A DNA stretch of 64,000 nucleotides from Polytrichum commune (lineage: Eukaryota; Streptophyta; Polytrichopsida; Polytrichales; Polytrichaceae), in contig OX485806.1 of assembly GCA_950295325.1 (NCBI GenBank), positions 21,640,001 to 21,704,000 on the forward strand, in the 5' to 3' direction. This document shows, piece after piece, positions 1 to 64,000 of the stretch. The notes beneath the pieces were generated by a model that saw only the letters and a list, made by a program, of their open reading frames with translations, made no database searches and was not told the origin of the DNA. The position numbers and the translations under genes are program-made. The first letter of the stretch is position 1. Each line of letters opens with the position of its first letter.

Positions 1-230
1 ATCCATCCAACATAACAACTCAACCCCCTATAGGTTGTAGCCAATTTGTCTCAAATGACTCGAATCAGAGGATGTTGGGGTCTTTGACACCAATACCATT
101 ACCAAATCATCTAAAAATGGAAATATATAGGTTGCGTACTATTACAAGGCTTTTGTGATGGATGAATGAGGGATAGGCTCATATGTGATAATTCCCTCTT
201 CCCAGAGAAATGGACCAAAAGTAAAGCAAT
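1..230. repeat. Dispersed repeat R1, copy 1 (partial at window edge)
   Basis: This stretch is similar along most of its length to 30361-30640. Both have the same order of landmarks: a Leu/Val-poor CA-rich start, a GGGGTCTTT block, an AAATCA..AAA block, a GTACTATT block and a TGTGATAATTCCC-like block. No gene is visible. The repeat class is unknown and the left end lies outside the window. Confidence 0.5.
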
Positions 231-390
231 GTCAATGATTACATTTTCATGACACCAATTTTGAAGGAAAATGAAAACACGTTGAAAACTTTATAACATT
301 AATACTTATTTGTGAATATGGATTGACATCTAAATTAAATTACAGTCCCTATCTAGTCTAATGTAACTTACACTATTTTGTCTAATTAGT

Positions 391-570
391 ATGTGTTACC
401 ATTTGGAGTTATGTGTTGTGATAACTTTTTACCGAGAGTATCATTTTTTTACTCAAATAATTTAAGTAGTTAGTATGCACATTGAAAAATATGGCGCAAC
501 TTTGTTGGTGACAAATGATAATGTTGGTAAAAAGTTCTAGCAACATGTAACTCTAAATGGCAATCCACAC
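391..570. mobile_element. Foldback MITE (family F2), copy 1
   Basis: The left arm (about 391-438) and right arm (about 524-570) are inverted copies. Each carries the block CATTTGGAGTTA (right arm as its reverse complement), followed inward by a TAACTTTTTACC-like block. The same structure recurs at 27388-27560. There is no coding capacity. The superfamily is uncertain because no clear target duplication was found. Confidence 0.55.
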
Positions 571-710
571 TAGATTGAACAAAATAGTGTCCTTGGGATG
601 AACAACAAACATGGGAGGGGCGTGTATTTACCACACCGCCAATGGTAGGTGTCATGTATCAAATTCTAAGTGAGCTTCGGCCTCGGAATTCCCTCCTTTC
701 CCCTCCTATA

Positions 711-1258
711 AGATAGAGGGTTCACAAACCCATACTTTAAGCGATTTAGCATGTTTTTGGAGTCCATTTGGATTATTGGTATGCATGATTGGCTTAGCAA
801 ATTGGCTTCGACAAAGTTTAAAAGATAAAAATAAATAAAAATCACATCATATGAATATATATATATATAACGAAGTAACTTACCCCTAGCTTCCTAAATC
901 CATCCCAGACTCCCACTTTTTCCATTGCAAATAGCTCTCAAAACTGTCCCGGCACTCGCCCAAACCGCCCACACTAAAACCAACTTTCCACCCACTAAGA
1001 ATATTGACCTCTTAAAACTTTGCATGTGAGGTCTTAATGAATACATGTAAGTGACCCATATCCGATCCCATTTTTGCCCAAAACCAGCCCACAGTTTCCC
1101 AGAACCCACCCCGCTTTTCACCCACATCCGCCTCCGCTTTGCATTGAAGACATTCAGACGGTTTAAAGTGTGTTCCAAGTACGGGATATCAGAGACATTC
1201 AAAGGTGTTGCTTTTGGGCGGGGGTGTTGGATTTAGCACCCTCTCTACGTACCTACCT
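711..1258. mobile_element. DNA transposon with GGTAGAGGGTGC-type ends, degenerate copy
   Basis: The left end reads AGATAGAGGGTTCACAAACC. The right end, reverse complemented, contains a related GAGGGTGCTAAATCCAACAC block. Both ends are flanked by TA. The better preserved copy at 25568-26294 defines the family. The short open frames inside are overlapping and unlike any protein I recognise, so I do not call a gene. Confidence 0.4.
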
Positions 1259-1965
1259 TACATGCATGCATGAACACCCAAAATGGCCCTCACCGATCTT
1301 GGTTGTTGACTTAGGGCAAGAGTACTATAATCTTGAAGATGTGTATATTAAGAAGCAAATTAACTTAGCATTGTCAATATATCACTCGATCGCCACTTGC
1401 GGTGCAACACACACTCGCATTCAAAAAAATAGAATCTAGCTTGAAACCATTCCAAACGAACGATGCACAGATCGCGCATCATGACACGCTAGGCCCCACC
1501 ATGGTTCACCCGGGGTGAAAACTAGGTATATATTTAAGAAGTTCTAACTAGACCATGTTTCCTTGGTTAATTAGGGTGGTGGGGCCCATCTACGTCCCAA
1601 ATTGGGAGGGTGAATTAGGTTTCCCGGTTGCTTGGAAGAGTTTAATAAGTTACACACGAAAGTCAACATGGCGATCATATTTGGAGGATTCACTGCAACG
1701 TCTAATAATAGGTTTCCAAGCCATATCCTTTTGCATTCAAGTATAGTAAACGTTTGATCCATCTAATTTATGTGCAAACTAACTTTGAATCAGCATAATA
1801 AGTGCATCTGCTGCTTACTATTAAAGCATGCCGTGACCACTTGTGAAGACTGTTGGGATAATTTTACATTTTGATGTTGTAATTAAGCTCACCGTTCTCC
1901 ATCGCGACCCGAGCTTGTATTTGTGAATGGTCAACCATATCTTGCACTCCCAGGGGTGCTTTAAC
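1259..1965. other. Gene-free stretch
   Basis: I see no coding exon, RNA gene or recognisable element here. The reading frames present (for example 1555-1746) are short, overlap on both strands and lack motifs. Confidence 0.5.
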
Positions 1966-1981
1966 TTAGGGCCACTTCACA

Positions 1982-2833
1982 GCCCGGGTTAATTAGATCA
2001 CATCTTCATTTGGTTGGGCCCTGCCCCTCCCATGCATGCCTCCTTCATTGTCCGGTCAGCCTGCCTGCACTTGCGTGGGAACCTTTCCCCGTTGGGAATC
2101 AATGTGACAGTGTCCAGTCAAGAATACAGATATTCAAGTTGACATCACTTTCATTATTCCCAAGTTAATCGATGGAGTTCTTTCACATGTCCAAAGAAGC
2201 TGAGGGCCACTTCACACACGAGCCAAGAGCCGTGACCGTGAAATTGTGAGAGCCCAAAAGAAAGTGTCCAAGGGCTGTCCCAACACACCTCCAAAATCAT
2301 GTAGTGTGGTCATGGACCCTCAAGTGTAGTGTGAAGCCATATGTGACCGGGCCCTCAACCAAATGCTATTTCAATGTGTTTCTATTCATGTGGGTCCTCA
2401 CACATGATAAAATAGAATAAATCAACGGTTGTGAGTGTTCAGAGGTGCCATGGTCTCCCGGTTTTGTGTGAGGCCTACTTCCAAGAGGTGGTTTTTGAAA
2501 ATAATCCAAGTGACCATGAAACATGATCCATTCGATGCCATGTGGACTTTACGTCCATCTTGCATTTACGTACTCCGTCGGTCCCTCAAGCGTAGTGTGA
2601 AGCAAACTTGGACTGGCTCCACCTTTTCCACCAATGAGAGTGCTTGAATTGTAATGGTCACGGACTCTCAGTCTCATGTGTGAAGCCCTCAATGGTTTAA
2701 GTGATTGGGGATTGTCACATTGGTTCCCAACGGGGAAGAGTTCCCACGCAGGTGCAGGCAAAAATACCGGGCAATGAAGGAGGCGTGGGACGGGCGGGGC
2801 CCAACCGAATGTAGATGTGATCTAGCTCGGGGC
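1982..2833. mobile_element. Foldback MULE-like element B1 inserted in MITE A1
   Basis: The ends are inverted: the left starts GCCCGGGTTAATTAGATCAC and the right, reverse complemented, starts GCCCCGAGCTAGATCAC. Inverted similarity continues inward through the blocks CGGTTGGGCCC and TTGGGAATCAATGTGACA. It is flanked by the 9-bp duplication CACTTCACA (1973-1981 and 2834-2842), the length typical of Mutator-like elements. A second copy lies at 8693-9075. It is non-coding. It is itself interrupted by MITE A2. Confidence 0.75.
2204..2688. mobile_element. Tourist-like MITE A2 (long subfamily), nested in B1
   Basis: A 485-bp member of family A. It starts GGGCCACTTCACACACGAGC and ends in the inverted equivalent TCTCATGTGTGAAGCCC. 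It is the reverse-orientation relative of the 500-bp copy at 60607-61106, sharing internal blocks such as CCTCCAAAATCATGTAGTG. The flanking triplets are TGA and TCA, so the TTA-type duplication has decayed. The frame at 2435-2647 is a chance frame. Confidence 0.75.
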
Positions 2834-3153
2834 CACTTCACACATGAGACTGAAAGCCCATCACCATTGCATTCTAAGACCTCTCAATGGTCAAAAAGAC
2901 CAAGACTATCCCAATTCACTTCACTCTAGAAGGTTAAGGCCCCAATAAAATCATCATGGATGAAAAGTCTATATGGAATCCTATGTGGCATACTATAAAT
3001 AATATTTCATTGTATGCTACAATTTGCGGCACACCCGCCTCCAAGAGGTATGCCTCACAACAAACATGTCAATGGTATGGCTTTTGGAAGAGAATCCGGG
3101 ACCTTACAATTACATGGTCACAACCCTTGGCTCGTGTGTGAAGTGACCCTTAC

Positions 3154-3560
3154 AACAAGGTATGCAAATGTTATTTGGTTAGTTTTCTTAATTCGACGTC
3201 TATATTTGATTGGTGAGTGGTTAGGTGAGGATCAAAGAATAAACACTATAAAGTCACATTTGTAAAAGGAGATCGAATTACATTTTGACATTTTGTTTAC
3301 TACTCCACATTCAAGAGTGAACATAATTGAGTGGACCTACATGTTTAGTCAACGAATCAATAAACATGTACTTCCAATATCCATGACTAAATCATGATAG
3401 GTCCAGTTTTCAGTCGAGTTTTATTGATGTTCCATCATAGACATGCTAATTCACACGAGTCTCATCATGTAAATTTAATTAGTTGAAGTTGGAGAACATG
3501 GAAAACAAACCAAATAACACCCACATACCTAACATCATGTCCCAATATCCAAGCCCTTCT
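3154..3560 (+). repeat. Dispersed repeat R2, copy 1
   Basis: This roughly 400-bp sequence recurs at about 55080-55460 (same strand) and 13260-13740 (opposite strand), with partial copies at 10790-11000, 31900-32140 and 44760-44960. Shared blocks include TCTATATTTGATTGGT, GAGGATCAAAGA, AGTTGGAGAACATG and AACACCCACATACCT. No terminal repeats or coding frame were recognised, so the element type is unknown. Confidence 0.7.
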
Positions 3561-4440
3561 CAATTCCCACTTTGCAAAATCCCATTTCAAGGTGAAAGTC
3601 CCCCAACTTCTTGAGCCCAATGTCTCAAAAATTTATTAAATTGTTGGGGGTTGATGTTTAGGATATAGGTTAGAGGCTAAATGTATTTGTAAGATTGGTA
3701 CAATTTTGAAATGATATGATAAAGATCATTTAGTGTTCCGATAATTACATAACGTTGTTGTCTTCCTTTATTATGTCCTTGACTACTACCACTATATATA
3801 TTGTTGAGTATGATTAATACCTATATGCATGATAATGTTAGTGTAAATGCGGTTGCCATAAAGTACAATACACACAAGAATAGAGACATTAAAAAACATT
3901 TTGAGAAAAATATGTTCCACGGGGAAATCGAACCATGGGTTTTTTTTTATCATGCCCATTGCAATGTGGAATTGCTTGCAAAATCACACCTTAGCACAAA
4001 CCAACCATCACCCACCACAAATTAGTCAATAGATGATTTTAACAATCTATCATTTATCCATGTTTGTCAAGCTAAGATATTTTTTGAATGTGATAAGGTG
4101 TAAAGAAAAAAATTATTTTTCACATGGTTTGTTCTATTAGGTTGCATATTTTTTAGTGTAGTATATTAAGTTATACACCATCAAAAAATGTACAAGATTA
4201 CTAACCATATGCAACTTATAACCTCCACAAATTTTACAAGTTGAAGCTTTGAAGACTCTTGCCATGAAAATTGGACATTGTTGGATCAAATCCCAATGTT
4301 GTGATAGAGTTACTTGGAAATCTCATATTCCAAAGTACAACAATAGATGTGACATAAAAAATGATCCCTTGCACTCCTCACTATAATCTTGAATGACAAG
4401 AAGGTTGATTTTCCATCCTCCATTTCATAGTTGTTTGATA
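3561..4440. other. Gene-free stretch
   Basis: AT-rich sequence without a supportable gene. The frame at 3801-4025 lacks motifs and starts within AT-rich DNA. Confidence 0.5.
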
Positions 4441-7240
4441 TTTGGGTTGTATTCAAGGCATTTTTGGTGATTGAGTTTGCCGTTTATTGGTCGTGGCAAA
4501 GTGTAAGTTCAATAAATTATGCAATGATAGTTGGGAAAGGGGGTGGCATTTTTGCTTTGTTTTGATTAGGCATAGTATGTATGGCTTGAGCTTAGATAAG
4601 CATGTGCATTTGCATGTTGTACATTCACATGTTATTAACATTGGGGTATTGTGTTGTCTTTGGATTATCATTCATTTATACCAGTATTTATAAGGATAAA
4701 ACTTGTAGTACTAAAGTGGGATAAAAAGGTAGAGGCGATTCCATGGACCGCTTTATTTTGTTGGTTGATTCATAGCCATTTGATAAATCTATGTGTGCAA
4801 TGGACTAGGAGGCAATGCCATGTGTCAATGGCGTTTTGTGCACATCGTATGCAATTATTGTAGGGAGTTGGGGATGGAAGGTGCATTTTTGTAGGTTGTT
4901 TGTAATGTGTGCATTTAAATTATAAGATTTGTGTGACTTATTTATCTATAATCCATGTTGTTTTCCATAAGAGATTGGAGAGATTTATCTCCATTTGTGG
5001 ATTTGTAAACCACTCCATGTGAATTTGGTTGTTATGTATTTGATGAGTCGTGTCATTTTGTGTTTCGCTATTATGTTGGAATTATACATGGAGCCTTCGT
5101 GCACCCTTGCAGTGGGAAAGCTTGCAAGCTAGTAGTGTGTAGTGAGTGATATTTGTATGAAGGAGACAATTTCGTCCTTGGGGTTGGAGCTAGCTCCGTG
5201 TTTTGCAAGTCTCTATGCTTCATCGTTTTTGAGAATTTATTAATGTGCTTTCATTCTTTGTTTGTGGATTTCATGTTCCAAGTTTTTGTTGAAGTGCTTA
5301 GTAGTTATGGTTAAGGAATTTGACAGGGTGGTTGTGTTGGGAGGTGGGGTTTTATTATTATTTATTTATTTACTTATGTAGTTTTGGATAAGGTATACAT
5401 TGTTGAGGTTGTATTTTAAAACGTATACTTTGTTTGGTAGGCTTTTTGTGTGTTTTGGGCCTAGTAGTAGGGCATTAAGTTTTCTTGTGTGGTATTTGGG
5501 TACCATGATAGTATTGTTGCTGATGCAATGTGTTTTCCATGTACTCCCAATCCAACTTTGTTGTTGTAACCTTCTTAGGCAATGGGGCAATGGAGCCGCG
5601 GGGAAGGGGGGAAGCCATTGGTGAAGTAACATTGGTTGGACAAAATTGGATTGGGTTAACGTTATCTTTAAAGTCTTTAAAACAAGTATGTTTTGGTAGG
5701 GAGTTTGGCATACTCTTGTTATTTGATAGTATTTGAGTGTTCAATTGGTGTCAGAACCCCCAATTTTGGTGGATTAAAGGGGAGGCTTTTGACTTCAGCC
5801 AAAGACATATATATATATATATGAACTCCTTATCTAAATTTTGGGAGCACCATTTTAGATGCCTCCAAAGGTTTACCATTAAATTTGTGCTATAGAGTTG
5901 TATTTTGGTGAAAGTAAAATGCCTCCCTTTCATTTCACTAAACTTAGGGGTTCCGACACTATTTGAACACTCCTCAAACAAAATAAAATGTCAAAAGTGG
6001 GCCAAAACTCCCTGCTAAACCATGAGTATTTGAAAGACTTTAAGAATAATTATATCGAGTGTGAAAAATTCCCTAGGGACTTTCTTGGGAGATATGGTGT
6101 TTTAGTGGTAGGGAAGGGTTGGCTTGGAGTTTATGTGTTTGGAGGATCTTTTCTTGTAGTTTTGTGAACAATTTGTGGTTAGTACAATGGGTATTTTATG
6201 GTATATGCATGTAATTGAGGTGAGGGAGGGTTCTTTGTATTCATAATAATGGGGAAAATTTGGCGCCATTTGGTATTCTATTGTGTTAGGGGGGGGGGGC
6301 AGTAGGCGGTCTAGATAATCATCAAGAGGGTTCTTTTGGTTGGACTAGTTTATTTGATGTATGACAAGGATTATAGAGGGTTGTAGATAGTCTTAAGTTG
6401 TTGGTCTAGCCCAATGTATTGCTTTGAGTGTGGGATGGTGGTATGTGAGGTGGGTGTAGTTGTTGCCTCTCCACTTGGTGGATATGACTGACCTTAATAA
6501 GCCAAAATTTTGTCACGTTGGTATGGTAAATGGTAGCATTGTACTTTGGGCGGGGTTTTGAAGTTAGAGGAGAAGTATGTGTGGATTATGTTAAATTTGT
6601 CTATTAGAGTTTGTGATAGTTGGGTGCATCATTTAGAGTTGATTTGTTGGGTCAAATTGCTTAGATTTTCTCTTGGGAATGGTTGATGTTGATCTTTCTA
6701 TAAGTTGTAGGGTTATTGACGGCGAAGTCTTGGGGAGGGGGTTGGAGAAGGCTTTATGTGTTGGTAGTTATGGACTGATGGTATCTTTCCCATGGCCATG
6801 TTAGTCATTTTGATAGGATAGAGGTGATGTAAGCTCCCTTGCAATTGTATGGGAATTTGTATGGCCAGTTTGTTATCTTAGTATGTATTGTTAGAATCAC
6901 GTTCTTGCATGTGGAGTGTGAGGTATGGGATGTGAAGGGTCGGGCTTATATGCCTAAGACATAGAGATTATGGGTATGCATGCGTGCTTTGTGTAAAATT
7001 GTATAGTTTTCATGGTGTCAATTGTCTAGGAAGGTAGGAGGGTAGCATTATATTGAAGTCATATGTGATGTTGTCATGATCAACGATTGCAATTAGTGGA
7101 GCTCATTTGGTGCAAATTTGGATGATGTGTACCTCTTGTTTACCCACTTACATACTTTTTACACCGGAAGGGTTGGGTTTTTGATTGGACTCCGCATTCA
7201 TCACATTTGAAGATGGTTTTGTGGTCGATCTTTTTCCAAG
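4440..7240. other. GT-rich gene-free stretch, possible old retroelement relic on the minus strand
   Basis: The plus strand is strikingly T+G-rich for 2.8 kb, unlike its neighbours. The same skew is seen over the LINE remnant at 28540-29630. Reverse-strand translation is broken by many stops but gives stretches that look protein-like (for example around 6900-7100). I could not find a reverse transcriptase motif, so assignment to a LINE is only a suggestion. A small MITE interrupts it at 5732-5975. Confidence 0.3.
5732..5975. mobile_element. Small foldback MITE with GTGTCAGAACCCC ends
   Basis: The left end contains GTGTTCAATTGGTGTCAG and then AACCCCCAA. The reverse complement of the right end contains GTGTTCAAATAGTGTCGG and then AACCCCTAA. 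The inverted similarity spans about 50 bp per side, through an AAAGGGRGGC block. A (TA)8 run lies in the middle (about 5806-5821). It has no coding capacity. Superfamily unassigned. Confidence 0.6.
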
Positions 7241-7244
7241 ATGG

Positions 7245-7410
7245 GGGATCCACTACATTGTTTATGATATTTAGAGTCACTTATTAATAAAAAGCTACAC
7301 AATAGTATAACTATTTCTTGAGAATATAATATTTTACCAAGAAGATATCGCATCGCGTATTTCCGTGAAGTAAGTGACACTGAATACCATAAACAATGTA
7401 ATGACACTAG
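7245..7410. mobile_element. Small palindromic MITE remnant
   Basis: Inverted blocks CTACATTGTTTATG (left) and CATAAACAATGTAATG (right) enclose about 160 bp. Inside are GATATTTAGAGTCACTTA and the matching inverted TAAGTGACACTGAAT, a motif also seen in the TTTAGTGT-type MITEs at 59740 and 62053. Confidence 0.5.
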
Positions 7411-7789
7411 TAGGTGATAGCATTTTGTGTTGTGGATTGCTCACAATCGTGTAATCAATTCACAATATTTCATCTCAAGCTAGAAAATCACAGAATTTTA
7501 ACATGTAATTTTCATTGGAAAGAGAGTATGTCCTCTACCCATGGTTTCTTAAGGCAAAGCACACATCCACCTCATGTATGGAACAATTAACATGGTCCAA
7601 CATGTTGTCTACAAAACTTCTAAATGATGTACACAATCTTCCTCAATGAAAATTTCGTTAGACAATGACCCGGCTAGGTGGAACCAACTCGTAGCCACCA
7701 ACCACTTGCCCAAGTCCATCAAGTGCCTAACATGTAGTACGTAATATATGCAAGACTCTACAATGTGTACTAAATAAAAATGTTAAATC

Positions 7790-8000
7790 CAAAATTTGTG
7801 CAAGTGTTGGACCAAAATCAACTTATCATATACATTGTAATCTCTCTAATATCATGCTTGTGGCAACCAAAGTGCACATGATATTAAAGAGGCTTGTTGT
7901 GTTAACATGGATGTGTGATAACAGAGAATTCGTGTAGCATGGGACACATTATGAAATAAAACAAAGTCAACATTGCAATAATAACAATGACGACAACGTG
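7790..8000 (+). repeat. Dispersed repeat R3, copy 1
   Basis: Similar in direct orientation to 40200-40390. Shared blocks are TGTGGCAACCA, TGATATTA, GTGTTAACATGG, AGAGAATT and GTGTAGCATG. No coding frame. Confidence 0.6.
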
Positions 8001-8109
8001 ATGTGTGCAATCGTGTGGTTTAATACTCTGGTTGATTATTTTAATATCGAAACCCATGATATATGAAAAGGAAATGTGACAACAAGGAGGGAGATGTAAA
8101 TTGAACATA

Positions 8110-8690
8110 CGATCCCTAGGGTTTTGGGATATAAGAGAGGGAGTGACATTAAAGAAGGTGACGTTACAAAGGTTAGGGTGTATTGGCCAAGTTTGGATGT
8201 ATAGTTTTTTTTTTTTAAATAAAAATAAAAATAAAAAATAAATCTAATGGTTTAGGCCAATCGCTCGGTCACTTGTCGTGCGGCCATGGCCCGTGAGTCA
8301 CCTGCCTAAGTTCCATCACATATAGGCTGGCGTGTACTTGGCATTAAGGGGCCTCGAAGTCCAAATCCTCTGCCTACTAGCCGTCCCATATACTACTCAC
8401 ATGCTAGGTGTGGACCCGTAATAGTCAAGCTAGGCATGATGGGATTACTAAGCGGGAGCGACAATTGGCAACGGCAAGAACAAGGAATTATTGCATACGG
8501 ATGTACCTCTCATTCATCTAATGGACATGTTGTCAAATAGTATCTAGGCCGGAAGTTACTTCTCAAGTTTATACAATTTAAACTTAACAATTTGACACAA
8601 AGATCATAAATTAGTTTAGCGGGATACATTCATCAAGAATCGATGATAAATTTATATTGGGGCAAGTTTTATTATAGGGAGTGTCAATTG
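8110..8690. other. Gene-free stretch
   Basis: Contains an AT-rich low-complexity run (about 8206-8242) and no recognisable gene or element. Confidence 0.5.
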
Positions 8691-8692
8691 AT

Positions 8693-9075
8693 GCCCCCCC
8701 CCCCCCGCGGCTAAATCACATTTGTGTTCGGTTGGGCTCCGCCCCTCCTTCACTGCCTGGTCTTCATGCCCGCACTGCGTGGGAACTCTTCCCCGTTGGG
8801 AACCAATGTGACAATACCCGGTCAAAATTAAAAAATATTCAAGTTGACATCACTTTCATTATTCCAAGTTAATTGACGGAGTTCCTTCACTTGTCAAAGG
8901 AGACTAATGAAAGTGATGTCAACTTGAATATTTGTAATTTTGACCAGGTATTGTCACATTGGTTCCCAATGAGGAAGAGTTCCCACGTAGATGGGGGCAG
9001 GAAGACCGGGTAACGAAGGAGGCGTGGGAGGGGCAGGAGGGGCAGGACCTAGCCGAACACAATTGTGATTTAGTT
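8693..9075. mobile_element. Foldback MULE-like element B2
   Basis: Two arms of about 170 bp (8707-8875 and about 8905-9075) are inverted copies with a short loop, so a transcript would fold into one long hairpin. Shared blocks are GGCTAAATCAC, TTGGGAACCAATGTGACA and TCAAGTTGACATCACTTTCA. It is flanked by TGTCAATTG on both sides (8682-8690 and just after the terminal G run), a 9-bp duplication. The left terminus has expanded to 13 C. Same family as 1982-2833. Confidence 0.75.
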
Positions 9076-9535
9076 GGGGGTGTCAATTGGCGCACTATAC
9101 CGATCAATCTCACTACCCAAAAGAGACCACATCCAACATGAGCTAGAGATGCTTGGTTCATGGCCTAACCCCATCTAATTCACATATGAGCTTGTGTGTG
9201 GGGCCCAAAGGGTGAAGTGTCTAGAGAACCAGTGATTTGGTGTGATCCCCAAATACGAGAATGTACATTTATATGCAATGAAAATGTACATTTGAGGATT
9301 TATTAGAGAAAGAATTGTACATTTGAGGAATTAAATTTTGTGCCATGTTAATTAAAGACGCATTCAATACTTCCTTATAGGTAAAAGAGTCCCATGCCAC
9401 CTTCTATGGTTGCCACACATTGATTGCAAGAGAAACTTTTGTGGGTCGCACTAAATTAGATATTTATTGAGGAAGGTGTTGGAATCTACACTTTAGCTAG
9501 GTTTGGATGTCACCTAGTCACCATTGGCCAATAAC
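9076..9535. other. Gene-free stretch
   Basis: No exon, repeat terminus or RNA gene recognised. Two GTACATTTGAGGA-like copies near 9263-9330 form a short direct repeat. Confidence 0.45.
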
Positions 9536-9545
9536 CAGGGTTAAT

Positions 9546-10570
9546 TTTTGCACCCGTCACAACCCGTCACACGTCAAATTTCCGTCGAATTTTACCACAA
9601 CTCGTCACAAGACAGAAAAATGTAAAACTGAATCTGTCAAAAGACATAAAGCTTTTAAAATGCCCGTCAAATGACAGGACCCAGTCTGAGATGACCTGTC
9701 ACAGATTTAACTTTACAAGTTCCCTACATTCATCTACTAATCATCTTAAATTCCCAACAGGCATTCATTCATGCTAGGGCTCCCGTAAAGCACGATAGAA
9801 GCCGCCACGACAAGTTAAACATTGTTTCATAGACAACAGCTTATCAGCCTTATCTGTTGAGGTTTGCTTCTCTCAGCTCGTCAAGTTGGGATCTGTTGAG
9901 TACCCGAGGTATGTTCTTATGCATTTTTCGTAGCGTATCTGCGGTTGCCATAATGTCCTGCAATGTTGTCTCTTTGAGAAGCTCGCACATCACTTAACGT
10001 AGAGCAGTAGACTCAGTGGAGGACCAATTGGCCCAATCTCACAAGATTATGGCAGAAGGTGCTTGTAATACCATCGAGTATTGCAATATGCGAGAGGGGA
10101 TTTTCAAAGCAAAATTTGGTGAAGAGTGCATTGCGTTCTTGACTTCGATTGAATACATTGGACGCGTTAATGCGCGTATCTCTATGTGGCATAGATGTGG
10201 GAGATATAGATTGGTTAGCTGTTATGCAAGAATGGAGAAATATGCGAGATAGACATATTCTAGCATTGGATTGAGTGATCCCAATTTTTTTGGGTTGAGG
10301 TTGTGGATAGTGGACATTTACATATAAATGTTTTTGATATAAGAGTTTATTGGTATTTTAGTACAAGAATTTATGATGTATTGCAAAGGGACTTCATTCT
10401 TTGAATACATGTTGAAGTTTACTTTGTAAATGAGCATTAAATAAATTCAACCCGTCAAATGAGAATTTTGCCCGTCAAAAAACTGGTTTATATTGGATGA
10501 ACCCGTCACAAAAACAGGTCAAGAAATTACAGCCCGTCACAAGATAGATGGGACCCCTTGTCAAAAATTA
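9546..10570. mobile_element. Non-autonomous MULE-like element with CCCGTCA arrays
   Basis: The element is flanked on both sides by GCCAATAACCA, compatible with a 9-11 bp target duplication. The outer ends are inverted: GGTTAATTTTTGCAC on the left, TGGTAATTTTTGACA on the right read in reverse complement. Both subterminal regions carry many copies of CCCGTCA or close variants (about 9553-9690 and 10450-10565), a pattern expected of transposase-binding repeats. A short frame at 10016-10252 could be captured host sequence but has no recognised homology. No transposase is present. Confidence 0.65.
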
Positions 10571-10589
10571 CCACTGCCAATAACCACAC

Positions 10590-11000
10590 GAGAAAGAGAG
10601 AAGGTGAATAGGTTTGGGGTCAACGGGAAAAAGCTCGATTGATGAATTCAATTCAAGAGATGGAAACTTTCTCATTGAAAAGAATTTGCACTTTGCTAGA
10701 TTGATACGAGAATTTAGGCTATCCAAACACTACTAATAATAAAAAATCATATGTGACAAGTGGCAAGAGACCCTGGTTCATCGAATGGCTCCAATTACGG
10801 GTTCAAATGAGATAAATATGCCTAATTTAGTGCCTAGTCTTAATGGACACCTATACTTGAGTGGTGAATGGTTGGGTAGGGATACAAGAACGGACACCAA
10901 ATACACAAGTGTTAAAAAAGACATTGGCTTATGGGTTTGTTATATCCAATTGGAAAACTAGGCAAGCAAGTTTATTGATGCTACACATTTGAACTATGTT
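10590..11000. repeat. Degenerate R2-family repeat
   Basis: Shares the GAACGGACACC and GAGTGGTGAATGGTTGGG blocks with 44760-44960 and 61552-61630. No gene. Confidence 0.4.
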
Positions 11001-11046
11001 GATCAAAATTGAAGTTTGCGGTTACAGGTCATATCAATATGTGACT

Positions 11047-11300
11047 TTGTGAACACTATACTAAATATTGTATTTAGTGTCACCAATTCGATTTGTCTTG
11101 CTCAATAGTACTTGTAAACCGTCCTTGTAGCGTCATCAACACTAAATGTAAACTTAATGTTATTTGTCATTCCTTATAAGAATTTGCTTTGGACATTATA
11201 GATTTACAATGTCGCAACTCTTGTCACGTACTCAATGATTTTTCATTCAGATATCAATCATCCATGACAATATTTCATTACATAAATGCTAGGATGCAGA
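11047..11300 (-). mobile_element. Repeat F1 (TTTAGTGT family), reverse copy
   Basis: Begins with the palindromic terminus ACTAAATATTGTATTTAGTGT and contains ATGACAATATTTCAT, the reverse complement of a block in the plus-strand copies at 35005-35400 and 42126-42470. Non-coding. Confidence 0.55.
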
Positions 11301-11677
11301 ATATACCAAACTTTGTAAGCATTTTATTACAAAATTGTATGTTGGGATGACAATTCATGTAAACTTTTTCATACCAAGTGTTGTTAGAAAAGTTATGATA
11401 GTGACATAAAATGTCAAATGACACTACATACAATATTTGGTGTGCCAACATATGAGTCCTAGGCGATTGACATGGGTCACTGAAAGAATTATGCAACTCT
11501 ATTATTATGGTACATTTACAATTATTCTAGTAACATAGGGCAAGTTCATAGTGGCACATGGTAATTGCTTAGGATGCATATTCTTGTCATGCAAAGTAAG
11601 CCCAACTTGCTACAAGAATCATCGTAGGTATGTAATGTTGTGATTCAAATGTATTTTGGTAGTTTTTGTGCATTGTC
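11301..11677. other. Gene-free stretch
   Basis: No supportable exon or repeat. The frame at 11278-11496 (minus) has no motif. Confidence 0.4.
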
Positions 11678-11693
11678 AAAGCTCACGTGATGC

Positions 11694-11884
11694 CAGGTCC
11701 TAGATGACCTTAAACTACTGGATGATGATGGAGAGATACCCAAATCTCAAGGAAGAGGTTAGCAGTTTGAATCCCGGCTGTGAGATCTCTTCTCTACTTG
11801 ACGGAAATCTTGCCAGGTGGTCAACTGCCTCCTGTGCTTTGGCGTTGGCTTGTCGGCCTTCTGTCTCCAAAAAAAAAAAAAAAA
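11694..11884 (+). mobile_element. tRNA-derived SINE, copy 1
   Basis: About 190 bp ending in a poly(A) run (about 11870-11884), bounded by a perfect 16-bp duplication AAAGCTCACGTGATGC (11678-11693 and 11885-11900). Such a duplication with a poly(A) tail indicates LINE-mediated retrotransposition. The internal block AGTTTGAATCCC resembles a decayed pol III B box. A second copy on the minus strand at 37525-37707 keeps the intact B box. Confidence 0.85.
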
Positions 11885-11900
11885 AAAGCTCACGTGATGC

Positions 11901-12685
11901 TTCCTTGATTAAAAAGGCCATGTGAAAGCAATGATTTCTACTACCACCACCACCACCATATGTGACTTCTTACACTGGTACATTTGTTTATGACATTAGT
12001 GCAACTTAATATTTTTAGTTATGAGATGCTATAAGTTTTTTTACTGCATATTTCCTTGCTTACAAAGTTGGTACACTAATTGATAAGAATGATGTATAAC
12101 AATATTTGCATTATTTCAAGTCAAGTTTTCTTCATTTTAAAACAAAAATTGAAATGACTATTGTAGAATTATGCCATAGGGTATAGGGTTTAGGGCCATG
12201 GCACCATTTGGTGACAATCAACCTTTAGATGTAGCCATCTCAACAACCATAGTTAAAATTTTGGTGAATCCTAGGGTCGGGTTTTCATCATGTGCGGAAA
12301 CCATCCTACCTTCATCCGTTCAAGCAATTAGGGTGTGTGAGTGCATGGTGGCAATAGGTGATGTCTAAGGAACTCCACATGACCCCTATGAATTTTATTT
12401 TACACAAATTTCATGGAAAATAAAAATTGATTTGATACAATTATTCTTTAGACATTTAATATATATATATATATATATATAAATTTGGGGTGTTTTGCTC
12501 AGTGGAAGTTGATTGCAGTGTAATGAGTTTCTATGCTTTGTAACGCCAAATAGTAATCCAAGTCCCATTCATGTTAGTAGATTCTAACATGGAGGCAAAA
12601 TCTCAACTTTAGAGCCTCAATAATTAATTAAAATATGATTTCTATCGATTAAAGTTGGATCTTGATTATTTTATGCAAAAAAACT
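11901..12685. other. Gene-free stretch with (TA)n
   Basis: AT-rich, with a (TA)n run near 12461-12481 and a (CCA)n run near 11944. No gene recognised. Confidence 0.5.
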
Positions 12686-12720
12686 CGCTAAACTTGTGTT
12701 GAGAGTTAGGTCTAGCTTTT

Positions 12721-12919
12721 TAGTTGACCCAACTCTCAACACAAGTCCCAAGCGTAACCTGCCAAAAATGTTACCATGTAGGCATCCATGACATACTTGG
12801 GGACCCATGTGGAGTGGCAAGTCCCAACGTCCATGCTCTCAATGGTCGAGATTGCACGGATTTGCCTCAAGTGACTTGGGACTTAGGACTTAGGACTTGG
12901 GACCCATGTGAACCGGCCC
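12721..12919. mobile_element. Tourist-like MITE (family C), probably truncated
   Basis: The right end reads GTGAACCGGCCC followed by TAA (12920-12922). The same terminus, GGGCCGGTTCAC after TAA, starts the copy at 61661. Shared inner blocks are GACTTGAG, CCGTGCAATCTC and GAGAGCATGGA. The left terminus is unclear. Confidence 0.55.
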
Positions 12920-13259
12920 TAAGTACCACACTTTGTTGACATCAAAATCAAGGACAACAAGCAAAGTCCGGGAGAGTTGAGACTCGAGACACAATGCAAA
13001 AGAGCCGGTAGTTTCGAGGCTATAGCTATAGCACTAATGATGCCCTCCCCCCCCCCCCCCCCTCATCAATATGAGTACAATATGCTTATTGGGCAAGGAG
13101 TACTTACATGTGACTTTCTTGGCGCAATGGTTTGAAGGTTTGCCGTTCCTACATGTAAACAATTAAAGGATCAGATGAAATGACGTATTTATGATTGTAG
13201 TCCAAAACAGCATGAAACCTCAGTACTTTTGTGAGAGTGAGTGGTGGGTAAGTTTCATA

Positions 13260-13740
13260 ATCTCTTAAGAAAAACTTACCATAAGGTATGTGGGTGTTAT
13301 TGGGCTCCTTTTCATGTTCTCCAACTTCTACTAATTAAATTTACACAACTAAACTCATGTTGCATTAGCACATTGGTGATGAAATATATGCAAAATCCAG
13401 ATTGAAAATTGGACTTCCCTTGCTTTAGTTATGGTTATCAAGACTGCATGTTTGTTGAATTCTAGACTTGATACATAGGTCCTCTTAAATATGTTTATTA
13501 TCGAGTGTAGAGAAGTTATTAATATTTGAAAACGAAGTCTAATCTCTTTTAAACACGTGTCTTTATGATGTTTGCTCTTTGATCCTCACTAAACCGCACA
13601 TCAATCAAATATAGGGGTCCAATTAAGAAAAAATTCTCATAACACAAGCATACCGTAGGGCTTGTGAAATTCTATCCAAACAATCACTTGGTATACGGTC
13701 ATACTTTTTTAATGTAATTAAGTCAACAAATAGGATTTTT
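13260..13740 (-). repeat. Dispersed repeat R2, reverse copy
   Basis: The reverse complement aligns over about 480 bp with 3154-3560 and 55080-55460. Blocks in order are CCCCTATATTTGATTG, GAGGATCAAAGAGCAAACATC, AGAAGTTGGAGAACATG and AACACCCACATACCT. No frame of note. Confidence 0.75.
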
Positions 13741-13812
13741 CATTTTTTTCATTTTGGGAAACAATCGAAGTGAATTCATAAAACCAAAGAGGACCCACAT
13801 CACCTAGTCTAG

Positions 13813-14734
13813 TGTGAGCCCAAAATGGTGCCCACATGTGTTATTAACCCTTTGAAGCCATTAGGAGTTACATTTTGATGTTTTATGATTATTCTCAAAA
13901 ATATAAAAAGAGTGAGGCTTGGTGTGAAGTTATGTTTAGGCCTTAGGCTTATGTGGTGTAGTTAATTAGAAGCTTAGCGGCATGAAGGAAGTTCTTTGGT
14001 TAGGTGAGTGTAGCATGTGGTGAACCAAGGGGAGCTCCTTGAGTTTAAATATTTGAATTGGGATCCATCTTGTTGGTTTAGGAGTTGAAGGCTTAGCGGA
14101 TAGGATAAGAGCATACGAGGTAGGTGAGGATCGAGGGGCTTACTTGGCGGATAGGATAAGAGCCTATGAAGTAGGAGAGGATCGAGGGGCTTATCTTGAG
14201 CTTTGAGGGGTGCTCACCCCTTCCCTCCCCCTATATATTCCTCTCTCTCACCTTCTTCACTCACTTGTGTTTCTATTCACTCTCTCTTCCTTCGCGCTCT
14301 TCCATCTTGCACGTGTGTGTGGGCACATGAGCATGTTGTATTGAGAGGGGAGTGTGGGTAAAGGGGAGAGGTTCATACAAGGCCTCCTTATCCTCTCCCT
14401 TCCCCTCTCCTTCTCTCTCTCTCTCCCTCTTGTTGTTCCTCTCATAGAATTGAATGTTAGAGTTAGAGTTGTGTGGGAATTAGTAGAAGGTTAGTGGAAT
14501 TAGTAGAATTCATAGAGACTTGTAGGGACTTGAAGAGACTTGTAGAGACTTGAAGGCCAATGCTCTACCTATTCAAGAGACTAGCATTAATAAAACATCA
14601 TGATTTCAAGTGAGTTGGGAGCTTGTTGAGATGGAAGTACATTCCATGTTACCACGAGCTTTGGTATGACACATGTGATTCTTAAAACCATCACCCGGAC
14701 TAGGACGCTTAAGGGTGGTGGGTTTGGCCTCACA
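13813..14734 (+). mobile_element. LTR1, left copy (LTR retrotransposon)
   Basis: A 922-bp LTR starting TGTGAGCCC and ending CCTCACA, the usual TG..CA. It carries a TATA-like CTATATATTC at about 14231 and an AATAAA signal at 14589-14594. Two 51-bp spaced copies of a GCGGATAGGATAAGAG block (14096 and 14147) form a tandem repeat upstream of the TATA, possibly an enhancer. The primer-binding site follows at once. It matches the right LTR (17074-17995) in inverted orientation with only about two mismatches seen. Confidence 0.9.
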
Positions 14735-14738
14735 TAAA

Positions 14739-14756
14739 TGGTGCGTCCGCTGGGAG
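14739..14756 (+). other. Retrotransposon primer-binding site
   Basis: TGGTGCGTCCGCTGGGAG lies 4 bp after the LTR end and begins with TGG, the complement of a tRNA CCA end. The same sequence occurs reversed at 17052-17069. I do not assign the tRNA. Confidence 0.75.
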
Positions 14757-15575
14757 TTAAGCGGGAAGTAGACACCAGACTTGGAGGCAATTAAGAAGAC
14801 TTGGAGGCACAAACTTGAGAGAGGGGAAGGAGCATTTGACACGTGGTAAGTGTTTACTCTTAAATTTTTTTTTGAATTATTTAGATTAGTTGCATTTCGA
14901 TTATTTCTTTGGGATGGATTGCATTGTGATTTATACAATTTCATTTTGAGGAAAGAACGCGGCAAAGGTATGTCCGCATCCTTTTTGGGTATTTGCTAAG
15001 GACATAAAAGGAATTTACGATCGATTAGGTCACTAAGACTTTAGAGGAATAATTAATTTAAGGAAAATTAGACTTTGACACTCATCCCGGGGTGAGTCTC
15101 CAAGTCTTGGGACTTGAGAGTTGGTGCTATAGATTAGAATTGTTAGTTAGAAATTATGATTGTGATGTCACATTGAGTCACGGTCGAGGGGAGTGCTAAC
15201 TTACAGGGGGAAGCGATTGCTTAAGATACGACGACTTCTTCAAAGTAAAATTTTAATTAATTAATTAATGATTTTAGTACTCGTCTTTGTCGTTATCCGT
15301 TGTAGAGGGTAATTCCCTAGTCATAGCATTGTGTTGAAGACAAGAGGGTGATGCCTCGGTCTTTAATGTGGTGTATGACGAAGGTCAGCCCCTCACTCTC
15401 GGTATTGTGGTAAGTGTCAATTTGAGGAATGACACGGAGGTGATTCTCCGGCTTGACTAAGAATTGACATGAACATGCCTATGCCATGTTTGGGATTTTT
15501 CATCTAAGTGGGCTTGCAGGTTCTCTTCCTCACATCCTCAAATTTTAATTCACACAAAGAAAAATGATAATATTA

Positions 15576-16443
15576 ATGAGTGAAGGTAGTGAAGAATATG
15601 ATTGGTCAAGTGAGGGTTGATCGAATCTTTGGGGAATGCAAGGTAAGACTCGATCCCAAAAACCAAGCTTGACATTAGGATTAGAAAGATCTAGACGTAG
15701 GAGGACATCATCTAGGATTAGTGATGTTGTAGAAGAAGTTGATGTTAGAATATAAAATTGTTTGAATGTCGAGCCTAGTATTAGATCATTGTTAGATACA
15801 TTAGAATCGGAGGCTCAACTTGAAAAAGAGGCAACTCCTTCCAAGTTGAGTGGTGAGACTTCATCGGAAAATTGTATACTTAGGAAAGAGAATCTGATAA
15901 ACGTTGATAGGGGGTTACAAGGGAGCGCACCGGTTACCATGGATCCGGATCAAGGGATGGATCCACCACCCATACCGCCTATGCCACCCATTGATCCATT
16001 GGTTAGGCCGAGAGGCTTACCAATCGTGATTCCACAAAACTTACAAGCGGTGGACATGCCTTCCCACCTCCCTAAGTTTTATGGAACTAAGGATGAAGAA
16101 CTAAGTTTTATGGAACTAAGGATGGAGATTGTGGAGAAGGGAAGATGAATTGATACCTCAATTCATTCCTATTCGACCTAGGCTGGTCATGGGAGAACCG
16201 GTCAAGTATGAGAGTCAAGTTCCTTATGCTATGGTCGAGACGGGTCCATGTCCTTTAGCGGTTAGAGAACCGGCGCCACTTCTAGCATTACCGGCCCCTA
16301 GAGCGGATCCTCACCTTGAGGAAGTGAAGAGAAGGTTGGATGCTAGTCAATTGGGATTTCAAGAGGCGATGATCAAGCATGCCTCATACACAAGGGTTTG
16401 CTCATCTTTGTTTCTATACCAATCCGCCGGCACATTGGGATAA
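15576..16443 (+). pseudogene. Decayed gag-like gene of the LTR1 retrotransposon
   Basis: A reading frame beginning with ATG at 15576 continues to 16148 with only two stops, at 15618-15620 and 15753-15755. A second frame (16129-16443) carries on after an apparent shift. The protein has a proline-rich stretch and the motif LPKFYGTKDE, typical of the start of the plant retrotransposon Gag domain. Just after this motif a 29-bp tandem duplication (16072-16124) disrupts the frame, and the rest of Gag is missing. No protease, reverse transcriptase or integrase motif is present. It cannot make a working polyprotein. Confidence 0.7.
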
Positions 16444-16860
16444 TCCTTGATGTCGTGACCGACAACCATCTCTGTAGACGTAGTCCTGAAATGCAAAGGT
16501 TCCTCTAACTTAGAAGCCTCCAAGATAGCCTCCTCCTATTGAATCCCATCCACGTGTATTAGATTAACATCACTATCATCCACACTATCTACCCAAGGCG
16601 TCAAATACCCTAAGATCCACTCCTCTTCGGTGAGCACCTCACATGGCTCCAACAACGAACAATCCTCGCCACTAGAACTGAGCCTCTCATCACTCCAACA
16701 TGGATGGTGAGATGTTGCCAATATATCGAACTCCGACTCGGGATATTCCCTTAACCATTGTGCATACTCCCCATAATCCCCATGATGGTAGAACCTAAGA
16801 CCTAAACATCCCGAACCCAAATCCATGATATTGTTTTGACTTTCGGGATGAACTACCTTC
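16390..16860 (-). pseudogene. Retroelement internal fragment, minus strand
   Basis: Read leftward from the right-hand leader, an acidic open frame runs from about 16860 to a stop at 16536-16538. It includes motifs such as FYHHGDYGEYAQWL and EEEWILGYLTPWVD. After the stop the same strand gives another protein-like stretch to about 16390. It seems to be part of the element that carries the right LTR, placed directly after the leader, so intervening sequence has been lost. I do not recognise the domain. The boundary with the plus-strand gag fragment is near 16385. Confidence 0.45.
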
Positions 16861-17073
16861 AAAATGAAATTGTATAAATCACAATGCAATCCATCCCAAA
16901 GAAATAATCGAAATGCAACTAATCTAAATAATTCAAAAAAAAATTTAAGAGTAAACACTTACCACGTGTCAAATGCTCCTTCCCCTCTCTCAAGTTTGTG
17001 CCTCCAAGTCTTCTTAATTGCCTCCAAGTCTGGTGTCTACTTCCCGCTTAACTCCCAGCGGACGCACCATTTA
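16859..17073 (-). mobile_element. Leader and primer-binding site of the right-hand LTR1 element
   Basis: This is the inverted duplicate of 14735-14949. It contains the primer-binding site at 17052-17069 and ends where the two arms diverge (14949/14950 against 16859/16858). Frames here on either strand are mirror copies and not genes. Confidence 0.85.
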
Positions 17074-17995
17074 TGTGAGGCCAAACCCACCACCCTTAAG
17101 CGTCCTAGTCCGGGTGATGGTTTTAAGAATCACATGTGTCATACCAAAGCTCGTGGTAACATGGAATGTACTTCCATCTCAACAAGCTCCCAACTCACTT
17201 GAAATCATGATGTTTTATTAATGCTAGTCTCTTGAATAGGTAGAGCATTGGCCTTCAAGTCTCTACAAGTCTCTTCAAGTCCCTACAAGTCTCTATGAAT
17301 TCTACTAATTCCACTAACCTTCTACTAATTCCCACACAACTCTAACTCTAACATTCAATTCCATGAGAGGAACAACAAGAGGGAGAGAGAGAGAGAAGGA
17401 GAGGGGAAGGGAGAGGATAAGGAGGCCTTGTATGAACCTCTCCCCTTTACCCACACTCCCCTCTCAATACAACATGCTCATGTGCCCACACACACGTGCA
17501 AGATGGAAGAGCGCGAAGGAAGAGAGAGTGAATAGAAACACAAGTGAGTGAAGAAGGTGAGAGAGAGGAATATATAGGGGGAGGGAAGGGGTGAGCACCC
17601 CTCAAAGCTCAAGATAAGCCCCTCGATCCTCTCCTACTTCATAGGCTCTTATCCTATCCGCCAAGTAAGCCCCTCGATCCTCACCTACCTCGTATGCTCT
17701 TATCCTATCCGCTAAGCCTTCAACTCCTAAACCAACAAGATGGATCCCAATTCAAATATTTAAACTCAAGGAGCTCCCCTTGGTTCACCACATGCTACAC
17801 TCACCTAACCAAAGAACTTCCTTCATGCCGCTAAGCTTCTAATTAACTACACCACATAAGCCTAAGGCCTAAACATAACTTCACACCAAGCCTCACTCTT
17901 TTTATATTTTTGAGAATAATCATAAAACATCAAAATGTAACTCCTAATGGTTTCAAAGGGTTAATAACACATGTGGGCACCATTTTGGGCTCACA
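17074..17995 (-). mobile_element. LTR1, right copy, inverted
   Basis: 922 bp, the same length as the left LTR, without indels. The sequence differs at only two positions noticed (near 13857/17951 and 14446/17363). Its primer-binding site lies on its inner side, so it is also a 5' LTR. Its right flank (ATGCA) does not match the left flank of the other LTR (TCTAG), so the two LTRs do not bound one simple insertion. Confidence 0.9.
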
Positions 17996-18024
17996 ATGCA
18001 CCCAACAGGGCTCCGCACCAACAC

Positions 18025-19055
18025 TGAATAGAGGTGTGATTAAGCACCGAACAATTTATCTTCCTCTCAACAGCATTGTCGGATCTAGGCTCGCCTCTTC
18101 CTAGCTGATCTCAGCTCATCAGTAAGTCAATGCCACAAATCGCAATACCTCATTCTCCTGTTAGCGATTTCCAACTCCCACTCCTTTGTTAATGGCTTCA
18201 AGCAGGCAACATGCCTCAATTCCAGTGTCAACTAGACTCCGTTCCAAACCGCAACCTTGAATATTCACCTTCCACCCAGGTTGTCGCATTTCCCCGCTTC
18301 ATTGAATCCGTTTTCCGCGTTTTACTTCAGTCCAGTTGCGATTTCCTTTCCCCTTTGCCAGATGCTCACCCGTGGCAAATTCCAACCTTCCCCGAAAGCA
18401 GCTTGGACTTGGCCAAGTGATTGACGGCAACCACACCTCACATGCGCCGAATGTAGCTCTAAGAAAATGGCAGCTGGATGAGTTCAGTGCCTCGCCGAAA
18501 ATGCCCAACTCAAGCCCTCAGTCCCTTACAGTTCCCTCTACCACCAGCGTGTACTCTGTTGACTCCAGCAGACCTCTAGCCTACAAAGGCACTTTGAAAA
18601 TCTTACAATTTGGCAGGGCTTCGCGCTTGCCGCCACTGCTCCCAGCCGCCCTGTTCCGAGAGAGAGAGAGAATGAAAAACTTCTCCGCGAGCATTCCAGG
18701 GACCTCGCCTCCTGGGATCCAAAAATCTGGAGCCTTACCCACCGTTTGGGACAACGGCTTTCCCTCTGATAAGAACCTAGTAACTACCCAAAACAAACAC
18801 ACTAACACCTAAAATGAGCACTTAACTTTCACTCAACTCACTTCCCACCTAATGTCATCCCTAATCTAATTGAAATACTTAACTTCTTTGTGGGTTTTTT
18901 CCTTTTTCTTCAAAAACGAACATATAACTTGAGCTTACACCATAACTACATCAAAGCAACTTAAGTACAATCCAACTTTGATGCTAATACAACTACATGC
19001 TAATTCCAAAGTTTGAATGTCATTTTGCGTTAAATAAGAATGTGGGCACCAATTT
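18025..19055 (-). mobile_element. LTR2, a different LTR family, with its primer-binding site
   Basis: On the minus strand the sequence begins TGTGAGCCCAAATTGGTGCC at 19055. Only this terminal block of about 30 bp resembles LTR1. It ends near 18025 (or 18035). It is followed after a few bases by TGGTGCGGAGCCCTGTTGGG (18020-18001), a primer-binding-site-like sequence. LTR1 begins 5 bp later, so LTR1 cut off the rest of this element. The long frames at 18336-18812 lie within LTR sequence and are not genes. Confidence 0.6.
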
Positions 19056-22000
19056 GGGCTCACAGATCACGACTTCTATGAGATCTTAATTGCAATAGAT
19101 TTGTCTTCTACACATAGCTATACTCCTTCTCTCACTTCTACTCACTTCGTAAAAGGGGAGTGGAAAGGGAGAGGTTGACAATCTCCTTTGAGTCCTGCGT
19201 CGTTTTTGGTAGAGATGGCAAACATGACCAAAAAATGTCGAGCTTCATGTGGAGCCTTGGGTTGGTGGCCGCCCAAAAATTTCCTATAATTCACCGATTT
19301 CAATATTATTTTCGGAGTACAATTTTGGTGAGGTAAGCTCGAGTTGGCAAGCTGCTGGTTTAAATGCACCTATTGAACAATACTCAAATTGAATATTGTA
19401 AGTGAAACCCATAATAATAAGGGGCATAATGCATAACAAATTCTCAGCCCCACAATGCCATTAGCCTACAACTCAATAATGTTATGCACTCACAATACAC
19501 ACCACGATTTCTTTAGGGTTTTTTAGTACAACCATTGTGGTCCGCACCCTTGGGCATCAAGGGCCAAATGTGAATTTTAAACCTATTTTGAATGCCAAAA
19601 TATGATCAACATATGATAATGAGGGGGGGGGGGGGAAGGGGGGCATTTGTGCAAGTAAAATTTCCCATTGTAGCTAAGTGAACATATACGAAACGATCCG
19701 GAAAGAGAGTTGACTAAAATTACATATGACATAGAAAGTGCCGGCTACTTAAGATTCACAAGTGAGAACAATGAAAAGTGTAGTGTGTGAATTAAATTCC
19801 GGTAAGGAGTCCCATGCTCATTGCAACATGTGATGTACATGCACACAACCCGCACCAACTTACAACTGTACACACCCAATGAACACGGGGAGGCCACTGC
19901 CTTTTTAATTAATGCATACACGTGCGCTCACGACTTATTTATCGGGGGGCTATTTACCATGCATAAAAGATTATAAGGTATGGTATTTTTCAAAATAAAG
20001 GTAAATGCTTGTATTTTAATACACCTTATTAGTCATTATAAGTTATGGGGGAAATCATTTAAAAATACCCTATTTTATTTATAATGTATTTTTTCCCCTT
20101 ATACCCCAAGTAACCAAATTTTTTTTTGACTTTACCCCAATTTGTTTTTCTCATAGCCCAATTGTTATCCATTTTTTTCTTAATCCACATTTTATTTCGT
20201 ACACCCCATTTTTCTTTGATTCTATAACCGATATTTTTTTATGAAGGACATTTCTCTTCTTACAACCATGAATTATGAAGTTTAGCCACAATGCTATTTC
20301 ACATGAACTAAATCAAAACAATAAACCTAAGGCAATGGCATGCAACTGAAGCATTGTCTTCGACTGAAATTTTCCCTCCCGGCACATAGGTAGAGACCAT
20401 TAACTACACATTGGAACCGTTGGTGCATTAACGTTCAAGCAAGCCAACATGCGAAATCATCCATCCAAGCACTTTCAACAGAAATTGCCTTTTTTCATCC
20501 ACTAGCACAGACCCTACCCTAGACCTGCTACCCCTAGTAATTGTTCCATGTTATTTTACATGTACTCACTAGATAGAAGAGGCCATTATATGTGATGGTA
20601 TTTTACATGTAAACAAGTTTCATTATTTAAAAAACCCCTATATTATATGTACGTTTTTTTGCAAAATTTACCTACAATGAATATATTAGACCCTTTTTTT
20701 TTTTATCGCACGTTGTTTCTACGATTTTTGCCAGTGACCTCCTCGTGCCAATGATTAGGGACAATCGGCTGCTAGTTGCAGATGAGGTGTGTTGGGTGTG
20801 AGTTGAGTGTTTGGGCAATCGTGAGTTGCATTAGGGAAATTAAGTTCAAGTCTTCATCATGAGAGGGCATGTATAGGTGGATGGTGAGGGTGGGTGCGAG
20901 AGGTTTGTTGGCCACAATAATGCTTTGTAAGTAGGGTGTGAGTTATCTATGGGATTTTTAATTTGTGAGTTTTGCCAGGGAAGGCGATTGTTTTGTGTAT
21001 CACGGTAATTAGCCCTCCCTATGTGGGGGCATATTGTTTATATGGTCGTTTCATACATGTTATGGCATCAAATGATGTATTATTACATATGAATTTGTAA
21101 GAAGGAAATTGGATGTCTATGTATCTTGTTGATTTTTCTTTGGGACCTTCTATCTCTTGTATGAGTATTAGCAGTGAAGGGATGCCCTTGAGGTTTGCGA
21201 GTTGGTGGATGTCTAAGTGCTCATACCTAAACCCATAAGGATACTTTGGTGGCCCCTCGGGTTTACCTTTACTATAGCAAGCGTGACACATCCCCTACTG
21301 CACATTCTTGGCTCCACCTCTCTCGCCTCCATTTTCAATGCTTGAAAAAAAAAGAGGCAACTCGGATGTTGTTATTGGGGAGAATTATGGCGTTGCTTCA
21401 TTTTTGAGTTGGTCTAAGCCTATGTGTAATCCTAAAACGAGCATTACAAGAATTAGAGGCACCACGATGACTATTGCATGCTTTCAAAGGCGAGCACCTT
21501 GAGTGGGCCGGACAAGCCGGCCAGCACCTATCTCCTTCCTCCAAGGGACTTACATTGGTTGGTTGAAAATATCCGTGTCACCCATATGCCCCCCACTATG
21601 ATTGGGTGGGTGGTATGGTGCATGAGAAATCAAGTGCTAGGAAGGTCACCTATCTAAGTACTCATATGACCTTAGGGTTGGTTAACCTTGAGGTTCCCAT
21701 GGGATTTGGGTTAAGGTCATGAGTAAAAGCCACCCAATTCAATGCATACTATGATGTATATACGTCTGCCATCCTACACAACATCATGAACATCAACTCA
21801 AGCAACATAAAATAAAGCACACCGTGATGCTTGATTGTTCCAGGAAGAAATTAAGTTAAAATTTATATATGACATGGATAAAGTATATGCTGGATTATAT
21901 GATACATCCTCTTATTATGCAATTTATATCCCAAATATACATTTACAGTAGAAAGTAGAAAATGACAGCTATCATAGAATCATGAAAAATGTTTTGTGCA

Positions 22001-22590
22001 CCATAAATTGGACCACGATTTATGCGTTAAGTTTCTGCTTAAATTGTCCATAAATTCCAAGCTCCCTAACAGTCTCCATTATATCAATCTCTTTTTGACT
22101 TCTTATTCTTGGTCTGATAAGAGGAGCATGCCAAGGTTCAACAAGAGTTGGCATAGAGTTCCACCACAAGCTCAAAGTGACTTGTCTGGTATATGTTTCA
22201 AGGATTGTTCTTCACAAATGAGGGAGTGTGGAATGCTCCTACATACACGAGAAGAAACTTGTCCATTACAATCATATGGTGCCACTTGTCCATTGTAACT
22301 TGTGGTGGGAGAATGCATAAATATGTCACTTTGGTTGTCAACTAGAGGTTTGTGGTTGCTAGGTGTCAAAAATCACAATCCATATCCTCCTGTTAACAAC
22401 CAAAGTGATTTTATTTATGCACTAGTCTTACCATGAGTTGCAGTGGACAAGGTACGACGGATGGTGGTCTAGACAATTTTTTTACTAGTGATATAATATT
22501 GCTTATTGCTTGTATCATAGCAAGTGCAACAAGTTTGATGGTATCTAATAGTTTAGATAGTAGATAGTTTGCTACATGTTTTCTGCCACA
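19056..22590. other. Gene-free stretch
   Basis: AT-rich. It contains a run of 13 G (19623-19635), T-rich low-complexity DNA (about 20050-20260 and 20640-20702) and no supportable exon. The minus-strand frame 21019-21291 looks somewhat protein-like but has no motif I can name. Confidence 0.45.
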
Positions 22591-22595
22591 ACTTA

Positions 22596-22936
22596 GAGCC
22601 ACTTCACACATAAGCCAAGCCAAGGGTCGTGACAGTATAAGTATGAGGGCTCTTGATTCTCGTCGAAAGGCCGTACCAATGACATGGTCTACCGGAATTT
22701 GTGTCAGGCCTACCTTGGAGGTGGACCTCACGCAAATTCCGACAGACCATGAAACATTCTTCGTAGTCTGCCATGTAAGAATCCATGTAGAGTTTCATCC
22801 ATAATACTCTCTTTGGGTCCTTTGACCTTCACATTCTAGTGTGAAGAGAAACTTGGATAGTCTTGGCCTATTTGACCAATGAGAGGTCTTAGCATGCAAT
22901 GGTCACGGGCCTTCAGTCTCGTGTGTGAAGTGGCCC
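22596..22936. mobile_element. Tourist-like MITE A5
   Basis: 341 bp, flanked by TTA on both sides (22593-22595 and 22937-22939). The ends are GAGCCACTTCACACATAAGC and CAGTCTCGTGTGTGAAGTGG. The interior matches the 60265-60603 copy (AATTCCGACA, GACCATGAAACATT, ACCAATGAGAG blocks). Frames on the minus strand are spurious. Confidence 0.85.
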
Positions 22937-22939
22937 TTA

Positions 22940-25560
22940 GTCACAAGGTTAACTTTCATGGCATCCTCCTTGCACACTGCATTGTTATTTGTGAGCAAGG
23001 TCATTTTAAAGAATGAAGTCTGCTGGTCCAGCAGTTCATAGTTCTTTGCAATATCTCAAGGGTACGATACCTGTAAACCTTCCCATTGAAATTGGAGTGT
23101 TAGAAGGCTGGCTCCAATGTGTATGTTTGTGTTTATGGCACATGGCAAAACGTTGTTTTCCGCAGAGTGGTCTAGGACATGACAATTACATAACACAAAC
23201 ATACACATTGGAGACTTTGCAGTATGCATTAGGAAACTTATACCCCTACCCCTTAACCCCTAACTTCCTATGCCCAATTTCCCTCAAATCTACCTAGAAA
23301 ATGTGACTTCAATTTCTGTGACTATAGCTAAAAATATAAAGTTAATTTTGACAATTCCAACCGTGTAGATGTTTGCAGGTTGGAGGTGACTACTCATAGT
23401 CCAAATTTTAAACGTGAAAGGTTTGTTATGTAGTAGATTAAAATAGCAATGTCAACAGTGGTCTTGAGGGGCATCAATTTAAAAATCAAATTGGGGTTGT
23501 TTTTTTTGGACGAACCTCCACTCAAATCATCTCCGAATGACAAAATGTTACCCTTATTCAAAAAAAGGGCAATACTCACAAATCTTGAAATCATTATTTT
23601 GTGATTTTTTTGGGAAACTTTGCAATTTGAGGTAGCGGTGCTACAACTTTGCACCTTCCACACGGGTTTACACCCACCACACACATGTCCAACAATTTTT
23701 TTCCAATGATAGATGTTTAGAAGATGTTGCGTTTGAGTGTCCTGTAATTTTTCATAACAATTAGGAATCATTTGCACATAGGGATCAACAAAAAACATGT
23801 TTAGAATACGTTGCTCCTAAATCGCGGAGGTGACGAATATCAAGGATGCACACTTGGATTAGTTCCATTGCAAACTAGTTGAGAGCACACTCCCATATAT
23901 TAATCAATCCAAAAACATCTAACTCTGTTGAATCAAAATTATTCACGTGGCAGGACATTGCAAACCTAACATGAACAAGAGGAGTAGTTGAAACAATCCG
24001 TGAACCATCCAAACGGGTGTCAAAGGGGATCAAATGAACTATTCACGACCAAATTATGGTTGCATAGGACATTGGGAGCTAATAACATTTTTTTCTATAG
24101 ACCCATGTGGGTAGGTACAACCAATATTGTGTGCAAATACCTTGTTGAAATCCCCCAGGGTCTCAAAACACTGAATGTTACTCTATTGCAGTCAAAATCG
24201 GAATTCATATATATCATGCATCTAGAACATATGATTCTCTCAACAATTTAGAAAGGATAAATGTTGCTAGCATGTCATAACACTCCTCAGCGATGTGCTT
24301 CCGTTATGTGAACCCTGAGAATATAACCATGGAATGATTCAGATACAAATGAAACTCCCAATATCCCAAACTATGGTCAATTGTCACCAAGCTGCCCAAT
24401 GATTAGAGGGTCGAGGAGTGCAGTTGATCAAAAGTGGACTTTCCACTTCACAATTTTCCGAATACAAAATGGACATTGCATGTTAATATTTGACATGCTA
24501 TTTATCAAGAAGCCGAGTGATTTGGGCTGCTAATACTGTAGAAGGTGGAGGCCACCGTTGAAAGCAAGCAGTTATTTGATCGTGTAATGGAGGAGGCCGG
24601 GAAATTCTAAGAAACTCCCACTCTAGAGTGCATCTCACGGTTGCCACATTACCCTAGATGCCGGGAGGTGAGCACCCAAACGTCTCCCTTTATATCCCCT
24701 TGAATAAGGTAGACGCGCCTATCATGTGCACTTTGAGCACTACGGTGTTTTTTTAATATTTGCCCACACAATTTACTCAATGTTATAATTTGGACTACGT
24801 TACGCTACGAGAACGACGATATTGAGATTACATGATTGATAACGTATCTCATTTCTACATAGGTGTTCCGAGTGACATATCTCAATTGACCCTTCCTACT
24901 CTCATAGCCCTACTACATAATATAGGGAGTGTTTTCTTTTCAAATAAAAGAAAAAGTAAAAGTAAATCAAAAGCACTTGAAGTTCGGTTGGCTAAAAGCA
25001 TGAGTTTTATGGAGTGCGGAGAAAAGTAGAAAGTATTCAAGTTATCAATCTTGCTACTTACTTCTTATAGTAATTTTGTGACAAAGAGAAAACGGAAGGT
25101 TCCAAACACTTCAACATTCAAGAGGAGCCAATACTAGTTGATTTCAGTCGGTTTGTTCAAGAATCAAGATTGTGTAGAACCTCACTAGGCTCAAATGAAA
25201 AAAAGAAAAGAAAAAAGAATGTAGAATTTGGCTTCAAGAAAAACTTCTTTGAAAATGTTCGCAACCAATTTTTGGCAGCATAGGCATCTTAGGTCAAATG
25301 AGAACAAGGAGTAGAAATTGTAGCAAGCTCTCCAAATAACCGAATCCCCCCCTCCCCTCCCCTCTTAACAACTTCCCAATAGACGGGCCGTATCATTGGG
25401 AATATAGTTTAACAAAAACAAGTATTTAATCTAATTTAATTTATTCTCTCCCTCCCTCCCCTCCTTTCTTCCTTTCCTCCTACATTATGTCCTTATAATT
25501 TTCTCGTCCCTCCTCTCCCTTGCTTCCTACCTTAAGTGTTCCTTGAATCTTCCCTTGTTG
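22940..25560. other. Gene-free stretch
   Basis: No supportable gene. It contains a 24-bp inverted repeat (23113-23138 with 23190-23214). The minus-strand frame 23394-23798 (134 codons) has no recognised motif and lies in AT-rich DNA. Confidence 0.45.
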
Positions 25561-25567
25561 TTATATA

Positions 25568-26294
25568 AGGTAGAGGGTGCTAAAACCAATACCCCACCCA
25601 GAACCAACACCTATAAATGCCTCCCAATCACCAACACTCTATTACCTTGAAGCGTTCCCCATGGTGTAGGAGTGTATGGGCGCATGGAGTGACGCTTTAA
25701 GGTGCCATTAGTGGCACCACCCCATAGCGACCTTCACTACCCTCACGTAGGGTAGGTAACGGGCTTCACTCTATCTTGGGTTGGTTCAAGGTGGGTCTAG
25801 GGTGGCTTGTCAATGCCTATTATAGCCATTCTATACACAAGGGGGGGGGGGTAGTAGCCATTATGCTCACAAAGTCATGGAGGTAGGCCCACAAAGCACA
25901 CAAGGGGTTGCTACCCAGGATGCAAGGTGATGGTTTTGCAAGCGAACTAGGTGGGATCATGAAGGTGGCCATGTGGCTTTGCACACTGTTACTAGTTGGT
26001 CTTTGATCTAGCTTGGGTCTAGTACCCAACTATGTTGTGTTGGTTCTAGGCAATGAAGGTGGGGGTCCGCATCATATCCAAGGTCATCATGCACGGGGCC
26101 TAGGGATTGGTTTTAAGGAAGCTAGTGGTTTTGACTTTGAATATTCATCAAATATCTAATTGAGGCTAAAATAAAGATTTCCTTTCTTTATGCCTATGTT
26201 TAGAACAAAGGCTAATATGATTTTTTTTTATATCAACCATGTAGCCATATGTATGTGCAATAGCTTAAAGTGTTGGTTTAAGCACCCTCTACCT
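25568..26294. mobile_element. DNA transposon with AGGTAGAGGGTGCT ends
   Basis: The left end AGGTAGAGGGTGCTAAAACC and the right end, reverse complemented AGGTAGAGGGTGCTTAAACC, form an inverted repeat of about 26 bp including the ACCAAYAC block. TA flanks both sides. It is 727 bp with a run of 11 G (25841-25851). There is no transposase. Other ends of this family are at 711-1258 and near 55742. Confidence 0.65.
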
Positions 26295-26299
26295 TACAT

Positions 26300-28540
26300 C
26301 GTGTTCGGTGAGCTTGAGTAAGATTCTTATGACTATTGTTTCTGGGACAATGAATAAACATTAAAGATCATGAAATAACCAAAGAAATTAATAGACATGC
26401 AATTACTCTATTAACACAACGAATATTTGGTGCTATTGATTTTCCAATGCACCTTTTGATGTTAGGTTATTGGTCATGACTATCTAAGGAATGTGCATAT
26501 GATCTAGTAGGTCCCTACCTCAATTATCTGAGTTTTATAGTAGCTTCTTACTTCCATGACCCTCTAGCCCTTGCTCTCATTGGTTGTTGTTATTTACTTT
26601 TAGATCTTCTTGGCAATCCCATAGTAATAGCCTGGAATAGGAGAAGCCCACATCTCAAGTTTCATGAAGTTTCTCAACCTAAAGCTTCCATGAATAATCC
26701 CAAACTCATACCAAATTGAGACCACCATATGGGGCTTCCTATTCTCACCCAAAAAAACATTGTCCTCTAAACGGTCCGACATGTCAATCTTTTATTTGTT
26801 GAGACGCACTTGAGCCACATGTAGGAATTGCATTCATGGACTAAAAATAGAGAGGGTTGATCTAGTCCCTGCCCCAAAGACCCACCATATGCACGCCTCC
26901 TATACCCGTAAACGGAGGACACCTAAAACCATCCTTATGTCTACAATGCATATTGGGGATGGATTTGGGCATAAGTGTGACAAGTTTAAGAGACAACATG
27001 AATAGTGTGGAGTGAGTGTTAGACTTAGCTAGGGGTGGATTACCTATAAGGGCTCAAAAAAATTATTGGCTAGAGTGTTGATTATTTTGCAAGGGTGATT
27101 TGAGGAGAAAATGGGGTTTGGTATCATGAAAAAAGGGGAGATTTTGGGTAAGCCTAATGACAATTTTGCAATCCATTTGCAGTGGAAAAAATGTGGGTCT
27201 AAGGAAGTTTTTAGGTAGCTAAGGGTAAGTGACTTTAGAAGTTTGTAGTATATTCATATAATGTACAAATTAATAATAATAATAACAATAATAATTCTAC
27301 CCTGTCAAAGACAATTCTCTAAGCCAATTATGAATACCATTGTTCCATATGGACTCCATATACATTGTTTTGTCTTATTAGTGCGGGTTCCCATTTGGAG
27401 TTACATGTTGCTATAACTTCTTGTCAACAATATTGTTTCTACCAACTAAGTTATATCATATGCTTTGGTATGCATACTAACTACTTACATTATTTGGGTA
27501 AAATACAATACTCTCATTAAAAAGTTATGGCAACACACAACTCCAAATGGTAACCCAAGTTAATTAGATAAATCAATGTAGTGTCGATTTAATGACACCC
27601 CCGCCCCAATACACACACACATACTTAAGAGTTAATAAACTTAAACATGAATCTTTTGAGATCTCATATTTTGATTCTTTGAGAATATTATATGACATAT
27701 TCTAGGACCCACTCATCTCCCAGATAATGTTGGATAATGTTTTGAAGTCAAATAATCTAGAACCATGAGTTTCCATGCTATAAAATAGTTCACCATGTTT
27801 TCACTTAGAGAGAGAGAGAGAGATCATCTAGCAACGAAGCCATCACTTCAAGTTGTGTCATTTGAATTAGAAATCGCGGCAATGTTTGTAAAGTATTTGT
27901 TTCATGTGTGTTACTTTGCAAAAATCGTAAAGTAAAACAAATGAACCATGGGTTTGATCTAAACCTTGAGTTTATAAGAATTAACACAAAGTCACCCAAG
28001 TTTCATAACGCTTAATAACCATACACAAAGAGTTATGTCGGGCTATTAAAAATCATATGTCTAGCTTGTCCTACTAGGATGGGTGGGCCAAGCTAGCCTT
28101 GCATGGGCCGGTCCGGGATTTATGAGAGCATGTGTTACGTGCATACCCTATTTTAAATCCTCTCAAAATTTGAGAGGTGACAAAAGAAAGTCCCAAAAGT
28201 CTGACCCAACTTTCGAAACAGACTCCAATACACAACGAGCTTAGAAGCTCTTAATAGGCAAGGATTGAGCCCATGGTTTCGTCCCTCCTCTTTGAGGAAC
28301 TAAAGAACTTCATGGATAAGTCCATTGCCCTTCAATTAAAGATATGGGTGCATTGGGAAGTTGAGGTGATTCTTGAGGGAAACCCGGAGTTATACCTGGA
28401 GCTGAGCTTTAAGAGTCAAGTTTGCGCGTGTTGGAAGGTGTGGGGGTCCAAGGGAATTACCGGGGAATTACCTTGCGCTCTTCTCTCAAGTCCTAGGGCT
28501 CTCAGCTGACTTAGATTCAGGAGAGCTCTTCCCCCTGTGG
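26300..28540. other. Gene-free stretch with MITE F2 copy 2
   Basis: Contains the foldback MITE F2 (about 27388-27560, arms with CATTTGGAGTTACATG and the inverted ACAACTCCAAATGG) and a (GA)n run near 27808-27822. No gene. Confidence 0.5.
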
Positions 28541-28814
28541 ATGGATGTATATATAGATCTCGGGGACTTCAATTATATATTAAAAAACAAACAAACCAAA
28601 AACCAAAAAAACGTGAGTATTTCCTTTTATATTGGCGTGAATAGGAGCCCGTTCTTCCTTTCCTTGCTCATGTTTTACCAAGCTCCGAGGTCGGGGTACG
28701 TCCTTCTCTCTCTTGGAAGATGGGCTCCTTCTAAGTGTATAGCAAGGTGGTGTTCTGTTATGTTGTTGTTTGAGACACTTTGGGTTTTTTTACGGTGCGT
28801 CCATCGGTGCTTGG

Positions 28815-29626
28815 TTACTGTCCAATTCTCTTTTGTTGAGTATAAGGTAGGTGAGGTGTTTGATGGCAGTTTGATGGATGTTTTTCACGAGTTTTTCTTA
28901 CTTCATTTGTGGGTATTTTGAGGTTTTCGAGTGTTGTTAATGATTGTTTGTGGATAGTGCCACATACTCTTAATGTGATGGTGACAAGGGGTTTGACATT
29001 CCGTCTGGTGGTTCTCAGCATTTGCAGGAGGGGGTTATATTTGTTGGGTTTTTCTCTTGTGGCGGCGTTGGGGTATATGTTGTGGCATTCTGTTGTGGTG
29101 CTAGGCGGGGTTGGAATTATGGGGAGTTGGTTGTATGTTGGGTCACCGAGGATACATAAGATAGTAAAATGAGCCATGATGTGCAAGTGTATGGGACGGT
29201 GAGACATGTGCGTTATAGTAGCCCCTATGGGAATATGGTGTCTTGGGGCCGGGAGTGTTCTTTACCCACATTTACAATTGTATAACTTCTTGTGTGTTTG
29301 TTGGTTTCGAGTGTATAGGTTACTTGGTGTACAGCGTGGTTATGTCGAGCTATGTGGAGGCCTTGTATGTGCGGATGTGTGCATGTGGATAGTAGGTAGG
29401 GCAATGTATAAATCTCGCAATTTGGGCATAGTGTGCAATTTGGGTTTGAGTGGGTTAATAACCTGAAGATGCTTTTTGGTGGTTGCTTAGGTATTGGACG
29501 TATTGGGATTTTAATGTTTGTATGATTTGTGTGCCTAATTTGCATTTGACTTTTCAAAAGTGATGGGTCAACATTAAACACTAAAGGACACAACAATGCA
29601 CAAGAAAATAAGTATCTAATATTCAA
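28815..29626 (-). pseudogene. C-terminal remnant of an RLE-type non-LTR retrotransposon
   Basis: The minus-strand frame 29626-29225 contains a Cys-rich knuckle (CPNC followed by LLSTC) and then THPHIQGLHIARHN and AVHQV. The next frame (29207-28815) has a segment ILCILGDP, then PLVTITLRVCGTIHKQSL. The order CCHC-like knuckle, RHN, then an LG..P block and a conserved IH.QS tail resembles the restriction-like-endonuclease C-terminus of early-branching LINEs (R2/NeSL/Dualen/Utopia-like groups). Several expected Asp/His residues appear changed, so it is dead. No reverse transcriptase domain was seen. The assignment rests on motif memory. Confidence 0.4.
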
Positions 29627-29629
29627 GTA

Positions 29630-30270
29630 GATTTGGACAAACTAGTTGTCCAAAAAGGAATGGGGATGTGCACTTGTGGGGATAAAAACACCAAACGACA
29701 ACCACTAAAGTAACAACACAACAACTCCGAATGTTTGTATTCGATGTTTGCCAGCCACCATATTTGTGTAGTTTTGTGATTTAGTGGACGTCATATTGGC
29801 GGTTGGAATTGTCCAAAAATCAAGCATAAAACCAAACAAGAAAACGGTAGAACCGTGAGGCTCTGTCCTTTATTATGAAAGACTACAATTGTAGTTGTCC
29901 ACTTTGCTCATGCCAATTCATGGCTATTCACTATACCAAATCTTTCTTGGATTTTGTGCACCTTCTTCTCAAATGCAGGTCGAGGATCGAAGCTACTCAT
30001 TTATCACCCAAAGTTTTTTAAATAAAGAATCAAGAACTACCGAAATAACTATAGTTAACTAGATTTCTTTCAATGCATTTTAGGGAGCACTTTTATATAT
30101 ATATATATAGTTAACATCCACATTACATAAAGTGGACCAAAAATAACAAGAACAAGTAATGTCCAAGTGTGAACACAAAGTGGTTAGGAAATTTGCTCTT
30201 GAAACGAAGAAGTTGATGCATAGTCTCTGTCCTATAGACAGAGCCAATAAACTCAAACCCTATGGAGGGG
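29630..30270. other. Gene-free stretch
   Basis: No gene. A (TA)n run lies near 30094-30108. Confidence 0.45.
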
Positions 30271-30274
30271 AGAG

Positions 30275-30277
<3 letters not shown>

Positions 30278-30363
<86 letters not shown>
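30278..30363. repeat. (GA)43 microsatellite
   Basis: An uninterrupted 86-bp GA run. The long Ser-Leu or Arg-Glu frames over it are artefacts of the dinucleotide repeat. Confidence 0.98.
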
Positions 30364-30366
<3 letters not shown>

Positions 30367-30640
30367 ATGGTATACAAACTTACCTCTCATTCATTCAACA
30401 TGAAAACTTGACACCCTATAAGTTTGTTGTTGGTTCATCTCAAACGACCTTGCGTACACAAATGTGGGGTCTTTAAAAGCGGTTCTAGTGTCAAATCAAC
30501 TTGAAAAAAAGTAACCTCCAAGATACGTACTATTTCAATACGATTATGTTGGATGGCTACGAGGCAAGCTTGTATGCGATAATTCCCCTTCTCTCCTTAC
30601 CCATTGGCCATGGCACTCAATTATTCCATGGAGAACTAAT
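30364..30640 (+). repeat. Dispersed repeat R1, copy 2
   Basis: Similar in order and orientation to window bases 1-230. The (GA)n tract lies at its left border. A (GCTT)n run follows at 30663-30682. Confidence 0.5.
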
Positions 30641-31088
30641 AAAAAGAAGAAGAAAAAAGAATGCTTGCTTGCTTGCTTGCTAACTTATTATTATACAACA
30701 CTCGGCAACAAGTAGCCTAGTAACCGGGCTGGCCTTTGTGTAGTGTATAGTGGTACCCAATGGTGTGCCCCGTTTTGGCGGTGGTTGGGGAGAATCTGGG
30801 CACGACTCCCATCCGCAGACGATGGAGAACAAAGCAATAGCAAAAGCTACTAATCAAGAGCTCTCAGACAAAGGGTGGGGCAGTTAACTTAGCCTTCATT
30901 TAGTGGGCCATCTGTCGGAGACAGTTGACATGTGGAATCTCACCCAAACCCGCCCACTGTCTTTACTGTACTAGGAACAACTTCTTGTCTCCCTAGGCTC
31001 CCGGGCACCAAAGAAAACCCACCACAATTCATTCATTAATTTATTACGCATGGAAACTACCGTAATGTGGTCCTATTGTCACCACTTC

Positions 31089-31689
31089 CAGGGCATAAAA
31101 TTGACACCCTGGGGGGTGTATTTTGCTTCCTAGAGTGTCCTAGGACACCCAAATCTCAAACAGGGTGTCCCTGAGGACACCCAAAAATCCTACAAGGGTG
31201 TCCTTTTTACACCCAAAAAAAATTCAGGGTGTCCCCTGTACTTGTAGGGCCTATCAGCGTATATGTTTGACAAAGTTTTTGCAAGTTTTTCTTGTAATTC
31301 CTGCTAGTACAGCTTCTTGTGAGAGAGGATTTTCTACTCAAAATCATATTAAATCTACTTTACGGTGTAGTTTGGTATTAGAGACTTTGGAAGCACAAAT
31401 GAGAGTTGCAATGGCAAAAATCCCCATAGAGGCCATTGACTTTGAACAAGTATGGGTAAAGTGGTGTGCTATGAAAGGCCGCCGCTTGTAGGTTTGATTT
31501 GCATTGCAAGTTATGATATGTAGTGATTTTTTTGATTTTTAATTGAAAAATTGAAATGATATTATATATTTTTCAAAATTGTACCTATTTTGACAAAAAA
31601 AAATTTCTAAGAGAAATTTATGAGGACACCCAAAAATTGGAGCAGGGTGTCCCCTGGAAATTTGGCTAGGGTGTCAAATTTATGGCCTG
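31089..31689 (+). mobile_element. Non-autonomous hAT transposon (hAT1)
   Basis: 601 bp with exact limits. It is flanked by the 8-bp duplication ACCACTTC (31081-31088 and 31690-31697). The ends are CAGGGCATAAAATTGACACC and, reverse complemented, CAGGCCATAAATTTGACACC. Near both ends lie many copies of GGGTGTCC or its reverse GGACACCC, likely transposase-binding repeats. It keeps only the last part of the transposase gene. Confidence 0.93.
31261..31491 (+). pseudogene. hAT transposase C-terminal dimerisation domain, truncated
   Basis: The frame encodes VIPASTASCERGFS, then QNHIKSTLR, then a MRV block, PIEAIDFEQVW, and stops at 31489-31491. This is the conserved hAT family dimerisation motif. 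The BED zinc finger and the catalytic DDE-type core are absent, so it cannot transpose itself. A related tail lies in the hAT element at 54418-54606. The segment just upstream of the motif is identical over 34 bp to the left terminus of that second element. Confidence 0.85.
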
Positions 31690-31699
31690 ACCACTTCTA

Positions 31700-32860
31700 A
31701 CTCCACCTACAATCTTGACCGTTGGATCAAATCGGGGATTGGTTTTTATCTAGTCATCAATTGCAAATCACACACATCTTCATTTCAAGTTTCAAAATTA
31801 GAGTTTCAGATAGAAGTTGTGAGTGGTCAAAGTGAATAGTTGTTTTTTCTTCAAGAGATCAAATAGGTCATCCACATTTTGATGTTTCATAATTGAAGTA
31901 TACTATTTAAGGTATCCAGATGTTGGGTGGCTCATTTTCTCTTGTTCTCCATCTTCTGTTGATCAAATTCGTGTCTTCAAACCATCTTGCATTTGCAATT
32001 TTGTGACGAAACATTAGCAAACACTAGAATGAAAATTGGACCTCCCCTAATTTAAGTTAAGGTTATCGGAAGTGCATGGTTGTTGATTCCTTAACTCGAT
32101 ATACATCGACTCTCATAATTGAGTACGTGACTCACTCCACCACTTTTCACAAACAATGCCAAGCAAATAAAAAGAAGAACATACAAATTGCCACTTGTAT
32201 AAGTTAATAATCATAGTCTAGTATATCGTTTCCAAAGTATCATGTTTATTGCAAAACTACACGTGAAGAAACAGTGAATTGAAGAGAACTATACACATTG
32301 ACTCAATTTTGTAACCTACATCTACGTGTAGGTTAGGATTTTTTCCACCCTCCTTCAAAAACTACAACAATTTGGAAATGAAATATGAAAGGTCCCTTGA
32401 AATGTGGAAAGTTGAAACATAATTCTCCTCTACTTTAAAATTTCAAAATTTTAACAGTAAAACATTGAAAATTATGCTCCAACAAGTCTTCACATGATCT
32501 ACTTAAGGTAGCCACAATGTTGGATCTGACATGTTGTCAAGAAAAGAACTCAAATAGAATTAAACATGTCAAATTACTCCTTTGTCAATGGTCTAAAGCA
32601 GTTGACCCCATTCACACATGTGAGTGTTAGATGGTACATGATGTCCACCACCTTTGAGCCTTGTGGAAACAACCATGGTGGTTCATGTTTTATTATTAAA
32701 AAATATCACGGTCCCACTACACCATTTATGGCATATAGTGTCACATGCATAATAGTGTCAATTACCCTAGTTTGAGGTGTATGGTTGGTTACACTAATAA
32801 CCAATAACTTCCTTATTAGATTGTCACCTCATTACACTTTGCATTGAAGTGCGCTTACTA
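31700..32860. other. Gene-free stretch with partial R2 repeat
   Basis: Bases 31900-32140 resemble the minus-strand copy of R2 (13290-13500), with shared ATTGGACYTCCC and TAAGTTAAGGTTATC-like blocks. No gene. Confidence 0.45.
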
Positions 32861-32863
32861 CTA

Positions 32864-32966
32864 CTCCCTCCGTCCCAAAATGATTTTCCTACCCCTTGAA
32901 ATTTTTACAAACAATTTGGGACATAAAACTCCAGGGGGTAGAACAATCATTTTGGGATGGAGGGAG
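32864..32966. mobile_element. Stowaway MITE
   Basis: 103 bp with ends CTCCCTCCGTCCCAAAATGA and the inverted TTTTGGGATGGAGGGAG, flanked by TA on both sides (32862-32863 and 32967-32968). This is the classical Stowaway (Tc1/mariner) signature of plants. Confidence 0.95.
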
Positions 32967-32969
32967 TAT

Positions 32970-34280
32970 CTTGACATGAGTATGTTCAATAGTGTTATAA
33001 GGTGTATCCCTATGTTACACAATGGTCTACAAATTGGTTAAAGTGTATACAAATGACACTTGGTATTAGTATTTTTCAAGAATATCTTCTTCTTGCACAT
33101 TGAATTGTAAACACATGCAACTTGCCATTAGCATGCTCAATAATATCTTCTTCTTGCATCCTAAAACACAAAACTATCATTTGAGTAAAGCTAGGACATG
33201 AGCATGAGCATGAGCATGAACCAGGGCCTATGTCCTTGGTTTTGAAGGGCTATATTTAGAGATTCAAAGTATTTTTGTGGGCTACTCAAAAAATTATAAT
33301 AAATGGGGTTACTCGAGAAAAAAAAATTGGAACATGCTACCCAAAACCCATACAAAATGTTATGGATTGGAATATTTAATTAGAATGAGGTACATATGAA
33401 TTTCTACACAATTTGAGGTACTAATGAAATAGATGTGAAATGTATATCAAAGTTGTGCCCACCATATTTCTCGTTATAGTATATATTTCATTATTATAAC
33501 AACATTTTACATATTTTTAATTATAGAGGTAATATTCACACATCATGTGCCAACAAGTTTCATATGCAAAGCATATGGACACTCTTTGGTTACATACTTA
33601 TTATTGGACAAGATAGAATATTGTGAGCCCGAACAAAACAAATGTTTGGCGTACTTTTATTTCACCATGTGACATGCCATTAACAATACACTTTATTATC
33701 TAGATGATGTGGGTGTTCATAAGGCCTTAATTTTATGTGCATATATTCTTAACCGCCTTAAGCTAAATTAGCTTATACTGTGTCATACAAATATAAAATC
33801 AATATTCATCAATTATCATAATATTCCAAAGAAATGGACTTACTCATTCATTTCTAGAAGCCCATTGCTTAAGAAGTAAATGTGTTCACTCTACCACCAA
33901 CAATGTCAGTTTTGAGAGTCAGTGTACACAGATCCTCCCCGGTGAGTGTGGAGTGGCTACCAAGATTCGAAATCGTAGTCCAATCTCGTTGTAACATGTG
34001 TTTTACCTAGCCACACACCAATCAAATACAAATCTCTTAAATAAGAAAAGTAAGGAAAGAAAACACTTGCACACTTGAGTACGTTTACGAAGCCAATAGT
34101 CCAATCTCGTCATGACACATGTCGTTGTGATGTTCGTTTTAAAACTACAAACCTTGCCATCTACCACTCAAATATGTCCGGTTTAGAAGCGTGAGCTCAT
34201 GAAGCCTGTCAGGGTGTCCTTTATACACATGTTACATACATGGATGAGACTCGGTGAGGGCAGGATCTAAATTTCTAGAG
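32970..34280. other. Gene-free stretch with repeat R4 copy 1
   Basis: A (GCATGA)n run lies near 33196-33218. About 34060-34200 is a repeat (R4) recurring at 39880-40010 and 51650-51800, with the blocks CTACAARCCTTGCC and CCACTCAAATAT. No gene. Confidence 0.45.
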
Positions 34281-34729
34281 CATGGCAGCTGCCGGCACTC
34301 CTCCAAAGACGGAATTGAAGACACAAATTCATTCACAACCAGGTCGGTCTTTATACCCTAACCCATGCCAAAAGGCATGTTTTGTTTGGATGTGTGACGG
34401 AGCTTCAATCTTTTGGGAGCTTTTCCCAGATTTCCAACTTCTTTCGGCTGCCTGCAGTCACCAGGCGCTTGCTATACAAGATACGTACTTTTATTTACTC
34501 GGCCGGCTACTTTACTCCTCATAAAACCATCCAAAAAAGCTATGAGGACGGACTAGATTCATAGAAACTCCAGTCCCTTTTTAGCAAGGGGCCAACGTGA
34601 ATAAGGTGTCCGTTCGTAATGTTAATGACCCGATGCCCACCGGACAAGGGGACATTGGGGCAATACTACTCTCCCCTTTTGAGGATGGGCACTATAGTGA
34701 CACACTATACTAGTTCCTAGCTAGCCACT

Positions 34730-34925
34730 AGTGCCTTGAAGATACCGGACATGGTATCCCCCCAAAGGGCTTTGAGGTACCCATACAACAAGGTCCAAGG
34801 ACCCCCCACCATAGTTGGGTGGACTAAGGTGGTGAGCACCACGCCGGCATGGGGAATAGAACCCACAACCTCCTCATTGGGGGCCATGAGCCCTAACCAC
34901 CAAGCCAAGGCCCGTGGTGCCTGGA
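34730..34925 (-). mobile_element. tRNA-derived SINE, second family
   Basis: Read on the minus strand, TGGCTTGGTGGTTAGGG matches a pol III A box. GAGGTTGTGGGTTCTATTCC, about 40 bp later, matches a B box. The spacing is that of a tRNA-like promoter, but the rest does not fold as a tRNA, and about 120 bp of unrelated body follows. Exact ends and target duplication were not found. Confidence 0.6.
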
Positions 34926-35004
34926 CGGACTACATACATACATAATTGCTCCCGCTTGGACTCGATGTCCATCAACAACTGGTCGTTCTAAATTAAAAAA
35001 CATA

Positions 35005-35400
35005 AAAAGTTGTACACCGGATACGATATTTAGTGTGCTATGGTATTTAATGTCTCTATGGTAACTTTTCGGATGACACTGCTTATGATAAGTGAACACA
35101 TCTACTGTCATGGATGATGGTTGAGTTCATCCATTGGCCTAATCTAAAATCTACCTTATCTTGTCGGCAACTTGTGATGAAATATTGTCATGGATGCTGC
35201 TTAAAATTTGGATGAAGAATCACTTGGTAAGTGACGGCAATTGCAACACTGTAAATCGATAATCCCCCCCAAGACATTTACAAGGGATGAGAAATAATCT
35301 GGGGTTAACACTTAGTGTTGGTGACACTACACCATGGTTTACAATTAATATTGACAAGTAGACAATTAGAATTGGTGATAGTAGATATTGTGAATAACAT
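35005..35400 (+). repeat. Repeat F1, plus copy 1
   Basis: Direct-orientation similarity with 42126-42470 over about 350 bp, including GGTAACTTTTCGGATGACAC, GTTCATCCATTGGCC, CAACTTGTGATGAAA, TTGTCATGGATG and GCAACACTGTAAATC. TTTAGTGT motifs stand at the ends. Non-coding MITE-like element of unknown superfamily. Confidence 0.65.
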
Positions 35401-35752
35401 GGTGTTCATATTCATTTATCGTTTTTGTTCCTTTACGCGATGACGATGGTACTTAAGTTACTTCCTTTTGCAACATGCATGCAACGGTTGGCATTGGGCA
35501 ACCTTTCTCCATGTCTTTGCTTTCAAGGTGTCTTGAAGGACAGCTTGCATTTTATCTCCGGCCCGTTACAAAATATTCCAAGTACAAATTCTATCACACA
35601 AATTTATAGTATAGGTCAACAGCGTTATTGTGTGCCAGTATGTTGGTAGCTTCCTTATTCATAATTTTCTTTTTAAGGGTAGGTTCTTTCTAAAAGGACA
35701 TTGATTAGAGAATTAACATCAAGAAGCAGTTTGAGTTAAGCTAAAGCAGGCC

Positions 35753-35930
35753 CAGGGTGTATTTGTTTACAGTCTTTTTTACAGTTTTTGACATTTGACA
35801 CACACACAAAAAATTGCACATCAATTTACATGCACAATTTAGAATTTGACGTGTAGTGAGACTTGTGTAGAATAAAGTCACAGGCCAATTGACATGTTAG
35901 AAATTGAAATGGCATGCATTCCTAAGCATG
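35753..35930 (+). mobile_element. hAT2-like left end fragment
   Basis: Begins CAGGGTGTATTTGTTTACAG and aligns with the first 170 bp of the hAT2 element at 54093, sharing GTTTTT, TTTGACACAC, TGCAC..TCAATT.ACATG and CCAATTGACA blocks. No matching right end was found. Confidence 0.5.
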
Positions 35931-37500
35931 TGGCATTGAGGTAGGGTCACTAGACTTTATGGAATAACTATTTAATATTGGATGAACAATTTTCTCATTT
36001 CCTTATCTCATCCATGTATGTATGGAAGAGGCAGTAGTAGGGTTTTGAAAGGGGTGGTTGAGTTGAGAACGAGGCCACTTCTTGCTTAGAATTGCAAGAG
36101 GAACGACCGACGCTTCTTTGTGGTTGATGCGGGTGGTTGATGCCTTTGTTAGATCATGGGGCAACATCGAAGTTGCAAAGGTGTTGATTCCCACGTATCT
36201 CAACCGTTTTCATATCAATAGTAAACCTCCGATGTGTGCGGAAATTGGACCAAGCATTTAAAGATCACAATTGTTGCAAGTTCTAAGGGTTGCAAGCTCT
36301 ACGATCAAGCATGGAGATTAGTTTATGTTGGTAAAAAAAAAAGAACCAACAATAAGTGGACTTACGATGTTACGGATCATTTGATGGTAAATTTAGAAAG
36401 AAAACTGCATTGGCTTCTATGACACATATTGAAGACTTAGATGCTTATGAATTACATCCGCATGATGGAAAAGTCTTCAACACCATTATTAACGAATGCT
36501 AGGGTTTTAAATTATAAATATGACAGGGGTTCATTATCATTCAAAAGTGTATTTGTATACTTATGTTAATGACTATATATGAATGTAATTTTTAATGTTT
36601 TTGCATATGCATATTGTCACTTGTATTTTTATCATTGAAATTGTGCATGTATTGCTTCTTCTTCTTCTTCTTTATAAAAAAACTTGTATATAGGAGTTTT
36701 TTAGAGTATGTTGCCAACGCACATGGTTCTTGGGTTTTAATGAAAGGTGTACCCTGGGGGTTTGTTATAGAGGGATTTTTTGTGGACTCCAATGTTGTGG
36801 CGGCATTTCTTGAGGCTTCGGTTGTGTTCACAATCATGAATTGCAGACTACTCTTGCTTTGGTATCCCCCATTCAGGTTGAGCTTCATTTGCTTCCATTG
36901 CAAGAAGGTTATTGTGTGGCATCCTTACATTTCTCTTTACCATACATTGGGTCCCTTTTTTATGTTGTCCCCCCCCCCTTACATTTTCAAGGGGGAATAT
37001 TGTTTGGTACAGGGGTATGCTAACATATCCTCAACAAGGGACCGTGCAATCTTAGATTGTTTGGGGTCATATGTGGTAGTGTGGACACACGCTTTTGCAT
37101 GTCGGGTTGTGGAGATCATACAATATCAGGTTAGTGCGCAGATTGGTTGCCAAATTATCCCGGGTCGGACTTTCTTTGGTCGACACGATATGGATCGCCT
37201 CACTTATGATATCTCCGTTTCCGTCCGTGGTCCAGTCGTTGACGACCGCAAATGCATGCAACATGAACAATTCTATATATACAATGCATTCCATTTTATT
37301 GCCTTTGTCTCTTATGCAAAGTGAGCTAAATGTTTTAAAATTCTTACTCATTTGTATGTTCATTATTTTATTATTTCCTCAAGTGTTTTTTAAATGTTAT
37401 CAACTCATATTTTGATTGTATTCAAAGATGTTGTGGACATCTTCTTCATCCATGTTGCTTATAGCCTTTGGTCTAGGCGATTGTATTTGCATCTGGCCTA
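35931..37500. other. Stretch with one long unexplained open frame
   Basis: The plus-strand frame 36614-37324 is open for 236 codons, the longest in the window. It starts at TTG, runs through a (TTC)n/poly-T tract and has a hydrophobic composition without domain motifs. Opposite-strand frames overlap it at both ends. I do not call a gene, but chance alone is not a comfortable explanation. Confidence 0.3.
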
Positions 37501-37524
37501 TTTTTGCAAATTCATGATTATTAT

Positions 37525-37707
37525 TATTTTTTTTTGAGACAGAAGGCCGACAGGCCAACGCCAAGCACAGGAGGAAGAGACCACCTGGCAAGTTTTCCGT
37601 CAAGTAGAGAGGAGATTTCACAGCTGGGATTCGAACCGCCAACCTCTTCCTTGAGATTTGGGTATCCCTCTACCATCACCCGGTAGTTTAAGGTCATCTC
37701 GGACCAT
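37525..37707 (-). mobile_element. tRNA-derived SINE, copy 2
   Basis: Minus-strand copy of the 11694-11884 SINE, with the poly(A) at its left (as T, about 37525-37535) and the intact pol III B box GGTTCGAATCCC. It is bounded by a perfect 18-bp duplication, CAAATTCATGATTATTAT, at 37507-37524 and 37708-37725. Confidence 0.92.
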
Positions 37708-38176
37708 CAAATTCATGATTATTATGCGATGAAACAATATGGCAAGTGATGGACTCTAGGGGCCCCACATAAGTTGTTAGCCATTGCCTAGCTGCTATTT
37801 GTGATCTTCAACATGGCCATTTAATATGCTTCCTATTGTGAATTCCCCAACCACACTTGCAGAGAGAGGGTAGCTTGGTAGCATGCTATTGTGGGAAACC
37901 CTTTATTTGACAATAATGGGCATGAAGCAATGGCTCCTCGCTGACTAGACAGATGTGGGTCTCATCACAGGTGCTCTCAATCCTCATTGGCTTGTAGGTC
38001 ATAAACCGGGCACTTGCAATTGAGGGTCTAGGGACTATGTGAGTATTGCTTGTGGCCGGCCGCTCTATTTCGCCCTTTGAATATTAGATTTTCAAGTTGA
38101 ATTTGATGGTGAAGGCATCTCCAAAGAAATTGTTTAAGAACTTTGTTCAAAAAGCCTATTCCCGGCCCCGCCCAAC

Positions 38177-38593
38177 CTATCTCTTCAGCTGGATAATGTT
38201 GTGGCACTCCATAACATTACTCAGCTGATGAGCTGTGTTCATTTCAGAGTGATAAGCCCACCACCCGTCTTGGTGTCTATGGTGGATTTCCCAACAAATC
38301 ACCTCATGTGTTGTCCAGTTTCCCACCTGCCCGGTTCCTTTGGTAAAACCCCCAACAATAGTCATGTTGGTCACATTTGAATGATTAGGCTCCTAATGAC
38401 TAGACACCGATTGATAACCCATGCCTAAACCAATACACATTGGAAACATATAACACAAACAAATGGCAGTAGCCGGACCTCGAACCTGCCCCACATTCAT
38501 ACTGAACATATTTAGATGCCGGTATCTAACATGATTGTTCCAAAACACTTTGAACATGTCCGAGGGGTCCCACAAAACAAATCCACCTCCCAA
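38177..38593 (-). pseudogene. Unidentified broken reading frame
   Basis: A single minus-strand frame is open from 38593 to 38177 apart from one stop (38393-38395), about 138 codons in all. It has many Trp, His and Met codons, as would result from CG-to-TG/CA decay of Arg codons. The family is unrecognised. It could be a captured or transposon-derived fragment, or chance. Confidence 0.3.
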
Positions 38594-38599
38594 GTAATG

Positions 38600-40190
38600 T
38601 CATGTCCCTTGTTGACGGCTTGAGGGTGAAAAATAGGTGACGCCAAAAGGAAGGTGCCACTTCAAGGCCTTGGTACCTTAAGGCTTCTACATAGCTTTCA
38701 CATTCAACAACAAAATGGTTGAAGATGCAACTTTCCTCCCTTGCTCAACTTTTCCTTGAGGTTCGATTCACGTACGATCCCACTAACCGAAAGAACGAGC
38801 AGGGGTAGTTAGTCGTATGAATCAACAGGAATTAACCTTTTTCCCGCATGGGGGGAGATACATTCTCCAGGATAAGAATCACCAAATTTGTTACCCACAC
38901 AAATCCATCCTTGGAAACGGGCGTCGCTGTACACATGCGCTGTCGAATATATATATATATATATATATATATGTTTTTTATATTGGTAATTGAGGTGTGT
39001 TTCTCGAGCTCCATTAGGAATTTCCGAGGTTGAGATGTTATCGGGGATGAATAGTCTCGACTGCCATGGGAGCGAGTCAATCAGCGGCGATGAAATTACT
39101 CCCAAAATTCACTCAGATTTCCATCATCCCTAACGGACGTGAGGATGCGTTTGAGAAGTCCTCACCAGATTTGCTCATGACCTTCTGCCTGCTTTCGCAT
39201 TTTGCAATGACTAAATTACTCTCCGGTGTACATCAGAGGCCACACATCTATGGATACTTGAAACGTTGAACCTCGATTTATAAAATTGGTCTGTGGACCT
39301 GTGGTTGGTTAACAAGGAAGCTACTGAGGAAGGGGGCTTGACGAGCTCGACATGCAGAAAATTGAGCACTTCAGCAGATTTTGCACCCGAAATAGCATTG
39401 GCCTCTTCGATGTGGCGACATGAAATTGGGATGAATCTTTATTAACCACAAACTTGGGGAGAGGATTCTTATACTGCACCTCCTTGGTGGCTACCATATG
39501 ACTCCAAGGTATGTCCACAGAGATTTTGGGCACAATTGATTGATATCCAAGTGTTTCCAATTACAACCAGTTGCATGTAGATATCTGTTGGGATTCCTTC
39601 ATTGATCTAAGATTCCTCTAAAACGATCAGCAAGATTCCTCTAAAGTCTTGAACTTGAACCAGTCAGGTCTCCTCACTCATAGTGCAGACCTATAAGGGA
39701 CACTTGCAACTCCACACACACATTTTCCTGTTGGATGGGATTGCGACTTGCCTCATCCGGTCAGGAATGGTGAATCGTGAAGATCGAAGTTCTAAGTATC
39801 AAAATCGGAGTTGATATGAATAATTTCCGGGAGGTTAAAGTGAAGATTCTTTTTTTTTCTCTCCGAGAAATCATGTAAGCCTGTCCGATTGTGTTAAGTA
39901 CTGACTCTAATGGTGTCTTTATTTTGTCTCATCGTAAAACATGTCTTTTTGATGTCCGTTCATAACTACAAGCCTTGCCTATATACCACTCAAATATTCA
40001 ATTTAAGGCTCACATACCTAACATCTGCTATTCATTAAATGAAGATGTTACCCAAAACCTTTCCCATATTTGATAGGTAGACGGTACACTAAACGTTCAA
40101 TTTAGTGTGGCCCATATTGAATGCGTTGCAATTATGTAGAGGGGGTGTCATATGCACTTGGTCTTACATGAATATAATGCTACACTAAAT
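38600..40190. other. Gene-free stretch with (TA)13 and repeat R4 copy 2
   Basis: A (TA)13 run lies at about 38948-38973. About 39880-40010 is repeat R4. Short frames between 39066 and 39560 are unrecognised. Confidence 0.45.
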
Positions 40191-40199
40191 CAGGTGTTT

Positions 40200-40390
40200 A
40201 AAGTAATGAGATTGTAAGAAACTTGGTCATAAAAATACACTCTAAACTCTATAGTATCACATTTGTGGCAACCAGAATGCACGTGATATTACAAAGTTAT
40301 GTAGTGTTAACATGGGTGCATGATAATAGAGAATTAGTGTAGCATGTGACATTATGGAATAACACAAAGTGCAACATTGTGATGTTGGAA
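40200..40390 (+). repeat. Dispersed repeat R3, copy 2
   Basis: Direct copy of 7790-8000 with the same block order (TGTGGCAACCA, GTGATATTA, GTGTTAACATGG, AGAGAATT, GTGTAGCATG). Confidence 0.6.
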
Positions 40391-41058
40391 TTGATGATTC
40401 CGTACATGGGACACAAATAATCTCCCAAAGTTGCACATGTATTTAAAGCCTATGGTGCAATCAAGCAGATTATGTAACGATTGGGCAATCCAAGGAATCG
40501 AGAAACACTTTGTACAAATTCTTGGTGCAAGACCCCAAAATGGAATAGATTGGAAAGATTATGAAGAGGGTGATGGGGGAAATGATAGAATTATGGATCT
40601 ATTGCACTTTGGAGACAATGAAAATTGAATAGGTTCTTTGGTACGTGAGCAACCGGGTCATTTTTATTTTGGGTTAAGTGAAGATATGGAAGCTTTGGAT
40701 GTATGAGGGAGGCATTTGGGCAGCCAAGGCATTCAATGTGGGCTTTATGAAGATGATGAAGAAGAATATGAACTTGATGATTTATGGACGACAACAATTT
40801 GGCGGTGGATTCGTGTTGTGTCTGCATAAGTGAACCTTTTTGAGAATTTGAATCTTACTCTTTTTTTGGCTTTCAAGGAAAACACTTTGTAGATTTCAAT
40901 TTTAGTAGAAAACTACATTTGTTTAAATGCTGAAAGGGAATTTGCCAGCACTGCTAATTCATGTCATGTGTGAACCAAAATGAAGTGATGATATTGAAAT
41001 GGATCCACATCATAAGAGAGAAGAGGACTTTACCTCAATTTTATCCATTTAAAGGAAT

Positions 41059-42005
41059 TTATAGAATATTGCTCAATTTAGCAAAGAAACAATGAAAGAT
41101 GTCAACATGTGACCGGTTGGTCTTGGAATCAATGCAAAACTCTCCCTGGAAACTAACAACCCCATATGCAGAATGGTCGAAGCTTTGTTTCGTAGACCCC
41201 CCTTGCAATGAGTCTATATAATTTGGTATCACATAAACCCTTGAGCAAAAGGGATCCACTCTTTTCACATACAACCAACACATCAAATTCTCAACTTGGA
41301 CAAAACTCCGAGCACTTGATGAAGAATTCCATTGTTTGTTGAGACAATATTTACAACAATCAAAAATCGGCGTACGAAACAAACCTTGAATCCACCACTA
41401 TCATCAAATGCATAAAAGATTGTTTCTGTATCTTCATCAACAATTGATGGAAGTGTCAGGCAACAGTACTAATTCCGTGGTGCTCGATCTCTAATTCAAA
41501 ACAACCCAACTTCTAAAGATATGTAGAAAGCAAAGTTAATAGGGCTTGCATTTGAGATTAGTAGTGGTGACCTTCACAATGAGTATTGCATGCTCTTGTA
41601 CATATGCAACCCAAGGAGCTTACCACATTGGTGAATTAAATTGCCAAGATTTAGTGCAGCAGTCATAGGTTCTGCAGAACAATACCCTTTTCTAAGTGCA
41701 TGAGGATTTGGACAGGTTCCTCCAAAATGTGGTCCCAAACTGTGTTTGAGAAATCCAGGGAATTCTGGGTACATGGAGCACTAAAGTGCATGGGCAGCGG
41801 CGCCGAATGATTCAAGGATCATTGAATGGCACATAAATGGCCTTGGCTGTTTTGGTTTCACATTGTAGGAGCATTTTGGGTTACCTGTAGATGGAGAATC
41901 TACAAGCGTTCTCTTTCGCAGCAATGACCACTCAGGGTTCAAGGAAGCAAATTTACATTTATCCAAGGGAGGTTGCCTGGCACAAGTACACCCCCAACTC
42001 CGCAA
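41059..42005 (-). pseudogene. Unidentified broken reading frames
   Basis: On the minus strand, one frame runs from 42005 to 41574 with a single stop at 41781-41783. Further down, a segment ending LPSIVDEDTE..GGFK is followed by a GTTTGT splice-donor-like sequence and then by an open frame (41382-41059). This has the look of exon remains, but stops interrupt it and I recognise no family. It lies downstream of RWA on the same strand and might be a captured gene fragment. Confidence 0.3.
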
Positions 42006-42125
42006 TATAAAACCCCTGTAATGTCACCCACTGAACTGTAGGAAACAGATGTTCTTATCCCAAATCTCACTCCTTATTGTCACATTTCTTTCCCACAATC
42101 CGCAATTCAATCCACCAATGTGTAC

Positions 42126-42470
42126 ATATCTAGTGTCATATGGTGACTTTTCAGATGACGCTTCTTCTGGAACAAGTTCACAAGTACTCAGAAATGATGG
42201 ATAAGTTCATCCATTGGCCAAAACCCTACCTTCTCTTATCAGCAACTTGTGATGAAAAATTGTCATGGATGATTGAAATCTGGATGAAACATTGTCACTT
42301 GGTAGGTAACAGTAATTGCAACACTGTAAATCTATCATCCCCCAAAAACGTTACAAGGAATGACCCAAAAATGTTGGTGACACTGTACCACGGTTTACAA
42401 TTAGTATTGAGCAAGACAAGAATTGGTGACACTAAATATCATATTTAGTGTACTATTTTCCACGAACGTA
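42126..42470 (+). repeat. Repeat F1, plus copy 2
   Basis: Matches 35005-35400. It ends in TTGGTGACACTAAATATC followed by ATATTTAGTGT. It lies about 1.1 kb beyond the RWA stop codon. Confidence 0.7.
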
Positions 42471-43560
42471 TCTGTAGCAGAAGTTCAGGCAAAATTCATC
42501 TTGCTTACACTCAAAATCTCAACACACGAGAAAACATCACAGAACTTAGGCGTATGCATGCGATCACTATCGCTACAATAAATCATACGCCTGTCACCAA
42601 ATCCAACTTGAGAATTTTTGTCCACCCTAAGTCCTATGAGAACTATGGTTTTAAGAGTGCGACCAGGAATCTGTATGAAGCACTCGGTTAAGAATCAACA
42701 CACCTATGTGGGATGTATTTCAAGTTCAAAGTGGGTCTGTACCAGCTGTAGGCAAGTGAGAGTCATAAAACAAGGTTGGCAATTTTGAGTGACCTTCTAG
42801 TCAGAAACACCCTCCTGCTTGAACAGCTAGAGGAAAAATAGTTAATCAAGAAATGTTTCATCTGGTAGAGACCAATGTGAGATACTTGCACTCACAGAAT
42901 GGGTAGACCTCACAAATTGACTTAGCCTGATCACCCATGGCACTTACCAGATATGCTTAAAGGAAAGAAAATGGGAGGAGCTTCATGGAATGAATGAGGG
43001 TACAAATATGTACTGAGATGATGTACCCAGAAGGGGCCTATCTTCAATACTCCTGCACCTACCAGCCCTGCAAAATACCATGGAGTATTAGTCGTGTGCA
43101 TATAGGAAAACGATTGAAAGCAATCTCACAAAGATACAATACAACCCACTGTAAGGAGCTCCACGAAATAGTCCAATTAGTGTGGGTGGAAAACTAATGT
43201 GGAATGAATTAGATGTGGCACAACACTAATTCTTTAGTCAAAGTAGAATAATGTGGGCCCAGACCCCAGGTCTTCCTGGAGACTTCCGACCAACACCTTT
43301 AGTATTTATTCAAGGACAAAAGTAGCATCAAATATAATAGTCACCCACATCCATTTCCTAGAAAAATAATAAAAGGGGCCCACACAAATGTCTAACTAAA
43401 GATTTGGCATGGGTTGAAAATTAACAAGGTTCACATTAATTCTTAGTCCTCATTATGAGAATTGATGTGGGTATTGGAGAATTACTGTGGTCCACACTAA
43501 TAGGACTATTTAGTGTAGCTCGTTACAGGCAAGAATGTAAAACCATTTTAATAAAAATCT
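42471..43560. other. Region downstream of RWA, possible last exon or 3' UTR
   Basis: No independent gene seen. If the donor at 43638 is used (see the RWA entry), the final RWA exon and 3' UTR would lie here, but I could not locate a convincing acceptor plus exon. Confidence 0.4.
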
Positions 43561-43568
43561 GCATGGTG

Positions 43569-46500
43569 CTAAAGATTCACTATAAAGTATTTAATGAGGC
43601 AGTGAAATATACTTGACAAGAGGGGTAACAAACTTACCATAAATCTAGGAAGATAAATGACTATTAGGGCGATGATGTAAAGTGCAACGCATATGGAAGC
43701 CCCTGCAACTGCCATATGTAGAAGGCGCGTGTTGTCTTTGTGAGGAACAAAAACTGACTTCAGTCGATTTATCAGCTCAAAAAATCGGTGTGATACCTGT
43801 TTCAAATACAATACCACCATTGACAGAAAACTCAGTAGGCAGATCGGAGAGGTAGACACCAAAAATGTCTTCAAAAGAAGAGAAGACTTTGGCAAAAGGT
43901 GAGTTAAGAAGGTTACCAGTATATAGATAGCAGTCGTCAACATGAAGTTGATCAATGGGTAGTCTGGAATGAGAGAAAGCAGCAACTTTGGTTGCCCATT
44001 TGTCACTCCCGTTCTGCAACAGACACAATACATGTCACATTTAAGGAAAACCAGTAAACAGATAGAGTTATCTTTTCAACTCAATGGGACTTTTCATTGC
44101 AAGTTGGTCCCCTATGATCTTCCATTGGTTGTTTCACTATAGAAAGTTAATAATTTCTTTCCACTTGTGGTGCATGCTAGGAGGTAGTGTTTGGATGTGA
44201 AAAGAGAGCAATTTCTTTCGGTTCATTGAGGGCCAAACTCAAGTCAGAACCTCTTGGAATGCCGAAATTTCCTCAAAAATGACTAACGTATCAAGGAACT
44301 GGCAAGAGGTTGCTCACCTGAGCCAAATGTGAAACTGCGATATGTAGGTCTCCAGTGTGATTTTTCCCAACCATCTGTGAAAGAGCCATTCATGACCTTC
44401 AGTTCAAAGCTCTAGAATCCAGATTTAGTGACCAATTTGAAACACTTTGCTGGAATCGATTCTCTAAGATGCACTATTATACTGAGGTGAAGTTGCAATG
44501 TGACAGAAAGTGCAGCCGTGCTGCTAAGGATTATTAAGACACTTACGCAAATAAGGTGAGGGAGTAATTCCGGAGTGTCTGCGAGAAATTTCGAAGCACA
44601 ATGTAGACTCTGCATGTAACCACGATCTCAACAATTCAGCCTAGACATACAATTTCTATTCATAATCAGAAAATAGACTCGTGTACAGATCATGCACCAC
44701 CTATACTTGAAGCCACTAAACAAAGTTTGATGGGACCAGTATCATAATGCCCTAAGCTAGACGTGTCTAATTTGGTTACTAATCTTAATCAGACACATAT
44801 TTTTGTGTGGTATGTGGTTAGGTGTGGTTCCAAGAACGGACACCCAAAAGACATTTATTCAAAAGAGATTGGACTACGTGCTCAAAAAATGTTAACCATT
44901 CTAGGTTCAATAGTCACCATAATTGGAGGGACCTATATGACCACTTTGATCATGAATTAAATATCTTATTTAACCTCCGAAAATTATGAGGACAGTTGCT
45001 TTGGCCTCTATTTGGATTTGCTAACCATGTCGTACTAATAGCAAGTTCCATATCCTAGGAACAGTGGGCTAGTCAGGAAAAGTAACCACTTAAGAACCAT
45101 CTACCTATAGAGAAGCAAGTCTGATAGTTCTCAATTGATGCAATGCAAACACTGACCACTGGATCCACTAGCAACAAGCATCCAAACATAAGATATCATC
45201 AAAAGCTAACTAAGAAAAAGCAATGGAGATCACAGAAATAAAATGCAGAGAAGAAACTGTACGTGATAGGGATCCATGATGTATAAGGGTGCAGCTTGTT
45301 GTAGGATATCTTGTCTAGTGTGTATATATGTGTATACCACAAATATCCCACCTGGAAGTGCCACACATAGGACATATAAGCAACAGATCCATGGAAAATG
45401 AGGACTACAACGAATATTAAAGCTATGAAATACCAAAATATATTACACCCAATATATGACTAAGAACAGCAGAGTTAAATTACTGAACCATACCAACAAA
45501 GCAGCAGCAACAATGCCCGTCTTCATGGCCCGTCTTGCCTTAACTTCCATCTCCTCAAGTTTTTCTAGCCATCTTTCCACCTGTCAAAGAATCATGTACT
45601 TAGATTCATCTTAACACACTCATTTGAACAACAGCATTTAATCAAACACACTGTACTGTACCCACAACAACACATACAATTTATCATTAAAAAAGAAGGC
45701 TTGGGCCAAACGAAGCTTACTGCAGGGTGAAAATATGCATAAAGCATGCCAATAATCCAGATGTAACGATCCAATCCGGATCGAAAGTGCCATTCATGTA
45801 GTAAAGGCAGAGGCTGCTTTGCCATAGGGTCACGGTATCCTGCATGTGAGAATAGAAAACTTGATGTGAATCATTTTTCAAAAGCCAGCTACGATAAAAT
45901 TTTGCATAAATACAAATAAAGTGAACCATCTAACAACCTACAAATGTCCTCCTTCCCTTGTGAAAACCTCAAGGGAGAGACCGTGGGATATTGCTGAGAA
46001 CTTTTGGCAGTGGTTCACTGTCTAAAGGCCTGATTTTACATTTCATAAATCCTAACAAGAAAATCAGGAAGAATTGAAAGAGAAGTTGACAGTCTCTAAT
46101 ATACTCTGCTGGGACAGATAGATTAAACATCAACTCAGAAGAACGTACCCAGAAGAAAAGTCAAAGGTGCCCAGAGAAATTCGAATACACCAGGAATCTC
46201 CCACACGAGAACTACAACCAGGACCGAAAGCCCCATTTTTGCAGCAATCACAGAGGGCACCTCATTGTGCTCTCGATAAATTCCAAGGCATCCGTATACC
46301 ATGAGGGTAAATAGTGTGTGCATGGGACAAATGTAATAGAGCATGTAGTCATTGTTGAGTACAATGCAAGTAAAGAAGACCATAAAATTGAGCCGCCACA
46401 TCATCTGTGAAATACCCAACCTTGTTAAGTGGTGCAACCTTGAAAGTACCCTCCAAATTTGAAATATAAAACTAAAAGCATAGAAATGAAAACGAAAACT

Positions 46501-49457
46501 GCAATTTTTGTCCAATTACATGTCCTACTTTACAAATCATTTATTCAGCTACTCGAATATTCAAAGGTTAAAAACAATTTAGCACACCTGTGCAAAACGG
46601 CCCAAGGTGAAGTCTTTCCGGATATAGTAGTACGAAAAATTGCCAAAGCCAGTCATCCACACATAGGCAGCTATGAAAACTCGAATTGCATTGTAAAATT
46701 CTCTTGCTTCGAAGTAGTGGTACATTAAGAAAAGGACCTGTAAATTGGACTTGTCAAAGAAGAATGGAAAGGAAGTGACATGAATATAAATGATTGTTTG
46801 AGCACCTTCTGAGGTGCTCATCAACTGGATGCACTTCCAGATACACCTAGTCTTGAGAGTTTGAGCAGTGTCCAACTAGAGTTGGAAATAAATAAATAAA
46901 CTTCTGAATATGAACAACAAATATTAGAATCTGGACACATAAGAACAATCAGTAAGCAATAATAGCCATACATAGCAGTGAAACAAGTACCCCAACCGAC
47001 TTTTGTTTAGAAACTGGAGCACTAAAATAGTCCCGAAATAGAACATGAAAATATGCAAGTCATACAAACCTGCATCCACCCTTTCCATTCCTCAGTCTGA
47101 TGTCTGTTCAAGTAGAGTATAGATTTGCCTGTTGCAACTGATTTGTCAACATGCTTCCTCAAGGAGGTCACAGCTGATACCAATAGTAATAGAAGGTACA
47201 AAAATATAAACAGGTCCCTGCTGTAACTCTGCACAAATCAATGTTACAACAAGCACTGAAAGTAAGTCAACAAGTCCAAACAATAATAAGCCCCAGACAT
47301 AGTTCAATTAATCATCAACCCTTTTAACTGAACACCCTCACAAACTACAACGAAATTACCTTTTTGGATGCAGAAAAGATGTTTGTTCGATCACAGATAT
47401 AAAGGTAGCAGAGAAGTCCCAACAATTCTGCACTGCAATCACAAATTACAGTTCCTGAATATGAGGACAAGCCAAATTGCAAAGATCCGCCCAAACTTCA
47501 CTGCTGATTTATATTAGAAAATATTAAACAATGATAGAGCCAACGGAAAAATTGTCATCCAAACATCATCAGATCATACATTTGCAGTTTGACATTCATG
47601 AGATGTGGGTGCTACAAAAGGTCATACATAGCTCTTAAGGTCAGGCGATTCTCAACCAGGAAGGGCTCATTCAGCGTCAAAAATCTGCACCACACCCACA
47701 AACATTTGAATTTATCATTAATAATCACAATCACTCTACACTTCAGCTGTAGAACTTTTGTGCACACTGTTCCACATACTTGGCGCAGGCTTTCATAAAT
47801 CATCAACTTATTATCCAATGACCACAATTTCACATACCAAGTAAAAAGAAAAAACTCAAACCATACTGAGTATATAGAGTAGTATATAAAGTGACCCACA
47901 GGAGAGAGGGTGTCAAAAAATGACATACTTTACAAGAGATACTTTCACCGGAGCAAGACTTGCTCTAAAACTTGCACTTGCATGGAGACCAGCCTCTAGC
48001 AGTGTGGCCTTCTCCTCCTCTTTAACTGGGTCGTCCCCAGGCCCCTGGAAATTCTCATCTGAATGTCTGCGAAACAAAATAGTCCATCACAATTCAGGCC
48101 ATTTTCTCTGTGGAATATCTTGCAATTTGATTTTAAACAAAATTTAAAATACCAATATGAATATCTCCAGGAAGGATGGGAGAGATGGTTCAATTTTGCA
48201 CACTGATGTAGAGAATATTAAGTCCCAGACTTACAAATTTCTTCTGGACTAATGCAATGCAAGCTGCAAGAAATGCTATAGAAATTTGGATGCTTACAGT
48301 TTGGAAGAGGGTGGAAGCTTCTTGAGCTCCAAAATCTCAGCATATATCCACGCAGTTATCAACGGCATCAATCCCAGAAAAAAGGCCACCTGTTCTCCCC
48401 AAAGCTAGAAGGTCAGTTACCAACACGACATATGACCATAGCTAATTCTACAATCCCATGTAGTAGAAAAAGACTCTGTCTCACCAAGCAACAAGAGGAG
48501 TCTGAGAAAAAAATGCAAGAAAACACTGATACTCTTTCCACATCAACCGTTTTCTAGGGTAAGAACTAGGTCGGCAGAGAATCCCCTCTCCCAAATGGAC
48601 AAAACAGGGTCAAAATTTCACACAGCCTGGAGATCTTTCAGTTCTCATGTCCAGAGAAGAGAAACCTCCTCCATCCCAGATCAACACACCTCTACAACCA
48701 AGTCTGGGCGCAAGGCACTACAAAGAGTTTGCTTCAACAAAGAAGGATGTCCCTCTGTGCTTAGCATCAAATGTGATATGGAAGCTTCACAAAAAGTCGT
48801 GAATTTGATGGTTTAGTGGAACAGATAATTGCTGTGAAAGGCTTTCCTACAGGTATTAACAGCATCGACATTCATGTGTTAATATAGACTAAACTGTCAA
48901 TATATGTTACTAAGATTAAATGCCTGTACATATTCTGTTTCTCTTAGCCAGCTCCGCTCCTCAAGACACAACGCTAAAATTATGAAACACCCCGGCATTT
49001 GTACAGATCAGAAAACTTAGGGCAAAATTTTCCCAATCACTCAACCACAACAACCTCACCTACTGAAAACTCCCCAAAAGAACTCTCTTCTACGATTGCG
49101 GCCAATGCGATAAAATAAGGCACCGGTTATTCAGACTTCTCCAGCTAATAAAGGACGCTCCTCGACATGCTCCATCCGATCTACTTGAAAGGGTAGGTAA
49201 AAACAATGTCGAAGCATCCCTGTATGAATCTCGCAGCAATCATCAACCCCATTGCAGCTCACACTTGTACTCTCGTAACGAGTAGATCTACACTGCTACC
49301 AAAATCTCCCAAGTACACGAGACAAACCCATAACATAACCTGAATCCTCACTTTGAGTCTCCTACAGCCTAACCCAACTCCCAATGCAACTGCCTCCCCT
49401 TGAGGTTTGTACCTGGCCGGTCGAGACACTCTCCGCGTGCACGCCCTCGGTATCCAT
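43569..49457 (-). CDS. RWA: REDUCED WALL ACETYLATION (RWA) protein, 15 coding exons
   Basis: RWA proteins are multi-pass Golgi membrane proteins related to the fungal Cas1p membrane domain. In plants they are needed, with TBL transferases, for O-acetylation of xylan, xyloglucan, mannan and pectin, probably by supplying the acetyl donor. Exons (minus strand, in order): 49457-49413, 48389-48298, 48066-47929, 47684-47628, 47432-47360, 47228-47070, 46737-46588, 46404-46149, 45839-45721, 45580-45494, 45351-45263, 44609-44547, 44374-44318, 44013-43917, 43796-43569. Every intron is GT-AG and all phases join, giving 569 residues, near the family length of about 540-570. The start has a good context (A at -3, G at +4). 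Residues 16-35 form the first membrane segment, followed by about ten more. Family motifs: [13 protein letters not shown] (176-188), [12 protein letters not shown] (265-276), [14 protein letters not shown] (336-349), [10 protein letters not shown] (413-422). A strong donor (ATG/GTAAGT) at 43638 suggests an alternative last exon. If it is used, the tail after residue 547 is different. Confidence 0.93.
44640..45250. repeat. R2-type repeat inside RWA intron 11
   Basis: Intron 11 (44610-45262) is the longest after intron 1. Bases 44760-44960 resemble the dispersed R2 family (GTGGTTAGGTGTGG, AAGAACGGACACCC, GAGATTGGACTACGTGCTCAAA blocks), so a transposon-derived insertion probably enlarged it. It does not touch splice sites. 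Confidence 0.55.
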
Positions 49458-50100
49458 CCTGCCAACTCGGGCCTCTCCTCACACCAAACCAAAGCCTCCC
49501 AAATGCCCGTTTCTCTATTTCTCCTATTCCGTTGTGCTCCTCTACTCTGCTCCCAAGTACGGTGGTTTCCACCCCTACAGTTTAGAGCATGAAGCGCACC
49601 ACAGCCTCCCTCACCCCCTGCCTCACCCGCGTTAGAAACTCCACCCGAATTCCAGCAGACGAGGACACCATCATGCTCTCGGTGTCGTGCCAGAGGCTGT
49701 CCAACTCCAAACCCTCGTCCAGTGAGTTCAGATCCTCGTACCACAACCTGAATATGCAGGTGCACATCGCAACATCATTCTCACCGTCGCACACCCCCCG
49801 GTCCCAGCAGCTGGACGACGACGACGACGACAACAACAACAAAAGGTAGGGTTGGGGAGTGAGTGCAGATCGCTGGGAATAGAGGAAAGGGGAGAAGAGC
49901 TTGCGAATAGTATGTAAGCTGAGATTATGCGAGTGAATGACGAGAGATTCAAGTGCGACGATGGAGGAGAAGTCGAGTCACGCTTCCTTTCCTGCCTGCC
50001 TGCCTTTCCTTCTCCACTTCCTTTCTCTTCTCTTTGGCCCTTCTCCTTCCAAGCTTCATGGATCATCAACATTTTTGGAGTTCTCTCAAACCTAAGGTGA
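49458..50100 (-). promoter_or_regulatory. RWA 5' UTR and promoter region
   Basis: On the minus strand the sequence upstream of the RWA ATG is rich in CT tracts and has a (TTG)n-(TCG)n run near 49810-49842, typical of plant 5' leaders. GC content is the highest of the window. No clear TATA box was found, so the transcription start is not placed. The long minus-strand frames here (49259-49765, 49582-49842, 49728-50072) are not in the RWA frame. Confidence 0.5.
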
Positions 50101-51640
50101 ACATGCCTTAAAATGGTTAGTTTTGTTGAGGTTTACCATGATCTTTAACTTGGAGTTTGGGAGTTACTTTTCTTTCTTGGATCCACGAATTTAGTTTGAG
50201 GTTTTAGAACTTGGGAGATCTATAGAATAATTTCATCTCCTAAGTAGTAGTTGTTGTTGTTATTGTTATGATTGTTCAAAGTCAAAAGTACGGGAGCCAT
50301 AAAATGATGAAGTAGGTCCCCTAGTGATGTTGAGTCTAGAATGGTTCCCGCAAAATTTGAGCACACGGTAGTATTCAAATATAGGTGGTTGAGTGAGATG
50401 GGCGATTGAATTAGGCACGTGTATTTTAATGTAAGGGTATGTGGGCTAATTTTGGGGGGGCTTCTAATTTTACGGAGAGGTTTGGTTGTTGGATTGGATT
50501 GGGAAGTGTTTCGTTGTGAAGTGTGTAGATTGAGTCATTTTATGTTTATAGTTGGACTTTCACAAGTTGCAAAACTTAAAACAACTTGTTTTCCCAAAGG
50601 CTTGACATTCGGTACATGTGTGTGTGGTGGGGGAGGGGGGAAGGTTATTGTGGACACTTCTAACTCCACAAAGATGTGAGTACTCTCAAACCTAAGGTGT
50701 GTTGGCCTTTCTTTTAACTCCATGGATAATTTTGGCACTTAGATTGAGTCATAAATTATTTCAATTGGTTAGTGATTTGCAAATTGCAAAGGTTGTCGTC
50801 CCAAGTTTCAAAGGTGGAGTTTCGAGGGAAGAAGAAGAAGAAGAAGTTGTAAGAGCTAAGTTTTCATCCCCTCCTTCCAACGCTTCAACATTTGGGTTCT
50901 CCTTTATTTACCTCAGGCGAGGTGTGCGAGTGGACCTTACTATGGGCCCTTTGAACCCCACAAAGAATTTAGGTCGTTAAATGAGATCAAGAATCGTTTA
51001 ATTTGGCTAGAGATTGTCAATCACAAATATCATCGTTTCATGTTTTAGGCTTGGAGTTTCACAAGATGCAAAAAATTTAACAACTCGATCTCTCGCATTA
51101 TATTCCCCCCCCCCCCCCCCCCCTCAAAGCTTCAAAATACATGTTCTCTCATAATTTACATAAGGTAGGATATGTGGGCACTTTGAACTCCATGGACAAT
51201 TTTGACCGCCATATCACATCAAGAATTGTTTCATCCATTTAAATTCATGCATGCACATTGAGTCATTTCATGTTTAAAAAATGGAGCTTCATGACATGTT
51301 GGAAGTTGTCTTATCCAACCAACAATTATGATTCATGTGGATTGTCCATGTTTAGGACAGTTGGGATGCAAAAGCACTAACAACCCATTTGTCCTCCTCC
51401 CTCCAAAGCATCAACATTTGGGTTATCCCATAAGGTGTGTGGCCTTATCATGCACATTTCCAACTCTATATACAACAATGGGTGTTGAAGTGGTTGGGAA
51501 TTGTTCATCATGTTAGCAATTGTCCCACGACTATGAATCATGTAGTTTGTCAATTCAAGTTTCAAAGTTGGGGTTTCACAAGATGCAAAAAGTTCCAAGA
51601 GGTTGAAATGAAGGTTTTCTTCCTTTCTAAGTGATCACAT
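50100..51640 (+). repeat. Degenerate tandem repeat, about 250-350 bp per unit
   Basis: The same series of blocks recurs: GAGTTTCACAAGATGCAAAA, then a CCTCCCTCCAAAGCTTCAAC-like block, then ATTTGGGTTCTC, then ATAAGGTATGTGGGC, ACTTTGAACTCCATGGACAA, and CATTTCATGTTT. Starts of units are recognisable near 50535, 50800, 51045, 51280 and 51560. It contains a run of 19 C (51105-51123). No coding frame. Confidence 0.5.
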
Positions 51641-52530
51641 ATGTACTCCCAACTGTGTTCGCTATTGAGCCTAGAACGGTCAATGTATTTTGAACATGTA
51701 GTTCAATCTCCTCTTGTGACACATATCTTTTTGGTGCCCACTTGTAATTACAAGCCTCGCCATATTCCACTCAAATGTAGGTATCCGTTTAGGAAGAGTG
51801 ACCACATAAAGTCCACATAGCTCAATCACCTCACCGTTTGGCATTCAAATTATGGGCTAAGTTTACAAATTATTTATAATCATTAAAAACACGCACAGAC
51901 CTAAGACCAACCCCAACCCGCACAAATAGTAGGTGACAAGCAAATTCGACAAAAACACTAATTCAAATCCTTAACAAAGTGTCACTTTTCTTAAGATTCT
52001 CATGTGCCACATTGAAAGTTAGCACTCCAACACCAAAGTGTCAACTTTGCTTATTGTCTATGATATCTAGAGAATGAAATAAAAGGAAAGAATATCCCTC
52101 CTTCCATCATTCAAGTGCACAACCATGTTGGAAAATCACAAGGCTACATAACTCGAGTTAACAAAAGTTAGCCAGGACATATGATCTACTTTCATAAGTT
52201 ATTTTGAGAGACTAGTCCACATCTTCGTCTATGATTCAGAAGTTATGATACCATGGTCCCAAGATGGTGTGGGCAAATCGATGTTGAATTATTTCTTCAT
52301 TTTCAAGATTCCACTTCTACATATGGAATCATTCTGTTAGATTCTTCATTTCCCTTTACAATATTGAGATGTTTTGACGACAACGTAATCTACCAATCCC
52401 CAAATAATTTACGTAACATCAAAACTGCCATGGTAACTCCGGTAGTAGTTTCCGGAGATAGCATAACAGCCAAAAGGATAAAATGTAGGCTTTGCATGAC
52501 ATTGAAGACTCCCGGGACAACTTTGAGGGA
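51641..52530. other. Gene-free stretch with repeat R4 copy 3
   Basis: About 51650-51800 is repeat R4 (also 34060 and 39880). The frame at 52253-52600 runs into a MITE terminus and is not a gene. Confidence 0.45.
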
Positions 52531-52536
52531 TCTGTC

Positions 52537-52787
52537 TAAATACCCCCATCGAGCGTGGCTCGGAGGCCAGGTTCGGGAGGGGGTGGCAGGGGTGGGGTAA
52601 AACTTGCCCCCTATTTTTTTTAATTGAGTGGGGCCTTACTTGATCTCATATGGGGCTTCCTAGAGTAATTTGGGGCCGCAAGACCCAAATTTAGCAAAAA
52701 AAATCCCCAAGGGACCAAAACGGGGAGGGCCAGAAAAATGAACCCCACCGAACCTGGCCTTCGAGCCACGCTCGATGGGGGTATTTA
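52537..52787. mobile_element. Foldback MITE G with 40-bp arms
   Basis: Arms 52537-52576 and 52748-52787 are inverted copies with one mismatch, containing TAAATACCCCCATCGAGCG. The interior is GC-rich and non-coding. The last TTA of the right arm is also the left target triplet of element D. Confidence 0.8.
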
Positions 52788-54011
52788 GGGGTGGTTTACA
52801 CTATGGACCATGAAGTCGTCCCACGTAAGAGGCCTATTTTGCGTGGGACGACTTCATGGGATGACTTCCATGGTCCGAGTTACTAAAATATTAGTTTTCA
52901 TGGTTCATGGGCCCTTCACTAGGTGTAAACCGAATGTGGACCATAAAGAATGACCATGCGGCAAGAAGTGGATGTGCTGATTTTTTTAATATAAGCCCAA
53001 AAAGGGCAGTTTTGGGGAAAAATGAAGTTTGACCATTTTGTTGACTTCAATTTGCCTTCACTTGCCTACACATGCCTTCACTTGCCTGCACATGCCTTCA
53101 CTTATCTTGTCAATTAGTTTTTTCTTCTTTTCGCCTTAAAGTTTGATCATTCTCTTGTCATCTCTTAGGCTTCAACTATCTTCACTTCTTGTTAAATGTG
53201 TCGAAGATGTGGCTTGCAAATCTTCTCACAATAATTTTTACAAAAAGAAAATGAGCGATTCAATTGTACATGTGACATGTACCTTGTGTTTCACTACACT
53301 AAATAGGATATTTAGTGTTTGATTATATCTAATGTTGTTACCACCCAACCTTGCTCAACACTAAATTTCAATTCTTTGATAATTAATGTTAGAAGATTTC
53401 CCATTGCGCTTCTTTTGACCACCCTGATCTACAATCACTAAACGACTATGTATTTTTCTTTATTCTTTTTCAACTGTAGTTTTTAAACATTTTGGGGCGT
53501 GTAACATACCGTTGGAAAGGTATTTTCAAGACCTTTCCAACGGTATATTACACGCCTCCAAATTCCAAACATTGCAGCTGGTAGACCAAAAAAACAAATC
53601 TGCACTTGAATTCTTGAGTTCTAGATGTCCCGCGTTGTTTGATGAAACACGTGTAAGCGGGTTTAAAGGGTAGGGCAAGATAGTGCTGGTATGTCTCATG
53701 GGCTATAATATAATTTAGGCACATAAAAGGTAGATTCATTAAGACATTCTTGAAATGGCATTTCTCTGACATGGGCCCTTGCCTTTTCCTACCAGACCAC
53801 CTCTCTTGCCTCTCTCAACGCAAAACCCGTTGGACCATTCAGTGCATTTATTAGGCCTTAAAAATTATATTTTGGGGACCTCAACCTCCATGGTCCCTCT
53901 GCCATTTTTTCCTTAGTGTAAACCGAAGTTGTCCCGGGACAACTTCAAGAGCCAATCAGCTGCCTTGCAGAGCCCTGGTCCAACTTCATGGTCCATAGTG
54001 TAAACCGCCCC
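52788..54011. mobile_element. Tourist-like element D with internal hairpins
   Basis: 1224 bp with ends GGGGTGGTTTACACTATGGA and, reverse complemented, GGGGCGGTTTACACTATGGA. The inverted similarity extends through CCATGAAGT. TTA flanks both sides (52785-52787 and 54012-54014). Inside are a hairpin near the left end (GAAGTCGTCCCACG with its inverted copy, about 52808-52857), three tandem TGCCTTCACTTGCC-type units (53050-53105) and a near-perfect stem of about 28 bp per side at 53495-53560. No transposase is encoded. Confidence 0.8.
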
Positions 54012-54092
54012 TTAGACCCACCCAACTTTGAGTGCCAAAACCCTAACTCACATCTTGGGTTCTAAATTCGAGGGTGTCTTGAAACTCTCAAG

Positions 54093-54815
54093 CAGTGTAT
54101 ATGTTTGACAAAGTTTTTGCAAGTTTTTCTCTTTTGACACGCAAAAACTTGCACAAAAAATAAATGCACGTCAATTCACATGTACTGTGACTTGTGAAGA
54201 AAAAAACCACATGTCAATTGACACACTAGAAATTCAAATGACATGTATTAGTAGGCAACTTGAGTACTATAAACTGCGGCTCAAGTATCAAGTACCCATA
54301 ACATTAGGAGAACTTCCTAAACTCACTTACATACTTAAATTCAGCTTCAATTTTCTTTGTAACCGGGAGTTGAGACGGTGATCAGAGATAGCGAGACTAA
54401 CTGGGAACAAGGAGAGGCAATGTGAAAGAGGATTTTCCAAACAAAATGCAATCAAAAGCCAATTGCGCAATAGGTTGAACTTGAAGACCCTTGATGCTCT
54501 TATGTGGGTTTCTATCTGTGGGCTCGAAATTTATGCAATGGATTGGGCTACCATCTTCAACATTTGGAGAAACATGCAAGACCGAAGGATACTTACGCCC
54601 GATTGATAAGTTTTTTTTTTAATTACGAATCAAGATTGCATATTGATTATTCAAAATATTAGTTTTCCTAAAATATTGTGTAAGCTAAAATTGAGGTGAC
54701 ATTTTGGAATAAAATGTAGATGTCAATTGACATTCATTTCTGTTTTTAAGAACGTCACGTGACACTTTGGATTTGAAGTTGAACGTCAAATGAAATTTGT
54801 CAAACATAGACACTG
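54093..54815 (+). mobile_element. Non-autonomous hAT transposon (hAT2)
   Basis: 723 bp with exact limits. It is flanked by the 8-bp duplication CTCTCAAG (54085-54092 and 54816-54823). The terminal inverted repeats are CAGTGTATATGTTTGACAAA on the left and CAGTGTCTATGTTTGACAAA on the right (reverse complement), 19 of 20 identical. It carries a transposase tail but no catalytic core. A relative of its left end lies at 35753. Confidence 0.93.
54418..54606 (+). pseudogene. hAT transposase C-terminal tail, truncated
   Basis: The frame encodes CERGFSKQNAIKSQLRNRL, then LKTLDALMWVS, then DWATIFNIWRNM, with a stop at 54604-54606. This is the hAT dimerisation motif, with the same layout as 31261-31491 but clearly different sequence, so the two elements come from different hAT lineages. 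The upstream coding region is missing. Confidence 0.8.
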
Positions 54816-54823
54816 CTCTCAAG

Positions 54824-55070
54824 TTTTGACATATTGGTTACTCGCTCTATTCAAGGCTCTGATCACCCCCCCCCCCCTCCACCTCCCCACATAAGGGGGA
54901 AGAATATTCAACTTTATGCTACCTACTACACATTTGAACCTATAAATTCCCATTATATAAGTTATACTTTCTAAAAGGTACATCATAGTCTTCTTGAATG
55001 CCACAGGTTGATTTTTAAAGATTTTTTTTTAAAAAGCCTTCGAGTTTTGGAACTCTCAAGTAAGTTAGGC
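54824..55070. other. Short gene-free spacer with poly(C)
   Basis: Contains 12 C (54866-54877) and no gene. Confidence 0.4.
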
Positions 55071-55079
55071 TACACATAC

Positions 55080-55460
55080 CGTAACTTGGTTTGCATAAAG
55101 GTAGACGGATCTTATGTGGCTTGTTTTCTTAGTCGGACCCCTATATTTGATTGGTATGTGGTGGAATGAGGACCAAAGAGCAAACATCGTAGAGACGCAT
55201 GTTTAAGAGAGATTGGACTACATCTTCAAATACTAACAATTGAGAGGAGCTATGTATTCAATTAACAAATCAACATATACGCACTTCCGATAACCACACA
55301 CTAAATCAGGGGAGGTATGATTTTCAATCCTTTTTGGGGAACATGTTTCATTATAGATCTGCTAATACAACAGTAGTTTTGTTGTGTACAATATAATTAG
55401 TAGAAGTTGGAGAACGTAAAAATCAAACCAAATAGCACCCACATACCTATTATTGGTTGC
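55080..55460 (+). repeat. Dispersed repeat R2, copy 3
   Basis: Same orientation as 3154-3560, with blocks CCCCTATATTTGATTGGT, GAGGACCAAAGAGCAAACAT, AGAAGTTGGAGAACGT and AGCACCCACATACCTA. Confidence 0.75.
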
Positions 55461-58460
55461 GATACCCAAGTTCTTGAGACATGCAAGTCCATGGTCCTAC
55501 CTAAATCAATAGCTTAAATGTTCCATATGAACCCTTCAACTCCCCTTTCAACCACTTCCATAACAAAAACATGTCTTCCAACTGAACCTTATGTGCCCAC
55601 TCTTCCTTAGCCAACACCTATATTTGAGTAGCAAAAATGGTAGGGCTTGTAGTTAAGGACAAGGATTATGATAAGATTGGGGTATGTGCTCAAAATGCAT
55701 ATAGCATTTTAAGTTCAATGTTTAACATAACGTGGGAGGGTCTCAAGTTAGAGGGTGTTAAAACCAACACCTTATCCAAAACAAAACCATCATCTTTTAA
55801 CCTTGCATGATAAGTACATATTGATTATGAGAATGTGAACATCCCCCCCCCCCCATTTGTTTTTTTTAAAATAAAAAATTGGATAATCTGCCAATGAAAC
55901 TTCGAACCCTTATAACTTCTGCATACGAAATCCGAATAAGACATACTTTGGTGCATTAGAATTCTCTTTCAATTGCTAGCAAGAGAGAAGTCATCCCCCC
56001 CCCCCTTTCCAAATCCAATAATCATATGTGTACTCAAACACTTATACAAACATGTTCAGCCACCCCAGGAATAACACTAGTAGATTATCGAATTTCAGCA
56101 TCCAAATCGTCCTGATTATGAATTGATGAGAAGGAGTTGCGACAAATCAATCAGATCTGTCCGGATTTCATGGGAGCAAACCTTGAAGGGCCAACTGATA
56201 GATTACTTTGTTGGAATCGTGGTGAGGGTGTTTACCGAAAGAAAACATGGCAAGCTTTCTGAATATTGTCATGAAAGTTTTCCATTGTCAAAGTGCATTC
56301 TTTGACTACCTAACATATTCTGTTAGCCAAATTAGAAGAACTTTCGATAGAATTTCTCCTCCTCTTGGTAGAACAAGGATTTAACACCTAGCACAAATCG
56401 ACAACCATGTGGAAGACGTCATGGGCTCTATGTCATTGGGAAACCCATGACAACCCAACTGCATCAACTATAACATATGATGATATCAAGAAGGTTTTTT
56501 TTCCTAAATAGTGGAAATCTTTCCATCTCTCGGGGTCGAAACCATATTACATTTGCCTTCTCATATAGGGATGTGAATTATACTTGAAGCAACCATTGAC
56601 ACCACCACAAACACAAGATCATTGTTGCCTACCACACCTCGAACCATGGACTTGCCGTTTAAATTGGACAACGAACGATTATCCCTATCTCTAAAGACAT
56701 TAGACTATGGTACTTTTGTTGGTATAATGCAATTGAAAACGACGCACAATGCATGTTGGAATGTGCCCTCTATAACCCCATTAAATTTAAGTTTCCATCA
56801 CTGTTTGAGAATGTAGTTATAGGGAGCCTCAAGTCTTTCTTTCAATTGGACCACCAAATTGACATTCGCCTCCACACTCCGCCACTCTAGAGAATCAGTT
56901 GGATTTGAAACCATCTCGATGTTCTTTCAAGTGGAGGCCACACATCCCCAAAATCGGCAGTTTTCACAAAAACAAAAAACACAAAAAAAACCAAAAAAAC
57001 CAAAAAAAACGTCTCGGACTGGAGAGGTGAAACCGGATGTTTTGAAACTTGGGGCCACAATGCATGTGCAAATGCCTTGCCATTTTCGTTAGTTTAGTGA
57101 TACCCCACCTCAAAGATGGTTGCTATCCAAATATTAAAACGTTAGTATTAAACATCTAAGGTCCCAATGTTGCGTTCTTATCGGCTCCCAAAACAATGGG
57201 ACATGTTGTCCCCCCATCATTTTTCAAGAGTTGGCAGCCCGGTGGGAAAGCAAAACCTCGTTCCCAGCTGCTAGTTCAATGAAGAACCAACTTTTTTATT
57301 AAGCTCCCAAAATGCTAGGAAGATGACGTCAATGAAGAAAATTGGCAATTTCACAACCTGTGTGCCCCCGCCCCCCCCCCCCCTTTCCTTCCTTCAACCC
57401 CATTAGCCTTTTCGACAACTTGGACTTAAAAATCAAATTCATATCATTTCATTATGAGCAAAAAATACAACAACAATCTTGATGTCCATTTAAAAACTCC
57501 ACTAAGTTAGAAGCCGTACTCAAAGGAAACCAAGCCGGAGACCAACGCAAGTGCCAAGAGGGCATCATCTTCACCTTGACCTCTTAAGAAATTTTCACCC
57601 CGACTCCCATTCCAATAGTTTAAACTCAAACTCTCGTCTAGGGTGTTTCACAAACACATAACTGGACGAGGGGCTAATCACACCAACCGCTTCTGGCACC
57701 ATACGTCGGCATGTCCGACTGTAATAATGTGAAAAGTGGTGGGCCAACATCTATTTCTCAACATAATCCCCAACACTTTTACGATTAGAACTGCACAAAA
57801 AGTGTGGTGTGATCGGAGCATGAGACTGTTTGTTCTTTCTTCCCAGCCCGATCCAATCCAACGGCTACAAATGGATGTGAGTTGGAGATGCCCCCAATCA
57901 TTAGGGCCACATGCCTTATTATAGAGTGGAAAGCTTGTGGGAAGACAAACAACACGGATTGATTTATATTCTCCCCAACCCAGTTGTCAAAAGCTCACCA
58001 AACAGTCACTGTATGACACTGTATGCTGGGGACATATATAACTTAACTTATTAGTCGACGTCTCTGTTCACAACAGGTGCGAAAAAAATGGCCGGGAAAA
58101 GGGCCTACCTTACTGTCTAGCTTAGTACTGATGAGTGTGTGACTCAAGCACCAAAGGCCCGTGATGGCCTGTGAAATCGATCGACAACACATCCGTTACG
58201 TTCCTAGTTAGTACCAATGTTGTGCGGGTGGGTGCCGTAGAGGGAGCTCTATTTTGACAAAATTCAAGTAAGTTATACTTCCCTCAAGTTTAGCCAAGTG
58301 TCCATCTTACATTGGTCGAGACCTTCTTCGATCCCACATGGAAACTACATCATTCTGGAAGTAGTAGAGATGAAGTAGAGCGCTTTCTACAATATATGGA
58401 TGGGTTTAACCTAGGAACTAGTAAGGGTATGTGTACGGGTGTAGAAAACACCTAGCCCAT
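55461..58460. other. Gene-free stretch with several poly(C) runs
   Basis: Runs of C at 55843-55854, 55995-56005 and 57371-57383. A single AGAGGGTGTTAAAACCAACA terminus lies near 55744 (family of 25568-26294). An A/C-rich low-complexity run lies at about 56965-57010. No frame has recognisable motifs. Confidence 0.45.
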
Positions 58461-58463
58461 GTA

Positions 58464-58935
58464 CAGTCCACCCTCTATAAATGTTAGGCTCTGGAGTAAA
58501 ATTTTCCTAACATTTATAGTGAGTTAACATTGTAACAGTTATAAAGGGAGTTTTTTGAATGCTTAACAAATATAAATTCATTACAATTATGGAGGGAGAG
58601 TTTTGCAAAATTATCATATATAAAATATGTGTATCAAATCAATCTTTTATTTTTATGAAACAAAATAAGAATCAATATAGTCTAGATGAATAATTTGATC
58701 ACAAAAGTCAAATTTGGTGGCTTTTGCCACTTTGAAAGGTTGTGAGTCAATGTAATGGATGTCATCACACAATATTGGATGTATTTCGTAGGTTAACATT
58801 TATAAGTGGCAAATTAACAAAGAGGGGAGTAGATTATTGTTAACATTCTAGTCAGCAATACGAGGGGAGTACGATTTTGTTAACAAATATAATGAGTTAA
58901 CGCTTATAAGTGTAACGTTTATCGAGGGTGGACTG
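58464..58935. mobile_element. pogo-like (Emigrant/Lemi type) MITE
   Basis: 472 bp with ends CAGTCCACCCTCTATAAA and, reverse complemented, CAGTCCACCCTCGATAAA. TA flanks both sides (58462-58463 and 58936-58937). The CAGT..ACC/CTCTATAA terminus resembles plant pogo-like MITEs such as Emigrant. Non-coding. Confidence 0.85.
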
Positions 58936-58981
58936 TAGTATCACATGGACAAAGTTGGCTAAGGTTTAGGTTTAGGGTTTT

Positions 58982-59703
58982 GTGGTGTCTCATGTAAACT
59001 CATCCATTGTGAAGTGAAATTGTAGTGAATTCTTTTTATAGCATGTGGTTTCCTTAGTTTTGAGGATTTGGCCTCGGAAATAGAATTGGAGATCCCGAGT
59101 TATTGTAGCATAGTTTAGTTGGATTGAATTCACCTTCGACTATGTAGGAGAGTTGATTTTTACTAGGGCCCCTTCATCTAGGATGGACGAGTTAACATAA
59201 ACTGCCACAAACCCCAAGCCAATGATTCATGGTGTCTATATAAACTCATCCATCCAGAAGGTCATAACACAACAAATTATTTATTTGCTTGCAAATTGTG
59301 GTTATTTTAATATGAATTAACTCCAAGAATAGCATCAAAGACCTTGATATAATTGGAATGAATTGGCCCCTGACGTGTAAGGGGCTTGTATTTTACTTTA
59401 GTCCCTTCATCCACGATGGATAAGTTTACATAAATGCCATGACTCCCAAAACGCTAGCAGAGCTTCCGGCCAAATTTTTGTGATGTCTATGTAAACTCAG
59501 TCATCATGGATGTGATAGTCACGACAAACTTTCTCATAGCATGAAAATAACTATTTATAGAGTATTGAACTCCATAAATGCCGTTCGATACCTCAAAGTG
59601 TTGTAGCAGAATCTAGTTAGATTTGATCGGCCCTCAGCATGTAAGTGGGTTGTCTTCATCATATCCCCTTCATCCACGATGGATGAGTTTACCTAGATGC
59701 CAT
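58982..59703 (+). repeat. Tandem array of three MITE-like units, about 250 bp each
   Basis: Units start at 58982, 59230 and 59481 with TGRTGTCTATGTAAACTCA-like sequence. Each closes about 225 bp later with the inverted equivalent, GATGGATGAGTTTAC..ATGCCA-like (59180-59206, 59414-59439, 59678-59703). Within each unit the order of blocks is the same (ATAGCATG, CTCCAAGAAT-like, GTTGTAGCA, TCCCCTTCATC). Each unit is thus a terminal-inverted-repeat element repeated head to tail. Confidence 0.75.
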
Positions 59704-59739
59704 AAAGCTCGAGCCATATCACATCTCTCAAAGCTACAT

Positions 59740-59975
59740 TGAAGATGATATTTAATGTCACTTACTATTTGAAGTTATTGAATGCTATACCTTTTTACTG
59801 TATATCTCATATTCTACCAACAAATGTCAAGTTGGTGGTTTGAACATTGTCGAACATTCACAAGTCTACTTGGTAAAAGAATTACATCAATAGCTTAAAA
59901 AAGAAAGCATTGTGTAACTCCAAATGGTGAGTGACACTAAATATCACATTTAGTGTAGTATTGATACAAACTTGA
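59740..59975. mobile_element. TTTAGTGT-type MITE
   Basis: Starts at a GATATTTAATGTCACTTACT terminus and ends GTGACACTAAATATC then TTTAGTGT. Inner blocks (CTCATATTCTACCAACAAATG, TTGTGTAACTCCAAATGGT) match the MITE at 62053-62270. Confidence 0.7.
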
Positions 59976-60264
59976 TATATACACATCTATAAACCATGCA
60001 AAATTCCATGATATCACCTACATGTCTATATACATTATGTGAATAAGATAAACATAAAATGTTTCGACATTGGCATAAATTAGACATAATATGAACAATT
60101 TTAGTATCGTGACCCACCATGTATCAACATTTTTACTTATAATGCTTTGGCCATCGATAATGAAAGAACAATGCATGCACAACACTGGTTCAAAGTTCAA
60201 ACCCAAGCTCTTCCGGAGTTCTCGGAAAATAGGCATGAAAACATGCAATTCAGGATGTAAGTAA

Positions 60265-60603
60265 GGGCCACTTCACACACGAACTAAGGGCCGTGACCAT
60301 GTAATTGTCAAAGTCCTAGACTCTCATCCAACGGTGGTACCATGTCTTTAATTGACACGCTATGGCCACCTCCAAGATATAGGCCTGATGCAAATTCCGA
60401 CATACCGTGTTAGACCATGAAACATTGTTATAGGTGGTCATGTAGAAACCCATGTAGAGATTTCATCCATGATGATATCTTTGAACCCGTAGACTTTCAC
60501 CTTCTTGTGTGAAATGAACTTGGGCAGTCTCAGACTTCTCGACCAATGAGAGATCTTAGAATGCAATGGACATGGGCCTTCAGTCTCATATGTGAAGTGG
60601 GCC
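60265..60603. mobile_element. Tourist-like MITE A3
   Basis: 339 bp, TAA on both sides (60262-60264, 60604-60606), ends GGGCCACTTCACACACGA and TCTCATATGTGAAGTGGGCC. Same subfamily as 22596-22936. Confidence 0.88.
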
Positions 60604-60606
60604 TAA

Positions 60607-61106
60607 GGGCCACTTCACAGATGAGACTGAGAAGCCTTGACCATCACACTTCAAGCACTCTCATTGGTGGAAAAGGTGGAGCTGGTCCAACTCTGCTTCA
60701 CACTACGCTTGAGGGACCAATGTAGCATATGAATGCATGAATGTAAAGTCTACATGGATTCCTACATGGCATCAAATGGATCATGTTTCATGGTCACTTG
60801 GACTATTTTCAAAAACCACTTCTTGGATGTAGGCCTAACATAAAACATGATGACCATGGCACTCCGAAATCTCAAAACCATTGATTTATTATATTGTATC
60901 ACATTTGAAGACCGGCCTAAATAGAAATTCATTGAAATAATATATGGTCGAGGGCCCGATCACATGTGACTTTACACTACACTTGAGGGTCCGTGACCAC
61001 ACTACATGATTTTGGAGGTGTCGTTGGGACGGTGGCCTTTGGACACTTTCTTTTGGGCTCTCACAATCTCATGGTCACGGCTCTTGGCTCGTGTGTGAAG
61101 TGGGCC
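60607..61106. mobile_element. Tourist-like MITE A4, abutting A3
   Basis: 500 bp, opposite orientation to A3, sharing the TAA at 60604-60606 and with TAA at 61107-61109. Ends GGGCCACTTCACAGATGAGA and CTCGTGTGTGAAGTGGGCC. It is the reverse counterpart of the nested copy at 2204-2688. Confidence 0.88.
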
Positions 61107-61109
61107 TAA

Positions 61110-61657
61110 GTAATTTGGGTAGGTTCTAGGCAATGATAATTGTTGTCAATTGAGCTCCTTCTAAGTTTGGTTCATTGTGCGTAACTGCCACGCCAATATA
61201 ATATTCTCAGAGGTGGGAGAAGAAATTATATCCTATGTGAATATGTTAAGTACATAATGTTCCTTGTTTGAAGGGGTAACTTATTGTTTATGATTGTTTG
61301 GGACCCATTACACATTCCCTCCTATTATGTCCCCGAAAGCTGGTCATTTCAAAAATGCCGTTGCTATTAGTGGAAGTAACATCTCCCACATGGCATCCAC
61401 TAGAATAAGGTAACGTAAGATAGAATTACTGGACAATTAAAGTAATAGTAAGTCAACCGATTTACACAGTACTACTGCTTCTACCGAATCCAAAATTCAA
61501 TGAGTTTGGAATTGTTTTACCTTCCCTTCTATTTTCTACTAATGTAACTTAGAGGTGCCTCATTTTAAATGGACACTTCATTTTGAGTGGTGAATCGTTT
61601 GGGTGTGGATTTAAGGATCGCTTTACAGATAGACCAAGAGTTGTGACCATGAAAATC
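61110..61657. other. Gene-free stretch
   Basis: Nothing recognisable except a short R2-like block near 61552-61615 and a decayed family A end near 61622-61650 (ACCAAGAGTTGTGACCATGA). Confidence 0.4.
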
Positions 61658-61660
61658 TAA

Positions 61661-61850
61661 GGGCCGGTTCACGCATGGCTCCAAGTCTTAAGTCTCAATT
61701 CACTTGAGGTCAATCCGTGCAATCTCAGTTGTTGAGAGCATGGAAGTTGGGACTCACCAACACATAGGGTCCTCAATCCTTAGTCCTCAACCCCGAGTAG
61801 GACATTGTAACCTGTATGTATTTATTATGTATCTCTGATACCCCTAGTTC
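61661..61850. mobile_element. Tourist-like MITE (family C), right end unclear
   Basis: Starts GGGCCGGTTCACGCATGG after TAA (61658-61660). It aligns with the reverse complement of 12721-12919. Confidence 0.5.
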
Positions 61851-61868
61851 CAACCAAACTCTACTATA

Positions 61869-62369
61869 TGTAACACTAGAGGACTCCTGACCCTCGGAGA
61901 TCTAATAGTTCTAAAAGGTAAAGGGGAGTTACCCACTAATTGGGCTATGATGTTGCATGATGTTCTCACCTCATGCATAATCATCATTAGTTAAGAGCAC
62001 TTAACTCACCCCAAAGGCACAAAGGGAGAGTTGGTTAACTATATGCTCGAGGGTTACACTAAATATGATATTTAGTGTCCTTACTATTTGGAATTACGCA
62101 ACGCTATAACTGTTTAAAGTACATCTCATTTTTTACCAGCAAATGTCAAATTGGTTGTTTGGACATTAAAGAACATCACCATTCGCACTTGGTAAAACAT
62201 CACAATAATAGTAACAAAGTATAGTAATGTGTAACTCCAATTAGTTTGTAACACTAAATGTCATATTTAGTTGAGGGAGCTTCAACTCTCAGTTCCTATA
62301 AGTATATAGACTCAAGGTTAGGTGGATCATGTCTCTTATTTTTCCTCTCCATTTTTGAGAGACGTTACA
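61869..62369 (+). mobile_element. 5' LTR of a retrotransposon (LTR3), interrupted by a MITE
   Basis: Starts TGTAACACTAGAGGACTCC and ends GACGTTACA, so the terminal 6 bp are inverted. A TATA-like CCTATAAGTATATAG lies at about 62295. The primer-binding site follows at once. A TTTAGTGT-type MITE (about 62053-62270) sits inside, so the LTR proper is only about 285 bp. The 3' LTR would be outside the window. Confidence 0.8.
62053..62270. mobile_element. TTTAGTGT-type MITE inside LTR3
   Basis: Starts GGTTACACTAAATATG and ends GTAACACTAAATGTC. The interior blocks match 59740-59975. It inserted after the retrotransposon did. Confidence 0.7.
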
Positions 62370-62370
62370 T

Positions 62371-62382
62371 TGGTATCAGAGC
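62371..62382 (+). other. Primer-binding site (initiator Met tRNA type)
   Basis: TGGTATCAGAGC stands two bases after the LTR end. This is the complement of the plant initiator tRNA-Met 3' end, the commonest primer of plant LTR retrotransposons. Confidence 0.9.
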
Positions 62383-64000
62383 TCTAAGCTCTTGTACCTT
62401 TGTGTTTTGGGTGTTGTTACTTTTTTGTTGCGTAACGTTTGTGTTTCAAGTTGGTGAGACAATTAGAGTTATTATTGGATATCAATAGGACTAGCGATAA
62501 GATTGCACAAGCATATACACATACACAAATGCATATGAACAATACTTGGAGTGAGATGGTCTCATGCTCTCCTTCCTTTGTCTTTTATTATTTTTATTCT
62601 TTTCATTGGTTCATGCAAACAATATGGGATACCTCTTATCCTCTTCGGACTAGCATTATAGCCATATTCTAGCCTTATTGTTTCTCATGCCTCTTTCATT
62701 ATATTTTTTATTGACTACGAGCAATCTAATGCTCTACCTTCTACAATTATTTTACAAGGAAAGGAACAAATTTATTGCTTCAGGATGTATAAGGAATAGA
62801 TTTTAATTTAAGAGAGGTAAGAGGAGCGCTAAGGCATGCACCTTAAATTCTTGTGACATGCGTCGTAATTTCTTGGGAGGGTGCAGGAGGAACAACACAA
62901 TAGGTGCATGAGGATCGATGTGCAAGAGAGGGACTAGAAGTTGGTCCTATATATATATATATATTCAGGAAGGGGGTGGTTGGTGAAAATTTTGAAGCAC
63001 GCTCGAAGCATACGAGGTGCATTCACGCATGCTGACAACCAATGCAATACCCAACTAACTTATTGATACCTACACCACAGTGATATCATGTTTTGCGTGT
63101 ACATGGGGCACTTACTAGATCAACACGTCAAATTCATGTTTTTACATATTCTACGAGTTATTTGCTTGATATAAATTATACTGCAAATTTTTGGTGACCA
63201 AACCAATAGGTCATATGCACATTTGTTTTTTTGCAAGTGTTTCTCAAGGCTTTTAGGAGATTCAAGTGCTCCCTTTTGAGTTCTTTTATATTTATTTGAA
63301 TATATTATGGTTTGTCAAGTTTTTGGATTCAGTCACATGGCTCTTTGGTTTTAGGGTATTGTTTCCATAGTAGTGTAGAATACTACGACAAAGGGTATGG
63401 ATATCTTTGCTCTTAGTAAAAATGCCTCTCCTTCCACCGTTAACCTTGTTTCTACCTTTCCAATAGTTGCAATAACTGAGGAAAATATGGACAAATTGCT
63501 CACACGGAAAATATTGGAACAATGTGAAGGTAAGTTGATTGATGACCGTGATCAATTTGCGATGTTGGAACTAAATTATGAGAAGCTCAAGAATTTTATA
63601 TAAAAACTTGAGGATGGCCAAATTTAACAAGGATTAAAGCTATGTTTCTTGGAAATAATGCAAGAAAATAAAATCGGTAAATTTGTCAACGCCTTGACAA
63701 AACTTGAAAAGTTTCAAAAACATTTAAAAATGACAATTTTGGCTTGGGTGGCTCAAATTCCAAAGTTCCTCATTGCAAGTTGCATTCCGCATGATAATTG
63801 GCTCTACACAACCTCCATTTATTTGGAGATTAATGTGGCCCAACATTGGGACGTATTGGCATAAGAGCTACAAGCTATTGGGAAAGACCATTGCATTGAC
63901 AATATTTCAAGGAAATTCTTATTTGCTCTTATGGGAGTGTTAATCCATAGAGGGTTGCACGTACTAAACTCCGCCTTCTTTCTCATAGAGGGTATGTGAA
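62383..64000 (+). mobile_element. Retrotransposon leader and degenerate internal region, cut by window edge
   Basis: Downstream of the primer-binding site lie about 1 kb of non-coding leader and then plus-strand frames at 63397-63603 and 63649-63864. The first stop is at 63601-63603 and the second segment carries on in a protein-like manner, with Lys- and Leu-rich sequence compatible with Gag. No diagnostic domain (zinc knuckle, protease) appears before the window ends, so whether it is copia or gypsy is open. Confidence 0.5.

Follow-up and report, generated by a model that had tools for sequence, protein, structure and literature searches.

The locus examined here raises the question of how a retrotransposon copy came to consist of two 5′ halves in inverted orientation, and whether such a palindrome might have consequences for the family from which it derives. 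The window is a stretch of 64,000 nucleotides (C4:21640001-21704000) from a 407.8-Mb assembly of 64 contigs, nearly all of which is contained in seven contigs of 42-78 Mb. Base-by-base comparison of the inverted arms (13813-14949 and 16859-17995) reveals that each is 1137 nt long and that they differ by no indels and exactly two mismatches (13857/17951 and 14446/17362), in agreement with an earlier note on this DNA that had estimated about two. A spacer of 1909 nt separates the arms (Table 1). Each arm begins at the LTR terminus TGTGAG, and the outer ends of both arms are exact LTR termini. In both arms, 4 nt separate the 922-bp LTR from a PBS-like site (TGGTGCGTCCGCTGGGAG), beyond which lies a leader, and therefore both LTRs are 5′ LTRs, as the earlier note had also concluded. 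The 3′ halves, whose loss it had considered, are indeed gone. However, its description of a head-to-head arrangement with the 5′ ends facing each other must be reversed. The 5′ ends are the outer ends, both LTRs read inward, and the broken tails meet inside, so the arrangement is tail-to-tail (convergent).

Table 1. Features of the palindromic copy and its junctions, in window coordinates.
Feature	Position	Strand	Remarks
Left 5′ LTR	13813..14734	+	922 bp, TGTGAG...CTCACA; TATATA at 14232
Left PBS-like site and leader	14735..14949	+	PBS-like site from 14739; forms inner end of left arm
Left interior, leader/gag region	14950..16099	+	Colinear with relatives; closest 92% (among 40 candidates scored)
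Junction J3	16100..16124	+	25 nt replacing 456 bp (L001, L003) or 396 bp (L002)
Left interior, later gag segment	16125..16379	+	255 bp; best matches 94-96% (40 candidates scored)
Junction J1, inverting tail-to-tail join	16379..16381		Blunt or 1-2 ambiguous nt
Right interior, 476-bp pol piece	16381..16856	-	Inverted relative to left half
Junction J2	16856..16859		Second leader joined to pol piece; few nt ambiguous or filler
Right leader and PBS-like site	16859..17073	-	Identical to left
Right 5′ LTR	17074..17995	-	922 bp, 2 differences from left; TATATA at 17571 (+ strand coordinate)

The earlier account of the interior was incomplete. Alignment with 5.5-5.9 kb of 5′-side sequence from each of three relatives (L001, L002, and L003) reveals three separate junctions rather than a plain spacer. 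The spacer is also asymmetric, with 1430 bp on one side and 479 bp on the other. The filler at J3 is templated, in that a 24-nt unit at 16072-16095 recurs at 16101-16124. J2 represents a deletion of 3.6-4.0 kb against L001-L003, and in L003 coordinates the pol piece starts about 20 bp ahead of the end of the protease reading frame. A genome search across J2, in which 40 of 533 candidates were scored, revealed this join in no other copy, and a search across J1 and J3 found neither join elsewhere among the 40 scored of 594. One weak match (83%) spans the J3 filler, and it lacks the J3 deletion because its following piece lies 460 bases further away.

The gag, protease, and RT sequences of relatives fit the assignment of the arms to a family of Ty3/gypsy-type LTR retrotransposons. 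Relative L003 carries a gag domain (PF03732, E 6.6e-10, above the cut-off) and a weak match to a protease that falls slightly short of the cut-off (PF13650, E 1.4e-4), and its continuation, L044, carries RVT_1 (E 1.3e-11) and then RT_RNaseH_2 (E 0.0019, below the cut-off) downstream of the protease. The six scanned frames of L044 contain no integrase match, and thus the domain order is incomplete; this relative seems to have another element behind its RT. Among 16 scanned frames, which cover the family in part, there is no Pfam match to a tyrosine recombinase. Direct LTR pairs with matching 5-bp flanks are present in relatives E001 and E018. The Ty3/gypsy feature of TG...CA-type direct LTRs with a short target duplication of fixed length is therefore found in family members, but not in the palindrome copy.

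Genome searches with pieces of the family, in each of which 40 of 469 to 4026 candidates were scored, recovered many LTR relatives, the best full-length BLAST match being 95% (40 of 4026 candidates scored). Matches to the long left interior reached 92%, and those to the right interior piece reached 94% (40 candidates scored in each case). No copy equally close to the arms or interior of the palindrome was present among the 40 candidates scored per search, a sample in which the source copy could be missed. Shorter pieces match better elsewhere (98% over 321 bp and 99% over 184 bp), and the 255-bp gag piece has a 96% match elsewhere.

Distances among 24 LTRs, compared without gaps, indicate that the two arms are each other's closest relatives. 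The left and right LTRs differ at 2 of 922 positions (0.2%), versus 22 of 911 (2.4%) for L005, the nearest of the 22 other LTRs. Within-pair distances are 25/949 (2.6%) for E018 and 47/886 (5.3%) for E001. Both arm differences set a G against the A common to 22 of 22 other LTRs, with one such change in each arm. The arms share only 3 private substitutions, and the other 22 LTRs carry 6-23 each. Plant substitution rates are 6.5e-9 to 1.3e-8 per site per year. At these rates, the arms are about 0.07-0.14 million years old (interval about 0.01-0.5), and the LTR pairs of E001 and E018 are 1-4 million years old.

The mutation spectrum also sets the palindrome copy apart from its relatives. When singletons are counted across the LTR, leader, gag, and pol pieces, C>T and G>A changes account for 26 of 70 in the palindrome copy versus 218 of 329 pooled from seven relatives (Fisher p = 1.1e-5). 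Only the share is low; in absolute terms, the 26 such singletons of the palindrome copy fall within the span of the relatives (15-43, from differing lengths). We read the excess among relatives as methylation-type decay after insertion, from which the palindrome copy seems largely free in interior and arms alike, and we attribute its own surplus of other changes to divergence that the source lineage had accumulated before insertion. Both the absolute count of 26 and the long private branch of the right pol piece (18 private changes in 476 positions) speak against this reading. We dropped the idea that this private divergence reflects decay after insertion, as the singletons concerned are not rich in C>T changes (6 of 21). 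A lineage switch marked by gag affinity to E001 was also dropped, given that 17 of the 18 states common to E001 alone sit in a single tract (15503-15728). States common to E016 alone are located mostly at 14528-14551 (14 of 16).

The left (TCTAG) and right (ATGCA) outer flanks match at 0 of 5 positions, just as the earlier note had reported. Target duplications were read at 17 insertions for which both flanks were present (15 single LTRs and 2 pairs), and the flanks match at 5/5 positions in 12 of these insertions and at 4/5 in 3 of them. The flanks of L005 match at 2/5 positions and those of L015 at 1/5 (a 7-bp repeat out of register); L005, the nearest LTR to the arms, is likewise without a clean duplication. 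The missing 5-bp duplication argues against the simple integration of one palindromic cDNA, and the exact LTR termini on both sides point to ends made by integrase. The right flank (605 bp) contains two TCTAG motifs (18084 and 18575), and the left flank (601 bp) contains one ATGCA (13388), with about 0.6 occurrences expected for each.

In a genome search, the right flank (17996-18600, 605 bp) matched its own place only, whereas the last 153 bp of the left flank have three short partial matches of 40-70 bp. One of these, C1:3476250-3476315, retains 80% similarity until 13811, a single base short of the LTR, and in the other two the similarity is lost some 20 bp before that. The sequence beyond the C1 paralogue has no counterpart in the right flank, and elsewhere in the window it matches only chance-level stretches (11-26 bp). 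This one of the three paralogues offers a weak hint that the flanks were perhaps not original neighbors. Comparison of the joined flanks with the three left-flank matches, as a search for an empty site, gave no match across the boundary.

Given these observations, we favor the view that the locus is a dead composite Ty3/gypsy-type copy in which sister cDNAs of one source were fused at arrival in a single recent episode, and we give this explanation an even chance of being correct. Two cDNA copies of one source lineage would each have provided an intact integrase-type 5′ LTR end, and these would have become the outer ends of the palindrome. Their broken tails might have been joined by end joining or by template switching of reverse transcriptase, which would account for the inversion at J1, for the deletions at J2 and J3, and for the templated filler at J3. 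Both halves presumably arrived together. Consistent with this proposal, the arms are far closer to each other than to the nearest other LTR, and the independent arrival, within 4 kb, of two elements from a lineage not seen otherwise would be a strong coincidence. Furthermore, all three junctions are absent from the other copies scored, J3 carries a repeated 24-nt unit, the share of C>T and G>A singletons is low, both outer ends coincide exactly with the LTR terminus, and the left-flank paralogue weakly hints that the flanks were not neighbors.

However, a single concerted integration should have produced a 5-bp duplication, which the flanks do not exhibit, and therefore fusion at arrival needs an extra assumption. 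Perhaps the LTR ends joined different target positions, or the two sides of a break, and the intervening DNA was lost. Other observations also weigh against this explanation. The source copy may be among the candidates that were not scored, as short pieces match up to 98-99% elsewhere; the number of C>T and G>A singletons is within the range of the relatives; and the hint from the flanks comes from one of three short matches. Regardless of the route taken, the retrotransposon copy is real and young, and its rearranged form is of a known kind; it is mildly unusual because both halves come from one lineage and because there is no target duplication. No description of a plant LTR copy with the same structure was found in the accessible portions of the open-access literature searched.

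A possible, though more doubtful, origin is that of two convergent sister insertions, each with its own target duplication, followed by a later deletion at J1 that removed both 3′ halves and the intervening DNA, with smaller deletions creating J2 and J3. The exact LTR ends and unmatched flanks would then be explained directly, since each flank would be half of a different duplication, and the hint of non-neighboring flanks agrees with this route. Deletions with short filler are also common in plant LTR elements. However, a lineage otherwise absent among the scored matches must have landed twice nearby, and three deletions must have followed. Thus, fusion at arrival accounts for a lineage seen only here, and the two-insertion route accounts for the flanks without extra assumptions. 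The earlier note had offered either two truncated insertions or a replication or template-switch event, and both are possible in some form, but the chromosome-level version of the latter is disfavored, as discussed below.

It is unlikely that the arms are parts of two older inverted copies whose 1137 bp were recently homogenized by gene conversion. This proposal draws on the facts that arm homology stops exactly at J2, that the arms are 0.2% apart whereas the interior pieces differ from relatives by 4-10%, and that the private branch of the right pol piece is long. However, C>T and G>A changes do not dominate the interior singletons (20 of 57, versus 6 of 13 in the arms; p = 0.53), unlike those of the seven relatives. 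Overwriting of an old left arm from the right would be expected to shift its affinity at 14949, but divergence from five relatives is steady across this arm edge, with 10-14 mismatches per 150 bases in the block that includes the edge (14863-15012) versus 8-12 in the next block. Moreover, the number of private substitutions in the arms is below that of any of the 22 other LTRs. Because the singletons are less rich in C>T changes and because there is no lineage switch at the arm edge, a young common origin fits better, and gene conversion of old arms is disfavored by the distances, private substitutions, spectrum, and edge scan taken together.

Even less probable is an inverted duplication of one resident element at the level of the chromosome, caused by a template switch during replication. 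Such an event would create near-identical arms in one step and could leave templated filler like that at J3. However, copying would need to stop exactly at the LTR terminus, the right flank differs from the left and matched nothing in the genome search but itself, and no inverted copy of the left flank adjoins the right arm. This explanation is therefore disfavored, since both arms stop exactly at the LTR terminus and their flanks are different. Palindromes are a known artefact class, and fold-back reads yield symmetric ones, but the unequal sides of the spacer, the two arm differences, and the differing outer flanks make an assembly or sequencing fold-back the most improbable explanation of all.

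Whatever its origin, the palindrome makes a long-hairpin RNA and derived small RNAs, as envisaged in the earlier note, structurally possible, if the locus is transcribed. Both arms contain the LTR with its mirrored TATATA motif as well as the leader. RNA that begins near 14262, a presumed start, and reads through would comprise about 0.69 kb of LTR and leader sequence and its complement, with a loop of 1.9 kb. In each of the 22 other LTRs of the family, a median of 38% (range 22-49%) of LTR 24-mers are found exactly, and this overlap makes silencing in trans conceivable, as in maize Mu killer. Head-to-head or tail-to-tail insertions have been proposed (PMC11624286) as a route to LTR hairpins that start silencing. 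Still, it seems improbable that the locus naturally silences its own retrotransposon family through a hairpin, with both LTR promoters reading inward. If it did, a large proportion of the family LTRs would be matched by its small RNAs, and the locus would be a retrotransposon counterpart of Mu killer. The locus shows that a retrotransposon family can turn its own LTR and leader into a young inverted repeat, probably as a by-product of arrival or repair.

Among known systems, the locus resembles truncated or rearranged copies of plant Ty3/gypsy elements, with which it shares TG/CA-type LTR ends, a PBS-like site, and internal deletions (J2 and J3), along with the gag and protease sequences of its relatives and the 5-bp target duplications of its family. 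Unlike these copies, it consists of two 5′ halves of one lineage placed tail to tail, without a common target duplication and without a 3′ LTR. DIRS-type retrotransposons have inverted LTRs, and the palindrome likewise has inverted terminal repeats. However, its relatives E001 and E018 have direct LTR pairs, and the inverted state is found in the palindrome copy only.

Mu killer (Muk) of maize, as described in PMC2563033, is a MuDR derivative with a duplicated, inverted portion, and its 2.4-kb hairpin RNA silences the family. Both Muk and the palindrome are natural inverted duplications of part of a mobile element. However, Muk derives from a DNA transposon, whereas the palindrome is a retrotransposon whose 1.1-kb arms lie 1.9 kb apart and which is known from its sequence alone. 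According to PMC4516963, retrotransposon sequences can be captured at double-strand breaks, where several pieces can be joined, mostly without target duplications. The joins involve 1-5 nt of microhomology or short stretches whose origin is unknown. In that account, both ends of the captured pieces are truncated, whereas the outer LTR ends of the palindrome are exact, which points to ends made by integrase.

Within the LTR of the studied copy, the sequence upstream of the TATATA motif contains an internal 51-bp tandem duplication, which is mirrored in the opposite LTR. A dispersed repeat of about 230 bp lies in the left flank, and a first look across the genome returned 4545 candidates for it. 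The 40 of these that were scored are mostly 81-86% alike. Adjoining the left LTR itself is a 40-70-bp stretch with three short partial relatives elsewhere in the genome, one of which keeps its likeness until one base short of the LTR.

Other repeats occur farther away in the window, including a pair of inverted repeats of about 500 bp with 58 kb between them. There is also a self-complementary stretch of 279 bp that looks like a hairpin miniature element, and this stretch is akin to parts of two other segments. Four additional self-complementary stretches are possibly old hairpin elements.

Locations of repeats and LTR copies (window positions unless an assembly contig, C1 to C6, is named)
Feature	Location	Identity
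Dispersed repeat, left flank	13400-13631	
Stretch adjoining left LTR	13742-13811	
Its partial relatives	C5:6184395; C5:739348; C1:3476250	
LTR tandem duplication	14092-14193; mirrored 17615-17716	90%
Inverted repeat pair	2200-2685; 60613-61110	84%
279-bp self-complementary stretch	8744-9022	83%
Segments partly akin to it	2020-2197; 2707-2826	
Further self-complementary stretches	5662-6049; 370-590; 32862-32968; 60535-60675	69-77%
LTR copy L009	C6:31243461-31244924	
LTR copy L002	C4:54.81 Mb	
LTR copy L015	C4:54.75 Mb	

In L044, the continuation of a relative of the studied copy, a different open frame of 441 amino acids begins behind the reverse transcriptase frame at about base 960. This frame has no Pfam match and is probably part of another element nested in L044. 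Among the other genomic LTR copies of the family, L009 carries the flanking duplication CCTCA. Immediately next to it is a piece of another LTR of this family in inverted orientation, and the arrangement looks as though L009 had inserted into that piece. L002 and L015 have an identical 12-base left flank despite the 69 kb separating their LTRs, which suggests that they are products of segmental duplication.
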